A stretch of 64,000 nt of DNA from NCBI GenBank assembly GCA_022703505.1, contig JAKLDN010000003.1, positions 434,001-498,000 on the forward strand. Reading direction: 5' to 3'. The notes beneath the pieces were generated by a model, which was not told where the DNA came from, did not search any database, and worked only from the letters and a program-made list of their open reading frames with translations. The position numbers and the translations under genes were made by a program. This DNA comes from Spirochaetota bacterium (GTDB taxonomy: Bacteria; Spirochaetota; Spirochaetia; Treponematales; UBA12059). Of this stretch, positions 1-64,000 are shown piece after piece. Numbering within the stretch: the first letter of the stretch is position 1; the number at the start of each line of letters is the position of its first letter.

Positions 1-14
1 AAAGGAGTCCAAAC

Positions 15-587
15 ATGAAGGTCATCCTGAACAACGATGTGCCCAACCTGGGCGAATTGGGAGACGTCAAGGAAGTCGCCCTGGGATATGCCCGCAACTT
101 CCTGCTTCCCCGGGGTCTGGCCCTTCCGTACAACCAGAAGGTCGTGGCCCTGTTCGAGAAGCGCAAGACCGAGATCGAGTCCTTGAAGGCCAAGAAACGC
201 CTGGAGAGCTCGGACCTCAAGACTCGCCTGGAAGCCGAGGAGATATCCCTGGTCCTTCCCGCGGGCGCCAACGGCAAGCTCTACGGCGCCGTCACCAACG
301 CCACCGTGGCCGACGAGCTCCTCAAGAAGGGCTTCTCCGTGGACCGCAAGCGCATCGAGATTCCCGGCCGGGTCATCAAGAGCGTGGGGAACTACAAGGT
401 CGCCATCCGCCTCTACGAGAAGGACGAGGCGACGATCAAGCTGGTCATCCGCGGCCAGTCCGACAAGGAAGCCCGTGCGGAAGCCGCGGCGGCCGCCACC
501 ACCGCCCCTAAGGTGGAGCGGTTCAAGTCCGCCCACGTGGACGAGGACGAGGAGATCGACGAAAGGCTCCCCGAAGACCGGGACTAA
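15..587 (+). CDS. rplI: 50S ribosomal protein bL9
   Basis: Large-subunit protein that binds 23S rRNA domain V and helps hold the reading frame. The N-terminal 50 residues show the L9 signature (VILNNDVPNLGELGDVKEV, then GYARNFLLPRGLA), followed by the long connecting helix and the C-terminal rRNA-binding domain. At 190 aa it is about 40 residues longer than usual, because of an Ala-rich then acidic tail (residues about 155-190). AAAGGAG at 1-7 lies 7 bases before the ATG. The next gene, dnaB, begins 6 bases after the stop, an order often seen when rplI closes the rpsF-ssb-rpsR cluster; those genes would lie outside the window. Confidence 0.97.
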   Translation: MKVILNNDVPNLGELGDVKEVALGYARNFLLPRGLALPYNQKVVALFEKRKTEIESLKAKKRLESSDLKTRLEAEEISLVLPAGANGKLYGAVTNATVADELLKKGFSVDRKRIEIPGRVIKSVGNYKVAIRLYEKDEATIKLVIRGQSDKEARAEAAAAATTAPKVERFKSAHVDEDEEIDERLPEDRD

Positions 588-593
588 GAGCCC

Positions 594-1931
594 ATGGCGC
601 CGACGCAGCTCAGGGACAAGGTTCCCCCGCACAACGCGGAAGCGGAACAGGCCGTGCTCGGCGCCATCCTCCTCGACCCCGACTCCGTGACCTTGGTCCT
701 CCGGTTCCTGAGACCGGAGGACTTCTACGTCAATGCCAATCGGAACGTCTTTTCCGCCATCATTTCCCTCTATGAGAAAGGCCAGAAGCCCGACCTCATA
801 ACCCTCACGGACGAACTCAGGCTTCTTGCCCTGCTGGACGCCTCGGGAGGGCCGGGCTACGTTGCCGACCTGACCAGCTTCGTCCCCTCCAGCGCCAACG
901 TGGAATACTACGCCCGAATCGTGCAGGAGAACTCCGTCCGCAGGGCCCTCCTAAAGCTCTCCCAGCAGATGACCGCCAAGGTCTTCGACGATTCCGTGGA
1001 GAGTGCCCTGATGTTGGACGAGGCGCAGGCGTCGATCTTCGACATCAGCAACAAGCGCCAGGCGGTTTCCTACAAGAGCGTCAAGGAGCTTCTTCCCGAC
1101 ACCATCAAGATGATCGAGAAGCTCTACCGGACCAAGACCCCCTATACGGGCATCCCGAGCGGCTTCGCGGAGCTGGATTCCATGACCAGCGGCTTCCAGG
1201 ACTCGGAACTGGTCATCATCGGCGCCCGGCCCTCCCAGGGCAAGACCGCACTGGCCCTCACGATCGCCGCGCACACGGCCATCCACGAGAAGATCCCCAC
1301 GGCCTTCTTCTCCCTGGAGATGGCGGATACGGCCCTCATGCAGCGCATGGTGGCAAGCGAGGCCCGGATAGGGTCCGAGAAGATTCGCACGGGCCTCATG
1401 AAGCACAGCGACTTCCAGAGCCTGATCGACGCCGCGGGGCGCATCTACGACGCCCCCCTGTACATCATCGACATGCCCAACATGAAGCTCCTGGACCTCC
1501 GGACCCTCGCCCGGCGCCTCCGGGCGGAGCGCGACGTCCGTATCATCTTCGTGGACTACCTGACCCTGGTGACCCACGAGAACACCGAACTACCCCGGTG
1601 GGAGCAGATAGCCAGCATCTCACGGTCCCTCAAGGCCCTTGCCCGTGAACTCCGGATACCCGTCGTCGCACTCTCCCAGCTGAAGAGGGAGGCGGAGGGC
1701 AAGCAGCCCACCCTGGCGGATCTCCGGGAGTCCGGATCCATCGAGCAGGACGCGGACCTGATCCTCTTCCTTCACCGGGACCGTGAGCTGGGGAGGACCC
1801 AGGAGGAGCGTTCCAACCCGATCGAGACGGAGCTCATCGTGGCCAAGCAGCGGAACGGCCCGACGGGCACCTCCAGGATCCTCTTCCTTCCCGCCTTCAC
1901 CCGCTTCGAATCGATTGCAAAGCACTCATAG
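594..1931 (+). CDS. dnaB: Replicative DNA helicase DnaB
   Basis: Hexameric 5'-3' helicase that unwinds the fork and recruits primase. The 445 aa match the usual size. The N-terminal DnaB domain opens with PPHNAEAEQAVLGAILLD, and the RecA-like domain carries Walker A GARPSQGKT (about residues 210-218), Walker B RIIFVDYLTLV (about 316-326) and the C-terminal ESGSIEQDADLI motif (about 378-390). There is no intein. The ATG follows rplI by 6 bases with only a weak ribosome site, so it is probably translated by coupling. Its partner primase, dnaG, is also in this window at 19.9 kb. Confidence 0.97.
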   Translation: MAPTQLRDKVPPHNAEAEQAVLGAILLDPDSVTLVLRFLRPEDFYVNANRNVFSAIISLYEKGQKPDLITLTDELRLLALLDASGGPGYVADLTSFVPSSANVEYYARIVQENSVRRALLKLSQQMTAKVFDDSVESALMLDEAQASIFDISNKRQAVSYKSVKELLPDTIKMIEKLYRTKTPYTGIPSGFAELDSMTSGFQDSELVIIGARPSQGKTALALTIAAHTAIHEKIPTAFFSLEMADTALMQRMVASEARIGSEKIRTGLMKHSDFQSLIDAAGRIYDAPLYIIDMPNMKLLDLRTLARRLRAERDVRIIFVDYLTLVTHENTELPRWEQIASISRSLKALARELRIPVVALSQLKREAEGKQPTLADLRESGSIEQDADLILFLHRDRELGRTQEERSNPIETELIVAKQRNGPTGTSRILFLPAFTRFESIAKHS

Positions 1932-1992
1932 GGGCTATACACTACTACTGATTCCGACAGAGGCGGGCCGTCGAGCGGCCGGGGAGGGCGTC

Positions 1993-2289
1993 ATGGAACT
2001 TCGCCAGATGTACGACTTCAGCATCCTCGTGAACGAGGCGGAGCGCATGGTTCTGGACGAACTTGACCGCCAGCTGGACGACGCGGAGAGCCAGGGCATC
2101 TGCACCTGCGAGGACTGCGTGCTGGACATGGCCGCCCTGGCCCTGAACTCGATCAAGCCGCTCTATCGGGTATCCCTGCTGGGCACCCTGTACGCCCAGG
2201 CTGCGGACGGCACGGAATACGCGGATCATGTGCGGAAGGCCGTCGAGACCGCGGTGGACAAGGTCCGGAAGAACCCGTCCCACGACTGA
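1993..2289 (+). CDS. ComFB-like small cysteine protein
   Basis: A 98-aa protein resembling the late-competence ComFB family: an N-terminal helix with conserved acidic residues, a CTCEDC cysteine cluster (about residues 37-42) likely to bind metal, then an ALNSIKPLY stretch typical of the family. ComFB-domain proteins have no settled biochemical role; in cyanobacteria some bind cyclic di-nucleotides. The start was chosen because GGGGAGGG at 1981-1988 sits just upstream of ATG 1993; the longer open frame begins inside dnaB without a ribosome site. It lies 61 bases after dnaB and is followed at once by the 63-bp hairpin repeats, so it probably ends this transcript. Confidence 0.75.
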   Translation: MELRQMYDFSILVNEAERMVLDELDRQLDDAESQGICTCEDCVLDMAALALNSIKPLYRVSLLGTLYAQAADGTEYADHVRKAVETAVDKVRKNPSHD

Positions 2290-2291
2290 GC

Positions 2292-2346
2292 GTGAAGAGG
2301 CCGGCTTCGCCGGCCTCTTCACGGCGCCGAAGCCGTAGCTTCGGCG
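2292..2346. terminator. Paired hairpins between convergent genes
   Basis: Two perfect inverted repeats follow the stop of the ComFB-like gene: a 14-bp stem (2292-2305 with 2309-2322, loop TTC) and a 9-bp stem (2325-2333 with 2338-2346, loop CGTA). There is no U-run, so this is not a standard intrinsic terminator. Its place between the converging ends of a plus-strand and a minus-strand gene fits a bidirectional stop or mRNA 3'-end stabiliser. It forms the first unit of the tandem repeat described next. Confidence 0.5.
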
Positions 2347-2536
2347 ATTCAACCGGAGAAAACCCGGCTTCGCCGGCCTCTTCACGGCGCCGAAGCCGTA
2401 GCTTCGGCGATTCAACCGGAGAAAACCCGGCTTCGCCGGCCTCTTCACGGCGCCGAAGCCGTAGCTTCGGCGATTCAACCGGAGAAAACCCGGCTTGCGC
2501 CGGCCCTCAACGGCGCCGAAGCCTGAGGCTTCGGCG
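2303..2536. repeat. 63-bp tandem repeat of hairpins, 3 copies plus one diverged
   Basis: Units begin GGCTTCGCCGG at 2303, 2366, 2429 and 2492, an exact 63-base period. Copies 1-3 look identical. Copy 4 (2492-2536) has changed yet keeps both stems: the second hairpin becomes a 10-bp stem (2514-2523 with 2527-2536, loop TGA), and the first keeps a CCGGC/GCCGG stem with a 4-base loop. Because 63 is divisible by three, both strands stay open across the array, giving apparent 21-residue protein repeats. I consider these artefacts, since the dyads are what is conserved. Confidence 0.9.
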
Positions 2537-2582
2537 ATCACCACGGGGATTGATTACCGCTGTCGTCCTTCGGGAATGGATT

Positions 2583-3203
2583 CTACTTTAGCTCCTCGTC
2601 CGGGTCCGCCTCCAGGATGCGCACCGAGCGGTAGCTCGCCGCGAAGATCCGGGAGAAGGGCTCCTCCGAGGACTTCCGGGCCAGCTCCGACAGGGTCTTT
2701 TCGTATACGGCTGCGGGAATCCGGACCACCCCCGCCTCGTCGGCCTTGAGCCCCCATACGTCGAACACGAACGAGTCGACCTCCCGGCCCGCGTACTCGA
2801 TGACGATCTCCGCCTCCGGAGCGTCCTGCTGGGCACGGGCCAAGAGCATGTATTTCAACACCTCCAGCGCCCGGGGCGAAACCCCGTCCCGGACGGCCCG
2901 GATCCTCTCCACGAGTTCCCGGTAACCGATCACCGCCTCGGATCCCGAGGGAAGGGGAACGGCACCCCGGTAGAAGGCGAACCGGTCCACTTCCGGCACC
3001 ACCTGGATATCCATTCCCCGGGATCCCGAGGTGACTCGGACCGGAAGGTCCGGCTTCACCACCGTGCCGCACTCGGGGCAACGGGCGGAGAGGAAGGTTC
3101 CTTCCAGGATCTCCTCGAGCGCCCGGGGACGGGAGTCCAGATCCACGGACTCCGGAAGGTCCGCCTCGAAGACGGCTTCGCAGGGACAGGTCACGGTTCG
3201 CAT
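2583..3203 (-). CDS. CpXC-domain protein
   Basis: A 206-aa protein with the CpXC arrangement: CPCEAVFEADLPE near the N terminus (CxC at residues 7-9) and CPECGTVV near residue 42, together a probable zinc ribbon. A conserved mixed alpha/beta region and an acidic tail follow. The function of the family is unknown; members are thought to be regulatory or nucleic-acid related. ATG 3203 is preceded by AGGAGG. It lies about 40 bases after rseP on the same strand and is the last gene of the rpsB-rseP transcript, converging on the hairpin array. No signal peptide is visible, so it is probably cytoplasmic. Confidence 0.75.
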   Translation of the reverse strand: MRTVTCPCEAVFEADLPESVDLDSRPRALEEILEGTFLSARCPECGTVVKPDLPVRVTSGSRGMDIQVVPEVDRFAFYRGAVPLPSGSEAVIGYRELVERIRAVRDGVSPRALEVLKYMLLARAQQDAPEAEIVIEYAGREVDSFVFDVWGLKADEAGVVRIPAAVYEKTLSELARKSSEEPFSRIFAASYRSVRILEADPDEELK

Positions 3204-3243
3204 CCAAACCTCCTGGTTGCCCCGTTTCTGACGGGCGCGGGGC

Positions 3244-4611
3244 CTAGCGGCCCGAAAAGAACGTTAGATCCGCGACGGTGGTCAACAGGAATAGGGCCAG
3301 CACGACCGCCATGCCCACGGCCTGGTACCGGTATACGGTCTTGAGCTTCAAGGGTTTGCGTCGGATCCCCTCCACCACGAACAGTAGGATCTGCCCGCCG
3401 TCCAGAAGCGGGATGGGCATGAGGTTCATGACGAACAGCCCGACGGAGAGGAGGGAGAGGAAATTGAAGAGCTGGGACAATCCGTCCGCCCATCCATCCC
3501 TGAGGCTACGGCTGGCCACGGTGCCGACCATGTAGGTTATGCGCGCAGGGCCGGAAACCGCATTGGTGACCTTGACGTTTCCTCGGAAAAGCCCCGCCAG
3601 TCCCTGGAGGGTCCCGAGGACGGTGTCCCTCGTATCCTTCCAGCCCTTGACGATCGCGTCCAAAGGCCCGTCGGCCTGGATCCTGAACGCGACGGCCCGG
3701 AAGCTCAAGCCCAGGTCGGGATGTCCGTCCTTGTCCCAGGTCGGAACCACCTCGACGACTTGACGAGTCCCAGCCCGGTCGATTTCCATACGGAAGACCC
3801 TGGAGCGGTCGAGCAGGGCCTTTTGGAAAGCTACGTCGTGCTCGACCTTCTGGCCGTTGACCGAAAGAATCCTGTCCCCGGGCTCCAGCCCCGCCACGTA
3901 CGCGGAACCGGTGGGCTCCACCCGCTCCACGACGGGATCGATCCACGCATACAGACCGACCCTCCCCGCCCCGGTCTCCCGGTCCAGCACGGGCACCACG
4001 ACCAGTTCGATACGGTTGGTGTCCCGTTCGACCGTCAGCCGGAGGGGCTTGTCCGCGGATCGGAAGATGATCTCCTGGATTTGGGAATACATCCGGGTTT
4101 CGACGCCGTCGATGGCCACGATCCGGTCCCCGGTCCGTATTCCCGCTCTCTCCGCAGGCAACCCGGTCACGGGTGCCCCGACCAGGGGATACTCCGACGC
4201 GAGGATGACCTTGTTTCCCGAGGTCCGGAGGGTATACCCGGCCGCGGCTATGGCCACGGCCACGATCAGGGCGAACACGAGGTTCGCGACGGGCCCCGCG
4301 AGGGCGATAACGATACGCCGCCCGGGAGAGGCCCCGTAGTAACTGCCGGGTTCCCGGGGCATGTCCTCGTCCCCGCGCTCAAGGGCGGCTTTGAAGGCTT
4401 CCTCGCCCTTCATCCGGCAATAGCCCCCTATGGGGAACACCGAAACACGATACTCCGTGCCCCCCCGTGTGATTCCGGCCAGCTTGGGCCCCCAGCCCAG
4501 ACTGAAGGCCTCCACGTGGACGCCCATCCACCGGGCTGCCAGGAAATGTCCCAGTTCATGCACGAATACCACGATGCCCAGGCCCAGGAGGCCCAGAACG
4601 ATGACGACCAT
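3244..4611 (-). CDS. rseP: RseP-family site-2 intramembrane zinc metalloprotease
   Basis: Membrane protease that cleaves single-pass substrates such as anti-sigma factors and signal-peptide remnants. HELGH at residues 18-22 lies in the first membrane helix, and the second zinc-site motif, NLMPIPLLDGG, at about 396-406. Two PDZ-like domains lie between them. The 455 aa and roughly four membrane segments are normal for RseP/MmpA. It starts 4 bases after the dxr stop, and the neighbours (dxr, cdsA, uppS) are the classic context for this gene in many bacteria. Its natural substrate is not identifiable here. Confidence 0.93.
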   Translation of the reverse strand: MVVIVLGLLGLGIVVFVHELGHFLAARWMGVHVEAFSLGWGPKLAGITRGGTEYRVSVFPIGGYCRMKGEEAFKAALERGDEDMPREPGSYYGASPGRRIVIALAGPVANLVFALIVAVAIAAAGYTLRTSGNKVILASEYPLVGAPVTGLPAERAGIRTGDRIVAIDGVETRMYSQIQEIIFRSADKPLRLTVERDTNRIELVVVPVLDRETGAGRVGLYAWIDPVVERVEPTGSAYVAGLEPGDRILSVNGQKVEHDVAFQKALLDRSRVFRMEIDRAGTRQVVEVVPTWDKDGHPDLGLSFRAVAFRIQADGPLDAIVKGWKDTRDTVLGTLQGLAGLFRGNVKVTNAVSGPARITYMVGTVASRSLRDGWADGLSQLFNFLSLLSVGLFVMNLMPIPLLDGGQILLFVVEGIRRKPLKLKTVYRYQAVGMAVVLALFLLTTVADLTFFSGR

Positions 4612-4615
4612 GCTC

Positions 4616-5746
4616 TCAGAATCCTTTCGCGGCTTCTAGCGCCGCCGCGCGGGCCTCGACGTCCACGGACAGGACCTCCTCCAGGCTGTCGACCCGGGAT
4701 GGCCAAGCCAGGTCCAGGACAGCCGATGTAAGGCCCGCCAGATCCGTAAACCGTATTTTTCGACGGATGAAGAGGTCCACCGCGGTCTCGTTGGCCGCGT
4801 TGTAGGCTATCGTGTATCCCTCTCCCGCATCCACGGCCCGATACGCCAGGCCCAGCAGGGGGAACCGGGCGGGATCGGGTTCCCGGAAGGACAGGTTCAG
4901 GCCCGCCAGGTCGAGGCGGCCGAAGGCGCAGGTCTCCGTACGCGGCCAGGACAAGGCGGACTGGATGGCCAGCCGCATGTCGGTTTCCGAAACCTGGGCA
5001 TAGAGGGCCCCGTCCCGCATGCGGATCAGGGCATGCACGCGACTCTGGGGGTGGATCAGGACCTTCACTCGGCGAGACTCCAGACCGAAGAACCGGATGG
5101 CTTCGATGACTTCGAGCCCCTTGTTGGCCATACTGGCCGAGTCGATCGTGATCTTGCGTCCCATGTTCCAGTTCGGATGGGTCGATGCCTCCTCCGGGGT
5201 CGCGTGGGGAAGCTCCGCGATGGGCCTGTCCCGGAAGGCTCCCCCGGAAGCGGTCAGGATGACCTCCTCCAGGTCCCCGGCCCCGAAGCGCTCGACCATC
5301 TGGAAGACCGCGGAGTGCTCGGAATCCACGGGGATCACCCGCACGCCCCGGGCCGCCGCCTTGGCGAGCACGAGGCGGCCCGCCAGGACCATGGTCTCCT
5401 TGTTGGCCAGGGCCAGGTCCGTGCCCGCCTCGATGGCCTGCAGGGACGGTTCCAGACCCGCGGCGCCGGAAATTCCGTTGAGGGTCATATCCGCCTGCGC
5501 TTCCTCGAGCATCCGGGCGACGGCTCCGGGTCCCCCGTAGCCGATCTCCGGGGAAGCGCTGTCGGCCCCCGTCAGGCAAAGGGCGGCGCCGGGAACCCGT
5601 CGGCCGGCGGCCAGGAGTTCCTCTGTCCTCGAATGGGCGGACAGGCCGACCACCCGGAAGAGGTCCGGTCGGGATACGGCCACGTCCAGGGCAGAGCGCC
5701 CGATGGAACCCGTGGCGCCTAGAATGATGATGCGTTTCGGCTGCAC
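4616..5746 (-). CDS. dxr: 1-deoxy-D-xylulose 5-phosphate reductoisomerase
   Basis: Converts DXP to MEP using NADPH, the committed step of the non-mevalonate isoprenoid pathway. The N-terminal Rossmann motif GATGSIGRSALDV binds NADPH. The metal-binding DSEH (in IPVDSEHSAVF) and the ASGGAFRD and MGRKITIDSASMANKGLE blocks are intact. The protein is 376 aa, close to the usual 380-400. Translation starts at GTG 5746, 9 bases after cdsA. The product feeds undecaprenyl phosphate synthesis through uppS in the same operon. Confidence 0.96.
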   Translation of the reverse strand: MQPKRIIILGATGSIGRSALDVAVSRPDLFRVVGLSAHSRTEELLAAGRRVPGAALCLTGADSASPEIGYGGPGAVARMLEEAQADMTLNGISGAAGLEPSLQAIEAGTDLALANKETMVLAGRLVLAKAAARGVRVIPVDSEHSAVFQMVERFGAGDLEEVILTASGGAFRDRPIAELPHATPEEASTHPNWNMGRKITIDSASMANKGLEVIEAIRFFGLESRRVKVLIHPQSRVHALIRMRDGALYAQVSETDMRLAIQSALSWPRTETCAFGRLDLAGLNLSFREPDPARFPLLGLAYRAVDAGEGYTIAYNAANETAVDLFIRRKIRFTDLAGLTSAVLDLAWPSRVDSLEEVLSVDVEARAAALEAAKGF

Positions 5747-5755
5747 GGTGCGCCC

Positions 5756-6622
5756 CTAAACCAGGTCCAGGATGATGATGGCGGCGTAAAATACGGGGGC
5801 CGCGAACAGAATGCTGTCGAAGGTATCCAGGAATCCGCCCCTGCCGGGAATCATGGTGCCGGAGTCCTTTATGCCGGCGCTGCGCTTCAGGGCGGATTCG
5901 AAGAGGTCCCCGACAATGACGGCGGCTCCGACCAGGACTCCCAGCACGAGGAGTTTCCAGGGGGAACCGGAGAGCGCGCGGGGGTACAGCACGGGTCCCA
6001 GGAAGGCGGCCGCCAGGGATCCGGCGAAGGCGCCCAGGAAGCCCTCCAGGCTCTTGTTCGGCGAAACCGTCACGATGCCGCGATGCCGTCCGGCCAGCAT
6101 TCCCACGGCCCAGGCGGCGCTGTCGTTTCCGAAGACCAGGAGCGCGAACCAGATGAGCGCCGCCGTGGAGGAGTCGCCCGGCAGGTCGGCGATCAGTACG
6201 ATGGGCGCCGCGAGAAGCCCCGGATAGAGCAGGGGGAAGGCCCGCGCGGCGGACCTGGAAAGGGACTCCGCAGTATCTTCAGCCTTCCTCGGGAACGCGA
6301 AGGGGGCGAAGGCGGCCAGAAAAACGGTCCCGTACCCCGCGACGAAGACGCCGAGGGCCGAGGCTGGCGCGCCGGGATATATTCGGAGGATCGTCCAGAG
6401 CAGGACGGTCGGGAGTACGGCCAGGCCGGCCAGGAGGGGAGCCTGAGCCCGGACGCCCTTGCGCCGGAATAATCCCGCTATTTCCGTCCCGCAGCCCGCG
6501 GTGAACACGAGCACCACCGCGATGATGGCCGCGTGCCCGTGTCGGGGCAGATACACCGCCGCGGCATAGAGGGACGGCAACGCAACGGCCACGAGCAGGA
6601 ACCGGGAAAGGAAGTTCTTCAT
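5756..6622 (-). CDS. cdsA: Phosphatidate cytidylyltransferase
   Basis: Integral membrane enzyme making CDP-diacylglycerol from phosphatidate and CTP for phospholipid synthesis. About eight hydrophobic segments are visible. The C-terminal signature ESALKRSAGIKDSG-x-x-PGRGGFLDTFDS matches CdsA, with Arg where many homologues have His (PGHGG). I start it at ATG 6622 (MKNFLSRFLL, 288 aa), which overlaps the uppS stop as ATGA; an upstream in-frame Met would put about 27 non-conserved residues over uppS. Confidence 0.94.
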   Translation of the reverse strand: MKNFLSRFLLVAVALPSLYAAAVYLPRHGHAAIIAVVLVFTAGCGTEIAGLFRRKGVRAQAPLLAGLAVLPTVLLWTILRIYPGAPASALGVFVAGYGTVFLAAFAPFAFPRKAEDTAESLSRSAARAFPLLYPGLLAAPIVLIADLPGDSSTAALIWFALLVFGNDSAAWAVGMLAGRHRGIVTVSPNKSLEGFLGAFAGSLAAAFLGPVLYPRALSGSPWKLLVLGVLVGAAVIVGDLFESALKRSAGIKDSGTMIPGRGGFLDTFDSILFAAPVFYAAIIILDLV

Positions 6623-7314
6623 GGCGTGCCGCCGTAGCGGCGCTCCCTGCAGGAATAGGAGTCCACGGCCTTTATCAAGTCCCCCTCGGACCAGTCCGGC
6701 CAAAGCTTCTCGGAATAGTACAGTTCCGCGTAGGCGGATTCCCAGAGGAGAAAATTGGAGAGCCGCATGTCCCCGCCCGTACGGATCACCAGGTCCGGAT
6801 CCGGCAGGTCCGGAGCGTCCAGGAAAGCCCGGAAGCCGTCCTCGGACACGTCCACGGCTCCGCCCCGCAGGAGCTTGCGTGCTGCCCGCACGATCTCGTC
6901 CCTGCCGCCGTAGTTGATAGCCAGATTGACCGTTATCCCGTCGTACCCGGAGGTGTCCGCCATCACGGAACGGATAGCCTCCCGGACATCCTCGGGAAGT
7001 CCCGCCGCGTCGCCGGAATGCACGATGCGGATGTGGTTGTCCCGGTAGAAGTCGAATTCCGATCGAAGGTGTCGGGTGATCAGCGACATCAGGAAGGAAA
7101 CTTCCTCGGCCGCGCGCTTCCAGTTTTCGGTGCTGAAGGTATAGAGGGATAGGTAACGTATGCCGAGGTCCTCGGCGGCCCGGATGATCCGCTTGGCGAC
7201 CCGGAGGCCTTCCCGATGACCCTCGGTGCGGGGCAGGCCCCGGGCCTTGGCCCAGCGCCCGTTTCCGTCCATGATGATGCCCGCGTGGGCGGGAACGGCC
7301 TTCCCGGCAACCAT
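6619..7314 (-). CDS. uppS: Undecaprenyl diphosphate synthase
   Basis: cis-Prenyltransferase that extends farnesyl diphosphate to the C55 lipid carrier for peptidoglycan. The diphosphate-binding MDGNGRWA is at residues 15-22 (catalytic Asp16), followed by GHREG, the SLYTFSTENWKR block, and RTGGDMRLSNFLLW-x3-YAELYY near the C terminus. The 231 aa are typical. It begins 1 base after the frr stop and overlaps cdsA by 4 bases. It supplies the carrier used by the MurC/RodA/PBP2 steps encoded elsewhere in this window. Confidence 0.96.
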   Translation of the reverse strand: MVAGKAVPAHAGIIMDGNGRWAKARGLPRTEGHREGLRVAKRIIRAAEDLGIRYLSLYTFSTENWKRAAEEVSFLMSLITRHLRSEFDFYRDNHIRIVHSGDAAGLPEDVREAIRSVMADTSGYDGITVNLAINYGGRDEIVRAARKLLRGGAVDVSEDGFRAFLDAPDLPDPDLVIRTGGDMRLSNFLLWESAYAELYYSEKLWPDWSEGDLIKAVDSYSCRERRYGGTP

Positions 7315-7315
7315 C

Positions 7316-7867
7316 TCAGACTTCCAGGATTTCCTTTTCCTTTTCCTCCAGGACCTTGTTCGCCTGGGCGATGTAGGCGTCGGTCAGCTTCTGGAGGTCC
7401 TCCTCCGCCTTCTTGAGGTCGTCCTCGGAGGATCCGTCGGGCTTGTGCTTCTTCAGGGTCTCGATGCCGTCCCGGCGTATGTTCCGGATGGAAACCCGGC
7501 AATTCTCCGCCATGTTCTTGGCGGTCTTGGCCAGGTCCTTGCGCCGTTCCTCCGTGAGGGGAGGGATCGCGATGCGGATGACCTTGCCGTCGTTGGAAGG
7601 ATTCAGGGAAAGCTCCGAGGTCCGGATGGCCTTTTCGATCTCCGCGATCTGGGACCGGTCCCAGGGCTGGATGACGATAAGCCGGGCTTCCGGCACCGAG
7701 ACGGTGGCGACCTGGGGGATGGGCGTCTTCTCGCCGTAGTAATCCACCCGGATCCTGTCCAGCAAGGCAGGGGAGGCGCGGCCGGTACGGAGTCCGTTGT
7801 ACTCGTCCTTGAGCGCCGCTATGGCCTTGCGCATCCTATCCTCGCAGGAAGCCTTAACCTCGTCCAT
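7316..7867 (-). CDS. frr: Ribosome recycling factor
   Basis: tRNA-mimicking protein that, with EF-G, splits the post-termination ribosome. The three-helix bundle plus beta domain is seen in LRTGRASPALLDRIRVDYYG, then IQPWD and NPSNDGKVIRI-x-IPPLTEERR. With the start at ATG 7867 (MDEVKASCEDR) the length is 183 aa, normal for RRF, and CAGGGAGGA lies just upstream; the longer frame starts inside a hairpin and has no family support. It is separated from tsf by a 14-bp stem hairpin. Confidence 0.96.
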   Translation of the reverse strand: MDEVKASCEDRMRKAIAALKDEYNGLRTGRASPALLDRIRVDYYGEKTPIPQVATVSVPEARLIVIQPWDRSQIAEIEKAIRTSELSLNPSNDGKVIRIAIPPLTEERRKDLAKTAKNMAENCRVSIRNIRRDGIETLKKHKPDGSSEDDLKKAEEDLQKLTDAYIAQANKVLEEKEKEILEV

Positions 7868-7898
7868 GTTTCCTCCCTGACGTGCCGATCCATACGGA

Positions 7899-7933
7899 GG
7901 GTGTCCAATAAGCAACCGACTTATTGGACACCC
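7899..7933 (-). promoter_or_regulatory. 14-bp stem hairpin between tsf and frr
   Basis: A perfect inverted repeat with arms 7899-7912 and 7920-7933 around a 7-base loop. In the transcript it falls 12 bases after the tsf stop and 31 bases before the frr start. No U-run follows on the minus strand, so it is not a simple intrinsic terminator. It could set a tsf/frr expression ratio by partial termination or act as an RNA-processing or stability site. It is AT-richer than its surroundings. Confidence 0.5.
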
Positions 7934-7944
7934 CGGATTCTATC

Positions 7945-8787
7945 TCAGTTTTCGCCCACTCGGTAGACCACGTAGTCCACGATGGCGAGGGCCGCACCGG
8001 CCGCCTTGGCGACATCCGCCATGACCTTGGCCACGGTCTGTTTCTCGTCCTTGACGAAGCCCTGGTCCAGAAGGCAGATCTCCGCCATGAGCTTGTTCAC
8101 CTTGCCCTTGACGATCCCCTCGAGGACGTTGGCGGGCTTGCCCTTCATCTTCTCGTCGCCCTCGATCTGTTTCTGGAAGATCTCCTGCTGCTCCGCAAGG
8201 TAGGCGGCATCCACCCGACCGCGGTCCAGGAACAGGGGCCGGAAGGCCGCGATGTGGAGGGCGGTGTCATGGATGAAGGCCTGCACCGAGGCATCTCCGG
8301 GCTTGTCCGTCTTGGCCTTGACGATCACGCCGAGGGTACCCTCGCCGTGGATGTAGGTGTGCAGGACCTCCCCGGGCCCGGCCTTGACGCAGATCACGCG
8401 CTTCAGGGCGATGTTCTCCTTGATCACGCTGGCCATGTCGCGGATCATGGCTTCCATCTCGGCGTCCGGCGCGGAGGCTTCCTTCTTGTGGACCAGGGAC
8501 GCCAGGACGGCGCCGGCCTTGATGAAGTCCTCGTTGCGCGCCACGAAGTCCGTCTCGCAGGCCACTTCGACCATACCGACCTTGCCGCCCTCTTCCTTGA
8601 CGAACACCTTGCCCTCGTTGGTGGCGCGGCCGGAGCGTTTTTCGACTCCCGCAAGCCCCCACTCCTTGATGAGCTTCTCGGCGGCGACGGGATCCCCGCC
8701 CGCCTCCGTGAGGGCCTTCTTGCAATCCATCATACCGGCTCCGGTCTTCTCCCGGAGGGTCTTTATGTCCTGAGCCTTGATCTCCAT
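7945..8787 (-). CDS. tsf: Elongation factor Ts
   Basis: Guanine-nucleotide exchange factor for EF-Tu. The N-terminal UBA-like module (IKTLREKTGAGMMDCKKAL, then LIKEWGLAG) and the TDFVARNEDF motif that contacts EF-Tu are intact, followed by the dimerisation subdomains. The 280 aa are typical. It lies 21 bases downstream of rpsB, the near-universal bacterial order, and is followed by the hairpin before frr. A Shine-Dalgarno-like GAGAA lies before ATG 8787. Confidence 0.97.
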   Translation of the reverse strand: MEIKAQDIKTLREKTGAGMMDCKKALTEAGGDPVAAEKLIKEWGLAGVEKRSGRATNEGKVFVKEEGGKVGMVEVACETDFVARNEDFIKAGAVLASLVHKKEASAPDAEMEAMIRDMASVIKENIALKRVICVKAGPGEVLHTYIHGEGTLGVIVKAKTDKPGDASVQAFIHDTALHIAAFRPLFLDRGRVDAAYLAEQQEIFQKQIEGDEKMKGKPANVLEGIVKGKVNKLMAEICLLDQGFVKDEKQTVAKVMADVAKAAGAALAIVDYVVYRVGEN

Positions 8788-8808
8788 TTCGTTCTCCTTG
8801 ACGGCTTA

Positions 8809-9693
8809 CTAGCGGTCGTACAGTTTGTCTTCGTCGATGACGGCGGCCGGAGCCGTTTCCTCGGCCTTCTCCTCGACGGCGGCGGGCTTCTCCTCGGGAG
8901 TGTAGGTGGAGATGTCGATCTCGACCTCTTCCTCCGCCTGGCGTGCGTCCGTCCGGACTTCCTCGACCGCTTCCTCCTCTTCCTGGAGGTTCTCGATGAT
9001 CTTGAGGCCCGTCTCGTTGTCCGCCTCAACCACCGCGTTGGCGATGATCTGGGTGAAAAGGGAGATGGACCGGATGGCGTCGTCGTTGCCCGGGATGGGG
9101 AAGGTGATGCCCTCGGGATTGCAGTTGGTGTCGACGATGGCCACGATGGGCACGCCCAGCCTCTGGGCTTCCGCCACCGCGATGGCTTCCTTGCGGGTGT
9201 CGATCACGAAGAGGATGCCGGGCAGATCCTTCATCTCCTTGATACCGCCCAGGTTCTTCTCCAGCTTGATCTTCTCCTTCTGGAGCCCGGCGATTTCCTT
9301 CTTGGTCAGGTTCTCGAAGGTGCCGTCCACTTCCATCTTCTCGATCTTCTTGAGCCGGAGGATGGATTTCTTGATGGTGGAGAAGTTGGTGAGCATTCCG
9401 CCCAGCCAGCGGCTGTTCACGTAGAACATCCCGCAGCGCTCGGCTTCCTTCTGGATGGCCTGCTGGGCCTGCTTCTTGGTGCCCACGAAGAGCACGCTCT
9501 TGCCGGAGGCTACGCACTTCCGCACGGCCTCATAGGCTTCCTTGATGGACTGGATGGTCTTCTGCAGATCGATGATGTGGATGCCGTTGCGCTCCGCGAA
9601 GATGAATTTCTTCATCCGCGGATCCCAGCGCTTGACCTGATGCCCGAAGTGGACACCGGACTCCAGAAGATTCTTCATCGTTACGACGGCCAA
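8809..9693 (-). CDS. rpsB: 30S ribosomal protein uS2
   Basis: Small-subunit protein needed for S1 docking. It has [14 protein letters not shown], the internal [12 protein letters not shown]-x-EA and a typical [17 protein letters not shown] block. It is 294 aa, with an acidic and Pro/Ala-rich extension of about 50 residues. The start is TTG at 9693: AGGAGG sits 6-7 bases upstream of this TTG, whereas the first in-frame ATG (9678) is too far from it, and the five extra residues (MAVVT) match the common S2 N terminus. A leader hairpin lies just upstream. Confidence 0.95.
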
Positions 9694-9710
9694 GAGATCC
9701 TCCTACCGAC

Positions 9711-9731
9711 GGCCGTACGGTTCGTACGGCC
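9711..9731 (-). promoter_or_regulatory. rpsB leader hairpin
   Basis: Perfect 9-bp inverted repeat (arms 9711-9719 and 9723-9731, 3-base loop) directly upstream of the rpsB ribosome-binding site. A stem this close to the Shine-Dalgarno could modulate initiation, in line with the autoregulated S2 leaders known in other bacteria. The sequence does not resemble a leader I can name, and the regulatory role is inference. Confidence 0.45.
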
Positions 9732-9795
9732 CCCTTCTCTGATTCTCACCGTCCCGGGGGGACGGCGGAAGATTCCGGGCGGCTAAAACCCAGGG

Positions 9796-10398
9796 TTAGG
9801 GCCGCTCCGGGCGGTCACCCAGGGGGTAACCGCTGTCCCGAAGGATGACATAAAACGCCCGGAGAGGCAAGCCCACGACGCAGGACCAGGATCCGATGAC
9901 ACGCTCCACGAGGAAGGCCGCCCGGCCCTGGATGCGATAGGCCCCGGCGGCGCCTTCCCATTCCCCCGTATCCAGGTACCCCTCGATCTCGTCGTCCGAG
10001 AGTTCCGCGAAGACCACCTCCGTTTCCTCCAGGATCGTCCGGACGGCTCCGGAGTTCCGGTCGGTGAAGGCGAGGCCCGTGGAGACCCGATGGGGGACGC
10101 CGGACAGGGAGCGGAGAAAGGTGCGGGCTTCGTCCCGGTTTCGAGGCTTTCCCAGGACCCTTCCGTCCACGGAAACCAGGGTGTCCGCGGACAGAACCCA
10201 TCGGGGATCGCCGTCCCGGGAGTCGGCCAGGGCGGCGCGGGCCTTGTCCAGGGCCAGGGCCGTGACGCGATCGCCCACCGGAAGATGATCCCGGAGGGTT
10301 TCGTCCGTATCGGTGGGCCGCACGACCAGGGGAAATCCGTACTGTTCAAGGATCTCCCTTCGACGCGGGGATCCCGAGGCTAGAAGAATTGTATCCAT
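9796..10398 (-). CDS. maf: Maf-family nucleoside triphosphate pyrophosphatase
   Basis: House-cleaning enzyme hydrolysing non-canonical or modified NTPs such as dTTP/UTP or m7GTP to the monophosphate. The Maf signature ASGSPRRREIL is at residues 6-16, the catalytic ADT-x-V block at about 65-75, and the GK-x-x-x-x-EA-like motif appears as GKPRNRDEA. The 200 aa are normal. ATG 10398 gives MDTILLASGSPRR; the longer frame would run toward the tRNA gene. Substrate class cannot be fixed by eye. It lies 44 bases downstream of tRNA-Arg on the same strand. Confidence 0.9.
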   Translation of the reverse strand: MDTILLASGSPRRREILEQYGFPLVVRPTDTDETLRDHLPVGDRVTALALDKARAALADSRDGDPRWVLSADTLVSVDGRVLGKPRNRDEARTFLRSLSGVPHRVSTGLAFTDRNSGAVRTILEETEVVFAELSDDEIEGYLDTGEWEGAAGAYRIQGRAAFLVERVIGSWSCVVGLPLRAFYVILRDSGYPLGDRPERP

Positions 10399-10442
10399 AA
10401 TAAAAAACGGCTTTCCGGAGCCTTGCTCCTGAAAGCCGCCTA

Positions 10443-10516
10443 TGAGCGATACGGGATTCGAACCCATGACCTTCGGCTCCGGAGGCCGACGCTCTATCCA
10501 GCTGAGCTAATCGCTC
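10443..10516 (-). tRNA. tRNA-Arg (anticodon CCG)
   Basis: A 74-base cloverleaf folds fully: 7-bp acceptor (GAGCGAT/ATCGCTC), D-arm with AGCTGGATA loop, anticodon stem TCGGC/GCCGA with loop CTCCGGA (anticodon CCG), T-arm with TTCGAAT loop, discriminator A. The 3' CCA is not encoded. It reads CGG codons, in keeping with the high-GC coding here. Confidence 0.97.
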
Positions 10517-10701
10517 GGGGACATCCTATGTCGGAAGCCGGGAGCCTGTCAAGGGAACCCGGGGAGTCCACCCAGCCGTCGTCCGCCGGACCCCCCTCGC
10601 GGATCGAAACCTTCCCCGCGAAACCCTTGCGAACCGCCGCTCCGGAACCGGCCGGCCGTGAAGCTAACAGAGCTTAGGAGCCGGCCTCATGGAATACTGC
10701 G

Positions 10702-11427
10702 TCATTTGCCGCCCGAGGAGCTCGCCGCGGACTTGCGGAGCTTGTCCAGCACCTGGCGCGCCTTCTGCTTGACCGGGATGATGTAGTTTCCGTCCGCGAT
10801 CCGAAGCACGGTCCGGATGATCGAGGGGTCCTTGATTCCGGTTCCGGCGTCCACCAGCCGTTCGATCGCGACCAGGGTCTCGAAGGCCAGGCTGTTGTCG
10901 GGCTGGAGGATGTCGTACTTGTTGACGATGAACGCGATGGTCTGGGTCACCTCGTCGTTGTCGTTGATCCCGATCTTGCCCAGGGACCGAATCGCCGCGC
11001 TGATGACCATGGGCTCCCGGTCGGAGAGGGCGACGCGCAACAGGGTATCCTTGGTCTCCACGGTGGGGAACTCGGCGAGGTATTCGCAGGCCTTGGCGCG
11101 GACATCCGGGTAATCGTTGATGATCCGACCGACGCCGGCCTCGCGAACCACGATGGTCGAGGTCTCCAGGGCGAGGTACTCGAGGGATTTGCGGACTTCC
11201 TCGTTCTTCCGTCCCTCGTCGATGGACTGCTTGATGTACTGGAGGGCGAGCAGCTTGAGATCTCGGGTGTCTCCCCGGGCCTGCTCCTTGATGATCATGG
11301 TTTCCAGGGTTTCCTGGAGGTACGCCTCCTCCACGGTCTTCTCCCCGGATCCCGTCGTTTGGGCGGCGACGCCCGCCAGGGCTACCACGAGCAACGCGGC
11401 CAGGGCCGCCGAACGCAATGAACGCAT
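10702..11427 (-). CDS. Secreted HEAT-repeat protein
   Basis: A 241-aa protein with a Sec signal peptide (MRSLRSAALAALLVVALAG, probable cleavage after VAAQ) and an all-helical body with HEAT-like repeats, for example VRAKACEYLAEFPTVETKDTL and ISAAIRSLGKIGINDNDEVT. Such periplasmic scaffolds are common in spirochaetes but have no assigned function. Two adjacent ATGs exist (11430 and 11427); the second has the better spacing from GGGAGG. It immediately follows the lipoprotein gene, whose TAA overlaps the first ATG, so the two are translationally coupled. Confidence 0.75.
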   Translation of the reverse strand: MRSLRSAALAALLVVALAGVAAQTTGSGEKTVEEAYLQETLETMIIKEQARGDTRDLKLLALQYIKQSIDEGRKNEEVRKSLEYLALETSTIVVREAGVGRIINDYPDVRAKACEYLAEFPTVETKDTLLRVALSDREPMVISAAIRSLGKIGINDNDEVTQTIAFIVNKYDILQPDNSLAFETLVAIERLVDAGTGIKDPSIIRTVLRIADGNYIIPVKQKARQVLDKLRKSAASSSGGK

Positions 11428-11429
11428 CA

Positions 11430-11975
11430 TTACCTCCCGGTACCAATTTTCCACGATTCGCCTACTTTTTCAAGGTAGTAATATACTTGGCGATCCCCCG
11501 AAGGGGTGATGGTCACGGCCTTGACCTGGGTCGGACTGGTAAACTCGATATCGTCCACCCGGACGCTCTGCCGGGAGGGGTATACGACGTACAGGAAGTA
11601 ATCCTGAAGGGACTCGAGTTTGATCCCCTGCCGTTTCAGCACGGCCGATTCGGACATTTCCGCCAGGACGGCGGGGGACGAGTAGAAGGTGGAATACTCC
11701 GGTGTCAGGTAGCCCCGCCACACGGTGTAGTCCTTCTGGCGGATGACCTGGTTGACCACGTTGATGAAGGATTTCACTTCCTCCATAGTGTCCCGCTTGA
11801 CCTCGGGGGTGATGCTGGCCGGATCGAAGGCCTGTCCCGGGGGCGGGGGAGGGGGCGTGACGGCGGCCGGAGGGGGATCCCCGGGAAGGGGGACGGGCTC
11901 CTCGGGCGTCCCGGCGCAGGACAGGATCAAGGCGGCCGCAACCAAAGGTGCAAGAAGGATCCGGACGGTTCGCAT
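11430..11975 (-). CDS. Putative lipoprotein
   Basis: A 181-aa protein with a lipoprotein signal: positively charged start, hydrophobic core and lipobox LILSCAG (Cys20). A Pro-rich linker (about residues 25-48) is followed by a globular domain with WRGYLTPEYSTFYSSPAVL and a C-terminal beta pattern ending VYYYLEKVGESWKIGTGR, reminiscent of NTF2/SnoaL-like folds, although I cannot confirm that. Its function is unknown. It leads a two-gene operon with the HEAT protein, so the two may act together at the envelope. Confidence 0.7.
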   Translation of the reverse strand: MRTVRILLAPLVAAALILSCAGTPEEPVPLPGDPPPAAVTPPPPPPGQAFDPASITPEVKRDTMEEVKSFINVVNQVIRQKDYTVWRGYLTPEYSTFYSSPAVLAEMSESAVLKRQGIKLESLQDYFLYVVYPSRQSVRVDDIEFTSPTQVKAVTITPSGDRQVYYYLEKVGESWKIGTGR

Positions 11976-12079
11976 GCTGTGATTCTACTTCCGGCGCCGG
12001 GAATTGTCAAAGAAACGGCGTCGAATTGACGGAATCCCGGGATGAGCGAGGACAGACCCGGTTTTGGCGAATTTTTCGT

Positions 12080-12108
12080 TTGAACCTTCCGCGTTCATAG
12101 TATATCAT
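12080..12108 (+). promoter_or_regulatory. Sigma-70-type promoter for the GHMP kinase gene
   Basis: TTGAAC (12080-12085), a 17-base spacer and TATCAT (12103-12108) predict a transcript start near 12115, about 37 bases before ATG 12152. The surrounding 60 bases are AT-rich compared with the region, as expected for a promoter between divergent genes. Confidence 0.55.
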
Positions 12109-12151
12109 GATCTCGCAATAGCATTATTTCGTTCGATAGCAAGGCTGGTCG

Positions 12152-13297
12152 ATGAAGGATATAGCGGAACTCCATACCCAGGAGTTTGAGGCTCCCCCCG
12201 AAGTCATCGCGTCCGCTCCGGGAACGTTGCGGTTGCTGGGTGAGCACACGGAAGATTCCGAAGGCGTGGTCCTTTCCATCGCCCTGTCCCAGCGCATCGC
12301 TGTAGCCGTCTCCCCCAGACGCGATTCTTCCCTTCGGTTCTACGCTGCGGACCTGAACGAGCGGAAACGGACGAGCCTGGCGAACCTCAAGTTCAAGCGC
12401 GAGGACCGCTGGGCCAATCTTCCCAAGGGGATCCTGGCGGCCCTGTTCGACCAGGGAGCCCCGGCCCAGGGGTTTAACGTCACCGTCGCCGGCGACATAC
12501 CCCAGGGCATAGGCCTGGGTTCCTCCTCCGCCTTCGTGGTGGCTTCCGCCGCCGCTTTTTCCGGGGCTCTCGGGAAGAACCTCGGGAACGACGGGCTCGT
12601 GGAGCTCTCCCGGGTCGCGGAGGCCGAATTCTGCGGCCGTACCTTCGGCCCCGCCGAGCACGTGGTGCCGGTGGTATCGCGCCCCGGCACGGCCGTGTCC
12701 GTGGACGCCCGGAATCGACGTCCCCGGCTGGTCCCCTTCGACATCGGCCGTTCCGTCGCCTTGATCACGGATTCCCGGGTTCCCCGGTTTTCCGTGGACG
12801 CGGAGCTCCGACAGCGGGGGGACGAATGCCGTCAATGCCTGCACCAGCTGGGGCGCCGACATCCCGGCAAGACCCTCCGGGACTACACCCCCGAGGACTT
12901 GGACGAGCTCATGGGGGAACTCCCGGAAAGCATACGCCGCCGCTGCCTCTTCATCCTGGAGGAGGTGAGGCGGGTCTCCGAGGCGGAGGACCTGCTCGCC
13001 CGGGGGGACCTGGTCGGATTCGGGAGGGTCGTGAACAAGTCCCAGGCGGGGCTCCGGAACCTCCTGGAGGTCTCCTGCCCCGAGGTGGACTGGCTGGTCA
13101 AGCGAAGTTCCGAGATCGAGGGCACCCTTTGCAGCCGGCTGACCGGCAAGGGCTTCGGGGGCTGCACCATCACCCTGCTCAGCCGCGACGCCCTGGAGGA
13201 GTACAAGAACCGCCTGGAGGAATACGAGCGGATCTTCGGATTCAAGGCGGCGATCTACGAGACCTCCGTCTCCGGCGGCATCGAGCTTCAAGGTTGA
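12152..13297 (+). CDS. Galactokinase-like GHMP kinase, catalytic residues replaced
   Basis: A 381-aa GHMP-family protein aligning with galactokinase from end to end. The N-terminal signature appears as PGTLRLLGEHTED (residues 23-35): Thr25 replaces the catalytic Arg of PGR. The ATP-binding motif GIGLGSSSA (119-127) and C-terminal LTGKGFGGC are kept. The usual GIMDQ catalytic block reads GPAEH (166-170), so the base Asp is Glu169. Either this is a different small-molecule kinase or a non-catalytic, sensor-type protein. It has its own promoter and is followed by surE. AAGG lies 8 bases before the ATG. I assign no substrate. Confidence 0.8.
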   Translation: MKDIAELHTQEFEAPPEVIASAPGTLRLLGEHTEDSEGVVLSIALSQRIAVAVSPRRDSSLRFYAADLNERKRTSLANLKFKREDRWANLPKGILAALFDQGAPAQGFNVTVAGDIPQGIGLGSSSAFVVASAAAFSGALGKNLGNDGLVELSRVAEAEFCGRTFGPAEHVVPVVSRPGTAVSVDARNRRPRLVPFDIGRSVALITDSRVPRFSVDAELRQRGDECRQCLHQLGRRHPGKTLRDYTPEDLDELMGELPESIRRRCLFILEEVRRVSEAEDLLARGDLVGFGRVVNKSQAGLRNLLEVSCPEVDWLVKRSSEIEGTLCSRLTGKGFGGCTITLLSRDALEEYKNRLEEYERIFGFKAAIYETSVSGGIELQG

Positions 13298-13345
13298 ATC
13301 CTTCCCCCGCTTCCGCTACAATCCCCTTGTCAGGGTCAACCTGAC
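13294..13345 (+). promoter_or_regulatory. Promoter and operator-like dyad upstream of surE
   Basis: TTGAAT (13294-13299), an exact 17-base spacer and TACAAT (13317-13322) form a strong sigma-70-type promoter overlapping the end of the GHMP gene. The predicted start lies at about 13329, at the edge of a dyad GTCAGG-GTCAA-CCTGAC (13329-13345). A dyad at the start point is a natural repressor site, or it may form a small 5' hairpin. Confidence 0.6.
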
Positions 13346-13375
13346 GGGACGCGGGAGGGGGCCCTTGTCGAAACC

Positions 13376-14113
13376 ATGAAGATCCTCGTTACGAACGACG
13401 ACGGAATCCACTGCGAGGGTCTCCGGGTCCTGGCGGAGGAGCTCGGGAGGGACCACGAGGTCTGGGTGTTCTCACCCGACGGTGACAGGTCCGGTTCCAG
13501 CCATTCCATGACCCTGCGATCCCCCGGCAAGGTCCGCGCCTTGGACGAGAGGACCTATACCTGCAGCGGCATGCCCGCGGACTGCGTCATCCTGGCCTTC
13601 CGGGGAGCCATTCCGTTCCGCCCGGAGCTCGTGGTGTCGGGGATCAACCGGGGCCCCAACCTGGGCACGGATATCGTCTATTCCGGCACCGCCGCGGCCG
13701 CCCGCCAGGCGGTCCTCCACGGAATACCGGGAATCGCCGTCTCCCTGGCGAGCTACGGTCCCGCCTTCGATTTCCGCCCCGCGGCCCGCTTCGTCCGCTC
13801 GAACCTGGGCGCCCTGCTGGCGGCCTGGGACGCCTCCGTCTTCCTGAACGTAAACGTGCCCCCGGGGCCGGACGCGGATACCCGGGGGGCGGTCTTCACC
13901 CGTCCGGGCAAGCGGACCTACCGGGACTCCCTCCATACCTTCGAGGCTCCGGACGGCTTTACCTATTGCTTCCTTACCGGCGAGACCATCGACAACGCCG
14001 GGGAGGAAGCCGCGGATACGAGCGCGGTCGATTCCGGACTCATCGCCGTGACCAAGGTGCTCGTGGATCCCCAGGTGCCCCCGGCTTTTCCGGCGGGCCA
14101 AAGGTTCCCCTGA
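13376..14113 (+). CDS. surE: 5'/3'-nucleotidase SurE
   Basis: Metal-dependent nucleoside-monophosphate phosphatase linked to stationary-phase survival. The catalytic DD pair is at residues 8-9 (ILVTNDDG), followed by SPDGDRSGSSHSMT and SGINRGPNLGTDIVYSGT, all hallmarks of SurE. The 245 aa are normal. It is preceded by its own promoter and a GGGAGGGGG stretch, and lies 26 bases before the TPR gene with which it is probably cotranscribed. Confidence 0.96.
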   Translation: MKILVTNDDGIHCEGLRVLAEELGRDHEVWVFSPDGDRSGSSHSMTLRSPGKVRALDERTYTCSGMPADCVILAFRGAIPFRPELVVSGINRGPNLGTDIVYSGTAAAARQAVLHGIPGIAVSLASYGPAFDFRPAARFVRSNLGALLAAWDASVFLNVNVPPGPDADTRGAVFTRPGKRTYRDSLHTFEAPDGFTYCFLTGETIDNAGEEAADTSAVDSGLIAVTKVLVDPQVPPAFPAGQRFP

Positions 14114-14139
14114 GGAACCCGGGAAGGAAGGCGGACCCG

Positions 14140-14814
14140 ATGCGCAGCGAGATCCGGGAAGCCCTGCGATCCTACTCGGAAGGCGATTGGGAGGAAGCCC
14201 TACGGCTCCTGTCGGGCGCGGAGCTTTCGGAGGACGAGTTCGGGGATTCCGCCTACCTCCTGGGATTGTGCCATGTCCGCCTCGGGAACTTCGACGAAGC
14301 CCTGCTCTACCTGGAGCAGGTGGTCACGGCCGAGACGGATCCAGCCCGGCTCTACCAGTGCCGCATGGCCCTGGCCTACATCTACGCCGTGACCGGACGG
14401 GTGAAACTGGCGGAGTACGAGCTGGCCCGCCTGCGGGAATCCGGGTACGAGTCCGCCCAGATCTGCGCGGCCCTGGGATATACCGCCTGGGTGCAGGGGA
14501 ACATCGACGACAGTCTTCAATGGTACGGCCGGGCCCTGGATCTCGAACCCGCCCATCCGACCTCCCTCAACGGTCTGGGATACGTCCTGGCCTACCGGGG
14601 GGACGACCTGACCCGCGCCCTGTCCTGCTGCCGCAAGGCCGTGGAGGCCCGGCCCAACAACCCCGTCTACCAGGACAGCCTGGGCTGGGTCTACTTGAAG
14701 CTGGGATTCCTGGACGAGGCGGAGACCTGGCTGGAGCGCGCCTTGAAGGGCGCCCCGGAGGAGCGGGAAGTCCAGGAGCACGTTCGAACACTCAGGGAGC
14801 TGAAGACCCTATGA
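14140..14814 (+). CDS. TPR-repeat protein, cytoplasmic
   Basis: A 224-aa protein made of about five tetratricopeptide repeats (for example YLLGLCHVRLGNFDEALLYLE, LGYTAWVQGNIDDSLQWYGR and LGWVYLKLGFLDEAETWLER). There is no signal peptide or membrane segment, so it is probably a cytoplasmic adaptor. The start at ATG 14140 follows GGGAAGGAAGG; the longer frame overlaps surE without support. Its stop overlaps the ATG of the next gene (ATGA at 14811-14814), so it is coupled to the secreted NHL/VWA protein. Partner unknown. Confidence 0.8.
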   Translation: MRSEIREALRSYSEGDWEEALRLLSGAELSEDEFGDSAYLLGLCHVRLGNFDEALLYLEQVVTAETDPARLYQCRMALAYIYAVTGRVKLAEYELARLRESGYESAQICAALGYTAWVQGNIDDSLQWYGRALDLEPAHPTSLNGLGYVLAYRGDDLTRALSCCRKAVEARPNNPVYQDSLGWVYLKLGFLDEAETWLERALKGAPEEREVQEHVRTLRELKTL

Positions 14815-16892
14815 AGCACGCAACCGCACTCGTCGCATTCGTCCTGGCCGCCGCGGCGGCATCGGCGCAGTTCCCCTACGGCCTTTCCGACCCCTCGGCC
14901 CAGGAGAATTTCCGGCTGGGCGTCCAGGCGTACCATCGAGGCCGGACCCCGGAATCCATCCTCCTGTTCGAGCGGGTGCTTTCCTTCAATCCCCGGGATC
15001 CCCTGTCGCTGTTCTGGCTGGGAAGGGCCTACTTCAAGAACGGGCTCGAAAGCACAGCCCTGGATCGATGGGAGGCGGCGGCCCGGGAGGGAGGCCGTTC
15101 CCTCCTGATCGAGAGCTTCCAGGAATTCGTCTCCTCCCGTCGGGCGGTCGAACCCGGCATGGGGCGCGGGGGCTACGTCTCCGCGGGGGAAATCCCGGGC
15201 CTGCAGGGCAGGGAGACCCGGTTCCTGCGTCCATCCTGGATCCACCCCCTGCGGGACGGCGGGTTCCTCCTGGTCTCCCACGGCACGGGAGAAATACTCC
15301 GGGTGGACGTGAACGGGGTGGTCCGAGCCCGTTTCCGGGGTGGCGTCGGCGGGTTCGATCGGCCCTTTTCCCTGGCGCCTGCGCCCGACGGGGGATTCTG
15401 GGTATCCGAGTTCCAGGGCGACCGCATCTCCCGCTGCGACAAGGACGGGAACGTCCTTTCCCGCATCGGCGGCGGGAAGGGCAGGGAACGGCTGACGGGG
15501 CCCCAGTACCTGGCCTCGGATTCGGGCGGATTCCTGTTCGCCGTGGACTTCGGGAACGGGCGGGTCGTCAAGTATTCCCCGTCCGGGGAATTCCTCCTGG
15601 AGTTCGGGCGCTCTTCCCCGGTCTTTCCGGGTTTCCGGTCCCCGACGGGCATAGCCGTTCGGGACGGGAAGGTCTACGTGGCGGACGCCTTCCGCAAGGC
15701 GATCTATGTCTTCGACGACTCCGGGAACTACCTGGAATCCTTCGCGGAAGGAAGCCTCCTGGGCCCCGAGGGAATGACCTTTGCGGGGAACGGCGAACTC
15801 CTGGTCGCGGACCGGCGCCGCGTGTTGGCCGCGGATACGACCACCTACGAGATCCGGGAGCTCTACCGTTCGCCCCGGCCCGCGGCCCGGCTCGTCTCCG
15901 CCACCCTGGACGCCAACGGGAACGTGCTGGCCGCGGATTACGACGCCTCCTCCGTGGACGTCCTGTCGGATCCCGCGGTGGTCTACGGCGGGTATTTCCT
16001 GGAGATCGAGCGGATCCGCGCGGACTCGTTCCCCGTCGTGGAAGCGGACGTCTACGTCCGCGACCGGTTCGGCAATCCCGTGGTCGGCCTGGACCAGGGC
16101 AACTTCTACGCCTCCGAGCAGATTTCCGTGGAGCGGTCCGTCAAGGAGGGGGAGACCGAAGCCCGGATCCGTACGGAAACCCTGACTCCCGTGCGGGAAC
16201 TCGAGTTGGTCGGGCGCTTGTCCGATACCCCCGGAGTCTCCGTAGCCCTCGTCGTGGAGCGATCCCCCGGGATCGATGCCTATCGATCCGAGGTCCGACA
16301 GGCCGTGGAGTCCGTGGCCTCGGGACTGGGCGATCCGTCCGAGGCCTTCCTGGTCACCGCGGGAAGGGTACCCGCACTGCAGGGGACGGCCTCCGGAAGC
16401 TCCGGAGGCCCCGTCCTGGCCCGACAGGCCATCTCCGCCGAGGTCGACCCGCTGTGGAGGTTCGACGCGGCCCTTCGGCTGGCGGTCTCCACCCTGACGG
16501 AGCGGCTGGGCCGTTCGGCGGTGGTCTACATCACCACGGGAACCCTGAACGAAGCCCGCTTCGAGGGTCCGACCCTCTCGGAACTCGGGACCTACCTTCG
16601 CAACAACGGCATCCGCTTCTACGCCGTGGTCGTGGGGGACGCCCCGGTTTCCGAAGCCGTGCGGTACTTGGCCGGGACGGCGGGCGGTGGGGTATACCGG
16701 GTATGGGAGCCCGCGGGCCTCGGACGGATAGGCCGCGACCTGCAAGACGCCGCGTCCGGGCGGTACCGGATCCGCTTCACCAGCGCGGCGGACCCGGGCT
16801 TCGGGAGGTCCTACCTCCGGATCGCCGTGGAGGCCTACCTCTTCCGGAAGTCCGGCCGGGACGAGTCCGGGTACTTCGCCCCCCTTAGGTGA
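14811..16892 (+). CDS. Secreted TPR - NHL propeller - VWA-like protein
   Basis: A 693-aa protein in modules: signal peptide (residues 1-20, cleavage near ASAQ), one or two TPRs (about 25-85), a six-bladed NHL-type beta-propeller (about 125-390, with repeats such as GFWVSEFQGDRISRCDKDGN and KVYVADAFRKAIYVFDDSGN), a short Ig-like segment (about 395-450) and a VWA-like domain (about 460-690). The VWA part has a degenerate metal site: VALVVERSPGID where DxSxS is expected. Spirochaetes carry comparable NHL proteins of unknown role. It is probably a periplasmic or surface-associated scaffold. It is coupled to the preceding TPR gene. Confidence 0.78.
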   Translation: MKHATALVAFVLAAAAASAQFPYGLSDPSAQENFRLGVQAYHRGRTPESILLFERVLSFNPRDPLSLFWLGRAYFKNGLESTALDRWEAAAREGGRSLLIESFQEFVSSRRAVEPGMGRGGYVSAGEIPGLQGRETRFLRPSWIHPLRDGGFLLVSHGTGEILRVDVNGVVRARFRGGVGGFDRPFSLAPAPDGGFWVSEFQGDRISRCDKDGNVLSRIGGGKGRERLTGPQYLASDSGGFLFAVDFGNGRVVKYSPSGEFLLEFGRSSPVFPGFRSPTGIAVRDGKVYVADAFRKAIYVFDDSGNYLESFAEGSLLGPEGMTFAGNGELLVADRRRVLAADTTTYEIRELYRSPRPAARLVSATLDANGNVLAADYDASSVDVLSDPAVVYGGYFLEIERIRADSFPVVEADVYVRDRFGNPVVGLDQGNFYASEQISVERSVKEGETEARIRTETLTPVRELELVGRLSDTPGVSVALVVERSPGIDAYRSEVRQAVESVASGLGDPSEAFLVTAGRVPALQGTASGSSGGPVLARQAISAEVDPLWRFDAALRLAVSTLTERLGRSAVVYITTGTLNEARFEGPTLSELGTYLRNNGIRFYAVVVGDAPVSEAVRYLAGTAGGGVYRVWEPAGLGRIGRDLQDAASGRYRIRFTSAADPGFGRSYLRIAVEAYLFRKSGRDESGYFAPLR

Positions 16893-17014
16893 CGATTTTT
16901 CGACCGGTCCGCTACGCCCCGGGGTGGACAAGGACGAGCCGCTCATGGTAGGGTAGGACTCGTTCCGACGACGGTCCGGACCCGGTCCGGCCGTTCTCGA
17001 AACGGGAAGAAAAC

Positions 17015-17087
17015 GCCATCTTAGCTCAGTCGGTAGAGCGCGTGACTTGTAATCTCGAGGTCCCCGGTTCGATTCCGGGAGATGGCT
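17015..17087 (+). tRNA. tRNA-Thr (anticodon TGT)
   Basis: Acceptor GCCATCT/AGATGGC, normal D-arm, anticodon loop CTTGTAA (TGT) and T-arm CCCGG/CCGGG with TTCGATT. The anticodon stem CGTGA/TCTCG contains one T-T mismatch in the middle (third pair). The discriminator is T and no CCA is encoded. It lies 29 bases upstream of tRNA-Tyr, with which it forms a small tRNA operon. Confidence 0.94.
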
Positions 17088-17116
17088 CGAGCCCTGACGG
17101 ACGGCGTGCTTCACAG

Positions 17117-17198
17117 GGGGAGATTCCCGAGTGGTCAAAGGGGGCAGACTGTAAATCTGTTGGCTATGCCTTCGAAGGTTCAAATCCTTCTCTCCCCA
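17117..17198 (+). tRNA. tRNA-Tyr (anticodon GTA)
   Basis: Class II tRNA of 82 bases with a long variable arm: acceptor GGGGAGA/TCTCCCC, anticodon loop CTGTAAA (GTA), T-loop TTCAAAT, discriminator A. CCA is not encoded. An intrinsic terminator begins 3 bases later. Confidence 0.96.
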
Positions 17199-17200
17199 GA

Positions 17201-17229
17201 ACCCTCTCACGGTCGAGAGGGTTTTTTCT
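17201..17229 (+). terminator. Intrinsic terminator of the tRNA-Thr/tRNA-Tyr operon
   Basis: 8-bp stem ACCCTCTC/GAGAGGGT (17201-17208 with 17215-17222) with a 6-base loop, ending in a run of six T. It separates the tRNA operon from the YkgJ-like gene, whose ATG follows at 17245; any readthrough would feed the dnaG-rpoD operon. Confidence 0.9.
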
Positions 17230-17244
17230 TGCCCGGAGGTCCAA

Positions 17245-17733
17245 ATGGTGTCCGATGTTCACGGGGCCGGGGGCCTTCCCTTCGAATGCACCCGCTGTTC
17301 CGCATGCTGCCGCCACGAACCCGGTCTGGTCCTGCTGTCCCGGGAGGACCTTAGGCGCCTCCTGGGACGTCTGGGCCTTGATTTCGGCGCGTTCTATGCC
17401 AAATACTGTAGGCTGGTGCCCCTGGGCGGGGGGGTCGCGATCAGCCTCCGGGAAACCAAGGAATACGACTGCATATTCTGGAAAAGCGGCTGTACCGTGT
17501 ACGATGCCCGTCCCGTCCAATGCCGTACCTATCCGTTCTGGCCCGGGATCGTCGATTCCCGGACGGACTGGATCCGGGAAGGACGGCGCTGCCCGGGCAT
17601 AGGAAGGGGTCCGATTCGGAATCGGTCGGAAATCGAGGAGGCTCTATGGGAATACCGCAGGAACTCGCCGATCCTTCTCGATCCCGGAACGGATCCGGAG
17701 CACCTGGATGAAAATACGATTCTGGGGAGTTAG
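17245..17733 (+). CDS. YkgJ-family cysteine-cluster protein
   Basis: A 162-aa protein with the YkgJ/UPF0153 pattern: ECTRCSACCRHEPG near residue 14, a second Cys pair (DCIFW, SGCTVY) and CRTYPFWPG, together a probable zinc or iron-sulfur site. The function of the family is unresolved. GGAGG sits 5 bases before the ATG. The 3' end overlaps the metallo-beta-lactamase gene by 26 bases. It is the first gene after the tRNA terminator and so the likely head of the operon leading to mltG, dnaG and rpoD. Confidence 0.82.
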   Translation: MVSDVHGAGGLPFECTRCSACCRHEPGLVLLSREDLRRLLGRLGLDFGAFYAKYCRLVPLGGGVAISLRETKEYDCIFWKSGCTVYDARPVQCRTYPFWPGIVDSRTDWIREGRRCPGIGRGPIRNRSEIEEALWEYRRNSPILLDPGTDPEHLDENTILGS

Positions 17734-18646
17734 GGGATCCATTCCGACACCCCTGGATTCCGACGCCATTCGCAGCAAGATCTCCGCGGTGATTCAACGG
17801 GTCTCCCGCAAGGACATCGAGAGTCCGGAAAGCCGGGAACGGTTCCTGGCCTCCCTTCCGGACGAGATATTCTCCACCGTCGGGGGGAATACCTCCTGCG
17901 TCGAGGTCCTCGCTTCCCGGGAGGAGAGGATCATCTTCGACGCGGGCACCGGCATCCGCGACCTGGGCGCAGAAATAGCGGCCTCCAGCGGGGCCGCCCG
18001 GTGCCATGTCTTCTTCTCCCACTTCCATTGGGACCACGTCCAGGGATTGCCCTTCTTCGCCCCCGCCTTCAATCCATCCTCCACGATAACATTCTACAGC
18101 CCCGAACCGGGCCTGAAGGAGATCCTGGCCGGGCAGATGCGCCCCCCCTATTTCCCGGTCACCATGGACGTCATGCGGGCCTCCCTCCGATTCGAGCGGA
18201 TCGGGACCGAGGGTGTACGCCTGGGAGGAGTCCGGGTCGTGCCCCGGAGGATGAACCATCCCGGGGGTTGCTGGAGCTATTCGGTACTCTCCGACGGCAA
18301 GAAGGTAGTATATTCTACGGACACGGAGCTCCAGCCCGTGGATTTCGAGCGCAACCCCGAGAACGCGGCGTACTTCCGGGGGGCGGACGCCCTGATCATC
18401 GACGCCCAGTACACCCTGGGGGAAGCCATCGAGAAATTCAACTGGGGACACTCGTCCTTCAGCCTGGCGGCGGATTTCGCGTCCACCTGGGGGATCAAGC
18501 GATTGGTTCTTTTCCACCACGAGCCCTCGTACGATGACCGCAAGATCCACAAGCTCCTGCAGTCCGCGGAGTGGTACGTCGAACGCCTCGCGTCCAAGGG
18601 GCTCGAGGTCATCCTGGCCCGGGACGGGCTTACGGTAGAGGTCTGA
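17708..18646 (+). CDS. Metallo-beta-lactamase-fold hydrolase
   Basis: A 312-aa hydrolase of the MBL superfamily. The N terminus, IRFWGVRGSIPTP, and GGNTSCVEV are typical of the PhnP/cyclic-phosphodiesterase-like branch. The zinc motif SHFHWDH (HxHxDH) lies near residue 100, with later ligands in MNHPGGC, STDTE and FHHEPSYDD. Relatives cleave phosphodiesters, but the substrate cannot be read from sequence. It overlaps the YkgJ-like gene by 26 bases and is followed after 1 base by a small GTG-started gene. Confidence 0.85.
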   Translation: MKIRFWGVRGSIPTPLDSDAIRSKISAVIQRVSRKDIESPESRERFLASLPDEIFSTVGGNTSCVEVLASREERIIFDAGTGIRDLGAEIAASSGAARCHVFFSHFHWDHVQGLPFFAPAFNPSSTITFYSPEPGLKEILAGQMRPPYFPVTMDVMRASLRFERIGTEGVRLGGVRVVPRRMNHPGGCWSYSVLSDGKKVVYSTDTELQPVDFERNPENAAYFRGADALIIDAQYTLGEAIEKFNWGHSSFSLAADFASTWGIKRLVLFHHEPSYDDRKIHKLLQSAEWYVERLASKGLEVILARDGLTVEV

Positions 18647-18647
18647 C

Positions 18648-18866
18648 GTGACGATCCTGGATCCCTACGACCTGCGCCTGAGCCCGCGGGAGACGATCGA
18701 ACTGTACCGCTTCCTGAAGAGGGCGGAAGACGGCATGCCCCGGGAGGTGTCCGGGGTTCTTGAAAAACTCCGGGAGCGGCTGTATTCCCGTCTTTCCATC
18801 GAGGAGATGGAGAATATCGAAGTCTATCTCGGCATCCTGACGGCGGCGGAAGCCGCGCACAGATAG
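18648..18866 (+). CDS. Small conserved-looking protein, unknown
   Basis: A 72-aa, mostly helical, charged protein (LSPRETIELYRFLKR, then IEEMENIEVYLGILTAAEA). There are no cysteines, membrane segment or recognisable domain. GTG start at 18648, 1 base after the MBL-fold gene, with AGAGG about 6 bases upstream; mltG begins 7 bases after its stop. The tight spacing on both sides argues for a real gene rather than a chance frame. Function unknown. Confidence 0.65.
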   Translation: MTILDPYDLRLSPRETIELYRFLKRAEDGMPREVSGVLEKLRERLYSRLSIEEMENIEVYLGILTAAEAAHR

Positions 18867-18873
18867 GAAACCC

Positions 18874-19938
18874 ATGGCTGCACGATCCTCGCCCAAGCCC
18901 GCGCTCAAAGCCCTCCTGCTGCTTCCCCTCTTCCTGGCGGGGATCGGGATCCTGCTGGCCGCGGGAGCCGTGGCGGTCTTCGCAGTCCTGGACGCCCCCC
19001 CGGAGGGGATGCCCCCGGAAGGGGCCCTCTTCACCGTGGAGGCCGGGGAGCCGGGGGCGCGGATAGCCGTCCGCCTGGAGGACGCGGGATTGATCCGATC
19101 CGCCCTGGCCTTCCAGGCCCTGCTCCGGCTTCGAAACCAGCAAACCTCCCTTAAACGGGGGACCTACCGGATCGAGCCCGGGATGGGCGGCCGGGATGTC
19201 CAGGAGCTCCTGGTGTCCGGCAGGCAGGCCCTGGTCCGGGTGACCGTTCCGGAGGGTCATACCCTGCGCCGCTCCGCGGAGGTCCTGCACGAGGCAGCGG
19301 TGACGGATCGGGAGGATTTCCTGGCCGCCGCCCGGGATCCCGACCTCCTGGCGTCCCTGGGCATACCCGCGGCGACCGCGGAAGGATACCTCTTCCCGGA
19401 CACCTACTATCTTCCCCTGAAGACCCCGGGCGCCGAGGCCGTACGGCTGATGGTCGGAGCGCTCCGGTCCCGTTTGGCGGAAGGCCTGCCGGAATCCCTC
19501 TCCCTCGACCCCAGGGAACTGCACCGGCGGATCATCCTGGCATCCGTGGTGGAGAGGGAATACAGGCTCCCGGAGGAGGCCCCCCGTATCGCCGGCGTGT
19601 TCTGGAACCGCCTGAGAATCGGAATGGCCCTGCAGTCCTGCGCCACAGTGGTGTACATCATCACCGAGGTCCAGGGAAAGAAGCATCCCGAAGTCCTGTA
19701 CAACCGGGATATCGAGATCCAGCATCCCTTCAACACCTATCTCCACCCGGGTCTTCCTCCGGCCCCCATCGCCAACCCGGGACTGACGGCCCTCCAGGCC
19801 GTCTTCCGCCCGGAGCCCTCCCGATACCTCTACTTCCGCCTCCTGGACGCCCGCACGGGCCGGCACTACTTCTCCGAAACCCTGGACGAGCATATCCGGG
19901 CGGGATCCCTTGCCGTGAAGGGCATCGGGGGACGATGA
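18874..19938 (+). CDS. mltG: Endolytic murein transglycosylase MltG
   Basis: Inner-membrane lytic transglycosylase that cleaves nascent glycan strands and sets their length. There is one N-terminal membrane helix (about residues 11-38), then the LysM-like region (PEGHTLRRSAEVL) and the YceG catalytic domain: EGYLFPDTYYL (170-180), the catalytic Glu227 in ASVVERE, and HPGLPPAPIANPGL. The 354 aa are normal. It overlaps dnaG by ATGA, an arrangement that ties wall processing to the replication/transcription operon. Confidence 0.94.
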   Translation: MAARSSPKPALKALLLLPLFLAGIGILLAAGAVAVFAVLDAPPEGMPPEGALFTVEAGEPGARIAVRLEDAGLIRSALAFQALLRLRNQQTSLKRGTYRIEPGMGGRDVQELLVSGRQALVRVTVPEGHTLRRSAEVLHEAAVTDREDFLAAARDPDLLASLGIPAATAEGYLFPDTYYLPLKTPGAEAVRLMVGALRSRLAEGLPESLSLDPRELHRRIILASVVEREYRLPEEAPRIAGVFWNRLRIGMALQSCATVVYIITEVQGKKHPEVLYNRDIEIQHPFNTYLHPGLPPAPIANPGLTALQAVFRPEPSRYLYFRLLDARTGRHYFSETLDEHIRAGSLAVKGIGGR

Positions 19939-21737
19939 AGCGCATACGCAAGGATTCCCTGGATACCGTCCTGGGAAGGACGGACCTGGTCGCCGTGATC
20001 GGGGACTATGTCCGTCTCCAGAGGTCGGGATCGGGATATAAGGGCCTGTGCCCCTTCCACAACGAGAAGACGCCTTCGTTCAACGTAGTGCCTGAGAAGG
20101 GGCTGTTCTATTGCTTCGGCTGCCAGAAGGGCGGCGACGTGATCGCCTTTCTCCGGGAGATCGAGGGACTGTCCTTCGTGGAGGCCGTGGAGCGCCTGGC
20201 CGAGAAATCCGGCGTCCAGCTGGAATACGAGGGATCCGACGGCTCCCCGGACGACGGGGCCCGGGAATCCCGGGAGCGGGATTCCCTGTACGAGCTGTAC
20301 GAGCGCCTCACCTCGGCCTTCCAGTGGCTCCTCCGGGAACATCCTTCCGGCAAGGCCGCCCGGGAATACCTGGCCCGCAGGAAGGTCTCTCGGGAAACCC
20401 TGGATTCTTTCCGGCTGGGATACGCCCCCCGGGACCGCAGGTGGCTCTTCGAATTCCTCCGGAAGAAGGGGTATTCCCCGGAATTCCTCGCCGGAACGGG
20501 GTTGTTTTCCCGGGATCGCCCGGATCGGGCCTTTTTCGCGGATCGCGTGATATTCCCGATCACCGACTACCGGGGCCGGAGCGTGGCCTTCGGCGGCCGG
20601 ATCCTGGAGGGGGACGGCCCGAAGTACCTCAACTCCCCGGAAAGCCGAATTTTCCACAAGCAGGACAACCTCTTCGCCCTGTCCGCGGCGGCCAAGGCGA
20701 TCCGTCAGGACCGGACGGCCCTGATCTGCGAGGGGTACATGGACGTGCTGGCCTTCCACCAGGCAGGGATCGGGTATGCCGTAGCTCCCCTGGGAACGGC
20801 CTTTACGGACGGACAGGCCCGTCTTTTGCGCAGATATGCGGACCAGGCGGTGTTCTGCTTCGATTCCGACGAGGCGGGCGGCCGGGCGACGGAGAAGGCA
20901 CTCATGACCGCCGCGCGGAACGGCCTGCGCGCCAAGATCCTCGTCCTGGAGGGCGGAAAGGACCCCGCGGAAATTCTGGAGACCCGGGGCGGGGAGGAAT
21001 TGAAAAAACTTTCGACTTTCACTATAAATGGAGACGATTTTGTCGTGCGCCGGGCCCGAACGGCGCGGGATACTACCACTGCCGAAGGGAAGGCCCTCGC
21101 CCTGAAATCGTTGTTTCCGTACATGTCCGCTCTGGATTCGGAGATCCGCCTGGCGGAGTTCGCCGACTTCGCGGCCCGAGAATTCCGCAGCAAGACGGAC
21201 CGTGTCCTGGCGGATTTCGAGAAATTCCGGTCCTCCGGCGGGCGGGAGACCGGAGCGAGCGGCCCGGAAAGTCGGGTGCCCGCCCTGCGGCCGACTTCGG
21301 ACCTGGCCTTCCTGGCCGCGGCTGCCCTAAACCCCGGCCAGTTCGCGGCGGTACGATCCCGCATGGAGGCGGCGGACCTGGATGACGAGGCTTCCCGGGA
21401 GCTGTTCCTGGCCCTGGAGGAGTGTTTCCGGAACGACGAGACGGACCTGGACGATCTGCTGGCCCGCGTATCCAATCCGGGCCTGCGGAATTTCCTTATG
21501 GAGAAGGCCGCCAACGGAGAATACGCGATCCAGGTCGATCGCCTGATCCGGGACGGCATCCTGAACGTGCGGGAGCGCAGCCTGGAACGGCGCAGGTCCC
21601 GGCTGGTTCGGCAGATAGCCCAGTACGATACGGATCGGGAAGCGGACTCGGTATCGGTGAACGACCTCTTGTACGAGAAGATGTTCATCGACCAAGAGCT
21701 GGAAAAGATAAAGGAAGAGCGGAATGAGCGATCTTGA
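19935..21737 (+). CDS. dnaG: DNA primase DnaG
   Basis: Synthesises RNA primers for replication. The CHC2 zinc finger uses Cys39, His42, Cys60 and Cys63 (CPFH ... CFGC). The Toprim domain shows [12 protein letters not shown] with the catalytic Glu and FDSDEAG with the metal-binding Asp residues. The C-terminal part is helical, as needed to bind DnaB. The 600 aa are typical. ATG 19935 overlaps the mltG stop and the 3' end overlaps rpoD by 14 bases, giving the primase-sigma part of the macromolecular-synthesis operon, without rpsU here. Confidence 0.97.
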
Positions 21738-23439
21738 ACTCGATCCCGCGGTAATCAAGCTACTCGAGTACGCAAAATCGAAGAATTCCATCACCTTCGA
21801 TGAGCTTTCGGATTTCCTGCCGGAGCACGTGCTCAACACGGACAAGATAGACGTCGTCCTTGCCCTCCTGGAAAGCCACAACATACGGCTCGAGGAGGAG
21901 GAAAGCCCCGCGGACGAGGAGGCGGCGGCCAAGGAGATCGAATCCTCCAAGAAGCGCCTGGTCTACACGGACAAGGAATCCGCGGTCGACGATCCCATCC
22001 GGCTCTACCTCCGGGAAATCGGCCGGGAGAACCTGCTCACGGCCGAGGAGGAGATCAAGCTCTCCCAGCAGATGGAGGAGGGCGAGGGGATCATCAAGGG
22101 CATCATCCGCACCAGCGGCATGCTCATCCCCGAGTTCTACCAGATATCCCAGAAAGCCAAGCGGGAATCCGGCCCCCAGCGCAAGGAGAACACGGAAAAG
22201 ATCGCGGAACGGAGGCGGCTCAACCAGTTCTACCGCGACGTCATCCGGGACACCTCGGCCGAACTTCGCGCCTATGTGGAGGCCAAGCGGCGCATCCTGT
22301 CCCGGGGCGGCGACGCCCTCAAGGACGAGGGACTGGATGATTCGCGAAAAACCCTCCTGGAGAAGCTCCGGGACGTGGAAATCCACCCCGAGGAGATCAA
22401 CTCCTTCTCCGAGAAGTTCATCCTGGCGGCCAAGAAGATCCGCAAGTTCCGCAAGGAGCAGGAGCGGCTGGAGAAGACCCTTCAGGTTTCCAACCTCCGG
22501 GAGCTTCGGGCCCTGGGCCGGAACCTGACCATCCGGGACCGCCGGGACAAGATCGAGGAGGAGATCGGGCTGTCCTCGGACGAGATCAAGGAGAGGATCC
22601 GGCAGATCCAGGTCACGGAAAAGCGGCTGGACGAGCTCGAGAACTCCTTCGAGTGCGGATGCGACATCATCCTGTCCATGGCCAAGGAGATCAACCGCGG
22701 CCGGATCATGATGAAGAACGCCAAGGACCGCCTCATCAAGGCGAACCTCCGGCTGGTGGTCTCCATCGCCAAGAAGTACACGAACCGGGGCCTCCACTTC
22801 TTCGACCTTGTCCAGGAGGGGAACATAGGCCTCATCAAGGCGGTGGAGAAGTTCGAGTACCGCAAGGGGTTCAAGTTCTCCACCTACGCCACCTGGTGGA
22901 TCCGGCAGGCCATCACCCGCTCCATCAGCGACCAGGCCCGGACTATCCGCGTCCCGGTCCACATGATCGAGCAGATCAACAAGGTGGTGCGGGAATCCCG
23001 CCAGCTCATGCAGAAGCTCGGCCGGGAGCCCACGGACGAGGAAGTGGCTCAGCAGCTCGGGTGGCCCGTCAGCCGGGTCAAGAGCGTCAAGAACGTGGCC
23101 CGGGAGCCCATTTCCCTGGAAACCCCCATCGGCGAGGACGAAGATTCCCTGCTCGGGGATTTCATCGAGGACAAGGAGATCGAGAATCCCTCGGTCCAGA
23201 CGGACTACAAGCTCCTGCAGGAGCAGATCCGCTCCGTCCTCTCGACCCTGCCGCCCCGTGAGCAGGAGGTCCTCCGAATGCGCTTCGGCCTGGACGACGG
23301 GTATTCCCTGACCCTGGAAGAGGTGGGGCTGTACTTCAACGTCACGCGGGAGCGGATCCGGCAGATCGAGGCCAAGGCGCTCAAGAAGCTCCGGCACTTC
23401 AAGCGGAGCCAGAAACTCCGGGACTACATGGATCATTGA
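21724..23439 (+). CDS. rpoD: RNA polymerase primary sigma factor
   Basis: Housekeeping sigma-70. It has an N-terminal region 1.1 (residues 1-80), region 1.2 ([22 protein letters not shown]), a large helical non-conserved insertion (about 120-310), region 2 ([20 protein letters not shown] and [14 protein letters not shown]), region 3, and region 4 with the -35 helix-turn-helix ([20 protein letters not shown]). The 571 aa are normal. It overlaps dnaG by 14 bases. The candidate promoters reported in this window, with TTGAxx/TAxxxT boxes, fit this factor. Confidence 0.98.
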
Positions 23440-23501
23440 TGACCAAGCGCGTTCCGTGCTATCGTTGCGGACTTGGACAACTAACTACGAGGTGATTCCC
23501 T

Positions 23502-24356
23502 ATGTTGATGGAAGAGGTTTTCGAGCGGCTCCGGCAATTCCAGGACATCCTCAAGGAACGCGTCGAGATCGAGAGAGAGATCGAGAACATCCCCAAGTCC
23601 CTGGTGGCCCAGGAGGAGCTCCTGGCCCGCGTCAAGAAGGGATACGCCGAGAAGACCGAGCAGCTCCAGGCCGTCACCGCCCGGGTGGCCGAGCTCCGCA
23701 ACGAACTGTCCGAGGCCGAGGCTTCCCGGGAGCGGGCCGAGAAGCTCATGGACACCATCTCCACCCAGCGGGAATACGAGGCCTTGAACAAGGAAATCCG
23801 GGATGCCACGGACAAGGAGCACCAGGTGCGCAAGGACCTCCAGAAGGAGGAACGCGCCCTGGCGGAGATCGAGGAATCCTTCAAGCGGGACGAATCGATG
23901 ATCCAGCTCCAGGAATCCGAGATCCTGGAGAAGAAACAGAAGATCTCCGAAGAGACCGCCCAGAAGCAGACCCGGGTCTCCGAGCTCCGGGCCTCCGAGA
24001 AGACCGCCACCGAGGGGATCGACACCGAGATCACCTTCAAATTCGAGAGGATCATCCGGTCGAAGCAGGGCCTGGGCATCGTCCCCGTCCGCGGCTACGT
24101 GTGCTCCGGCTGTTCCATGATCCTTCCCGCCCAGTTCGTCAACGAGGTCCGGCAGGGCAACCGGATCATCTTCTGCCCCTACTGTTCCCGGGTGCTCCAC
24201 TACCAGGAGGCGGAGGAGTCGGAGGGCGACCTGATCGCGGATATCGAATCCGGAAGCCTCGCGGACCTGGACGATTTCTCCGACGAGGCCGAGGATGATT
24301 CCTACGACGAGGATTCGGAAGATTCCGAGAAGGAAATGGGCGAATCCGACGAATGA
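23502..24356 (+). CDS. Coiled-coil protein with C4 zinc ribbon
   Basis: A 284-aa protein. Residues about 5-175 form a long antiparallel coiled coil rich in Glu, Lys and Arg; a C4 zinc ribbon follows (VCSGCSMI ... IFCPYCSRVL, about residues 203-230), then a strongly acidic tail. This is the CT398-like family, structurally related to helical-hairpin RNA polymerase or secretion-chaperone proteins, and its role is not settled. GAGGTGA lies 7 bases before ATG 23502. It sits 62 bases after rpoD and ends 10 bases before RNase P RNA. Confidence 0.82.
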   Translation: MLMEEVFERLRQFQDILKERVEIEREIENIPKSLVAQEELLARVKKGYAEKTEQLQAVTARVAELRNELSEAEASRERAEKLMDTISTQREYEALNKEIRDATDKEHQVRKDLQKEERALAEIEESFKRDESMIQLQESEILEKKQKISEETAQKQTRVSELRASEKTATEGIDTEITFKFERIIRSKQGLGIVPVRGYVCSGCSMILPAQFVNEVRQGNRIIFCPYCSRVLHYQEAEESEGDLIADIESGSLADLDDFSDEAEDDSYDEDSEDSEKEMGESDE

Positions 24357-24366
24357 CGGTTGTTTT

Positions 24367-24773
24367 GGGGGCAGGTCGAACCGCCGCCGTTCCGGTCTTC
24401 AAGACCGGGGCGGAGGAAAGTCCGGGCTCGCTACGGCACAGCGCCGGCTAACGGCCGGGCGACGCGGGGCGGTCTTCGGACCGTGCCGCGTCGACAGACA
24501 GCGCAACAGAGAGCAGACCGCCGAATGGGCCCGCAAGGGTCCATGGCAAGGGTGAAAGGGTGGGGTAAGAGCCCACCGCGTCTCCGGCGACGGAGACGGC
24601 ATGGCAAGCCTCGCTGCGAGCAAGGTCGAGCAGCGGATGGGCCGCCGGCCCGGCCGCGCCGTCAGGGCGCGGCGATCCGCGGGTAGACCGCTGGAGGTCC
24701 CGGGAGACCGGAGGCCGAGAGAGATGGCGGTGGCGCCGCAAGGCGCACAGAACCCGGCTTACAGACCTGCCCC
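24367..24773 (+). ncRNA. rnpB: RNase P RNA, bacterial type A
   Basis: Catalytic RNA that trims tRNA 5' leaders. The universal cores are present: GAGGAAAGTCCGGGCT, GCGCAACAGAGAGCAGACCGC, GGTGAAAGGGTGGGGTAAGAG, GGTAGACCGCTGGAGG, and near the 3' end ACAGAACCCGGCTTACA. The ends pair as P1 (GGGGGCAGGTC with GACCTGCCCC), and a run of seven T (24774-24780) follows P1 directly. The length of about 407 bases is typical. It may be read through from the zinc-ribbon gene or use a promoter inside it. Confidence 0.97.
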
Positions 24774-24808
24774 TTTTTTTCCCGCGGACGATCGCGGTTC
24801 CCCGTCGA

Positions 24809-24838
24809 TTGACTCGGGAGGTATGTGCATGGTAAAAA
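24809..24838 (+). promoter_or_regulatory. Possible promoter for the TPR-mre operon
   Basis: TTGACT (24809-24814), an 18-base spacer and TAAAAA (24833-24838) lie after the RNase P terminator. They predict a start only a few bases before ATG 24851, so the first message would have a very short leader. The -10 match is weak. Confidence 0.35.
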
Positions 24839-24850
24839 TTTGCAGGCCCT

Positions 24851-25828
24851 ATGTACGCAATCCCGGGAAAATCGGACACCTTCGAACGCAGCTCCTCGCG
24901 CCGGAGAAGGCGACTCACGCGGATGATCGTCCTTGCCTGTCTGGCCGCCGGGGCCCTCGGCATCGCGTTCCTGGTGCCCGCTCTCGTGCGTTCCGCCCGA
25001 GCACGGAATCCCCGGATCCCCTCGGAGGAGAGCATCCTGGCCGCCTGGAACGCCAAGGATTATGACAGCGTCCTGGCGTTGGCCGCGGAAGGCCTGGCCC
25101 AACGCCCCCTGGATCCCTTCCGCCTGGTCCTGAGCGGTTTCGCCTCGTTCTACCGCGGGGTCGGGGAGACGGACGGCGAAATACGGACCCACTATATGGA
25201 TTCCGCAGTCTTTTCCCTCCGGAAAGCCCTGACATCCCCTTCCGTCCCCTTCCGCTCCCAGGTGAGCTACATCCTCGGCAAGGCGTACTACCACAAGGGG
25301 CCTTACTACATGGACGAGGCTGCAAGGCATCTGGAAGCGGCCTTCCAGGACTCGGCCGGCCGGGGCGAGGCAGCGCCTTCGGATGTCCTGGAATACGCGG
25401 CGGTCGCGTATTCCGCCCTCGGGGAGCACGTAAAGAGCGTGGAAGCCTTCGAGCGGGCTCTCGCCCGGGGAAAGACCGACCTGCTCCTGTTGGCCGCGTC
25501 CCGGGCCTACGGCCTTGCCGGCCAGGCCGACAAGGCCGAGATCACGGTCCTGGAAGCCCTCTCCCTGACGGAGGATTCCCTGGTCCGGGAAAAGTCCCGA
25601 TTCCTCCTGGGGGAACTCTACCTCGCCCGTAAGGACTACGGGATGGCCGAGGAGCAGTACAACCTTATCCTGGAAATGAATCCGGAATCCGCCGACGCTC
25701 ATTATTACCTGGGATTGATCTGGCAGGAAAAAGGCGACCCGGTCCGAGCGCGCGCGGCATGGCGCAAGGCCGTATCCCTGGATCCCATGCATACCGCGGC
25801 GCGTCAAAAGCTCGCGGAACGGATTTAA
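24851..25828 (+). CDS. Membrane-anchored TPR protein
   Basis: A 325-aa protein with an Arg-rich N terminus, one membrane helix (about residues 25-47) and about six TPR units outside the cytoplasm (for example [39 protein letters not shown] and [20 protein letters not shown]). ATG 24851 has only AGG as a ribosome site; ATG 24923 ([10 protein letters not shown]) is an alternative that removes the basic tail. It lies 14 bases before mreB in the same direction, so a role as an accessory of the elongation machinery is plausible but inferred only from position. Confidence 0.75.
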
Positions 25829-25842
25829 CGACTGGAGGCATC

Positions 25843-26880
25843 ATGGCTCGCCGCAACCTGTTCGACTCCCTCTCCCTGGACATAGGGATCGACCTCGGGA
25901 CCTGTAACACCCTGATCTACGTGCGGGGCAAGGGCATCGTAATCAACGAGCCCTCGGTCGTGGCCGTCGAGCGCGGGACCAAGCGTGTCGTGGCCGTCGG
26001 ATCCGAGGCCAAGAGGATGCTCTGGAAGACCCCCGGGGACATCATCGCCATCCGACCCCTCCGGGACGGGGTGATCGCGGATCCGGACACCACGGAGAAG
26101 ATGATCAAGTACTTCATCCAGAAGGTCATCCCCCGCAGGTGGTTCGTGAAGCCCCGCATGGTGATCGGAGTGCCGTCCTGCATCACCGAAGTGGAGCGCC
26201 GGGCCGTTGAGGACGCCGCCTATAAGGCCGGCGCCCGGGAGGTCAAGGTGATCCACGAGTCCCTGGCCGCCGCGATCGGATCCGACATCCCCATCCACGA
26301 GCCCGCGGGGCACATGATTTGCGACATCGGCGGAGGAACCTCGGAGATCTCCGTGATCTCCCTGAAGGGCATGGTCGTGACCAGCGCCATCCGGGTGGGA
26401 GGGGACGAATTCGACGAGGCCATCATCAAGCACATCCGCAACGCCCACAACCTGATCATCGGGGAGCAGACCGCGGAGCGGCTCAAGATCGAGATCGGGA
26501 ACGCGTCCCCGGACAAGATCATCGAGAAGGTGGAGATCAAGGGCACCGACGCCATAACCGGTCTCCCGCGCCGCCTGGAGATCGACTCCGTGGAGGTCCG
26601 GGAAGCCCTCCAGGAGCCCATCAACCAGATCGTGGAGGAGATCAAGCGGACCCTGGGCCAGACCCCTCCGGAGCTGGCCGCGGACATCGTGGAGCGCGGC
26701 ATCGTCATGGCCGGGGGCGGCAGCCTCCTCAAGGGCCTTCCCAAGCTGATCGCCAAGGAAACGGGCGTGCCCGTGATCCTGGCCGAACGGCCCCTGGAGT
26801 GCGTGGCCATCGGGGCGGGCAAGTTCTTCGAGACCATGAACAGCCAGGACGGGTCCCTCTACGGGTCGCTGAACATATAA
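25843..26880 (+). CDS. mreB: Rod-shape-determining protein MreB
   Basis: Bacterial actin that guides lateral wall synthesis. Nucleotide-binding motifs are intact: phosphate 1 [12 protein letters not shown], connect/phosphate 2 [14 protein letters not shown], and the adenosine motif [12 protein letters not shown]. The 345 aa are typical. ATG 25843 has GGAGG 5 bases upstream. MreC begins within the stop (TAATG), and the gene heads mreBCD-mrdA-rodA. In a spirochaete this set shapes the protoplasmic cylinder. Confidence 0.97.
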
Positions 26881-27737
26881 TGTCCGACGCCGCGGAGCGC
26901 CAGCTGGCGCGCAGGAGGAACCTGGTCTTCATCCTGGCCCTCGGGGCGTCCCTGCTCATCCTGCTCATTTCCACCAATTCCCTGGCCGGGGTGCCCCAGC
27001 GGGTCGGACTGTCGATACTCTCCTTCTTCCAGAAGGGATTCGACGCGGTGGGCAATTTCGCGTCCGGAACCCTGACCAGCGTCTCCGAACTCCGGGATCT
27101 CCGCGCCCGGTATCGGGAGCTCGTGGGACGGATGGAGGAGTACCAGAACCTGGAACGCAGCCTGACGGACCTGAAGCGGGAGAACGAGCGCCTCAGGTCC
27201 CAACTCGGCTACCTGGACGAGGCCCGGTACCGCGCGGCCTCCGCCCGGATCATCGCCAAGGACCCCGGCAACCTCTACTCGACCTTCGTGATCGACAAGG
27301 GTATGAGGGACGGCCTCCGCAAGAACCTGCCCGTCGTGGCCTACCAGGACGGCTCCGAGGGACTGGTGGGCAGGGTCCTGGAAGTCGGCAAGTCCTCCAG
27401 CATCATCTCCCCGATCTTCGACTCCTCCGCGCATATCTCCGCCCGCCTGGACCGGACCCGCTATGAAGGACTGGTGTCCGGCGGGGGCAGCCCCGACGTC
27501 CCCTTGACGATGCGCTACATCAAGAAGAGGGCCAAGGACGAGATCCAGTACGGCGACCTCGTCGTCACCTCGGGTTTCCAGTCCCTCTACCCCCGGGACG
27601 TCATCATCGGCCGCGTGACCCGGATCCTCTCCGCCGATTACCAAACCTCCCTGGACATCGACGTGGAGCCCGTGCTGGATTTCGCGCGGCTTGAATATGT
27701 CTTCGTGGTCTTCCCCGAAGCCGGGACGGAGGACTGA
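26880..27737 (+). CDS. mreC: Rod-shape-determining protein MreC
   Basis: Bitopic membrane protein bridging MreB/MreD to PBP2. It has a short cytoplasmic tail, a membrane helix (residues 14-35), a coiled coil (about 60-110) and two six-stranded beta domains, including IDKGMRDGLRKNLPVV and GDLVVTSGFQSLYPRDVIIG. The 285 aa are normal. It overlaps mreB by one base (TAATG) and precedes mreD by one base. Confidence 0.95.
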   Translation: MSDAAERQLARRRNLVFILALGASLLILLISTNSLAGVPQRVGLSILSFFQKGFDAVGNFASGTLTSVSELRDLRARYRELVGRMEEYQNLERSLTDLKRENERLRSQLGYLDEARYRAASARIIAKDPGNLYSTFVIDKGMRDGLRKNLPVVAYQDGSEGLVGRVLEVGKSSSIISPIFDSSAHISARLDRTRYEGLVSGGGSPDVPLTMRYIKKRAKDEIQYGDLVVTSGFQSLYPRDVIIGRVTRILSADYQTSLDIDVEPVLDFARLEYVFVVFPEAGTED

Positions 27738-27738
27738 G

Positions 27739-28245
27739 GTGTTCAAGACCATCCTGGTCGCCGTAGCGACTTCCGTAGGCTGTTCCCTGCTGCAGTCCAC
27801 CTGGCTTCATGCCGTCGCCGTCTACGCCGTGATCCCCGACCTGGCCCTCCTGGTCATCGTCTACGTCGCCTTCCAGAACGTCCGCACCGAGGGGATCGCG
27901 GCCGGATTCCTTTCGGGGCTCCTGCAGGATTTCATCTCATCCGCCCCCCTGGGATTCAACGCCTTCGTGAGGACCGTGGTCTCCTTCGGCTTCAACCTGA
28001 TCTCCGGCAGTTTCTACATTGATCGGATCCTGATGCCCATGCTCTTCGGAGGGGCCGCCACATTGCTCAAGGCCCTGGCCACGGCCCTCCTGGCCATCGC
28101 GTTTCCGGCCTTCATCCACGGCTACGATTTCCTGGACAGGGTCCTCTGGATCGAGACGGCGTACAACGCGGTCCTGGCTCCGTTCCTGTTCCTTATCCTG
28201 GGGCTGCTGAAGTCCCTCTTCGTCACGGCGCGGAACCGCGGATGA
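27739..28245 (+). CDS. mreD: Rod-shape-determining protein MreD
   Basis: Polytopic membrane protein of the elongasome: 168 aa with five or six hydrophobic segments and the typical QSTWLHAVAVYAVIPDLALL and GFLSGLLQDF patterns. It starts at GTG 27739, just after the mreC stop, with GGAGGACTGAG upstream. It overlaps mrdA by ATGA. Assignment rests on topology, size and operon position, since MreD sequence is poorly conserved. Confidence 0.9.
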   Translation: MFKTILVAVATSVGCSLLQSTWLHAVAVYAVIPDLALLVIVYVAFQNVRTEGIAAGFLSGLLQDFISSAPLGFNAFVRTVVSFGFNLISGSFYIDRILMPMLFGGAATLLKALATALLAIAFPAFIHGYDFLDRVLWIETAYNAVLAPFLFLILGLLKSLFVTARNRG

Positions 28246-30113
28246 GCGACCTGATACCCGAGGCCAAGCCCGTCGATCCGAGGCGGATTTTGGTCTTCCG
28301 CCTCCTGGCGGTCGGGATACTGGCCGTCTACACGGGTCGCCTGTTCTACCTGCAGATCCTCCGGGGAGGGGAATTCCGTTCCCAGGCCGCCAGCATATCC
28401 CGCCAGTCCTCGATCCTTCCGTCCCAGCGCGGGGAGATCTACGATCGCGGCGGGAACATTCCTCTCGTGCTCAACGTCGATTCCTTCGCCCTGGACATCG
28501 TGCCCGCGGAACTGCCCGCGGAGATGCGGGATACGGTCTTCCTGAAGCTCGCCAAGCTCACCGGCCGGCCCGTGGAGGAGCTTAGGGCCAAGATCCCGTC
28601 CTCCTACTATCATCTGTACCAGCCCGTGGAGGTGGTCGGTTCCGTGCCGTACCCGGTGATCGTGTCCGTGGCCGAACGCCTGGACGAACTCCCCGGGGTG
28701 ACCTGGCACGCGAAGCCCAAGAGGAATTACGTGGAGACGGGATCCCTGTCCCACCTCATAGGGTACGTCGGGGACATCACCCGGGAGGAGCTCAAGCTCC
28801 TGTTCAACCAGGGATACCAATCCGGGGACGTGATCGGAAAGACCGGGATAGAGAAGCAGTACGACTCGCTCCTCCGGGGCAGGGACGGGCGTGAATACCG
28901 CGTCGTGGACGTTCGGGGACGCAAGATCGCCGGGGCGGAACCGTCCGTGGACCCTCCGGTCATGGGCCGGAACATCGTCCTGACCATCGATCGCAGGATA
29001 CAGGAACTCGCGGAGAAGGCCCTGGGACAGAGGATGGGTTCCGTGGTCGTCCTCAAGCCCGGCACCGGGGAGATCCTGGCCATGGTTTCCTACCCCTGGT
29101 ACAATCCCAACCTCTTCCTGGAAGCCGACGGCGGCCGGGCCTACGCGCGGCTTCTCAACGACCCGAACAAGCCCTTGCTGAACCGGGCGATCCAATCGGC
29201 GTATCCTCCCGCCTCCACGTTCAAGGCCGTGGTCACCACCGGAATCCTGGAGGAGAACGCGTTCCCCCCGGAAAAGACGGTCCTCTGCCAGGGAGAGGTT
29301 TCCTACGGCGACCGGGTATTCCGGTGCTGGATCCGCAAGCCGGGCCACGGGGCGGTGGATCTCAAGGGCGCCATGGCCCAGTCCTGCGATATTTATTTCT
29401 GGACCGTCGCCCGGGACCATCTGGGAATCGAGAGGCTTGTCTCGTACTCCAAGGAATTCGGGTTCGGGACCGCCTCGGGCATAGACCTTCCCGGCGAGAT
29501 CTCCGGTTTCAATCCGAGCCCCCAGTGGAAAGAGCGGCGGTACCACGAAAAATGGCTGGGCGGGGACACGATGAACATGTCCATCGGACAGGGGTATCTC
29601 CTGACGACCCCCCTGCAGATGGCCAACATGATCGCCATGATCGTCAACGACGGGATCATCTACAAGCCCCACATCCTCTCGGAGGTCCGCGACCCTTCTT
29701 CCGGGGCCGTCATCCGGAGCGTTGCACCCGAGGTTCTCTCCCAGTCGCGCATCAAGCCCGAGACTTTCAAGGTCGTCCGGGACAACCTGCGCGCGGTTAT
29801 CACGGAAGGGACGGCGCGATATCCCGTCAGCACGAAGGCCGTGCAGGTGGCGGGCAAGACGGGAACCGCGGAGGTGGGTCTGGCGGACCGTTGGCACTCC
29901 TGGTTCGCCAGTTACGGCCCCTACGGCGCGGGCATCACGGACGATACCGTGGTGGTGGTCGTCATGGTGGAAGCCACGAATCCCTGGGAGTGGTGGGCCC
30001 CCTACGCGTCCAACATCATCTTCCAGGGGATCTTCGCGAACCAGACCTACGACGAAGTCATCCAGGCCCTCGGACTCTCGTACATGATCAAGCCGACGGA
30101 GCGTGTCGAATGA
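28242..30113 (+). CDS. mrdA: Penicillin-binding protein 2 (elongation transpeptidase)
   Basis: Class B PBP that cross-links peptidoglycan during elongation. It has an N-terminal membrane helix (about residues 19-40), a pedestal domain with RGEIYDRGG and the transpeptidase domain with catalytic Ser325 in the SxxK motif STFK, SCD at 381-383 (the SxD form usual in PBP2) and KTG at 539-541. The 623 aa are normal. It overlaps mreD and rodA by ATGA at each end. It is the predicted partner of RodA encoded next. Confidence 0.96.
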   Translation: MSDLIPEAKPVDPRRILVFRLLAVGILAVYTGRLFYLQILRGGEFRSQAASISRQSSILPSQRGEIYDRGGNIPLVLNVDSFALDIVPAELPAEMRDTVFLKLAKLTGRPVEELRAKIPSSYYHLYQPVEVVGSVPYPVIVSVAERLDELPGVTWHAKPKRNYVETGSLSHLIGYVGDITREELKLLFNQGYQSGDVIGKTGIEKQYDSLLRGRDGREYRVVDVRGRKIAGAEPSVDPPVMGRNIVLTIDRRIQELAEKALGQRMGSVVVLKPGTGEILAMVSYPWYNPNLFLEADGGRAYARLLNDPNKPLLNRAIQSAYPPASTFKAVVTTGILEENAFPPEKTVLCQGEVSYGDRVFRCWIRKPGHGAVDLKGAMAQSCDIYFWTVARDHLGIERLVSYSKEFGFGTASGIDLPGEISGFNPSPQWKERRYHEKWLGGDTMNMSIGQGYLLTTPLQMANMIAMIVNDGIIYKPHILSEVRDPSSGAVIRSVAPEVLSQSRIKPETFKVVRDNLRAVITEGTARYPVSTKAVQVAGKTGTAEVGLADRWHSWFASYGPYGAGITDDTVVVVVMVEATNPWEWWAPYASNIIFQGIFANQTYDEVIQALGLSYMIKPTERVE

Positions 30114-31429
30114 TCGCCAACCTCAAGGCCCTGTTCAGCGACATCGACTGGTACATCCTGGCCGCGTCCCTGATCCTCATGGTCGTGGGCATCCTGTTCA
30201 TCTTTTCTTCCGGCGTGACGAGCACCGGGGTCGTGGTGTCCACGGAATACCTGCGGCAGATCGCTTGGGTGGCCCTGGGTTTCGTGTTCCTGATGCTCGT
30301 GGTCCTGGTGGACTACAAGCGCGTGAAGGACTCCAGCTTCGTCATCTACGCGGCCGTCCTCCTGCTGCTCGTCTATACCCGCATGTTCGGGAGGGTCGTC
30401 AACGGGGCCCGGTCCTGGATCGGGATCGGGGAACTGGGAATCCAGCCTTCCGAATTCGCCAAGATCGCCACAATATTCTACCTGTCCAAGTACCTGGACC
30501 AGACCCGGCATTCCCTTCCCGGCTTCCGGCGTTTCCTGGGCTCCCTCGCCATCGTGGGAATCCCCATGCTCCTGGTGCTGTCCCAGCCGGATTTCGGCAC
30601 GGCCCTCGTCTTCATCCCCATCCTCCTTTCCATGTCGTACCTCTGCGGCCTTGAGCGCCGGTACATCGTGTTCTTGCTTTCCACCGTGGCCCTGACCCTC
30701 GTCCTCGTGGTCCTGCCGCTTTGGGAGAGGAACATTGCCGCCCGACCCACGGGCCTGCTCTTCGTCCTCTACGAGGGTCCCTACCGGTTCTGGATCCTCG
30801 GAGCCTGCGTGATCACACTGGGGCTTGCCGTCTGGGGATTCCTCGTCTTCCGGAATCGGTATTACTACTGGATATCCTACGCGTTCCTGATCCTGATCCT
30901 CTCCCTGGTAGGTTCCGAACTCGGGCACCGGGTCCTCAAGGATTACCAGATCATGCGGCTCATCGTGTTCCTGGATCCCTCCGTGGATCCCCGGGGTTCC
31001 GGGTGGAACATCCTGCAATCCATCACCGCCATCGGTTCGGGAGGATTCGCGGGCCGGGGATTCCTCCAGGGAACCCAGAGCCATTACAGGTTCCTGCCCC
31101 AGCAGAGCACGGATTTCATATTCTCGATCCTCTCCGAGGAGTGGGGCTTCCTGGGCGGGCTTGTCGTGTTCGGGCTTTACGGAATCATACTCTGGAGGAC
31201 CCTGGCCCTTCTGAAGACCGTCAAGGATCCGTTCGCGGTCGGCATCGTGGCCGGACTCTCCGGGATGATTCTCTTCCATTTCATGATCAACGTGGGCATG
31301 ACCATGGGCATCATGCCCATCACCGGCATACCCTTGTTCTTCCTGTCCTACGGCGGGTCCTCCCTGTGGGCCGTGCTGATCGGCATCGGGCTGATCCTGG
31401 GGATTTCCGCCCGGAGGTACCACTCCTGA
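30110..31429 (+). CDS. rodA: RodA, SEDS peptidoglycan glycosyltransferase
   Basis: Polymerises glycan strands from lipid II together with PBP2. The 439 aa contain about ten membrane segments and SEDS landmarks: NGARSWI-x-IG, QPSEFAKIA, QPDFGTAL, the extracellular FLDPSVDPRGSGWN with the functionally essential Asp region, GSGGFAGRGF-x-GTQSH and FIFSILSEEWGF. The start overlaps the mrdA stop (ATGA). Its own stop overlaps the apparent CTG start of the radical-SAM gene. Confidence 0.96.
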   Translation: MIANLKALFSDIDWYILAASLILMVVGILFIFSSGVTSTGVVVSTEYLRQIAWVALGFVFLMLVVLVDYKRVKDSSFVIYAAVLLLLVYTRMFGRVVNGARSWIGIGELGIQPSEFAKIATIFYLSKYLDQTRHSLPGFRRFLGSLAIVGIPMLLVLSQPDFGTALVFIPILLSMSYLCGLERRYIVFLLSTVALTLVLVVLPLWERNIAARPTGLLFVLYEGPYRFWILGACVITLGLAVWGFLVFRNRYYYWISYAFLILILSLVGSELGHRVLKDYQIMRLIVFLDPSVDPRGSGWNILQSITAIGSGGFAGRGFLQGTQSHYRFLPQQSTDFIFSILSEEWGFLGGLVVFGLYGIILWRTLALLKTVKDPFAVGIVAGLSGMILFHFMINVGMTMGIMPITGIPLFFLSYGGSSLWAVLIGIGLILGISARRYHS

Positions 31430-33924
31430 ACCGGATAGATCCCGTCGGACTGCTGGGCAAGCGGCTCCTGGCCGTGGAAAAGCCCGCCCGCTACCTGGGC
31501 GGTGAGCAGGGGGCGGTGCGCAAGGAAGGCAGCCTGTTCACGGTCGCCCTGTGCTTCCCGGATCTCTACGAGATCGGGATGTCCAACCACGCCCTGCGCA
31601 TCCTGTACGCGGGGTTGAACGCCCTGCCCGGAATCCGCTGCGAGCGCGTGTTCGCCCCGGCCCGGGATTTCGAACAGGCGCTTCGCGAAACCGGTACGCC
31701 CCTGTACACCCTGGAAAGCGGCATCCCCCTGTCGGAGGTCGACCTGCTGGCCGTCACGATAGGGTACGAGCTTTCTGCCACCAACCTCCTGACCGTGCTG
31801 GATCTCGGGGGGATTCCCCTGGACGCATCCTCCCGAGGGAACGGTAATCCGATCGTGATCGCCGGGGGACCCGCCGTGACGAATCCCCTGCCGATCTCCC
31901 GTTTCCTGGACGCCGTCTGGATAGGGGAGGCCGAGGCCGGCTTCTTCAAGCTGGCCGTCGACCTGGCAAACCTGGGTTCCGGAGAGGCCGGACGCTCCGC
32001 CCGGATCGCGCGCCTTCGGGAGGAACCCGCTGTCTGGATGCCCGGCAAGCCCGCCGTCCGTGCCGTGGATATGGAGTTCCCGGACCGGGAATATTCCGGG
32101 ACATTCCCCTGGCCGGCGATCAAGCCCGTCCAGGACCACGGCACCGTGGAGATCATGCGGGGCTGCCCGAACGGCTGCAGGTTCTGCCACGCGGGCTACT
32201 TCTACCGGCCCCAGAGGGTACGGTCCCCCGAACGGATCTTCCGTGAGGTCGAATCCCTGATCCTGGAGTCCGGATACCGTGAGATTACCCTTTCTTCCCT
32301 TTCCTCCGGGGATTATCCGTGCCTCGTAGACTTGGTTCGGGAGCTCAACCGCCGCTGGGCGGGTGCCCGGATCTCCTTCCAGCTTCCGTCCTTGAAAGTG
32401 GAGAGCTTCGACCTGTCGATCCTCGAGGAGTTGACCCATACCCGCAAAAGCGGCCTGACGTTCGCGGTCGAGACCCCCGAGGAAGCCTGGCAGAGAAGCA
32501 TCAACAAGTCCGTCACCCTGGACAAGATCCTTGCGATCCTAGGAGAGGCGGCGCATCACGGCTACCGCCTCGCCAAGTTCTATTTCATGATCGGTCTTCC
32601 GATTCCCGGGGTCTCCGGGATCGCCGAAACCGACGCCCTGGTCGGCTTCCTTGGACGCCTGCTGAAGGAAACCCGGCTCGAGTTCAACGTCAACATAGGC
32701 ACCTTCATACCCAAGCCCCATACTCCGTTCCAGTGGTGTTCCCAGATCGGGGAGGATGAGGCGTTTTCCCGAATCCGACGCATCCGCGATTCGTTCCGAC
32801 ATGAACGCAGGATGAAGATCTCCTATCACAGCCCCTTCGTGTCCCTGCTCGAGGGGATCCTGAGCCGGGGAGACGAGAGGGTAGGGGACCTCATCCTCGA
32901 GGCGTGGAGAAACGGAGCCCGCCTGGACGCCTGGGAAGACCTTATGGAGAAGGACACCTGGCGACGGGCTATGGGGGGTGTTCCCGAGGCATCGATCCGG
33001 GAGGCACTCGACGGCCGGACCTTGGATTCTCCTCTTCCTTGGGACTCGATCTCCCTCCGGGTCGGAAAGGGATTCCTGAAACAGGAATGGGAAAAAACCG
33101 CGGCTTCGACCATGACATCCGAATGTACGGACAATTGCACAAACCCGTGCGGCGTCTGCAGGGACGACGGATCGGCTGTAATAAAAAACATACAACCTAT
33201 AATGGCCGAGGAAAGGAGTACCCCGATCGGGCGACACCCCGGGGAGTCCTCCGTGCCTGTCGGATCCAAGTATCGCCTCGTCCTGAAATACCGGAAGACG
33301 GGACCTGCGGCGTTTTTGCCCCATCACTCCGTAATGGACATGTTTCATCGAGCGTTCCAGCTGGCTCGATATCCCGTGGCGTTTTCCCAGGGATTCAACC
33401 CGGCCCCTCGACTCGAAATCGAGGACCCGATCCCGCTGGGCATGGCGTCCCTTGAGGACTACATTTCGGTATTGCTCACGGCTCCCGTGGACGAAAAGGA
33501 TACCGTAGTCGCCTTGAATCGCTATCTTCCTGCCGACCTCGCAATTCAGCGCTGTGCCATGTACGTGATCCCGGAGGGCGTCAAGATACGATCCCTTTCC
33601 TCGATGGCCTGGGGCTCTGATTATCTAGCCGAGGGAGTTCCGCCGGATTCCGGCGCCGCTCTCACGGAATCCTTGGTCCATCCTCGGCTGGAAGGTTCCT
33701 GCCTGCTTCCGTCCGGAGATGTAATCGGAACTCTGTCGTTCCGACTTCGTGTCGGCGGCACTCGGGAAATCGGATTCGGCTCCATTTTCGAAAAATCCTT
33801 CGGCCTGCCTTTCGCCGGAAGCCCGATACAAGTTACCCGTCTGCGACAGTGGGCGGATATCGGAACGGAACCCCTGGATTTCTTCAAGGCATTCGATTCT
33901 CTATACGGCAGCGCGATTTCGTAA
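31426..33924 (+). CDS. B12-binding-type radical SAM protein fused to DUF2344
   Basis: An 832-aa fusion. Residues about 1-210 look like a degenerate cobalamin-binding domain. A radical-SAM core follows, with CPNGCRFC (Cys247, Cys251, Cys254; CxxxCxxC spacing). Residues about 610-832 form the TIGR03936/DUF2344 domain (YRLVLKYRKTGPAAFLPHHS). Such pairs are known side by side or fused, and their substrate is unknown. No ATG fits the start. CTG 31426 lies 8 bases after GGAGG, overlaps the rodA TGA, and gives LNRIDPVGLLGKRLLAVEKP, whose IDP...EKPARY match the family start; GTG 31474 is the fallback. Confidence 0.85.
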   Translation: MNRIDPVGLLGKRLLAVEKPARYLGGEQGAVRKEGSLFTVALCFPDLYEIGMSNHALRILYAGLNALPGIRCERVFAPARDFEQALRETGTPLYTLESGIPLSEVDLLAVTIGYELSATNLLTVLDLGGIPLDASSRGNGNPIVIAGGPAVTNPLPISRFLDAVWIGEAEAGFFKLAVDLANLGSGEAGRSARIARLREEPAVWMPGKPAVRAVDMEFPDREYSGTFPWPAIKPVQDHGTVEIMRGCPNGCRFCHAGYFYRPQRVRSPERIFREVESLILESGYREITLSSLSSGDYPCLVDLVRELNRRWAGARISFQLPSLKVESFDLSILEELTHTRKSGLTFAVETPEEAWQRSINKSVTLDKILAILGEAAHHGYRLAKFYFMIGLPIPGVSGIAETDALVGFLGRLLKETRLEFNVNIGTFIPKPHTPFQWCSQIGEDEAFSRIRRIRDSFRHERRMKISYHSPFVSLLEGILSRGDERVGDLILEAWRNGARLDAWEDLMEKDTWRRAMGGVPEASIREALDGRTLDSPLPWDSISLRVGKGFLKQEWEKTAASTMTSECTDNCTNPCGVCRDDGSAVIKNIQPIMAEERSTPIGRHPGESSVPVGSKYRLVLKYRKTGPAAFLPHHSVMDMFHRAFQLARYPVAFSQGFNPAPRLEIEDPIPLGMASLEDYISVLLTAPVDEKDTVVALNRYLPADLAIQRCAMYVIPEGVKIRSLSSMAWGSDYLAEGVPPDSGAALTESLVHPRLEGSCLLPSGDVIGTLSFRLRVGGTREIGFGSIFEKSFGLPFAGSPIQVTRLRQWADIGTEPLDFFKAFDSLYGSAIS

Positions 33925-33999
33925 GCAGCTAGGCATCGAAGGACAACTGAACATAGAAGTCGACAGAATGTACATTATAGGAAGCACGGGGGGGGCAAG

Positions 34000-34728
34000 C
34001 TACTGCATGGAAAAGCTTAACAAGCTGCCGTTAAACCAAATGGGCTCACTATAAATGGACTCTACTCCGTCTAAAGAAAATCCATAAGATAATACATAGC
34101 ATTGGAGATATGTAAGCCCTGTATCCAAATCATACTGCCCTGATTTCAAGTCCGAATCATTTTCAACAAAATCTGAATCCTTGAAACTAAAAAACTCAGA
34201 ACTTAAGTTTTTCGGTTTTCTTGATATCAGCGCAGGAAAACCCGGATTGATGGAAACGACTGCGCTTGACGGGGCGAAGTCGATAAAAACACCGGTACTA
34301 TTTCTCGTATCAAATGATACTTCGATAGAGAATGGATCGCTTCGCTCAGGCATATTCGTAACATTTATGTACGGTGATCCGTTAACAATCAATTCATTAT
34401 AACCAAGATTCTGAATTCGTAAAAATATCGTTGTGGGGCTACTGCTGAAAGCAGACGCAATTTGCGTTCTGCTAGAAGCTGCATCTTCACTACTTTTAAA
34501 AAATCGATATAAGAGTATATATCCACGAAATATTGAAATGTCGTTACCTGTATCGTTCTCAAAATGAAGAGTGGTACCATTCTGGATCACATTCCTGGGA
34601 GGAGCAAGATAAACATAACTATCAATTCCACACCCTAATATGAAAAGCGAAAAAAATGGAACTAGAACAATAATTTGCAATGATGGGATAAGATGGTTTA
34701 TCTTTCCCACGTTGTCCATTTTCCCCAT
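34000..34728 (-). CDS. AT-rich putative lipoprotein
   Basis: A 242-aa protein with a hydrophobic stretch ending in lipobox FILGCG (about residues 29-34), followed by an Asn/Ser-rich, beta-strand-like body without a recognisable domain. Base composition is far lower in G+C than both neighbours, and codons such as AAT, ATA and TCA are common, suggesting recent acquisition or relaxed selection. ATG 34728 lies 1 base after the stop of the cyclase with GAGGGG overlapping the cyclase end, so it is translationally coupled. A second start, ATG 34719, is possible. Function unknown. Confidence 0.7.
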   Translation of the reverse strand: MGKMDNVGKINHLIPSLQIIVLVPFFSLFILGCGIDSYVYLAPPRNVIQNGTTLHFENDTGNDISIFRGYILLYRFFKSSEDAASSRTQIASAFSSSPTTIFLRIQNLGYNELIVNGSPYINVTNMPERSDPFSIEVSFDTRNSTGVFIDFAPSSAVVSINPGFPALISRKPKNLSSEFFSFKDSDFVENDSDLKSGQYDLDTGLTYLQCYVLSYGFSLDGVESIYSEPIWFNGSLLSFSMQ

Positions 34729-34729
34729 C

Positions 34730-37168
34730 TCACCCCTCGGCCCTGCCCTTCTTCCGCGGACCCGCGGCCTCCGGTGCCTTCGGAGGCTCAAGGGGTTCCA
34801 GGCAGTCCACGAGCTCGTAGATGCCGACAGGCTTGTTCTTCCCCTTGACCCGGATGTTGTCCAATTCGCGCACGATGAATTTGTCCTTCACGAGGCCGTA
34901 GGTGAACTCGCTTACTATGACCTGGGTCCCGTACTCCTTGTTGGTCGCCTCCAGGCGGGAGGCCAAATTCACGTGATCCCCGGTGAGTGTGTAGTTCATG
35001 CGGAGGGGGGATCCCATATTGCCTACCGTGATGATCCCCGAGTTTACGCCGATTCCGACGTTGATGCGCTTGGGCTCGGGCCAGGACTCGTTGAGCTCCT
35101 TCAGCCGATTCATCATGGCCAGGGCGCACTTGCAGCCCCGGACGGCGTGGTCCGGCTGGGGCAGCGGGGCTCCCCAGAATCCCATGATGGCATCTCCGAT
35201 GTACTTGTCCAGGGTACCGCCGTAATCCATGAGCAGATTGGTCATGGCGGTGAAATAGACGTTGAGGTGGTTGACGAGCTCCTGGGGGGCCATGTTTTCG
35301 GAGAGGGTCGTGAAGCCGCGGATGTCCGAGAAGAAGACCGTGAGCTCCTTGTCCTCGCCGCCGAGCTCGGGCGGATCGTCCACGAGCTGGTCCACGACCC
35401 GGGGGCTCACGTACTTGCCGAAGGTCTCCCGCATCTGGCGCTTGTCCTTCTCCTCCGTGAGGGCCCGATACACGATCACGGCTATGAAGGTGAACAGAGT
35501 CGCGAAGGCCGGCATCGTATAATTGAGGAGGTACGCGGAGCCGTCGAACAGGGCCGAGGCGACGAAAAAGTACACGATGACGGAGGCCAGGGTGTACCCT
35601 ACCCCGATCAGTGCCGAGAGCCGGGAGACTAGGAGGGCCGTGACGAGGACCATGCCCGCCACGACGAGGATGTCCACCCAGTCCGGGGCCTTGTTGATGA
35701 AATTGTCCATCAGGATCGTGTTCAGGGCGTTGGCGTGGATCTCGATCCCGTACATCAGGCCGTAGGGCGTGGGCTTCTCGTCCTCGGCCATGCCGCTGGC
35801 GAAGGCTCCGACCATTATGATCTTGTTGGGGACACCCATGGTCCTTCGCCACGAGTCCGGGTCCGGTCCGGGAGCCTTGTCCGAGTAGCCCGCGTAGGAC
35901 CGGACGGGGAAGGTCTGGTGCCCTTCCATGCTCTCGCTGGAGCGGTGGCCCATGTAGTTGACCATCATCTGGCCGTATTCGTTGATCGGAATCCGTATCT
36001 CCGGCACCTCCCGGAGCACAGCCTCCTTCACGACATTGCCGTCCTTGTCGTACTGCTCCCGGGATACCACCAGGGTATACGGCACCCATTGACCCGATCC
36101 CGGATCGAACTTCCTGGGCGCGGGAATCAGGATGTGCTCGCCCAGGATGACCTCGATCTCGTCCAGGGACCTCCCGAAATAGTCCAGGGCCAGGGAGAGG
36201 GTGATGGCCGGAACGAAGGTATCCTTGAATTTACGGACGATGTGGTACTCCGCGTCCGGCGTCCCGTCCTGGTTCGTATCCTCGATCTTGAGGGGTGCAC
36301 GTTTCGCCATCTGGGCCTTCAAGGACGCCAGGGATTCCGCGGTCAGGGGGACCTCGATCGTATGGAACTCTCCGCGGTCATCCTGCCAGGCCAGGCGCTC
36401 CATCTCCTTCTCGTTCACGGTATATCCGGGTCCGAGTTCGTCGAGCCGAAGTATCTCCATCAGCACCGAGGACTTGATGACCAGGGGCTGGCGCCGGTAG
36501 ATCTTGTCCGCGTCGGCGATGAAGTTGGCGTGTCCGTAGCCTCGGGAAGCCCGCCCATAGGGCTCGAGGGGCGGCTCGTACCCGTAGAATCCCGGGACGG
36601 ACTTCCAATCGCCCCCGATGGTCCGGATGGCGCCCCAGCTATCGTACAGGACCTCCTGCCGGACCTCCAGGCCCGCCTCTTCCGCGGCCAGGGACTGGGA
36701 CGGCATAAGCACGGTTTCCAGGAAGACCCTTCCGGACTTCTCGATGCTGTCCACCAGGAGGGCGTCGTTCGCGGGGTTCCGGTCGGGGTCTATGAAGAAG
36801 ATATCCAGGAAGAGGGAACGCTCCCGGTTGTCCTGGTTCTTGATCCGGGCGAAGGAGTTGACCAGGTCCGCGTGCACCCGCCGGGGGAAGGGCCAGTTCC
36901 CGTATCGGGAAAGGGAGCTGGTGTCCACGCCGACGATCAGGATGTCCTCGGAGATCTTGACGTCCCGATCGGTCTGCACGGTCCCTTCCTGCAGGGTTTT
37001 CTTCTCCTGGGTGGTCTTCAGGATGAAGAAGGTGTCCAGGACCTTCAGCTCCAGCTTGGCAAGGAGGCCCGTCTGGTAGTTCAGGAGCAGGAAGATCCCC
37101 AGGACCATGCCGCCGATGATCAAGCCGAACCACCGGGCATCCAGTATCTTGGGACGCTTCTTCGCCAT
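34730..37168 (-). CDS. CHASE2-domain class III adenylate/guanylate cyclase
   Basis: An 812-aa membrane cyclase: N-terminal helix (about residues 14-33), extracytoplasmic CHASE2 sensor (about 35-470), three membrane helices (about 500-575) and a class III cyclase domain (about 590-785). FFSDIRGFT and the later GDAIMGFWG supply the two metal-binding Asp residues; Lys in LDKYIGDA and YTLTGDHVNLASRLE, with the transition-state Asn and Arg, favour a working adenylate cyclase. It senses an unknown envelope signal and makes cAMP. ATG 37168 follows GCAGGAGG. An intrinsic terminator separates it from the upstream TPR gene. Confidence 0.92.
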   Translation of the reverse strand: MAKKRPKILDARWFGLIIGGMVLGIFLLLNYQTGLLAKLELKVLDTFFILKTTQEKKTLQEGTVQTDRDVKISEDILIVGVDTSSLSRYGNWPFPRRVHADLVNSFARIKNQDNRERSLFLDIFFIDPDRNPANDALLVDSIEKSGRVFLETVLMPSQSLAAEEAGLEVRQEVLYDSWGAIRTIGGDWKSVPGFYGYEPPLEPYGRASRGYGHANFIADADKIYRRQPLVIKSSVLMEILRLDELGPGYTVNEKEMERLAWQDDRGEFHTIEVPLTAESLASLKAQMAKRAPLKIEDTNQDGTPDAEYHIVRKFKDTFVPAITLSLALDYFGRSLDEIEVILGEHILIPAPRKFDPGSGQWVPYTLVVSREQYDKDGNVVKEAVLREVPEIRIPINEYGQMMVNYMGHRSSESMEGHQTFPVRSYAGYSDKAPGPDPDSWRRTMGVPNKIIMVGAFASGMAEDEKPTPYGLMYGIEIHANALNTILMDNFINKAPDWVDILVVAGMVLVTALLVSRLSALIGVGYTLASVIVYFFVASALFDGSAYLLNYTMPAFATLFTFIAVIVYRALTEEKDKRQMRETFGKYVSPRVVDQLVDDPPELGGEDKELTVFFSDIRGFTTLSENMAPQELVNHLNVYFTAMTNLLMDYGGTLDKYIGDAIMGFWGAPLPQPDHAVRGCKCALAMMNRLKELNESWPEPKRINVGIGVNSGIITVGNMGSPLRMNYTLTGDHVNLASRLEATNKEYGTQVIVSEFTYGLVKDKFIVRELDNIRVKGKNKPVGIYELVDCLEPLEPPKAPEAAGPRKKGRAEG

Positions 37169-37183
37169 ACCGGCCTCCTGCTT

Positions 37184-37217
37184 AATAAAACGGCGGCCCG
37201 GAAATCCCGGGCCGCCG
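37184..37217 (-). terminator. Intrinsic terminator before the cyclase gene
   Basis: 11-bp GC-rich stem (37191-37201 with 37207-37217), followed on the minus strand by TTTTATT. It lies 19 bases after the TPR gene stop and 16 bases before the cyclase ATG. No room remains for a promoter between the hairpin and the cyclase, so cyclase expression must depend on readthrough or on a promoter upstream of the hairpin. Confidence 0.85.
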
Positions 37218-37236
37218 GAGTTAGACCTGCCTCCGC

Positions 37237-37953
37237 CTACGGGAGAAGTCCCTGGGACTTGAGGAGGATTATACGGTTCCGGGCGAGCTTTGTCCAATCG
37301 TTATCGGGGAAGGCCGCGGTCAATTTGTCGTACTGGGCCTTGGCTTGCTCGTACTGTTTGGTCTCCTCATAGAGAGTTCCCAGTACGAAATGGGCGTGGG
37401 GAATCCCCACGGAAGCCCCGGAGCTCTCGATCACCCGGGTCCAGAGCTCGATGGCCGTCTTGGTGTCTCCCCGTTCCTCGGCGGCCGTGGCCGCTTCCTG
37501 CAGGGCGAATCCCGCCAGGGCGGTCTTGTTGTTCAGATCCGCGGCCTGGAGGAAGAGCTTCTCGGCGGCGGCCCAGTCGCCGTTCCGGGCCTGGACCCTG
37601 CCGGCCAGGACCAGGGCCTTCTGTCCCGCGTAACGCTTCCCGTATTTGGATCGGATGGTGTCGAGGGCGGCCAGGATCTCGTTGGCCTTTTCCGCGGCGG
37701 CCGGTCCCTGCTCCATCCCGTACCATTCCCCAAGGGAAAGCTCGACCTTTTCCAGAGCTTGGGCGGACCGGGTGTCGACGCGCTCGTCAACGACGGTCCA
37801 TACGGCCGCAGCGACGACGGCCAGAACGGCCGCGGCGAATACGGTGATCACGGCCGCACGGTTCTTCCGGAGGAAGTCGTTCAGTCGGGCATGGATGCTG
37901 GGTTTTTCCTCCCGCGCGGCCTTGTCCTGCGCGGCGGGTTCCTTTGAGGCCAT
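37237..37953 (-). CDS. Membrane-anchored TPR protein
   Basis: A 238-aa protein: a charged cytoplasmic tail, one membrane helix (about residues 32-55), and TPR-like helices (for example GYRAGQ-type ALVLAGRVQARNGDWAAAEKL and FVLGTLYEETKQYEQAKAQY). This build resembles YfgM/tetratricopeptide-anchor proteins that act at the periplasmic side of the membrane. It begins 3 bases after the stop of the sigma-54 activator and is terminated by the hairpin above. Its role beside a GAF-domain regulator is unknown. Confidence 0.75.
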   Translation of the reverse strand: MASKEPAAQDKAAREEKPSIHARLNDFLRKNRAAVITVFAAAVLAVVAAAVWTVVDERVDTRSAQALEKVELSLGEWYGMEQGPAAAEKANEILAALDTIRSKYGKRYAGQKALVLAGRVQARNGDWAAAEKLFLQAADLNNKTALAGFALQEAATAAEERGDTKTAIELWTRVIESSGASVGIPHAHFVLGTLYEETKQYEQAKAQYDKLTAAFPDNDWTKLARNRIILLKSQGLLP

Positions 37954-37956
37954 ATA

Positions 37957-39468
37957 TCACTCCTTGTAGTCGTTTATCGAGAGTTCCTTGATCAATCGGG
38001 AGAGGTAGGTCCTCTGGATATCCAGGACCTTTGCCGTCTCCGTCTGGTTCCAGTCGTGATCCTCCAGGGCCCGGCGGATGAAATGCCGCTTGAAGATCGC
38101 CAGGGAATCCTTGAGGCTCTTTCCGCCGTACGGATCGGCACTCTCGGCGCGCCCTCCCAGCAGGAGGTCCGGAACCCCGATGTACTGGTCCTTGGCGATC
38201 ACGCAGGCCCGCTCCACCGCGTTCTCCAGCTCCCGGACGTTCCCGGGCCAGGAGTAGGACAGCATGATGTCCATGGCCTGGTCGGTGAAGCCCCGGAACT
38301 GTTTCTTGGTCTCCCGTCCGAACTTCTTCAGGAAGTACTCCGCCAGGGCGGGAATGTCCTCCTTGCGTTGCCGGAGGGGCGGAACGTAGATGGGAAGGAC
38401 GTTCAGCCGGTAATACAGGTCGCTGCGGAACTCCCCCTTCTCCACCAGGGACTCGATATCCCGGTTCGTGGCCGCCACGATGCGCACATCCACGGTCACG
38501 GAGTCGCTGGAGCCCACGCGCTCGAAGGTCTTCTGCTGGAGCACCCGGAGGAGCTTGGCCTGGAGCTTGAGCGGCAGATCCCCGATCTCGTCCAGGAAGA
38601 TCGTGCCCCCGTCGGCCAGCTCGAAACGGCCCCGCCGGTTCTGCACGGCGTCCGTGAAGGCGCCCTTGACGTGGCCGAAGAGCTCGCTTTCCAGGAGTCC
38701 TTCCGGCAGGGCCGCGCAGTTCACCCGCACGAAGGGTCCCTTGTGCCGGCCGGACCGGAGGTGGAGCTGTTCTGCGAAAAGCTCCTTACCCACCCCGCTC
38801 TCCCCCAGGATCAGGACCGAGGAGTCCGTCGGCGCGACCCGCTCGATCAGATCCAGCTTTTCCTTGATCAGGGGACTGGCGGACACGAGGACGTGGTAGC
38901 CCTTGTCGATGTCGATCTGCTCCCGGAGGTAGCCTATCTCCTCCCGGGCCCGCTCGAGGTACCGGGCGTTCTCGATCGCTATGGCCGCCTGCACCGCGAA
39001 GATCTCCAGCCACTGGAGATCTTCCTGTGTGAAGTACTTCTTGCCCTTCTTGTTGAGGATCTCTATGACCCCCACGCAGTTGTCCCGGACCACCATGGGC
39101 ACCGCCAGGATGCTGAAGGTGGGGAAACCGATGCTCTTGGAGATTTCCCCGTAGAATCGGCTGTCGGTCTCCACGTCGTTCACGATCAGGGATTGGGTGT
39201 GGGCGGCCACCCAGCCGGCGATGCCTTCCCCGGGATTCAGGGAGAATTTCTTGACGTCCCGGCCTTTGGGCCCCAGGGCGATCTCGAAGTAAAGCTTCCC
39301 GTCCTCCGGGTTCTTGAGCACCAGGCTGGAGGCCTCGCCCTCGGTCAGCCGCGTGGCGGACTCGATGATGTGGGTCAGCAGGGACGTAGCGTCCGCGTAG
39401 TTCGAGTTGATCAGGGTGTTGATCTCGATGAGGGTCTCGAACTTACGCGGGTCGATACGTTCCAGCAT
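37957..39468 (-). CDS. Sigma-54-dependent activator with GAF domain
   Basis: A 503-aa enhancer-binding protein. The N-terminal GAF domain (about residues 20-170) probably senses a small ligand. The AAA+ domain has Walker A GESGVGKE (about 219-226), Walker B GTIFLDEIG and RQRKEDIP. The sigma-54 contact loop, usually GAFTGA, reads GAFTDA here (269-274). A C-terminal Fis-type HTH (NQTETAKVLDIQRTYLSRL) binds DNA. No receiver domain is present, so it resembles NifA/NorR rather than NtrC. It lies 6 bases after cmk-rpsA and 3 bases before the TPR gene. Target genes are not evident in this window. Confidence 0.92.
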   Translation of the reverse strand: MLERIDPRKFETLIEINTLINSNYADATSLLTHIIESATRLTEGEASSLVLKNPEDGKLYFEIALGPKGRDVKKFSLNPGEGIAGWVAAHTQSLIVNDVETDSRFYGEISKSIGFPTFSILAVPMVVRDNCVGVIEILNKKGKKYFTQEDLQWLEIFAVQAAIAIENARYLERAREEIGYLREQIDIDKGYHVLVSASPLIKEKLDLIERVAPTDSSVLILGESGVGKELFAEQLHLRSGRHKGPFVRVNCAALPEGLLESELFGHVKGAFTDAVQNRRGRFELADGGTIFLDEIGDLPLKLQAKLLRVLQQKTFERVGSSDSVTVDVRIVAATNRDIESLVEKGEFRSDLYYRLNVLPIYVPPLRQRKEDIPALAEYFLKKFGRETKKQFRGFTDQAMDIMLSYSWPGNVRELENAVERACVIAKDQYIGVPDLLLGGRAESADPYGGKSLKDSLAIFKRHFIRRALEDHDWNQTETAKVLDIQRTYLSRLIKELSINDYKE

Positions 39469-39474
39469 GTCCGG

Positions 39475-41841
39475 TTACGAGTTCTTGCCCGAGCCGCCCC
39501 TCTCCTTGAGCATGTCGCCGAGGGTGTACCCCTCCGCCGCGTCGTCCTGCATGAAGCGGGAGATCTCTTCCCTCTGCTGCTTCTTCACCAGGTCGCGCAC
39601 GGACAGCGAGAGCTTCTGCCGATCCGGGCTCAGTTCCACGATGACCGTCTTGATGGCCTGTCCGACCTCGAACTTCTTGATCGCGTCCTCGAAGGCCTCA
39701 TCCCGGTCCGTCGAGAGGTTGGACTTGTTCACCAGGCCCTCGATGTCGCCCTGGACCTTCACGAACAGTCCGAAGTCCGTGATCGAGGAGATCGTGCCGT
39801 CGACGATGCTGCCCACGTGGAAGGCGGTGGCGAAGGAGTGCCAGGGATCCTCGGACAGCTGCTTGATGCCCAGCCGGATGTTCCGGTTGTCCTGGTCCGA
39901 ATCGATGACCATAACCTCGATCTCCTGCCCGACCTGGAGCTCGGAACCGGGGTGCTTGACCCGCTTGGTCCAGGAGATGTCGTCCACGTGGAGGAAGCCG
40001 TCGATGCCTTCCTCGAGCTCGATGAAGGCCCCGGCGTTGGTGAGCTTCACGACCTTCCGGGCCAGGCGCATTCCCACGGGGTACTTTTCGGAAACCTGGT
40101 CCCAGGGGTTTTCCTGGACCTGCTTGAGCCCCAGGGAGACCTTGCCCGCCTGGAGGTCGTAGGCCAGGATCATGCACTGCACGGGGTCGCCGATCCGGAG
40201 CATTTCCTCGGGCTTGCGTACCTTGCGGACCCAGGAGAACTCGGAGATGTGGGCCAGGCCCTCGATGCCCTCCTCGACCTCGATGAAGGCGCCGTAGTCC
40301 GTGAGCTTGGTGACCTTTCCGTTCACCACGTCGCCCACGTGGTACCGCTCCTCGAAGGAGATCCAGGGGTCCTCGGTGAAGTGCTTGAGGGAGAGGTTGA
40401 TCCGCTTCTCCTCGGGATCCATGCGGATGACCTTGAGCTCGATCTCCTGGCCCTTCTTCACGAAATCCTTGGGCCGGGTGACGTGCCCCCAGCTCATGTC
40501 GTTGATGTGCAGGAGCCCGTCGAAGCCGCCCAGGTCGATGAAGGCGCCGAAGGAGGTGAAGCTCTTGACCTCGCCCTTCACGGTGTCCCCGATCTGGACC
40601 TTGGAGAAGAACTCCTCGCGGTTTTTCTCGGTCTGCTCCTCGAGCCACTTGCGCCGGTTCACGACCAGGTTGACCCGCTTCTCGGAATAGAGGCGCTCCA
40701 CGTAGAACTTGGTCTTGACTCCGACGAGGTAGTCGCCCTTCTCCACCCTCTGGGTGTCCGCCTTGGATACGGGCAGGAAGGCCCGGAGGTTCGGGCCGAG
40801 GTTGACGTCGAAGCCGCCCTTGATCTCCTTCTCGATGACGCCGTCCACGGGCTGGTTGTCCCGGAAGGCGTTGGAGATGATGCGCCAGCGGATCTTTTCG
40901 TCCGCGCGCTTCTTGGAGACGGCGATTTCCCCGGAATAGGTCTCCTTCTTGAGGAGGACCACGCTGACCGTATCCCCCATCTTGGGGGGAGTATCGAACT
41001 CGACAAGGGGGATCTTCCCCTCGGACTTGGCCCCCACGTCGATGAAGACGCAGTCGCTGGAGACTTCGATCACCTGACCGTCGACGAGTTCCCCCTCTTC
41101 GAGGTGATCCATGGACTTGAGATACTGTTCCTGCAATTGTGTCTGGAAATTGTCCTCGGGGGTCGCGGACCCTTCCATTCCCACTTCCTTCACACCCATA
41201 ATGTTCCCTTGCTGTTGAATTTTCGTGTACACTTTCTCATAAACTTCCTCTATGGTCAAGTGAGAGGTATCCAAATACAGGGCGTCCGAAGAGACTTTCA
41301 GGGGTCCCTCCGGCTTTTCGCGGTCGATCCGGTCCCTCATCTCGATATTTTGTCTAATCTCTTCCAGGCTCGACATGCTGGTCCCCTGGGAAAGCCGTCG
41401 CAGAGCCCGGCTCTCCGCGGTGGCGTCCAGGAAGAACTTGTGTTCCGCGTCCGGGAAGACCGCGGTTGTCATGTCCCGCCCCTCCACGACGATGTCCATG
41501 CTCCGGGACAGGTCCCTGACCACACCGTTGACGATATGCCGGAGGGGGACGAAGGCGCTGACCTGTGCCACCCAGGCCTCCACGGCGTCGGTCCGCAGGA
41601 AGGCCTCCACGTCCCTCCCGTCCAGGTGGACCCGGCCGTCCCGATACTCCAGCCGGGCTTTCCGCGCCCATTCCACGACGGGGCCTTCCTCGGAGGGATC
41701 CAGGCCGGCGGAGAGCAGGCCGTAGGTCAGGGCCCTGTACAGGCTTCCGGAGTTGACGTACGTGATGCCCAGGCGCTCGGCGACCATGCGGGCTATGGTG
41801 CTCTTGCCGGTTCCGGCGGGGCCGTCGATGGCTACGATCAT
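39475..41841 (-). CDS. Cytidylate kinase - ribosomal protein S1 fusion
   Basis: One uninterrupted 788-aa frame. Residues 1-212 are cytidylate kinase (P-loop GPAGTGKS at 7-14, NSGSLYRAL, VEGRDMTT and a C-terminal TIEEVYEKVYTKI). Residues about 215-788 are ribosomal protein S1 with six S1/OB domains, for example VKSFTSFGAFIDLGGFDGLLH and VTKLTDYGAFIEVEEGIEGL. The linker is short. An internal AAGGGA plus ATG at 41199 could also produce free S1 of about 574 aa. The order cmk-rpsA is common; physical fusion is a spirochaete trait. It overlaps rluB by ATGA. Confidence 0.93.
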   Translation of the reverse strand: MIVAIDGPAGTGKSTIARMVAERLGITYVNSGSLYRALTYGLLSAGLDPSEEGPVVEWARKARLEYRDGRVHLDGRDVEAFLRTDAVEAWVAQVSAFVPLRHIVNGVVRDLSRSMDIVVEGRDMTTAVFPDAEHKFFLDATAESRALRRLSQGTSMSSLEEIRQNIEMRDRIDREKPEGPLKVSSDALYLDTSHLTIEEVYEKVYTKIQQQGNIMGVKEVGMEGSATPEDNFQTQLQEQYLKSMDHLEEGELVDGQVIEVSSDCVFIDVGAKSEGKIPLVEFDTPPKMGDTVSVVLLKKETYSGEIAVSKKRADEKIRWRIISNAFRDNQPVDGVIEKEIKGGFDVNLGPNLRAFLPVSKADTQRVEKGDYLVGVKTKFYVERLYSEKRVNLVVNRRKWLEEQTEKNREEFFSKVQIGDTVKGEVKSFTSFGAFIDLGGFDGLLHINDMSWGHVTRPKDFVKKGQEIELKVIRMDPEEKRINLSLKHFTEDPWISFEERYHVGDVVNGKVTKLTDYGAFIEVEEGIEGLAHISEFSWVRKVRKPEEMLRIGDPVQCMILAYDLQAGKVSLGLKQVQENPWDQVSEKYPVGMRLARKVVKLTNAGAFIELEEGIDGFLHVDDISWTKRVKHPGSELQVGQEIEVMVIDSDQDNRNIRLGIKQLSEDPWHSFATAFHVGSIVDGTISSITDFGLFVKVQGDIEGLVNKSNLSTDRDEAFEDAIKKFEVGQAIKTVIVELSPDRQKLSLSVRDLVKKQQREEISRFMQDDAAEGYTLGDMLKERGGSGKNS
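41197..41210 (-). promoter_or_regulatory. Possible internal ribosome-binding site for S1
   Basis: On the minus strand AAGGGA (41210-41205) lies 5 bases before ATG 41199, exactly at the junction of the kinase and S1 parts. The surrounding stretch (about 41205-41270) is unusually AT-rich for this region, which would leave the site unstructured. Initiation here would give a normal-sized S1. Confidence 0.45.
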
Positions 41842-42638
41842 GACGGGCGGCTCCTGTAGAAGGTATTCGAGGCCGGATCCGGGGCGGCGTTCCGGAGGGC
41901 CTCCTTCTCCGGTTCCGTAAGGTCTCTCCAGGCGCCCGGACGGAGCCCCTCCAGGGTCACGGGACCCACCCGCACCCGGACGAGCCGGACCGCGGCCAGG
42001 CCGAAGGCGGCCAGGGCCCGGCGGATCTCCCGGTTACGTCCCTCGATCAGGGTCACCCGCAGTGTCCGCTCGTCCTCGGCCTCGACGGAACGGGCCCGGA
42101 GGATCTGTCCGCCCTCCGGGATCCCCCGCAGGAAGGCCTTGGCGAAGCCCTCCGGTACGGGCCGATCCGTACGCACCCGGTACTCCTTCTCGATGTTGCC
42201 GGAAGGATGGCCCACGGCCCCCGCGAACTCACCGTCGTTGGTGAACAAGAGTAGCCCCTCGGAGTCGTAGTCCAGGCGCCCCACGTTGTAGACCCGCTCG
42301 GTCACCTCGGGCTTGATCAGGTCGACGGCGACGGGCCGGCCGTGGGGGTCCGAAGCCGCGGAGAGCACCCCCGCGGGCTTGTTCAGGGCCAGGTAGCGCT
42401 TCCGGGTCTCCGGATTCGCCGGCTTGCCGTCCACCTCCACCCGGGCGCCCGGGGGCACCCGGGTGCCCAGTTCCGTCACGACCCGGCCGTCCAGAAGCAC
42501 CCGGCCCGCGCGGATGAGGTCCTCGCAGGCCCTGCGGGAAGCGAGCCCGCAGGCCGCAAGGTAGGCCTGCAGACGCGGTCCCCGATCGCCCGGGTCGGCG
42601 GATCCCGGTCCGGCGTCGCCCTCCCCCGGTTCCGTCAA
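41838..42638 (-). CDS. rluB: 23S rRNA pseudouridine synthase, RluB/RsuA family
   Basis: Modifies uridine in 23S rRNA. It has an N-terminal S4 RNA-binding domain (about residues 22-80, LQAYLAACGLASRRACEDLI) and a catalytic domain with the active Asp in GRLDYDSEGLLL, plus EGRNREIRRALAAFGL. The 266 aa and the position between scpB and cmk favour RluB, the usual neighbour of scpAB, over RsuA/RluE, though specificity is not certain. ATGA overlaps join it to both scpB and cmk-rpsA. Confidence 0.92.
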   Translation of the reverse strand: MTEPGEGDAGPGSADPGDRGPRLQAYLAACGLASRRACEDLIRAGRVLLDGRVVTELGTRVPPGARVEVDGKPANPETRKRYLALNKPAGVLSAASDPHGRPVAVDLIKPEVTERVYNVGRLDYDSEGLLLFTNDGEFAGAVGHPSGNIEKEYRVRTDRPVPEGFAKAFLRGIPEGGQILRARSVEAEDERTLRVTLIEGRNREIRRALAAFGLAAVRLVRVRVGPVTLEGLRPGAWRDLTEPEKEALRNAAPDPASNTFYRSRPS

Positions 42639-43183
42639 GGTTCCTCCTTCTCGAAGCGCTCCCGATCCAGTTCGTCCAGGCGCGGGAGGTCCGCGATGGA
42701 GTCCAGCCTAAAATACTTGAGGAAATCCTTGGTGGTGCCGTACTGGATGGGCCTTCCGGGGGCGTCCTTCTTCCCCACTTCCTTGATCAGCTCCTTTTCC
42801 AGGAGGAAATGGATCATGGTATCCGCGCCGACCCCCCGGAGAGCCTCGATCTCCGCCCTAGTGACGGGCTGGGAATAGGCTATGATGGAGAGGGTCTCCA
42901 GGGCGGCGCGGGAGAGCTTGGACTCCTTTTTCCGGCCGTAGTGTTCCCGGAGGCCCTCCCAGAGCTCCCGCTTCGGGGCCAGGGTCCAGCCCCCCCCGAT
43001 CCGCACCAGCTCCAGACCGTGGTCCGGGGCCGCCAGGGCCTCCTCCAAGCTCTTCAGGGCGGACTCCACCACGTCCCTGCCCAGCCCGGAGATGCGGACC
43101 AGGGATGTCAGGTCCTGGGGTTCCGGTTCCAGGAAGAGAATGGTCTCCAAGAGAGCGGTCTCACGCTCCAGGCGCACTTCCAT
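42635..43183 (-). CDS. scpB: Segregation and condensation protein B
   Basis: Winged-helix partner of ScpA and Smc in the condensin complex. Features are the N-terminal ALLETILFLEPEPQ, SRAALETLSIIAYSQPVTRAEIEALRGV, then ELIKEVGKKDAPGRPIQYGTT, all typical of ScpB. I start it at ATG 43183 (182 aa), 6 bases after GGGAG; an ATG at 43225 gives 14 more non-conserved residues and lacks a ribosome site. It overlaps scpA by 23 bases. Confidence 0.94.
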   Translation of the reverse strand: MEVRLERETALLETILFLEPEPQDLTSLVRISGLGRDVVESALKSLEEALAAPDHGLELVRIGGGWTLAPKRELWEGLREHYGRKKESKLSRAALETLSIIAYSQPVTRAEIEALRGVGADTMIHFLLEKELIKEVGKKDAPGRPIQYGTTKDFLKYFRLDSIADLPRLDELDRERFEKEEP

Positions 43184-43964
43184 CGAGGGCTCCCGTGTCT
43201 TCGCTTCGTTCGTTTCGCTTGTCATGGCGTCGTATCTGTATGTCTCCGAAGAGCTTGTGCTGAAAGATCGCGATCCAGCGGAGCTTCACGGCTTCCAGGA
43301 CGGCCAGGAAGGCGCAGATCACGTCCAGGGTGGATTTCCGCCGGGTCAGGAGATCCGTGAAGTCGAAGCTCTCGTGTCCGTCCAGGATCTCCTGGATCAG
43401 GGCCAGCTTCTCGTTGATGGAGACCTCCTCGTAGAGGTCGATGATCCGCTCGGAGGAAACCGAGGAGATGAGCCCCGAAAAGGAGATGAGGAGGTCCCAG
43501 ACGTCGATCTTGGTCCACAGCTCCTCCTCCTCCGCGAAGGGAAGGGCCCGTTGGATCTTCTTGCGTTCGATGGTCCATTCGACCTCGAGTTCCTTCTCCT
43601 CCATGAGCTCCGAGAGTTTGCGGAATTTCTGGTACTCGATGAGCTTCTCGATCAGGTCCCGGCGAGGGTCTTCGATCTCGTCGCCCAGATCCACCTCCAC
43701 GGGTAGGAGCATTCGGGACTTGATGTACAGGAGGGTGGAGGCCAGGGAGTAGAACTCCGTGAGCTCTTCCAGGGAGGTCTCGGCGGCCATGTCCAGGTAT
43801 TCGAGGTACTGCTCCGTGATCGAGGCGATGGGGATGTCGTAGATACTCACCTCGTTCTTCTTGATGAGGAAGAGCAGAAGATCCAGGGGACCTTCGAAGT
43901 CCTTGAGGCGGAAGCGCTGGCCCGTGCCCGAGGGCTCGGGGCTGTACTCCGATAAGTCCGACAT
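43161..43964 (-). CDS. scpA: Segregation and condensation protein A
   Basis: Kleisin subunit bridging Smc heads. The N-terminal DFEGPLDLLLFLIKKNEVSIYDIPI and the ASTLLYIKSRMLLP motif are diagnostic, and the C-terminal winged helix (ESFDFTDLLTRRKSTLDVICAFLAVLEAVKL) binds Smc. The 267 aa are normal. It is the first gene of the scpA-scpB-rluB-cmk/rpsA-activator-TPR operon. Upstream lies a large hairpin and then folK on the same strand. Confidence 0.95.
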   Translation of the reverse strand: MSDLSEYSPEPSGTGQRFRLKDFEGPLDLLLFLIKKNEVSIYDIPIASITEQYLEYLDMAAETSLEELTEFYSLASTLLYIKSRMLLPVEVDLGDEIEDPRRDLIEKLIEYQKFRKLSELMEEKELEVEWTIERKKIQRALPFAEEEELWTKIDVWDLLISFSGLISSVSSERIIDLYEEVSINEKLALIQEILDGHESFDFTDLLTRRKSTLDVICAFLAVLEAVKLRWIAIFQHKLFGDIQIRRHDKRNERSEDTGALDGSAPGA

Positions 43965-43998
43965 GGTGTAGGGTACCGAACCCCTTTAATGGGATTTC

Positions 43999-44037
43999 GC
44001 CGCCCTGCGGCGGCCGTACGCGGAGCCGCAGGGCGGC
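43999..44037 (-). terminator. Large hairpin between folK and scpA
   Basis: A 13-bp GC-rich stem (43999-44011 with 44025-44037) around a 13-base loop, plus a second near-palindrome at about 44050-44075. On the minus strand it follows folK and precedes scpA. The downstream sequence lacks a U-run, so termination would be inefficient or factor-dependent. It may separate the recA-folK and scpA transcripts. Confidence 0.45.
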
Positions 44038-44084
44038 GGCCGTGCGCGGCTCCCGGGATCGGCCGATTCCGGGAGGCGAAGGGA

Positions 44085-44576
44085 TTATAGTCCGGCCTCC
44101 CCTTCCAGGTAAATACCTTGGTCGGGGAGCGCGGCGGCCAGCTCCGCGAAAGGCCTGTCCGTGCGGGGATCGACCAGACCGGGGGCCAGTTCCAGGAGGG
44201 GCACCAGGGCGAAGAGCCGTTCCGGAAGCCCCGGATGCGGCACGACGAGGTCCGGGAGGTCCAGGACGGCGTCCCCGTACAGGAGGATGTCGATGTCCAG
44301 GGTCCGGGGGCCCTTCCGGATCTCCCGGGATCGGTCCCGGCCGTGTCCCGCCTCCACCCCCTGGACGGCGGCCAGGAGCTCCCGGGGCCCCAGAAAGGTG
44401 CGGCCGATGACGACCGCGTTCAGGAAGGGCGGCTGGTCCTCCAGGTACCGGGGGCGCGTCCGGTAGAAGGAGGAGATCCGGGCGTCCCGAAGGAAGGCTG
44501 CCAAGGAGCGGAAGGCGGACCGGAAGGCCGCAGCCGTATCCCCGACGTTCCCGCCGAGCCCCAGGAAAACCTCCAC
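44085..44576 (-). CDS. folK: 6-hydroxymethyl-7,8-dihydropterin pyrophosphokinase
   Basis: Transfers pyrophosphate from ATP to the pterin in folate synthesis. VFLGLGGNVGDT at the N terminus, SSFYRTRP, RKGPRTLDIDILLYGD with the metal-binding Asp pair, and PHPGLPERLFALVPLLELAP are all HPPK signatures. GTG 44576 gives 163 aa, the usual size. A CTG at 44600, overlapping the recA TGA and 6 bases after GAGGG, would add 8 residues and is an alternative. It is cotranscribed with recA. Confidence 0.93.
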   Translation of the reverse strand: MEVFLGLGGNVGDTAAAFRSAFRSLAAFLRDARISSFYRTRPRYLEDQPPFLNAVVIGRTFLGPRELLAAVQGVEAGHGRDRSREIRKGPRTLDIDILLYGDAVLDLPDLVVPHPGLPERLFALVPLLELAPGLVDPRTDRPFAELAAALPDQGIYLEGEAGL

Positions 44577-44596
44577 CCCGGACGAAGCGGCCCCGC

Positions 44597-45835
44597 TCAG
44601 AAGAGACCCTCGTCGTCCGCCGAAGGTCCGGCCGAAGGTCCGGCCGAAGGTTTCGCGGCCGCGGTCTTGGCAGCGGGCGGGCGGCCCACGGGCCGTGCGG
44701 GCGGGGTCTCCGCCGCGGTCTCCCCCCGGGGACGTGCCCCCGCTTCCGGGCGAGCGGGGGCGGCTTTCCCGGCGCCCGGCTTGGCGTCCCCGGCGGCCTC
44801 GTCCTTCTTGCCGAAGATGAGCTGGCGGAGCTTCCTCTCGAGTTCGTCCGCCAGGTCCGGGTTCTGTTCCAGGTAGATCTTCACGTTGTCCCGGCCCTGG
44901 CCGATCTTCTCCTCGCCCCAGGTGTACCAGGCGCCCTTCTTGTCCACCACGTTGTACTTGACCGCCGCGTCGATGAGACTTCCCAGCCGGGAGACGCCCT
45001 TGCCGAACATGATTTCCATCTCCACCTTCCGGAAGGGAGGGGCAACCTTGTTCTTCACGACCTTGACCCGGACCTTGTTTCCGATAGCGTCCTCGTCGGC
45101 GCCCTTGTCGATGGTCTCGATCTTGCGGACCTCCAGGCGCACGGAGGCGTAGAACTTTAGGGCGTTCCCCCCCGTGGTGGTCTCGGGATTCCCGAACATG
45201 ACCCCGATCTTCATGCGGATCTGGTTGATGAAGACCAGGATGGTCTTGGACTTGCCTATGGTGGCGGTCAGCTTCCGCAGGGCCTGGCTCATCAGACGGG
45301 CCTGCAGGCCCACGTGGGCGTCCCCCATGTCCCCCTCGATCTCGGCCTGGGGGGTGAGGGCGGCCACGGAATCCACCACGATGACGTCCACGGCCCCGGA
45401 GCGCACCAGGGATTCCGCGATCTCCAGGGCCTGCTCCCCGTTGTCCGGCTGGGAAACCCAGAGTTCGTCGATGTTGACGCCCAGGTTTCGGGCGTAGATG
45501 GGGTCCAGGGCGTGTTCCGCGTCGATGAAGGCCGCGATCCCCCCCAGCTTCTGGGCCTCCGCGATGACGTGGAGGGCCAGGGTTGTCTTGCCCGAGGATT
45601 CGGGGCCGTAGATCTCCACGATCCGGCCCCTCGGGTAGCCCCCCACGCCCAGGGCCTCGTCCAGGAGGATCGACCCGGAGGGGATGACCTCCACCCCCTG
45701 GGCGCTGGCGTGGGTGCCCAGCTTCATCAGGGACCCCAGTCCGAACTGCTTCTCTATCTGCAGGCGGGCCGCCTCCAGGGCCTTGAGCTTCTCGCCCGCG
45801 TCCCCCGGGGCTCCTTCCGCGTCGTTGCGTGCCAT
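44597..45835 (-). CDS. recA: Recombinase RecA
   Basis: DNA strand-exchange protein and SOS coprotease. Walker [10 protein letters not shown], the catalytic Glu block [10 protein letters not shown], loop L2 [22 protein letters not shown] and the C-terminal [10 protein letters not shown] are intact. It is 412 aa, about 60 longer than E. coli RecA, because of a low-complexity Ala/Pro/Lys tail (about residues 340-412) that contains short DNA repeats. AGGAGG lies 5 bases before the ATG. I did not find a recognisable SOS box upstream. Confidence 0.98.
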
Positions 45836-45922
45836 GGTATCCTCCTGATGCCGAAACCGCCTCGACCGGGCCCCGGCGCTTGCTTCGCCAGCAGCGGTCG
45901 ACCGTCTTTTTCGATCGGCTCA

Positions 45923-45951
45923 ACTATACACGGGATTCGCCGACTAGGAAA
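45923..45951 (-). promoter_or_regulatory. Possible recA promoter
   Basis: On the minus strand TATAGT (45928-45923) is preceded after 17 bases by TTTCCT (45951-45946). The -10 is good and the -35 poor, as often seen for regulated promoters. It would give a leader of about 80 bases before ATG 45835, in the gap shared with the divergent ggt-like gene. Confidence 0.4.
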
Positions 45952-45979
45952 GCGGATCCGCGGGTCCGGAGGACGCAGC

Positions 45980-47599
45980 ATGGACTTCGATCCGAACCGC
46001 CGTCCCTACCCTTCCCTGCGGTACCCGATCTACGCGAACCGGGGGATGGTCGCCGCCTCCTCCCCCCAGGCCTCCGCCGCGGGGCTCCAGGCCCTCCGGT
46101 CCGGAGGGAACGCCGTGGACGCGGCGGTGGCGGCCGCGGCGACCCTGACCGTGACCGAACCGACGGCCAACGGGATCGGCGGGGACGCCTTCGCCCTGGT
46201 CTGGATCGAAAAGGACCGTCGCCTATACGGACTCAACGCCTCGGGCCGGGCTCCGTCCGGGATTTCCATCGAAGCGGTGCTGGCCCGGAATCCCCCGGGA
46301 GAAAGGATGCCGGCCCTGGGATGGCTGCCCGTCCTGGTGCCCGGGATCCCCAAGGCCTGGGCTTCCCTGGTACGCCGCTTCGGCCGCCGTTCCCTGGGGG
46401 AGGCCCTGGAGCCCGCGGCGGAATATGCCGAGGGGGGTTATCCCGCAGGCCCCGTCCTTGCGGGAGCCTGGCAACGTTCCTTCGACCGGTATTCCCGGGA
46501 ATGCCGGGGGCCCGAGTTCGCCGAATGGTTCCGGGTCTTCGCCCCCGAAGGACGTCCTCCTGCCCCGGGCCGGATCGTGCGCCTCCCGGACCACGCCCGC
46601 ACCCTGAGGTCCCTGGGAGCCTCGGATTCCGAATCCTTCTACCGGGGCGACCTTGCGGACCGTATCGTACGGGACTCCGAAGAGTTCGGCGGTTTCCTCC
46701 GCAAGCCGGACCTGGAAGGCTACGAGGCCGAGTGGGTCGATCCCATCTCCGTCGCGTACCGGGGATACGAGGTCTGCGAGATCCCCCCGAACGGCCAGGG
46801 CATCGTGGCCCTGATGGCCTTGAACATCCTGAAGGGGTTTCCGGCGGCCCGGGAGCCCTCGCCGGAGGATTACCACCGCTCCTGGGAGGCCATGAAGCTG
46901 GCCTTCGCGGACGGCACGGCCCATGTCACGGATCCCGGGAGCATGAGCGTTTTCCCCCGGGACCTGCTATCCCCGGACTACGGGGCCCTGCGCGCCCGGG
47001 AGATCGGGGAGGCCGCACGGATCCATCCCCCCGCCGCCCCCGGACGGTCCGGCACGGTCTACCTCTGCACCGCCGACGGGAACGGCAACATGGTTTCCTA
47101 CATCCAGAGCAACTACTTGGGCTTCGGCTCCGGCGTCGTGGTCAGGGGAACCGGGATCGCCTTGCAGAACCGGGGCTTCGATTTTTCCCTGGATCCCCGC
47201 CACGTCAACCGACTGGAGCCGGGAAAACGGACCTACCACACCATCATCCCCGGTTTCCTGATGAAGGACGGCCGCGCCGTCGGTCCCTTCGGGGTGATGG
47301 GGGGCTACATGCAGCCCCAGGGCCATGTTCAGGTCGTGCGGAACCTCCTGGACTACGGCCTCGACCCCCAGCAGGCCCTGGATGCCCCCCGGTGGCAGTG
47401 GACCGAGGGTCTGCGCTTCCTCGTGGAGGAGGGCTTCCCGCGAGAGGCCGCGGAGGAGCTGGCCCGGCGGGGCCACGAGGTGGCCGTATCCCGGGACACC
47501 GCCACCTTCGGCCGAGGCCAGATCATCCTGCGACTTCCGGGGGGCACTCTGGTCGGCGGCACCGAAGGGCGGACGGACAGCAACATCGCCTGCTGGTGA
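45980..47599 (+). CDS. Gamma-glutamyltransferase-like Ntn hydrolase
   Basis: A 539-aa Ntn-hydrolase of the GGT family. The large-subunit start (GMVAASSPQASAAGLQALRSGGNAVDAAVAAA) and NGIGGDAFALVW are canonical. The predicted self-cleavage nucleophile is Thr in RSGTVYLCTADGNGNMVSYIQSN, and a typical FGVMGGYMQPQGHVQVV follows. There is no signal peptide, so unlike periplasmic GGT it is probably cytoplasmic; relatives of this kind include cephalosporin-acylase-like and CapD-like enzymes. It is transcribed alone, divergent from recA and convergent with lolE. Confidence 0.85.
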   Translation: MDFDPNRRPYPSLRYPIYANRGMVAASSPQASAAGLQALRSGGNAVDAAVAAAATLTVTEPTANGIGGDAFALVWIEKDRRLYGLNASGRAPSGISIEAVLARNPPGERMPALGWLPVLVPGIPKAWASLVRRFGRRSLGEALEPAAEYAEGGYPAGPVLAGAWQRSFDRYSRECRGPEFAEWFRVFAPEGRPPAPGRIVRLPDHARTLRSLGASDSESFYRGDLADRIVRDSEEFGGFLRKPDLEGYEAEWVDPISVAYRGYEVCEIPPNGQGIVALMALNILKGFPAAREPSPEDYHRSWEAMKLAFADGTAHVTDPGSMSVFPRDLLSPDYGALRAREIGEAARIHPPAAPGRSGTVYLCTADGNGNMVSYIQSNYLGFGSGVVVRGTGIALQNRGFDFSLDPRHVNRLEPGKRTYHTIIPGFLMKDGRAVGPFGVMGGYMQPQGHVQVVRNLLDYGLDPQQALDAPRWQWTEGLRFLVEEGFPREAAEELARRGHEVAVSRDTATFGRGQIILRLPGGTLVGGTEGRTDSNIACW

Positions 47600-47634
47600 G
47601 CTCCGGGTCCGACGGGAGGGATCGCCGGCCCGGC

Positions 47635-48963
47635 CTACCGCCTGCGGAGTATCTCCAGGGGGGATAGGGCCGCGGCCTTCCGTGCGGGCAGGAGGGAGGC
47701 CAAGTAGGAGAGGAAGAGTGCCGCTGCCAGAATGCCCCCCAAGGCGCGGTAGTCCAGGACCACGGGAATGCTCTCCAGGTAGTAGTCGGGATTCAGGATC
47801 CTGACCACGGGAGCCGGAAGCGCCCGGGCCGACTCGTCCAGGAAGGGCCAGGCGAGGGCGTGGAACAGGGCCGACGCCCCGGCCAGGACGCGCTCCAGAG
47901 ACGCGATCAGTTCGTTCACGTGCACCGCCGCCAGGATCCCCAGGGCGGTCCCCAAAAGGGATCCCGCGAAACCCAGGATCATTCCGCCGGCCACGAAGAC
48001 CCTTCCGATGTCCTTGGGTGTCGCTCCCAGGCCCTTCAGGATGGCGATTTCGTGGGATCTCTCGGTCACCAGGGTGACCAGGGCGCTGGAGATGTTCACC
48101 GCCGCGACCGCCACGGTCAGCCCCATGATCAGGAGCAGGAGGTAGCGGGTGGTCCGGAAGGACTCGTAGAGGTTCCTCTCGGTCTGGGGCCAGGGCTGTA
48201 CGGCCCACCCCTCGGGAAGCGCTGCACGGATCCTCTCGACGACGATGTCCAAGGGAGCGAAGGGATCCGCGACCTTGACCCCCAGGATCGTCCGGGAGGT
48301 GTCCGAAGTAAGGTAGCGGCCCGAGGAATCCCGGGGCACCAGGAACCAGCGGGAATCCAGGTCCCGGTACCCGGAGGAGACGATCCCGCGCACCCGGAAG
48401 ACGCTGACCCGGGGGACGATCGTGTCGCCCCTCCGGGACCGGACGCTGATCAGGCTCACCGTGCTCCCCGGCTCCGCCCCCAGGTCCCGGGCCAGTTCGC
48501 TGCCCAGGATCACGTCGTTGGGACCGGACAGCGCCGCCTCACCCGACAGGATCCCCAGGTAGGAACGGGTTCCCTCGTCCGCTAGGAATCCGGGATCCAC
48601 CGCCCGCACCAGGGCCCCGCCGCGCCGGCCCTTCGAAAAGGCCACCCCCACCGCCTGGGTCTCCGCCCAGGCGCCCCGAACCCCGGGCAGCCCGTCTAGG
48701 GCGGACAGGGCGTCCCGGACCGAACTCTCCCCCTGGCCACGGAACGGTACGCACTGGATATGGTAGGAGGACAGCTCGATGTACCGGGACGTGATGCCCT
48801 GGATCATCCCGTCCGCCACCACCAGGGTGACGATGAGGGGCACCATGCTGACCGCCACGGAGAGCACGGCCCCGCGCAGGGTCCGCCGGGCCAGGTCCCG
48901 CTCGTCGCTCCTGCGTCCGAGGATGTTCCGCAGGGCCAGGAAGAGGACGGGGCCGGCCTTCAC
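47635..48963 (-). CDS. lolE: LolE-like lipoprotein-release permease subunit
   Basis: A 442-aa FtsX-type membrane protein with one N-terminal helix, a large periplasmic domain (about residues 55-270) and three C-terminal helices with the ERSHEIAILKGLGATPKDI coupling motif that contacts the ATPase. It ends PARKAAALSPLEILRRR, as in the Lol/MacB group. It overlaps lolD by 4 bases and is the last gene of the operon. It would extract outer-membrane lipoproteins from the inner membrane. The C/E assignment is arbitrary between the two paralogues. Confidence 0.85.
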   Translation of the reverse strand: MKAGPVLFLALRNILGRRSDERDLARRTLRGAVLSVAVSMVPLIVTLVVADGMIQGITSRYIELSSYHIQCVPFRGQGESSVRDALSALDGLPGVRGAWAETQAVGVAFSKGRRGGALVRAVDPGFLADEGTRSYLGILSGEAALSGPNDVILGSELARDLGAEPGSTVSLISVRSRRGDTIVPRVSVFRVRGIVSSGYRDLDSRWFLVPRDSSGRYLTSDTSRTILGVKVADPFAPLDIVVERIRAALPEGWAVQPWPQTERNLYESFRTTRYLLLLIMGLTVAVAAVNISSALVTLVTERSHEIAILKGLGATPKDIGRVFVAGGMILGFAGSLLGTALGILAAVHVNELIASLERVLAGASALFHALAWPFLDESARALPAPVVRILNPDYYLESIPVVLDYRALGGILAAALFLSYLASLLPARKAAALSPLEILRRR

Positions 48964-49640
48964 GGGGCTTCGATCTCCCCCTCGGTCAGGCGGAAACGCT
49001 GGTCCGTCCGGGAGGCGAAGCGCGCGTCGTGGGTCACGACCACGAGGGTGGCGCCGTACCCGGGCGCCAGGCCCAGGAGGAGGTCCTCCACGGCCCGGGC
49101 GTTCGCCTCGTCCAGGTTGCCCGTGGGCTCGTCCGCCAGGATCACCGAGGGACGGTTGACCAGGGCGCGGGCGATGGCAGCCCGCTGGCGTTCCCCCCCG
49201 GAGAGCTTCCCGGGGTACTGGTTCTTCCGGTCCCCCAGGCCCAGGTCAGCAAGGAGCGCCGCGGCCCGGTCGAAGGCCTCCGCCCGGGACAGGCCGCGCA
49301 TGTAGGCCGGCAGGGCGACGTTCTCCAGGGCCGTGAAATCCTTGAGCAGGTAGTGGAACTGGAACACGAAACCCACGAAGGAGGAACGGTATTCCGAGAG
49401 CCCGTCCTCCCCCAGTTCGTGGAGGTTCCAGGGCCCCACCCGGACCCGGCCGCCCCCCGGGGAATCCAGGCCCCCCAGGATGGACAGGAGGGTCGTCTTG
49501 CCGCAGCCGCTGGGCCCTGTGATGGAGGCCGTGGAACCGGCCTCCACGGTCAGGTCGACGGAGCGCAGGATATGAAGCTCCTCCGCGTCGGTCTTGAAGG
49601 TCTTGCTCAAGTCCTCGCATACGATGATCGCTTCACTCAT
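48960..49640 (-). CDS. lolD: LolD-like ABC transporter ATPase
   Basis: A 226-aa ATPase powering lipoprotein release. Walker A GPSGCGKTT, Q-loop FVFQFHYLLKDFTALENV, signature LSGGERQR, Walker B VILADEPTGNLD and H-loop VVVTHDARFA are all present. The LKDFTALENVALP segment is typical of the LolD/MacB subfamily. It overlaps lolC by 8 bases and lolE by 4 bases, giving strict coupling of the three subunits. Confidence 0.93.
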   Translation of the reverse strand: MSEAIIVCEDLSKTFKTDAEELHILRSVDLTVEAGSTASITGPSGCGKTTLLSILGGLDSPGGGRVRVGPWNLHELGEDGLSEYRSSFVGFVFQFHYLLKDFTALENVALPAYMRGLSRAEAFDRAAALLADLGLGDRKNQYPGKLSGGERQRAAIARALVNRPSVILADEPTGNLDEANARAVEDLLLGLAPGYGATLVVVTHDARFASRTDQRFRLTEGEIEAP

Positions 49641-50940
49641 TCCTCAGGACCTCCGCGGGCCGGAACGCCAGCACCCGTCGGGACGCCGCCCAGGCGGCCG
49701 CGGCCGCGCTGGAAGCTCCCGCGCCGTAGATGAACAGGATCTCCTCGAATACCACCCGGGCAGGTATGCGGACCAGGTAGAAATACGCGGGGGAAAAGAC
49801 CTGGAAGTCCCCGCTTCCGCCGGCCCGGGATAGGGCGCTGCCCAGACGGAGTACGGCGTTCACCAGGGCTTCCGCGGCCGCGAATACCTCGTTCACGTTC
49901 ATCGTGACCGCCAGGCCGGCCGCCAGGCCGCAGGTCGCCCCCAGAAACCCCGTCACCAGGCCGTCCAGGACGAAGATGGAGCGAACCGTCCGGGCGGAGC
50001 CTCCGAGGGCCTTCAGGACGGCGATGTCCTCCATCTTCTCGAAGACCGTCCGGCGCAGGGAATGGAAGATGTTTACCGCCACGACCAGGAAGATGAGCCC
50101 CACCAACAGCATCATGGCCGTCTTCTCCATGCGCAGGGCTCCGAAGAAGGACCGGTTGTAGGTCCTCCAGGTCACGATCCTGTCCACGGGAAGCCCGTAT
50201 CGGGAGGGCAGCCTTTCCGCGAACCCCTCGTCGCCGAAGCGGTCCTTGAGCTTGACGCCCAGGACCAGGTTCACGGGGCCGCCGAAAGCCCGGGAGGTCT
50301 CGAAGGTCACGAATCCCAGGCCGTAATCGAAGGCGTAGTATCCGCTGTGGAACACCTCCGTAACCCTCACCCGGACCGTGGACGCTTCGACCCCCTCCTC
50401 GGCGGAGGCGCGGACGGTCAGGAGGCTGACCTCGTCCCCCGGAAGGACATCCAGCTGGCGGGCCAGCTCCGCGCCCACCACGATGCCGCCGGGAGAGGAA
50501 CCCGGAAACGGTGCGGAGCCCAGACCGAGTCGATCCGTCAGGGCGGGGTCCCGCGTCCCCGCGTCTTCGGGCAGGGCCTTGACGCGGAGCGGGTATGCCC
50601 TGCCGGAGGGACCCAGGGCCACGGTCTCGAAGTCCGCGAACGGGAGGGCCGCGGAAACCGCCGGGTCCTCGCGGAGCTGGTCCGCAAGGAGCCCCGGTTC
50701 CTGTCCGGAGGGATCCTCCGCGGCCAGGGAGATCCGGACGTGGTGGCTGTCCACCTCCAGGATCGAATCGATGAAGCCCGACTGGAACCCGTTCATCACC
50801 CCCAGGACCACGACCAGGGTTCCCGTCCCCACCGCAATCCCCAGGGCCGCCAGGAGGAAGGACGCGGCTCCGCCCTTGACTCTACGGGCGCGGAAATACC
50901 GGAGGGCCACGAAGGCCGCCCAGGAGGCTGTCCCTTTCAT
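49633..50940 (-). CDS. lolC: LolC-like lipoprotein-release permease subunit
   Basis: A 435-aa FtsX-type permease: N-terminal FVALRYFRARRVKGGAASF, first helix with GVMNGFQSGF (LolC/LolE signature region), a periplasmic domain (about residues 50-260), then three helices with EKMEDIAVLKALGGSARTV as coupling helix. It overlaps the upstream secreted repeat protein by ATGA and lolD by 8 bases. Two separate permeases plus one ATPase match LolCDE rather than LolDF. The substrates would include the many lipoproteins typical of spirochaetes. Confidence 0.87.
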   Translation of the reverse strand: MKGTASWAAFVALRYFRARRVKGGAASFLLAALGIAVGTGTLVVVLGVMNGFQSGFIDSILEVDSHHVRISLAAEDPSGQEPGLLADQLREDPAVSAALPFADFETVALGPSGRAYPLRVKALPEDAGTRDPALTDRLGLGSAPFPGSSPGGIVVGAELARQLDVLPGDEVSLLTVRASAEEGVEASTVRVRVTEVFHSGYYAFDYGLGFVTFETSRAFGGPVNLVLGVKLKDRFGDEGFAERLPSRYGLPVDRIVTWRTYNRSFFGALRMEKTAMMLLVGLIFLVVAVNIFHSLRRTVFEKMEDIAVLKALGGSARTVRSIFVLDGLVTGFLGATCGLAAGLAVTMNVNEVFAAAEALVNAVLRLGSALSRAGGSGDFQVFSPAYFYLVRIPARVVFEEILFIYGAGASSAAAAAWAASRRVLAFRPAEVLRNE

Positions 50941-51758
50941 GGAGCCGTCCGAACCCGGGCCAGCCGACCTTCCCTGTAGATCTCCTCACGGGTCAGGCGG
51001 CCGTCCTTCAGGAAGGTCCGGGCGAACAGGATCCCGCCGTCGAACCTCTCCTCCACGGAGCTTCCGTCGGGGTTCCGAAGGATCCTCAGGACCAGGGCAC
51101 CCGTGGAGTCCGTGCGTTCCTCCGTCTCGGTCCCGTCCTCGCCGTAGGAGAAGCGGACCCGCCGCTCGCTCCGGCCCTCCAGGATGCGGAGGCCGACCGG
51201 CCGGTCCCGTTCGTCCCATTCGTAGAGGGTGACCGTCTCGGGTCCGTCGGCCGTGGAGAGGCTCTCCCTCGCAGGGAGACCCCGCTCGCCGTACTCGGTC
51301 CTGCGTTTCCAGCCCTCCCCGGGCCGGTCCTCCTCCACGACCGAGGGCGAGCGGGAATCCCCACGGTAGGTGTAGGTCCTTCGGAAGAGCAGGATCGATC
51401 CGTTCCTTGATTCCTCGAGCTCCAGGACCCCGTCCGGCCGGTACACGCGGAAGGAGAGGTCCCCCTCGGGATACCCGAGCCATTCCCGGCCGCCGGAGCC
51501 TCCGGTCCGCACCGAGCGGCCGTCGGGTAAGGAGATCCGGACATCGACCACCCGTCCTTCCGAGTCCCGGATGTAGGTCTCCCGCCGGAGTTCGACGCCC
51601 TCGGGAGTCGTGACCACGGCTCCCGTGACCGTGCCGGCGGCAAGGACATACCGAAAAATCTCCTCCGGGGCCGCGGGGGCGGACTCCTGGGCGCGGAGAC
51701 CGGGCGCCGCCAACAGAAGAAGCGGCACCCAGGACGCGCGGAGGCGCCGGAGGCTCAG
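50937..51758 (-). CDS. Secreted YD/MORN-like repeat protein, unknown
   Basis: A 273-aa protein with a signal peptide ([24 protein letters not shown], shown in parts: basic RRLR, hydrophobic PLLLLAA, cleavage near LRAQ) and repeated beta-hairpin units such as YIRDSEGRVVDVRI, LYEWDERDRPVGLRI, FLKDGRLTREEIY, akin to YD or YwqK-type repeats. No ATG/GTG/TTG gives a sensible signal peptide; CTG 51758 overlaps the ftsY TGA, has GGGAGG about 6 bases upstream and supplies the basic n-region. It overlaps lolC by ATGA. Function unknown, but position suggests an envelope role. Confidence 0.72.
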   Translation of the reverse strand: MSLRRLRASWVPLLLLAAPGLRAQESAPAAPEEIFRYVLAAGTVTGAVVTTPEGVELRRETYIRDSEGRVVDVRISLPDGRSVRTGGSGGREWLGYPEGDLSFRVYRPDGVLELEESRNGSILLFRRTYTYRGDSRSPSVVEEDRPGEGWKRRTEYGERGLPARESLSTADGPETVTLYEWDERDRPVGLRILEGRSERRVRFSYGEDGTETEERTDSTGALVLRILRNPDGSSVEERFDGGILFARTFLKDGRLTREEIYREGRLARVRTAP

Positions 51759-52630
51759 CCCGGACCTCCCAGGAGGTCGTCCAGGTATTCCCCCAGCCGG
51801 AAGGGCTTGATGTCCCCGTACCCCTCCCCGGTGCCCAGGAAGGCCGTAGGTATCCCCCGTTCGTAGGCCATCGAGATCACGATCCCCCCCTTGCCGGAGG
51901 AATCGTACTTGGTCAGGACCGCCCCGTCCAGGCGCACCGCCTCTCCGAAGACCTCCGCCTGTCGTAGGGCGTTCTGGCCCGTGGTGCCGTCGACCACCAG
52001 GAGCTTCCGGTACCGGGACGGCTGGGCCCGGGCTCCGACGATCCGGTCCAACTTCTCGAGCTCCCGGATGAGATTCTGCTTCGTGTGCATGCGGCCCGCC
52101 GTGTCGGCCAGGACCAGGTCGGCACCGTCCGCCTTGGCGGCCTCGATGGCGTCGTAGAGCACGGCTCCGGGGTCGGAGCCCGGCTGCTGGGCCACCACCC
52201 GCAGGCCCAGGCGCTCGCCGTGGACCTTGAGCTGGTCGATGGCCGCGGCCCGGAAGGTGTCGCCCGCGGCCAGGATGATGTTCCGTGCCAGCCCCTGTTC
52301 CCGGTACCAGTGGGCCAGCTTGGCCGCGGTGGTGGTCTTTCCCACCCCGTTCACCCCCAGGAGCAGGATGACGTCCAGTCCGCCCGCGGAGGGCTCGATC
52401 CGGACTTCCTTGCCGTACCGGAGAAGCACGTCCTTCAGGGCCCGCCGGATACCCGATTCGTCCAGGATCCCTTCCCGGCGGCAGTGTCCCCGGAGCTCGC
52501 TGACCGCCTCCAACGCCGCGCGGGCTCCCAGATCCCCCTCGATCAGGAGGTCCTCGAGGCATTCGTAGAACTCGTCTCCCGGGCCCATGCCCAGCAACGC
52601 CTTAAGCCGATCGGAAAAACGGGCTCCCAC
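51755..52630 (-). CDS. ftsY: Signal recognition particle receptor FtsY
   Basis: GTPase that docks SRP-ribosome complexes at the membrane. The short N domain (residues 1-80) leads into the G domain: [15 protein letters not shown] (92-106), [23 protein letters not shown] and [10 protein letters not shown], which replaces the common TKLDGTAKGG. The 291 aa make this a minimal FtsY without the acidic A domain. It is 12 bases after the PEGA gene and its TGA overlaps the CTG start of the next gene. Confidence 0.95.
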
Positions 52631-52642
52631 TCCGGGACCTCC

Positions 52643-54055
52643 TCATCGCGCCGATTGAATATACTTCACGAGCCGGACCGCGGCGCCCGTCAGCAGGCCC
52701 GCCGTGATCCCGGTCGAAATGGCGAATACCGCGAGAGACGTGTCCTTCCTTCGGGCGAAGGCCTCGTCCGCGGGATACTCCATGTGCAGGGCCGAACTCT
52801 GGAGGTAGACACCGTAGGACAGGAGGGTCACGGGCAGGCTGACCGCGAGGCCGCCCAGGGCCCGATAGAACCGTTCCTTCCGCCGCTCGAAGAGGGAAGT
52901 ACCGCCGGTCTCCGCCTCCCGGAGCGGCACGAGCACGGGTCCTTCCGTTCCCGGCTCGATCACACGGTATTCGTCCTGGAACCCCGGAAGCGTCAGGCGG
53001 GCTACCCGGGCGGATCCGAAGACAAGGGCCGGGCCGGGGGTCGTGCCGGCCCAGATCCCGTCCAGGTGCAGGGAAGCCCCCGGGGGGTCCGTCTCCACGA
53101 GGACCGTCTCGGGGTCCGGGGGCTCCAGGCGGACGGAGAGTTCCACATCCTTGCCGAACTCGGACCGGACGCTGTATTCCTCCCGGGTCCCGGCCCCGAG
53201 CTCCAAGGATACGAGATGCTCCCGTTCCTCGTAGACCCGAAGGCTCCGGCGCCCGGGAGCCAGAAGGCGGCCGTCCACCCGGATCCGGGACTCCGGGGGG
53301 TCCACGGTGAAGACGAGCCGGGAGGACGGCACTCCGGCAGCCGCCCGGACGAGCCCCCGGGAAAGTTCCGCCGCCGCGGCCGGGATGTCGTCCACCGGGC
53401 AGTAGGCGGTATAGGTGAAGTCCGGGCGGCTCAGGACCGCGTTCCATCCGGTCATGCGGATACGCAGATATCCGGAGACCTCCCCGGCTTCCCAGAGCAC
53501 CAGGTAGTCGAGTTTCTCCCGGGAACAGACGCTTCCGGGATCCGCCCCGGCCTCGATCAAGCGTCCCGAGGAGTGTCCCTCCCAGAAAACCACTCTGCGG
53601 ATATCCGGCGAGGATACGCCCGGCGAAGGTCCGCCCGGCGAGGATACGCCCGCTGTCGGGTCGGAGCCGGTTTTTGGGCCTCGCGCAAGCTCCTCTCCGA
53701 GCCTCCTCTCCTCCGCGGCCCGCGCGGGGCCCGTCACGGGAGAAAGGGCCGCGGCGTCCCTTCGATCCCGGGTCCCCGCGGCCGCGGCCCCCGCCTTGAA
53801 CAGTTCCTCCAGCCGGGACTTCTCCAGGATCCGGGTTCTTTCCTCCTCGGTCAGGAACCTCCTGTCCAGGTCCCGGACGCCTTCTAACACCTGGACCGGC
53901 AGCTGGCCGAGGGCGGGATACAGCCGGACTTCCCGGGCCGCGGGGGGGAAGGAGGCCACCCCGAGGATCCAGGCCGGAGCTTCCCCCTGACCCGAAGCCG
54001 GGAAGGACGCGGAGGCCAGCAGGAGCGCGAGGGCTCCGAATCTCCCGGGGGTCAT
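52643..54055 (-). CDS. Secreted PEGA-domain protein
   Basis: A 470-aa protein: signal peptide (residues 1-23, ASGQ), an N-terminal domain resembling a CsgG/TolB-like envelope fold, a Ser/Pro/Gly linker built from a 30-base DNA direct repeat (53605-53652), then two PEGA-type beta domains (LVFTVDPPESRIRVDGRLL and VLVETDPPGASLHLDGIWAG). The C terminus has two hydrophobic helices (about residues 400-465). PEGA domains are thought to anchor proteins at the cell surface or S-layer. It lies 10 bases after prfB and 12 before ftsY. Function unknown. Confidence 0.78.
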   Translation of the reverse strand: MTPGRFGALALLLASASFPASGQGEAPAWILGVASFPPAAREVRLYPALGQLPVQVLEGVRDLDRRFLTEEERTRILEKSRLEELFKAGAAAAGTRDRRDAAALSPVTGPARAAEERRLGEELARGPKTGSDPTAGVSSPGGPSPGVSSPDIRRVVFWEGHSSGRLIEAGADPGSVCSREKLDYLVLWEAGEVSGYLRIRMTGWNAVLSRPDFTYTAYCPVDDIPAAAAELSRGLVRAAAGVPSSRLVFTVDPPESRIRVDGRLLAPGRRSLRVYEEREHLVSLELGAGTREEYSVRSEFGKDVELSVRLEPPDPETVLVETDPPGASLHLDGIWAGTTPGPALVFGSARVARLTLPGFQDEYRVIEPGTEGPVLVPLREAETGGTSLFERRKERFYRALGGLAVSLPVTLLSYGVYLQSSALHMEYPADEAFARRKDTSLAVFAISTGITAGLLTGAAVRLVKYIQSAR

Positions 54056-54065
54056 GGCGGACCCG

Positions 54066-55203
54066 TCAATCCTCGTCGTCGTCCCCGCCCTCCGGAGCCG
54101 GAGACCCTCCGGCCCAGGAGAACTGGAGCCAGTTCTCGATGAAGGGATCGATGTCCCCGTCCATGACGCCCTGCACGTTCCCGACGGAAAACTTGGTGCG
54201 GTGATCCTTCACCATGGTGTAGGGCTGGAAGACGTAGGAGCGGATCTGGCTTCCCCAGGCGATCTCCTTCTTCTCCGAGGCGAACTTGGCGTTCTCCTTC
54301 TCCCGTTCCTGCCTGTAGTGCTCGTAGAGCCTGGATTTCAGGACGCTCATGGCCACGTCCTTGTTCTTGTACTGGCTCCGCTCGTTCTGGCAGGTCACGA
54401 CGATCCCCGTGGGAAGGTGGGTCATCCGGACGGCGCTGTCGGTCTTGTTGACCTTCTGTCCCCCCGCGCCGCCGGAGCGGTAGGTGTCGATCCGGAGGTC
54501 CTCGGGCCGGATCTCCACCTCGATGGTGTCGTCCAGGACGGGAAAGATGTAGACCGAGGCGAAGGAGGTGTGGCGCCGGGCGTTGGCGTCGAAGGGGGAG
54601 ATGCGCACCAGGCGGTGGACCCCCGACTCGCCTTTGAGCCGTCCGTAGGCGTAGAGGGCGTCGATCTGCACCGTGGCGCTTTTCACGCCCCCCTCGGCCT
54701 CCAGGAGGTCCACGATCTCGTACTTGTAGGAATGACGCTCCGCCCACCGGGTGTACATCCGAAGGAGCATGGAGGCCCAGTCGCAGGCCTCGGTACCGCC
54801 GGATCCGGCGTGGATCGTGAGGAAGGCCCCGGAACGGTCCGCTTCCCCGGACAGGAGCTCCAGGATCTGGGCCGAGTCGAAGCGGGCCTTGGCGTCCTGG
54901 TAGGCGGAGCGGATGTCCCCCTCCATGGAGGTGTCCCCCTCCTCCCGGGCCATCGCGTAGATCTCCTCCAGGGTTTCCGAGTCCTTCTTGAGCTGCTCCC
55001 AGGTATCCAGGCGGTTCCGGAGTAGCTTTAGCTCTCCCATGACCCGTTCCGTCCGGGACTGGTCGCTCCAGAAGCCCGGGGCGGCGGTCTCCTCCTCCCG
55101 GGCGGCTATGGTCTTCCGGATCTCATCGGGGTCAAAGACGCCCCCAGATATCCAGGATATTGCGCCGCAGCTCCTGGATCGGAGCCGCAAGTTCCTCGAT
55201 CAT
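54066..55203 (-). CDS. prfB: Peptide chain release factor 2 with programmed frameshift
   Basis: RF2 recognises UAA and UGA. It has the codon-recognition tripeptide SPF (RISPFDANARRHTS) and the catalytic GGQ (SGGAGGQKVNKT). The gene is split: ATG 55203 (after GGAGG) opens 23 codons ending CTT, then an in-frame TGA at 55134-55132; a +1 shift skips base 55134 and continues at GAC (55133) to 54066, giving 378 aa in total. This is the classic RF2 autoregulation: low RF2 favours the shift. The Cas2-like gene is 21 bases upstream. Confidence 0.96.
55131..55145 (-). promoter_or_regulatory. prfB +1 frameshift signal
   Basis: The minus strand reads GGGGGCGTCTTTGAC: a Shine-Dalgarno-like GGGGG, a 3-base gap, then the slippery CTT-TGA-C. 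The layout matches the bacterial RF2 recoding site (AGGGGG-TAT-CTTTGAC), with CTT in the P site at 55137-55135 and the UGA at 55134-55132. Confidence 0.95.
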
Positions 55204-55224
55204 GTCGTTCCTCCGGATTCGGTA

Positions 55225-55506
55225 TCAGGACTTGGGAGGGCGCACGACGATGCGCCTCCATTTGTTGTTCTTCAGGGTCGTTAAGGCGAAGCTCCCCTCC
55301 AGGGGGTACTGGTATATCCGTATGACGTCGTAATAATCCGTCACCTTGTCGATCTCGCGTTTCAGGGAAGAAAGCCTGCGCTCGTCGATCTGGGTGGATT
55401 CGTAGCACGCTCGCTGGACCTTCTCGAACCCGTACTGGGGGAGCAGGGCGTAGAGGGCGGATCGGGAATCCTCGCTTCCGGGATCGCATACTACGGCTAC
55501 AAACAT
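55225..55506 (-). CDS. Cas2-like ferredoxin-fold protein, no CRISPR nearby
   Basis: A 93-aa protein with a Cas2/VapD-like pattern: first strand MFVAVVCDPG with the conserved Asp8, a helix, then GFEKVQRACYEST, a second helix and the strand YDVIRIYQYP. Cas2 proteins are metal-dependent nucleases or integrase partners, but no cas1, repeats or other cas gene occurs in the window, so a housekeeping or toxin-like RNase role is as likely. There is no ribosome site; the ATG lies in palindrome CATATCGATATG (55504-55515), and TTTGAC-N16-TATACC upstream suggests a leaderless message. It precedes prfB by 21 bases. Confidence 0.62.
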   Translation of the reverse strand: MFVAVVCDPGSEDSRSALYALLPQYGFEKVQRACYESTQIDERRLSSLKREIDKVTDYYDVIRIYQYPLEGSFALTTLKNNKWRRIVVRPPKS

Positions 55507-55514
55507 ATCGATAT

Positions 55515-55542
55515 GGTATAGGAACGCGTCCCGCGTGTCAAA
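55515..55542 (-). promoter_or_regulatory. Possible promoter of the Cas2-like/prfB operon
   Basis: On the minus strand TTTGAC (55542-55537), a 16-base spacer and TATACC (55520-55515) place the transcript start within a few bases of ATG 55506. It would drive the operon from the Cas2-like gene through prfB, ftsY and lolCDE. Confidence 0.45.
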
Positions 55543-55551
55543 GGAAAGATG

Positions 55552-55571
55552 GCCCGACGCTCCGGTCGGGC
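55552..55571. other. Hairpin in the divergent gap at 55.5 kb
   Basis: A 7-bp stem GCCCGAC/GTCGGGC with a 6-base loop, flanked by AAAGAT and TATTT, has the shape of a small intrinsic terminator but has no gene to end on either side within the gap. It lies between the Cas2-like (-) and Fn3-like (+) genes and may insulate the two divergent promoters. Confidence 0.35.
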
Positions 55572-55608
55572 TATTTCCAAATCCGGAGCCGTCCGATACT
55601 ATACTATC

Positions 55609-56943
55609 ATGGTGCGTAGAAATATCCTTGTCGCCGCGGCCCTCCTGCTCGCATCCCTGGGCCTGTACGGACAGAACGCCCCCGTGCCGAAGGAGTCCTC
55701 GGTCCTGCCCCCCCCGGCCCCGGAGGAGAGGATCTTCGCCCCCTTCCCCCTGCGCATCCGCATCGGCACCCGCCCGGACGGCGTCCTCCTCACCTGGGAG
55801 GAAGCCTCGGATCCCACGGCCGGATATTCCGTGTTCCGCTCCGATTCCCCCATCGACCGAGGCTCCTTCCCGGCGGCGGAGCGATTGAAGGACCTGCCCC
55901 CGGGAAGCCTCCAATACCTGGACGTACCCCCGGATTCCCGGGGATATTATTACGCGGTTTTAGGCCGAACCGAGCAGGGCGGGGTATACGAGGTTTTCAT
56001 ACCCCTCAAGAACGTCAGCATAGCCCCGGTCACCTACGTGCCTCCCGCCGCCCCGGTGCCGGAACCGGATCCCAAGCCCGTCGAACCCGCGCCGGAACCC
56101 CCTCCCGCGGTGCGCGCCTCCTCCGAACGGGACGGCATCCGTGTCGTCTGGGAACCCGTGCGTCCGGGCAGACGGGTGGTGCTGTACCGGTCGCCGTCCC
56201 CCATCCGGTCCCTTTCGGACCTGCTGACGGCCTCCTGGGTGGCCAGCGCCGAGGAATCCCCGGAGGGCATCCTGGATTTCCCGGTCCCCGGAATCGGATA
56301 CTTCTACGCCCTGGTGGACGACGAGGGACTGCGGACCGGAAGCCCGGAGCTCGCGGTGGGGCTGAATGTCACGGCGGAAAGCGTGTCGGTTCCCGCGGGC
56401 CGCTTCCGTATCGGGCTGCCCGAAATTCCCTACGCGTCCCGGTCCCTGCCCCTCCCCTACCTCTCCCTGACCCGGGGAGTCGAGGCGGGATCCCAGTCCT
56501 TGCCCGGGAACTTGCCCGTGCCTTCACCCTCCGCCTCTCCGTTGAGGCCGGAGACCCAGAAGTCCGTATCCCGGCTCGGCGGGAGCGGAAAGAACCTTCC
56601 CTCGTCCCCTCCCGAACTCCGCATCCTTCCCGAGGATCTGGAGTTGTCCGCCGTCGGCGGCGAGGAATACACCCTGCGCACGATCGTCCGGGATCGACTG
56701 GCCCGGAAGGACTGGAAAGGGGCCTCGGACGAGCTCGCCCGGTACCTTTCCCTGAACCGCAGCCCCTCCGCCGCGGCCCGGGCCCGGTTCTACCGCGGCC
56801 AGGCCCTGGCCTATTCCGGGCAGTATCGGGAGGCCTTCTTCGAATTCCTCCTGGCCCAGGACGACCTGTACGCGCCTTCCAACCTCTGGATCGATTGGCT
56901 GTTGGACCAGATGAAGGCGTCCGGCCCGGCCGTAGGACGGTAG
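55609..56943 (+). CDS. Secreted Fn3-like protein with C-terminal helical domain
   Basis: A 444-aa protein: signal peptide (MVRRNILVAAALLLASLG, cleavage near LYGQ), two fibronectin-III-like domains (about residues 45-140, with VLLTWEEASDPTAGYSVFRS, and about 165-255, with IRVVWEPVRPGRRVVLYRS), a Pro/Ser-rich linker, and a TPR-like helical end (ARFYRGQALAYSGQYREAFF). ATG 55609 has no ribosome site but sits 4 bases after TATACT, so it may be leaderless; ATG 55549, after AAAGGA, would bury the signal peptide 20 residues in. Function unknown. Confidence 0.7.
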   Translation: MVRRNILVAAALLLASLGLYGQNAPVPKESSVLPPPAPEERIFAPFPLRIRIGTRPDGVLLTWEEASDPTAGYSVFRSDSPIDRGSFPAAERLKDLPPGSLQYLDVPPDSRGYYYAVLGRTEQGGVYEVFIPLKNVSIAPVTYVPPAAPVPEPDPKPVEPAPEPPPAVRASSERDGIRVVWEPVRPGRRVVLYRSPSPIRSLSDLLTASWVASAEESPEGILDFPVPGIGYFYALVDDEGLRTGSPELAVGLNVTAESVSVPAGRFRIGLPEIPYASRSLPLPYLSLTRGVEAGSQSLPGNLPVPSPSASPLRPETQKSVSRLGGSGKNLPSSPPELRILPEDLELSAVGGEEYTLRTIVRDRLARKDWKGASDELARYLSLNRSPSAAARARFYRGQALAYSGQYREAFFEFLLAQDDLYAPSNLWIDWLLDQMKASGPAVGR

Positions 56944-56961
56944 GTGGGTCCGCGGGCTCGC

Positions 56962-57777
56962 TCAGACTCTGTAGTACGAGGCCATGATCCACTCGTAGGT
57001 ACGGGAAGGCAGGACCCGCTTCAAGGTCATGGCCAGTTTCTGGAATCCCGGGCCGACCATGTACCGGACCCGCAGCCGGTCCTTCCGCAGGAGCCGTTCC
57101 ACGAGGCGAGCCATGACCGCGGGATCGGAGCCGTTCCGCTCCTCCTTCTCCATAACCCCCAGGGAACGTTCCATCGCGGCGGCGTAGGGGCTTCCCGGAG
57201 CCGCGGACTTTTTCCGGGCGTCCGTGAACCCCGTCCTGGTATCCCCGGGCTCCACGATGGCGCAGCGTATTCCGAAGGCCCGGGTTTCCATCCGGAGGGC
57301 CTCGACCAGGCCTTCCAGGGCGAACTTCGCGGCGGAGTACAGGGATTGATAGGGAACCCCCGCCAGGCCCGCCATGGAACCCACCACCAGCACCCGGCCC
57401 CGGCCCGCTGCCCGCATCGCGGGCAGCACGGCCTGGATGGTCCTGAGGGTGCCGAAGAAGTTCGTCTCGAACTGGGCCTTGGCCTCCGCCAGGGGCGTCT
57501 CCTCGACGGGGCCCGCGATGCCGTAGCCGGCGTTGCAGACCACCGCATCGATCCGGCCCTCCCGGTCCAGTATTTCCCGGACAGCCTTCCTCACGGACTG
57601 GTCGTCGGTGACGTCCATGGACAGCAGGATCACCCCCCCGGCTTCCGGCGCCGACGGTTTCCTCCCCGTCCCGTAGACACGGTACGCACGGGCCGCCAGG
57701 CGTTCGGCACAGGCCCTGCCGAGCCCGCTGGTCGCTCCCGTCACGAGGACCACGTCTCCGGATCCCTGTGTTGTCAT
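56962..57777 (-). CDS. Short-chain dehydrogenase/reductase
   Basis: A 271-aa classical SDR. The nucleotide-binding TGATSGLGRA (about residues 13-22), the structural NAGYG, catalytic Ser in VGSMAGLAG and YxxxK in YSAAK are all present, followed by EPGDTRTGF. The first-strand loop (TGRKPS) suggests NADPH. The C terminus is hydrophobic with basic residues and may sit at the membrane. The substrate is unknown. ATG 57777 follows AGGAAGG. It is the last gene of the rnf-murC-yicC strand, converging on the Fn3-like gene. Confidence 0.88.
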   Translation of the reverse strand: MTTQGSGDVVLVTGATSGLGRACAERLAARAYRVYGTGRKPSAPEAGGVILLSMDVTDDQSVRKAVREILDREGRIDAVVCNAGYGIAGPVEETPLAEAKAQFETNFFGTLRTIQAVLPAMRAAGRGRVLVVGSMAGLAGVPYQSLYSAAKFALEGLVEALRMETRAFGIRCAIVEPGDTRTGFTDARKKSAAPGSPYAAAMERSLGVMEKEERNGSDPAVMARLVERLLRKDRLRVRYMVGPGFQKLAMTLKRVLPSRTYEWIMASYYRV

Positions 57778-57809
57778 AATGTACCTTCCTGTCTTGGCTT
57801 TGATCCCGT

Positions 57810-58352
57810 TCAGGGGCAGACGTCCCGTAGACCCTTCACGGCGGTGGCGATGATGTCCACGATCCGATCCGGTCCCAGCCGTTCGGTGTTTATGGACAGG
57901 TCCGCGAAATCGTAGCGGTTGTTGTCGATCCCGTAGAGCTCCGCGTACCGGGCCGTGTCCTGGGCGTCCCGGGATTGGGTGAAGGCCAGGACCTCCTCGT
58001 ACTTCCCGCCTTCCCGGTTCCAGATCCGGCGGGCCCGGGTCTCCGGGGAGGCATGGAGGTAGACCGACAGAGCGGCTTCCGGGATCATCCAGATGGCTAA
58101 GCGGGACCCTATGACGCAGTCCCCCTCCCGGGCCATGGCCACCTGGCGCTGGTCCACCTCCCGGTCCCAGGCCGGGTCGTCCCGGGCCAGCTCCAGCACC
58201 TTCTGGAGGGTTATCCCCCTCTCCGCGGCCAGGCTGCGGAAGGTGAAGTTGATGAGCCGGAGTCCCAGGCGCTCCCTCAGCAGGCCGCTCACCGTGGTGT
58301 TCCCGCAGCCGCTCTTGCCGGACACGGCGATGATAAAGGGCGATCGTTCCAT
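57810..58352 (-). CDS. CMP-kinase-like P-loop protein with Asn in Walker A
   Basis: A 180-aa nucleoside-monophosphate-kinase-like protein. The P-loop reads GKSGCGNTT (residues 12-20), with Asn18 where the catalytic Walker A Lys belongs. INFTFRSLAAERG, DREVDQRQ, VIGSRLAIWMI and a lid-like ETRARRIWNRE follow the archaeal-type cytidylate kinase/Cytidylate_kin2 pattern. A complete cmk already exists fused to S1, so this one may have another substrate. ATG 58352 follows GGGAGGA. It is 14 bases after yicC and 32 bases before the SDR. Confidence 0.75.
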   Translation of the reverse strand: MERSPFIIAVSGKSGCGNTTVSGLLRERLGLRLINFTFRSLAAERGITLQKVLELARDDPAWDREVDQRQVAMAREGDCVIGSRLAIWMIPEAALSVYLHASPETRARRIWNREGGKYEEVLAFTQSRDAQDTARYAELYGIDNNRYDFADLSINTERLGPDRIVDIIATAVKGLRDVCP

Positions 58353-58366
58353 GGCTCCTCCCGGGT

Positions 58367-59230
58367 TCATTCCACGTTCCGGACCTGTTCCCGGACGTTC
58401 TCGATGGCATCCTTCAGGGAGACGACGGCCTCCCCGATCCGGGCCAGGATGTTCTTGGAGCCGATGGTGTTCGCCTCCCGGTTCATCTCCTGGCAGAGGA
58501 AATCCAGCTTCTTCCCGCAGCCCGGGTCCTCCAGGGCCGCGCGGAACGCCGCGACATGGGACCGCAGACGGACGATCTCCTCGTTGATGGTATGCCGGGC
58601 CAGGTAGGAAGCCACCTCCTGCAGGACCCGGTTCTCGTCCGCTTCGCTGCCCAGGACCTCCCGGAACCGCGAGGCGAGGTTTCCCCGGATAGCGGCCTCT
58701 ATGGCCGGCGCCTCCCCTTCCACGACTCCCACGGACTCCTCGATGACGGCGAGCTTGCTCTCTATATCCGCCCGGGTGCTCCGCCCTTCCCGTTCCCGAT
58801 CCCGGTCGAATTCGGCCAGGCACCCGGAGACGGGTTCCTCCAGGGCCGTCCAGGCCGTGTCCGCGTCGATGTTCCGCTCGAAGGTGACGACCCCGTCGAA
58901 GGAGAGGATGTCGGAGAGCCGGAGGGGTTCCCGGATCCCCGCGGCCTCGGCGGCGGTCCGCAGGGCGGACGCGACTTCCGAAGCCGCCGCGGCGTCCACC
59001 AGGACCCGGGGGGGCTCGGAGACCTCCCGGACCCGAAGGGACGCCTCCACCTTGCCGTGGATGACCGATGCGGCTATCGCGTCCCGGAACCGGGATTCCA
59101 GGGCCGCCAGGTACGGAGGCAGGTACACGGAGATCTCGAGGTAGCGGTTGTTGTAGGACTTGATCGTGAGGGAACCCTTCAGGAAGGGGGTCTCGATTTC
59201 CCGGCGCGCGAATCCGGTCATGCTCTTCAT
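58367..59230 (-). CDS. yicC: YicC-family endoribonuclease
   Basis: A 287-aa protein with MKSMTGFAR at the start, SYNNRYLEISVYLP, and the C-terminal DUF1732 block: EEIVRLRSHV-x-F and GKKLDFLCQEMNREANTIGSK. YicC of E. coli is an endoribonuclease affecting small-RNA turnover; the activity here is inferred from family. It overlaps murC by ATGA and precedes the CMP-kinase-like gene, where many bacteria place gmk after yicC; here a different nucleotide-kinase-like protein occupies that place. Confidence 0.93.
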   Translation of the reverse strand: MKSMTGFARREIETPFLKGSLTIKSYNNRYLEISVYLPPYLAALESRFRDAIAASVIHGKVEASLRVREVSEPPRVLVDAAAASEVASALRTAAEAAGIREPLRLSDILSFDGVVTFERNIDADTAWTALEEPVSGCLAEFDRDREREGRSTRADIESKLAVIEESVGVVEGEAPAIEAAIRGNLASRFREVLGSEADENRVLQEVASYLARHTINEEIVRLRSHVAAFRAALEDPGCGKKLDFLCQEMNREANTIGSKNILARIGEAVVSLKDAIENVREQVRNVE

Positions 59231-60717
59231 GGTGTCGAAGGTTCCTCCTCGGCCTTGATGGATTCGTAGAGGGCTCTTCCCAGGCGGAAGTTGTCCCCGG
59301 CGCCCAGGGTCAGGAAGAGATCCCCGGGCCCGAGCTCCGCACGAAGGGCATCCCGAGCGTCCAGGGGTTCCTCGAAGTACCGGACCCGAGGGCGGCGGGC
59401 GGACATCCTCTCGAACAGGGTCCGTCCTGTCACCGTCCCGTCCGGCCGCTCACGGGCGGAGGCGTAGATCTTGTGCAGGATCACTTCGTCGGCCGCGGAA
59501 AAGGCGTCCGCGTAGCCGTCCAGGAGGGCGGCGGTCCGGGAATAGGTATGGGACATGAAATCCACCACCAATCTCCGGTCCGGATAGAATTCCCGGATGC
59601 CTTCCAGGGTCAGCCGGATTGCGGTGGGATGGTGGCCGTAGTCGTCCATGAACAGGATGCCCCGGGCCAGGCCCAGGACCTCGCAGCGGCGCCGGGATCC
59701 GGAAAAAGACTCCAGGGCGGCCCGGACCGACTCCAGCCGCGTTCCCTCCAGGGGGCGTCCGAACTCCTCCCGCACCAGCCGCTCCGTCAGGGCCAGGGCC
59801 GCCGCTGCGTCCAGGGCCACGTGCCGGCCCGGGACGCGCAACCGGAAGGGTTCCGGGAACCCCGAGAGTCGAAACTCCGCCCGCTCGTTTCCGATTCTGT
59901 AGGATTCCAGTTTCCACCGTCCCTCGGCCGTCCATCCGTAGGGCACCGCGTCCAGGTCCGGGCGAAGGGCCAAGGCGCGGCCTGCGACGTCCGAGGCCCC
60001 GGGATCGTCGACGCAGTAGATCAGGCATCCCCGGGGCGGCAGGGAGAGGACATATTCCAAAAACGCGTCCCGGATGGAATCGTAGTCGGGATAGTAATCC
60101 TGATGATCCGGTTCCACGGAGGTGAGGACGATCCGGGCGGGAGAGAAGGACAGGAAGTGGCGCTTGTATTCGCAGGTTTCCGCCACGAAGAACCGCTTCC
60201 CAAGGATCAGGGTCGACCGGTCGCCGAAACCCGCCACGGCGCTCCCCGCCAGGATCGTCGAGGAGGAACCCGCTCCCCGCAGGAGGGTACCCGTCAAGGC
60301 CGTCGTCGTGGTCTTGCCGTGGACCCCGGCGATTCCGGAGGAGTCGAATCTCCGGGACAGCTCCCCCAGGGCTTCCGTGTAGCTCAGAATCGGGATGCCC
60401 AAGTCCTCGGCCGCGGCAAGTTCCGGGTGGACTCCCCGGACGTAGGCGGCGGAGTGGATGACCAGATCGATCCCCGCCCGCACGTTACCCCGGTCGAAGG
60501 GGAAAACTTCGATGCCCAGGGCCGCCAGGATCGCGTCGGTGTAGAAGACCTCGGATACGTCGCTGCCCGAGAGGCGGGCCCCTCCGGCGGAGAGGATTTC
60601 CGCCAGGGCCGCCATTCCGGTGCCCTTGATGCCGACCATGTGGATGGAACGTCCCGCGATCTGGGCGGGCACTAGGGATCCTGCCATGGGGGCATGATAG
60701 CGATCAGGCCGGTTCAT
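59227..60717 (-). CDS. murC: UDP-N-acetylmuramate-L-alanine ligase
   Basis: Adds L-Ala to UDP-MurNAc, the first peptide step of peptidoglycan synthesis. GIKGTGMAALAEIL is the UDP-binding start, GVHGKTTTTALT the ATP P-loop, AETCEYKRHFLSF and SVEPDHQDYY the central Mur motifs, and DDYGHHPTAI the MurC-specific block. Up to 496 aa. The start is uncertain: ATG 60717 or ATG 60687 (MAGSLVPAQIAG), neither with a clear ribosome site. It overlaps yicC by 4 bases and follows the GH57-like gene by about 15 bases. Confidence 0.93.
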   Translation of the reverse strand: MNRPDRYHAPMAGSLVPAQIAGRSIHMVGIKGTGMAALAEILSAGGARLSGSDVSEVFYTDAILAALGIEVFPFDRGNVRAGIDLVIHSAAYVRGVHPELAAAEDLGIPILSYTEALGELSRRFDSSGIAGVHGKTTTTALTGTLLRGAGSSSTILAGSAVAGFGDRSTLILGKRFFVAETCEYKRHFLSFSPARIVLTSVEPDHQDYYPDYDSIRDAFLEYVLSLPPRGCLIYCVDDPGASDVAGRALALRPDLDAVPYGWTAEGRWKLESYRIGNERAEFRLSGFPEPFRLRVPGRHVALDAAAALALTERLVREEFGRPLEGTRLESVRAALESFSGSRRRCEVLGLARGILFMDDYGHHPTAIRLTLEGIREFYPDRRLVVDFMSHTYSRTAALLDGYADAFSAADEVILHKIYASARERPDGTVTGRTLFERMSARRPRVRYFEEPLDARDALRAELGPGDLFLTLGAGDNFRLGRALYESIKAEEEPSTP

Positions 60718-60732
60718 TGCAACGAGAGCCGT

Positions 60733-62727
60733 TCATTCCCGGACGCCGAGGGTTATGGATGCTTTCCAGGATGCGTCGGGGCGGAGGGATACGGGCCATT
60801 CCAGGGTAACGGCGCAGCCCTGGTACAAAGGCTCCGCACCCTCCCCGGCGTCGACCGGAGTGTACATCGGGGCCTGGAGGAACCTGCACAGAGGATCCGC
60901 TGAGATCGACAGGGGTTCCTCGGATTCCAAGTCCACAAGGGTCAGGCGGTGGGCCTGGGGGACATCCCCGGGTACGGAGGAGTCCAGCTCCACGGTCCTG
61001 TCCGAAAGCCCCGCGGCCAGCACCAGTTTCTGGGGTCGGGAGGAGGGGCTCAGGTTCAGGTCGCAGGCATAGACGCAGGAAAGGTCGTCGGAGCCCCGGT
61101 TCGTGATGGTGTACCGCACCGTGACTCCCGTCCTCCGGAATTGGAATACTTTCTCCACGGTCACCGGGATCTTGCGCTCCCCCAGGGATACCAGGCCGTC
61201 CCGGATGAGACCGATTTCCTGGTTGGAGCGCTTCAGTTCCCGGACGCTGAAGTAGGAATCCGCGAAGTTGCCCAGGTCCACGGTCCCGCACCGGACGGAC
61301 TCCTCCGGTCCGGACGGCCCGGCCTGGAACCTGTCCAGGAAACATCTGCGACGGGGGCCGAGAGGTCCTGAATACTCCAGCTCCTCGTACCGCCCGAAGG
61401 TGTTGGATAGGTTGCGGGAGGTCTTCAGGGAATCCAGTTCGAACAGCACCCCGCCCCGGGCGTGGAGATAGGCGTTTATATCCGTCCCCTGGAAAAGGAT
61501 CTCCTTGACTCCGTCGAAGTCGATATCCGCCTGGATGATGCCCGAACTGAACGCCCCCTTCTGCCGGGTCGTCTTTTCCGCCTCGATCAGGGCTTCGTAC
61601 ACGGCCCTCCGCAGGGAAAGCCGGTAGATTCCTCCCCCGGGCTTGTACCAGTAGGCGTCCCCGGATTGGCCCCGCCAGAGTTCCTCCTGGGCGGTCTTCT
61701 TACGGGACTTGTCGCCGCGCAGCTGTCCGGTCAGGAGGTGGACGTACTGCATCTTCGCGTAGAGGGAGACTCCCTCCTCGTACCTCAACAGGGGAAGCCG
61801 TATGCCGCCCAGGGAGAGGAATCGCTCGCCCTCCCCGTTCAGGTTCTTCTGGGCCGCCGACCGTTCCCGCTTCAGCCGCGCGCAGAGCCCGGAGGCCAGG
61901 TACCTCTCGGTGGCCCCGCTGGGGAAATAGGTGCGCTTGAAGTGGCGCATGCTCCGCAGGTACCGGGCCGGAGTCACGGTGTCCATGGATAGGGATTCCT
62001 TCCGTATCCCCGTGAAGGTCTTTTCCAGGTACACGTCGGGCGACTCGTAGACGCTTCGCGACCAAAGCCCCTTGACGGCTTCTCCCGCCAGGAAGACCGC
62101 GATCAGGGGATGATCCAGTCCGTGGCGCGTCCGGACGGCTTCCAGGGTCTCCTCCAATCCCAGGGACGTCCCGAAGCTCAGCTGGCAATCGAACACGGGG
62201 TAGACCGCCAGGGCCCTTCCCTGATCCTCGGTCAACACGGGGGCGAAGTATTCGTTCTCCCCGAAGCCGGCCGCCCGGAAATGGGAAACCGGCAGGAAGG
62301 TGAAATCCATCCCCGAGGTCTGGAGCGAGGATGCCAGGGAAGGCTCCCAGGCGTACTCGGGGATCCAGCATCCCCGGGGCCGCCTGCCGAAGTTCTTCCG
62401 GATGAACGTGGTCAGGTACTCGATCTGCCCCAGTCGGTCCGCGTTCGACAGAAGGGGAAGCAGGGGTGCGAAAAAGCCGCCCCCCAGCAGCTCGATCTGC
62501 TTCCGGAGCACCATTTCCTCGAGGAGCATGAGGAATTCGGGATGCCGACTCTCCAGCCAGCGCAGGAGGCTACCGGAATAGTGGATGGAGGCGAAGATGT
62601 CGGGAAAACGATAGAGGACGGACAGGAAGGGGCGGTAGCAGGTCTGGTAGGTTTCCTCGAAGACGGATTCCTCGGTGCCCTCCGGGAGATGGTTGTAGCT
62701 ACCCAACACGAGATGGGTTTTTCTCAT
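60733..62727 (-). CDS. GH57-family protein lacking the acid/base residue
   Basis: A 664-aa protein of the GH57 alpha-amylase/4-alpha-glucanotransferase type with C-terminal DUF1925/1926-like beta domains. The nucleophile motif is kept (CWIPEYAWEP, Glu124), but the motif that should read DDGEKFGxW reads LAGEAVKGLW, so the acid/base Asp is Ala214. By position these match Glu123 and Asp214 of the archaeal 4-alpha-glucanotransferase as I remember it. It may be a glucan-binding pseudo-enzyme or use other chemistry. There is no signal peptide. It lies between rnfB and murC on one strand. Confidence 0.8.
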   Translation of the reverse strand: MRKTHLVLGSYNHLPEGTEESVFEETYQTCYRPFLSVLYRFPDIFASIHYSGSLLRWLESRHPEFLMLLEEMVLRKQIELLGGGFFAPLLPLLSNADRLGQIEYLTTFIRKNFGRRPRGCWIPEYAWEPSLASSLQTSGMDFTFLPVSHFRAAGFGENEYFAPVLTEDQGRALAVYPVFDCQLSFGTSLGLEETLEAVRTRHGLDHPLIAVFLAGEAVKGLWSRSVYESPDVYLEKTFTGIRKESLSMDTVTPARYLRSMRHFKRTYFPSGATERYLASGLCARLKRERSAAQKNLNGEGERFLSLGGIRLPLLRYEEGVSLYAKMQYVHLLTGQLRGDKSRKKTAQEELWRGQSGDAYWYKPGGGIYRLSLRRAVYEALIEAEKTTRQKGAFSSGIIQADIDFDGVKEILFQGTDINAYLHARGGVLFELDSLKTSRNLSNTFGRYEELEYSGPLGPRRRCFLDRFQAGPSGPEESVRCGTVDLGNFADSYFSVRELKRSNQEIGLIRDGLVSLGERKIPVTVEKVFQFRRTGVTVRYTITNRGSDDLSCVYACDLNLSPSSRPQKLVLAAGLSDRTVELDSSVPGDVPQAHRLTLVDLESEEPLSISADPLCRFLQAPMYTPVDAGEGAEPLYQGCAVTLEWPVSLRPDASWKASITLGVRE

Positions 62728-62781
62728 CCGAACGACATCCTTATACGCCCGCCGAGGGTCCGCGCCCGATGCTGGAAGGGA

Positions 62782-63609
62782 TTATAATCCACCGCCCCTG
62801 GTTCCGAAAGATCCGGCGTCCTTTTTTTCCGCCCCCAGGGTCCGGATGACTCTTGTCGGGCAGTCCTCCGCGATGGCCGCCCAGTTGCCGGTGGCGTTGT
62901 AGGAAGCCACGGCCAGGTTGTTCTTGAGGGAGAACTCGCTTCCCGCGGACCTTCGCTCGCAGGCCCCGCAGGCCGTGCAGGAGGCGGCGCAGGAATCCTC
63001 CTTCACCTTTCCGGGGGCCGTGGACGAGCAGGCCACGTACCAGGCATCCCTGCGCGGAAGCATGCGGATGACACCGGTCGGACACGCCGCGACGCAGGAC
63101 CCGCAGCCGTCGCACAGGTCCGGACGGATCTCCGCGAGTCCGTTCCTCACGGCGATCGCGTCGTTCGGGCAGGCGGGGACACAATTACCGTAGCCGAGAC
63201 AGCCGGAGCCGCAGGCCCGCGGGCCCCCGTACAGCCCCGCCGCGGCCGCGCAGTCCCGGTACCCGGCGTACTCGAAGGTCGGCCGTACCGCGCGTTCATC
63301 CCCCGCGCAGGCCACGACCGCTCGGGCCTTTCCGTTCTTCTTTCGGTAGGGGGCCCTTCCCAGGACGGCGGTCAGGCGCCGTTCCACCGGGGCGCCCCCG
63401 GGGATGCACCGGGAATCCACGGGCCCCGCCGCCAGGACCCGTGCGAAGGACTTGCAGTCGTCCTGGCCGCAGAGGCCGCAGTCCCAGGCCGGCAGGCTCG
63501 CGAGGGTGTTGACGACTAGGGAATCCACGCGCGCCCGCTTGAGGGAGGACAGGATGTAGGACCCCGCCGCGAAGAACACGAAGGAGACCCCGAACAGGGC
63601 CGCAAGCAT
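62782..63609 (-). CDS. rnfB: RnfB-like ferredoxin subunit of the Rnf complex
   Basis: A 275-aa subunit carrying electrons from ferredoxin in the ion-pumping Rnf complex. There is an N-terminal membrane helix (LAALFGVSFVFFAAGSYIL), a 4Fe-4S domain (CGLCGQDDCKSFARVLAAG, residues about 42-60), then ferredoxin-type clusters CGSGCLGYGNCVPACP and CDGCGSCVAACPTGVI, and an extra Cys group (CAASCTACGACERR). ATG 63609 has GAGGA 5 bases upstream; GTG 63621 is possible. It follows rnfA by 14 bases. Confidence 0.88.
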   Translation of the reverse strand: MLAALFGVSFVFFAAGSYILSSLKRARVDSLVVNTLASLPAWDCGLCGQDDCKSFARVLAAGPVDSRCIPGGAPVERRLTAVLGRAPYRKKNGKARAVVACAGDERAVRPTFEYAGYRDCAAAAGLYGGPRACGSGCLGYGNCVPACPNDAIAVRNGLAEIRPDLCDGCGSCVAACPTGVIRMLPRRDAWYVACSSTAPGKVKEDSCAASCTACGACERRSAGSEFSLKNNLAVASYNATGNWAAIAEDCPTRVIRTLGAEKKDAGSFGTRGGGL

Positions 63610-63623
63610 TTCTGTCCTCACGA

Positions 63624-64000
63624 CTACCCCGCGATCCTGGAAACCAGGATTTGGTCTATTCCGGACACGGCCATGGCCATGAGACCCGCGGACAGGAACC
63701 GGAGGGGCGCGCCCTTCAGCGCGGGCGGCACATCCTCCATCTCCAGCCGACGCAATATTCGATCCAGCAGGACCACGGCGCACCACCACCCCGCGGCCGC
63801 GGCGAATCCGGCCGCTGCGGCTTCCGCCATCGTGAAGCCCCCCCGTGCCGCGGACAGGGAGGCGGCGTACACGACGCAGCTGTGGACCTGTTCCTTTGCG
63901 ATCCGCCCCGCTTCTGCGAAGGGGCCGGAGCCGGCAGCCAGAACCGAGGCCAGGGAGTACAGGAGGGTCACGACGACAAGTACATAGGAAAGAGGTTCGA
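63624..64000 (-). CDS. rnfA: RnfA-like membrane subunit, 5' end outside window
   Basis: The C-terminal 125 residues of an RnfA/NqrE-type integral membrane subunit; the frame stays open to the window edge, so the start is missing. The EDVPPALKGAPLRFLSAGLMAMAVSGI end matches RnfA. At the place of the conserved TTNCAV motif, whose Cys lies close to an iron-sulfur centre, the sequence reads VHSCVV: Cys kept, Asn lost. It is followed by rnfB after 14 bases. Other rnf genes would lie beyond the window. Confidence 0.75.
   Translation of the reverse strand, partial: EPLSYVLVVVTLLYSLASVLAAGSGPFAEAGRIAKEQVHSCVVYAASLSAARGGFTMAEAAAAGFAAAAGWWCAVVLLDRILRRLEMEDVPPALKGAPLRFLSAGLMAMAVSGIDQILVSRIAG

Follow-up and report, generated by a model that had tools for sequence, protein, structure and literature searches.

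What does a GH57 protein do when it lacks the acid/base aspartate of its family and is encoded directly behind the genes of an electron-transfer pump? The question is raised by a 64,000-nucleotide stretch of a Spirochaetota genome (GenBank assembly GCA_022703505.1, contig JAKLDN010000003.1, positions 434,001 to 498,000 of the forward strand), which we call the window. A first-pass annotation, made from the sequence alone, had described here an intact GH57-like protein with a catalytic substitution and had proposed a carbohydrate-binding regulator linked to wall or storage-glucan metabolism. We refer to this 664 amino acid protein as GH57L (also labelled P0001) and number the active site after the T. 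litoralis 4-alpha-glucanotransferase (TLGT). The features of the gene are:

60733..62727, minus strand: GH57L, a probable GH57-like pseudoenzyme of 664 amino acids (ORF, Pfam, alignment, fold model)
Domain layout of GH57L: GH57 barrel, residues ~1-265; helical region, ~270-390; beta-sandwich domain, ~394-664
62356..62358, minus strand: codon of Glu124, which lies opposite the TLGT nucleophile Glu123 (alignments; position computed from the ORF start)
62086..62088, minus strand: codon of Ala214, opposite the TLGT acid/base Asp214 in the family alignment (the next codon, Gly215, in the pairwise alignment)
61681..61716, minus strand: GDKSRKKTAQEE, residues 338-349, within the slowest-evolving part, with a GDKxRK-type pattern

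GH57L is a GH57 protein of the 4-alpha-glucanotransferase branch. Its reading frame is intact, with an ATG start and one stop at the end, and it matches the Pfam domains PF03065, PF09094, and PF09095, each over the cut-off; the NCBIfam models give no match at an E-value of 0.001. The one solved sequence that it matches is 1k1w, TLGT (E-value 2.3e-56). The AlphaFold model (pLDDT 92.8, pTM 0.93) agrees with 1k1x_A over the whole length in Foldseek (TM 0.86/0.89) and with 1k1x_B in VIA (Z 39.4, rmsd 2.5 over 611 residues, 26% identity), and its C-terminal domain has a galactose-mutarotase fold (VIA Z up to 20.5). The reading frame, the Pfam matches, and the whole-length likeness of the predicted fold to TLGT thus bear out the full-length GH57 protein of the first-pass annotation. 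No signal sequence is seen by inspection alone, and GH57L would be expected in the cytoplasm.

The likeness to TLGT (1k1w, 1k1x, 1k1y) covers the three-part fold over its whole length and the nucleophile Glu. However, Asp214, Asp213, and His11 are replaced in GH57L, the HDDGEKFG motif is gone, and the gene adjoins rnf. Measured against an active 4-alpha-glucanotransferase, GH57L therefore has the barrel, middle, and C-terminal domains and the nucleophile, and it lacks the acid/base Asp. The nucleophile is where it had been reported, since TLGT Glu123 aligns with Glu124. Which residue has replaced the Asp depends on the alignment: Ala214 lies opposite Asp214, and a Leu opposite Asp213, in the family alignment, while in the pairwise alignment Gly215 lies opposite Asp214 and Ala214 opposite Asp213. 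The earlier reading of a missing acid/base Asp holds either way, the motif being LAGEAVKG. The position of TLGT His11 is a Tyr; Glu79, the Trp at TLGT position 120, Glu124, Glu216, and the Trp at position 357 are still present. We take Glu79, Trp120, Trp357, His11, and His13 to line the TLGT sugar site, an assumption that does not extend to the two catalytic residues. A strand is predicted at residues 208-214 of the model. According to PMC6037648, the GH57 proton donor sits on a barrel strand, and the predicted strand would fit that place. Glu216 is still a candidate for filling the acid/base space. GH57L is probably a pseudoenzyme.

Is the loss peculiar to this genome? A phylum-wide search found matches in 143 of 296 genomes, and a profile search of the class (which we take to be Spirochaetia, with the outside family f24 as Brachyspira and family f6 as Borrelia) found GH57L in 337 of 394 genomes and 121 of 132 genera. 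The profile is weak on the very divergent members of family f12, so absences there mean little. We aligned 115 class and 34 outside proteins with TLGT, dropping four of the 119 class loci with an ORF shorter than 450 amino acids; the class loci are spread over families and are not a random sample. TLGT Asp354 was excluded as a test residue, as the 34 outside proteins have Cys there. Among the 115 class members, 79 have lost the Glu, 89 the Asp, and 64 both; 11 keep both. The loss of the Asp, for which the homologues were to be checked, is thus shared by most of them. Other positions of the site are kept to varying degrees (His11 in 19 of 115, His13 in 28, Glu123 in 36, Asp214 in 26, Trp120 in 58, Trp357 in 42, Glu79 in 110). 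All 34 outside proteins keep His11, His13, Glu79, Glu123, and the DDGE motif. In the order to which GH57L itself belongs (n = 60, including four named relatives that we assigned to it), 41 proteins lack both catalytic residues, 13 keep the Glu alone, 6 keep the Asp alone, and none has both. The least decayed proteins are five from family f72, which all have Ser at His13; their motifs are IDDGEKFG (G317), DDGEKFG (G433), EDGAKFG (G417), and, in the two with Asn at position 214, DNGEKFG (G379 and G389).

These counts bear on the idea that GH57L is still an enzyme, with Glu216, two residues past Ala214, or a residue of another segment as the proton donor. The retained nucleophile of P0001 speaks for this, as do the Glu or Asp found at TLGT position 216 in 46 and 22 of the 115 class members and the 11 members that keep both Glu123 and Asp214. 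Against it, 41 of 60 proteins of the order lack both residues and none has both, and even the five f72 proteins all carry Ser at His13, two of them also Asn at 214. We consider continued catalysis highly improbable.

GH57 proteins without catalytic residues are already in print: PMC6037648 (presumably Martinovicova and Janecek 2018) describes bacterial-only GH57 proteins near the 4-alpha-glucanotransferases that lack one or both of them. GH57L resembles these "4-alpha-glucanotransferase-like" proteins in being a GH57 that lacks one of the two residues; the available part of that account does not treat operon context, order of loss, or distribution in the class. GH57L might be an ordinary member of that group with nothing special about Rnf. 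This is extremely unlikely in our view, given the linkage to Rnf set out below, which the same part of PMC6037648 does not mention.

The genes around GH57L are:

63624..64000, minus strand: rnfA, cut by the window edge (the contig continues upstream in locus L098)
62782..63789, minus strand: gene for an rnfB-type Fe-S protein of the Rnf complex, directly upstream of GH57L (domain matches)
59227..60717, minus strand: murC, 15 bases downstream of the GH57L stop
58367..59230, minus strand: yicC-type endoribonuclease gene, overlapping the murC end by 4 bases
L098:11785-13341 (contig C8 of the window genome, upstream of the window edge), minus strand: protein X, a 519 amino acid ORF with no Pfam match

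Along the contig, the genes run rluA (opposite strand), DUF212, X, rnfC, rnfD, the rnfG slot, rnfE, rnfA, rnfB, GH57L, murC, and yicC. The tight strand with rnfB and murC that had been annotated is there: 54 bases separate the end of rnfB from the start of GH57L and 15 bases separate GH57L from murC, all on the same strand. Large N-terminal extensions of RnfC and RnfD were rejected as ORF artefacts, the matches starting at 239 of 676 and 142 of 496.

The lasting partner of GH57L is the Rnf operon, not murC. Both rnfC and rnfD lie upstream on the same strand in 102 of the 110 class loci that have at least 4.5 kb of upstream DNA, and the gene directly before GH57L in these 102 is rnfB (68 loci), rnfA (33), or rnfD (1). 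The linkage was found in 68 of 73 loci fetched before we had seen the class-wide RnfC coordinates, which were picked by their GH57L match, and in 34 of 37 fetched afterwards; in the last batch it was found in 11 of 11 further loci with enough upstream DNA. Members of a wide taxonomic range thus carry GH57L within the rnf operon. The gene order is old, as sequences in alignment A1 are down to 23% identical to P0001. GH57L is not confined to this neighborhood, however. In eight of the 110 loci it lies away from rnf (G049, G138, G142, G288, G130, G371, G475, and G412, with G475 and G412 being weak cases at 227 and 63 bits). In G130, which has no linked-type rnf cluster, DUF212, X, and GH57L stand in a row without rnf genes between them, and the sole strong RnfC is in another cluster. 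Outside the class, none of rnfA, rnfB, rnfD, or rnfE was found in 34 GH57 loci (20 of them with 4.5 kb upstream); of 20 outside genomes tested, 19 have RnfD, and in each of these a different contig or a distance of over 0.5 Mb separates it from the GH57 gene. An ancestral linkage outside the class was considered for loci L118-L122, where ORFs of about 709 codons, about 2 kb downstream of GH57, give a weak rnfC-profile match (73-81 bits) without rnfD. We left these loci out of the Rnf count, taking the ORF to encode a NuoF- or HydB-like protein.

GH57L and RnfC also tend to occur together. In 358 class genomes outside f6, at an E-value of 1e-10, 335 have both, 15 have RnfC only, 2 have GH57L only, and 6 have neither (Fisher p-value 5e-7, with kinship ignored); several of the 15 genomes with RnfC only are incomplete. 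Scoring every candidate left the six shared absences and the two odd cases unchanged, with no RnfC match at all in four f60 genomes and only weak partial ones in G328, G363, and G505. Because rnfB adjoins GH57L in G437 and the contig there is short, the assembly of that genome probably just lacks the RnfC gene. The opposite case is seen in G246, which shows a divergent rnfC-rnfD pair without a GH57L match, and in G308, which has RnfC and no GH57L. Multiple Rnf clusters are present in many genomes, and counting RnfC does not show which of them is linked.

A role towards Rnf as a scaffold, assembly, or regulatory protein agrees with the linkage, with the joint absence of GH57L and RnfC from six genomes outside f6, and with the positions newly conserved in the class (see below). 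Against it we count the eight unlinked loci, G130, G246, G308, and the 15 RnfC-only genomes. In addition, co-expression can be enough to preserve gene order in a long same-strand operon, even if the products never touch. GH57L could have a function of its own, unconnected with Rnf, and be kept in place because the operon is useful for its expression. The eight unlinked loci, the retention of GH57L in G130 without linked rnf genes, and the nearby DUF212 and rluA, which have no obvious Rnf role, agree with this; a class-wide linkage at such low identity and the shared absence in six genomes outside f6 do not. We judge it decidedly unlikely.

Protein X (~500 amino acids), which by eye is a membrane protein, accompanies the cluster. 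An iterated profile finds it in 80 loci, and it lies directly before rnfC in 56 of 69 loci with enough flanking DNA under a strict distance rule; L098 and L099 also have it there and were missed by that rule. A Pfam search with an alignment of 16 members gives nothing better than an E-value of 0.19.

The genes downstream are less constant. A 1-kb rule finds murC directly behind GH57L in eight of the 119 class loci, and G063, with an overlapping stop-to-stop murC ORF, brings the number to nine. A glucan or wall link through murC is therefore rejected as a general explanation, and that part of the earlier proposal is not supported, the sugar site being likewise unconserved; binding of a sugar may still occur in this species, whose protein keeps site residues. 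Behind yicC, the window holds a cytidylate-kinase-like gene and, by eye, a short-chain-dehydrogenase-like sequence (56962-58823, minus strand; the listed ORFs overlap, and the gene boundaries at ~57800-58410 are tentative). The same genome has a second GH57 gene elsewhere (L002:694-2538, minus strand, contig C11), of branching-enzyme type with a BE_C domain. Its nucleophile motif reads WLPQLGW, with Gln at the Glu position, where we would expect Glu; judged from its sequence, it may be a second inactive GH57.

Could GH57L instead be a gene in decay? Using our own NG86 script, we compared it with two relatives (L033 and L034) and obtained dN/dS of 0.086/0.805 and 0.108/0.899, or ~0.11-0.12; the ratios are 0.38 and 0.22 for rnfB and 0.19 and 0.12 for murC. 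The GH57L gene is under purifying selection. A pseudogene is ruled out by these values and by the open reading frames in nearly all homologues listed, in line with the earlier view that the gene is not decaying.

Of the three parts tested, residues 311-390 show the lowest dN. They include the GDKxRK-type pattern, which occurs in 64 of 115 class proteins and in none of the 34 outside proteins; GKRPR likewise occurs in 43 of 115 and 0 of 34. Several residues are conserved in the class and not outside (R110, 0.97; R116, 0.90; D339, 0.90; K340, 0.84; R388, 0.83), R110 being an Arg in TLGT too. Because it precedes strand 4, the GKRPR loop would sit at the barrel bottom, away from the former active site. 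A glucan-binding or catalytic role common to the family is unlikely, since what varies among its members is the sugar site.

This pattern also bears on a sensor reading, in which GH57L binds a sugar or glucan that it no longer cuts and reports carbon status, perhaps to Rnf, with the operon coupling the two. P0001 keeps Glu79, Trp120, Glu124, Glu216, and Trp357, and the galactose-mutarotase fold of its C-terminal domain (Z up to 20.5) is a sugar-handling fold. However, Glu79 (110 of 115) is the only one of the site positions that more than about half of the class retains, and we regard a sensor as unlikely.

In what order did linkage and loss occur? We built a quick tree of 104 of the 150 rows, after removing near-identical and short ones. 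The class GH57L proteins form one clade (SH-aLRT 100). Sister to all its other members (support 91) is G317, which carries IDDGEKFG and Glu123 and is linked to Rnf in the usual way. This tree requires a minimum of 11 changes at Glu123 and of 21 at Asp214; support is weak for a third of its inner branches, and the branches of some rows are long. Since the least decayed member is Rnf-linked and sister to the rest, linkage preceded most of the loss. On the quick tree, the GH57L gene entered the Rnf operon before or while the active site loosened, and the site then decayed many times.

The linked Rnf is not always the only one. In the window genome, canonical RnfC and RnfD (507 and 281 bits) are on contig C12, away from GH57L, the linked pair is divergent (282 and 206 bits), and a third RnfD-type match is on C1. 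The linked RnfC scores high in some other families (e.g., 539 bits in G311). In G056, a reduced treponeme-like genome of 1,139,633 bp, the linked cluster holds the sole RnfC and RnfD matches found, with weak scores; its divergent GH57L is still predicted to be TLGT-like (pLDDT 88.6; Z 31.4 over 554 residues). We also note that the rnfG slot, between rnfD and rnfE/rnfA, contains neither the SGATxT-type motif, which we take to be for flavin attachment, nor ETPGLG in 57 of 57 loci of the order of GH57L, and contains at least one of them in 36 of 48 other class loci; the scan covered ORFs of at least 100 amino acids, which places some loci outside it. Two small f6 genomes, G076 (C1:66861-67844, L146) and G237 (C1:75297-76292, L147), have a weak RnfC-like stretch within an ORF of 771-777 amino acids; they have no GH57L and no RnfD match.

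The gene order of G056 fits that of Treponema pallidum. We take TPASS_0153 to be the DUF212 gene. In PMC4403809, TPASS_0151 is RnfD, TPASS_0153 is acid phosphatase/haloperoxidase-like, and TPASS_0154 is an RNA pseudouridylate synthase. This order is that of locus L038, by which the T. pallidum GH57L would be TP0147; we found no paper under that tag in the open-access literature. The T. pallidum pump is described as atypical and noncanonical (PMC7512555), and the accessible part of that account of the treponemal Rnf mentions no GH57L-type partner. PMC6011919 tabulates GH57 and the Rnf complex separately. A search of an open-access library, which leaves out most subscription journals, returned no report of GH57L-Rnf linkage.

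Taken together, these observations suggest the recruitment of a former sugar enzyme as a partner of the Rnf pump. In an ancestor of the sampled class, a 4-alpha-glucanotransferase-type GH57 gene would have settled at the end of the Rnf operon, and the catalytic residues would then have been lost repeatedly while the three-part fold was kept. We put at about even the chance that GH57L serves the spirochaete Rnf electron-transfer pump from the cytoplasm, as an accessory, assembly, or regulatory protein that docks through class-conserved surfaces. Candidates for these surfaces are the GKRPR loop, which precedes strand 4, and the helix region with RGDKxRKK. The Rnf complex (RnfABCDGE) is the operon partner of GH57L, and we know of no GH57-type subunit defined for it. 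An analogy can be drawn with a mutarotase-like chain of an electron-transport complex, the chloroplast NDH-PSI complex (9grx chain 2 and 7wff chain b), presumably PnsB2, a non-catalytic mutarotase homologue. Its beta-sandwich resembles GH57L residues 394-664 (Z 18.7 and 18.5), but only the fold is shared, several sugar enzymes score as high or higher, and no kinship is claimed. It is tempting to go further, if only tentatively, and to hypothesize that the class turned a glucan-remodelling enzyme into a dedicated non-catalytic Rnf subunit or assembly factor, together with X, and that in G056, with its sole linked Rnf, this factor is part of the energy-conserving machinery.

The class presents a graded series from DDGEKFG to full loss of the site, a natural experiment in the passage from enzyme to non-enzyme inside an operon. 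If the proposed role is right, spirochaetes would have an unrecognised Rnf partner, including in G056, where the sole RnfC and RnfD matches adjoin GH57L; according to PMC7512555, the noncanonical Rnf pump proposed for T. pallidum has so far been hard to explain.
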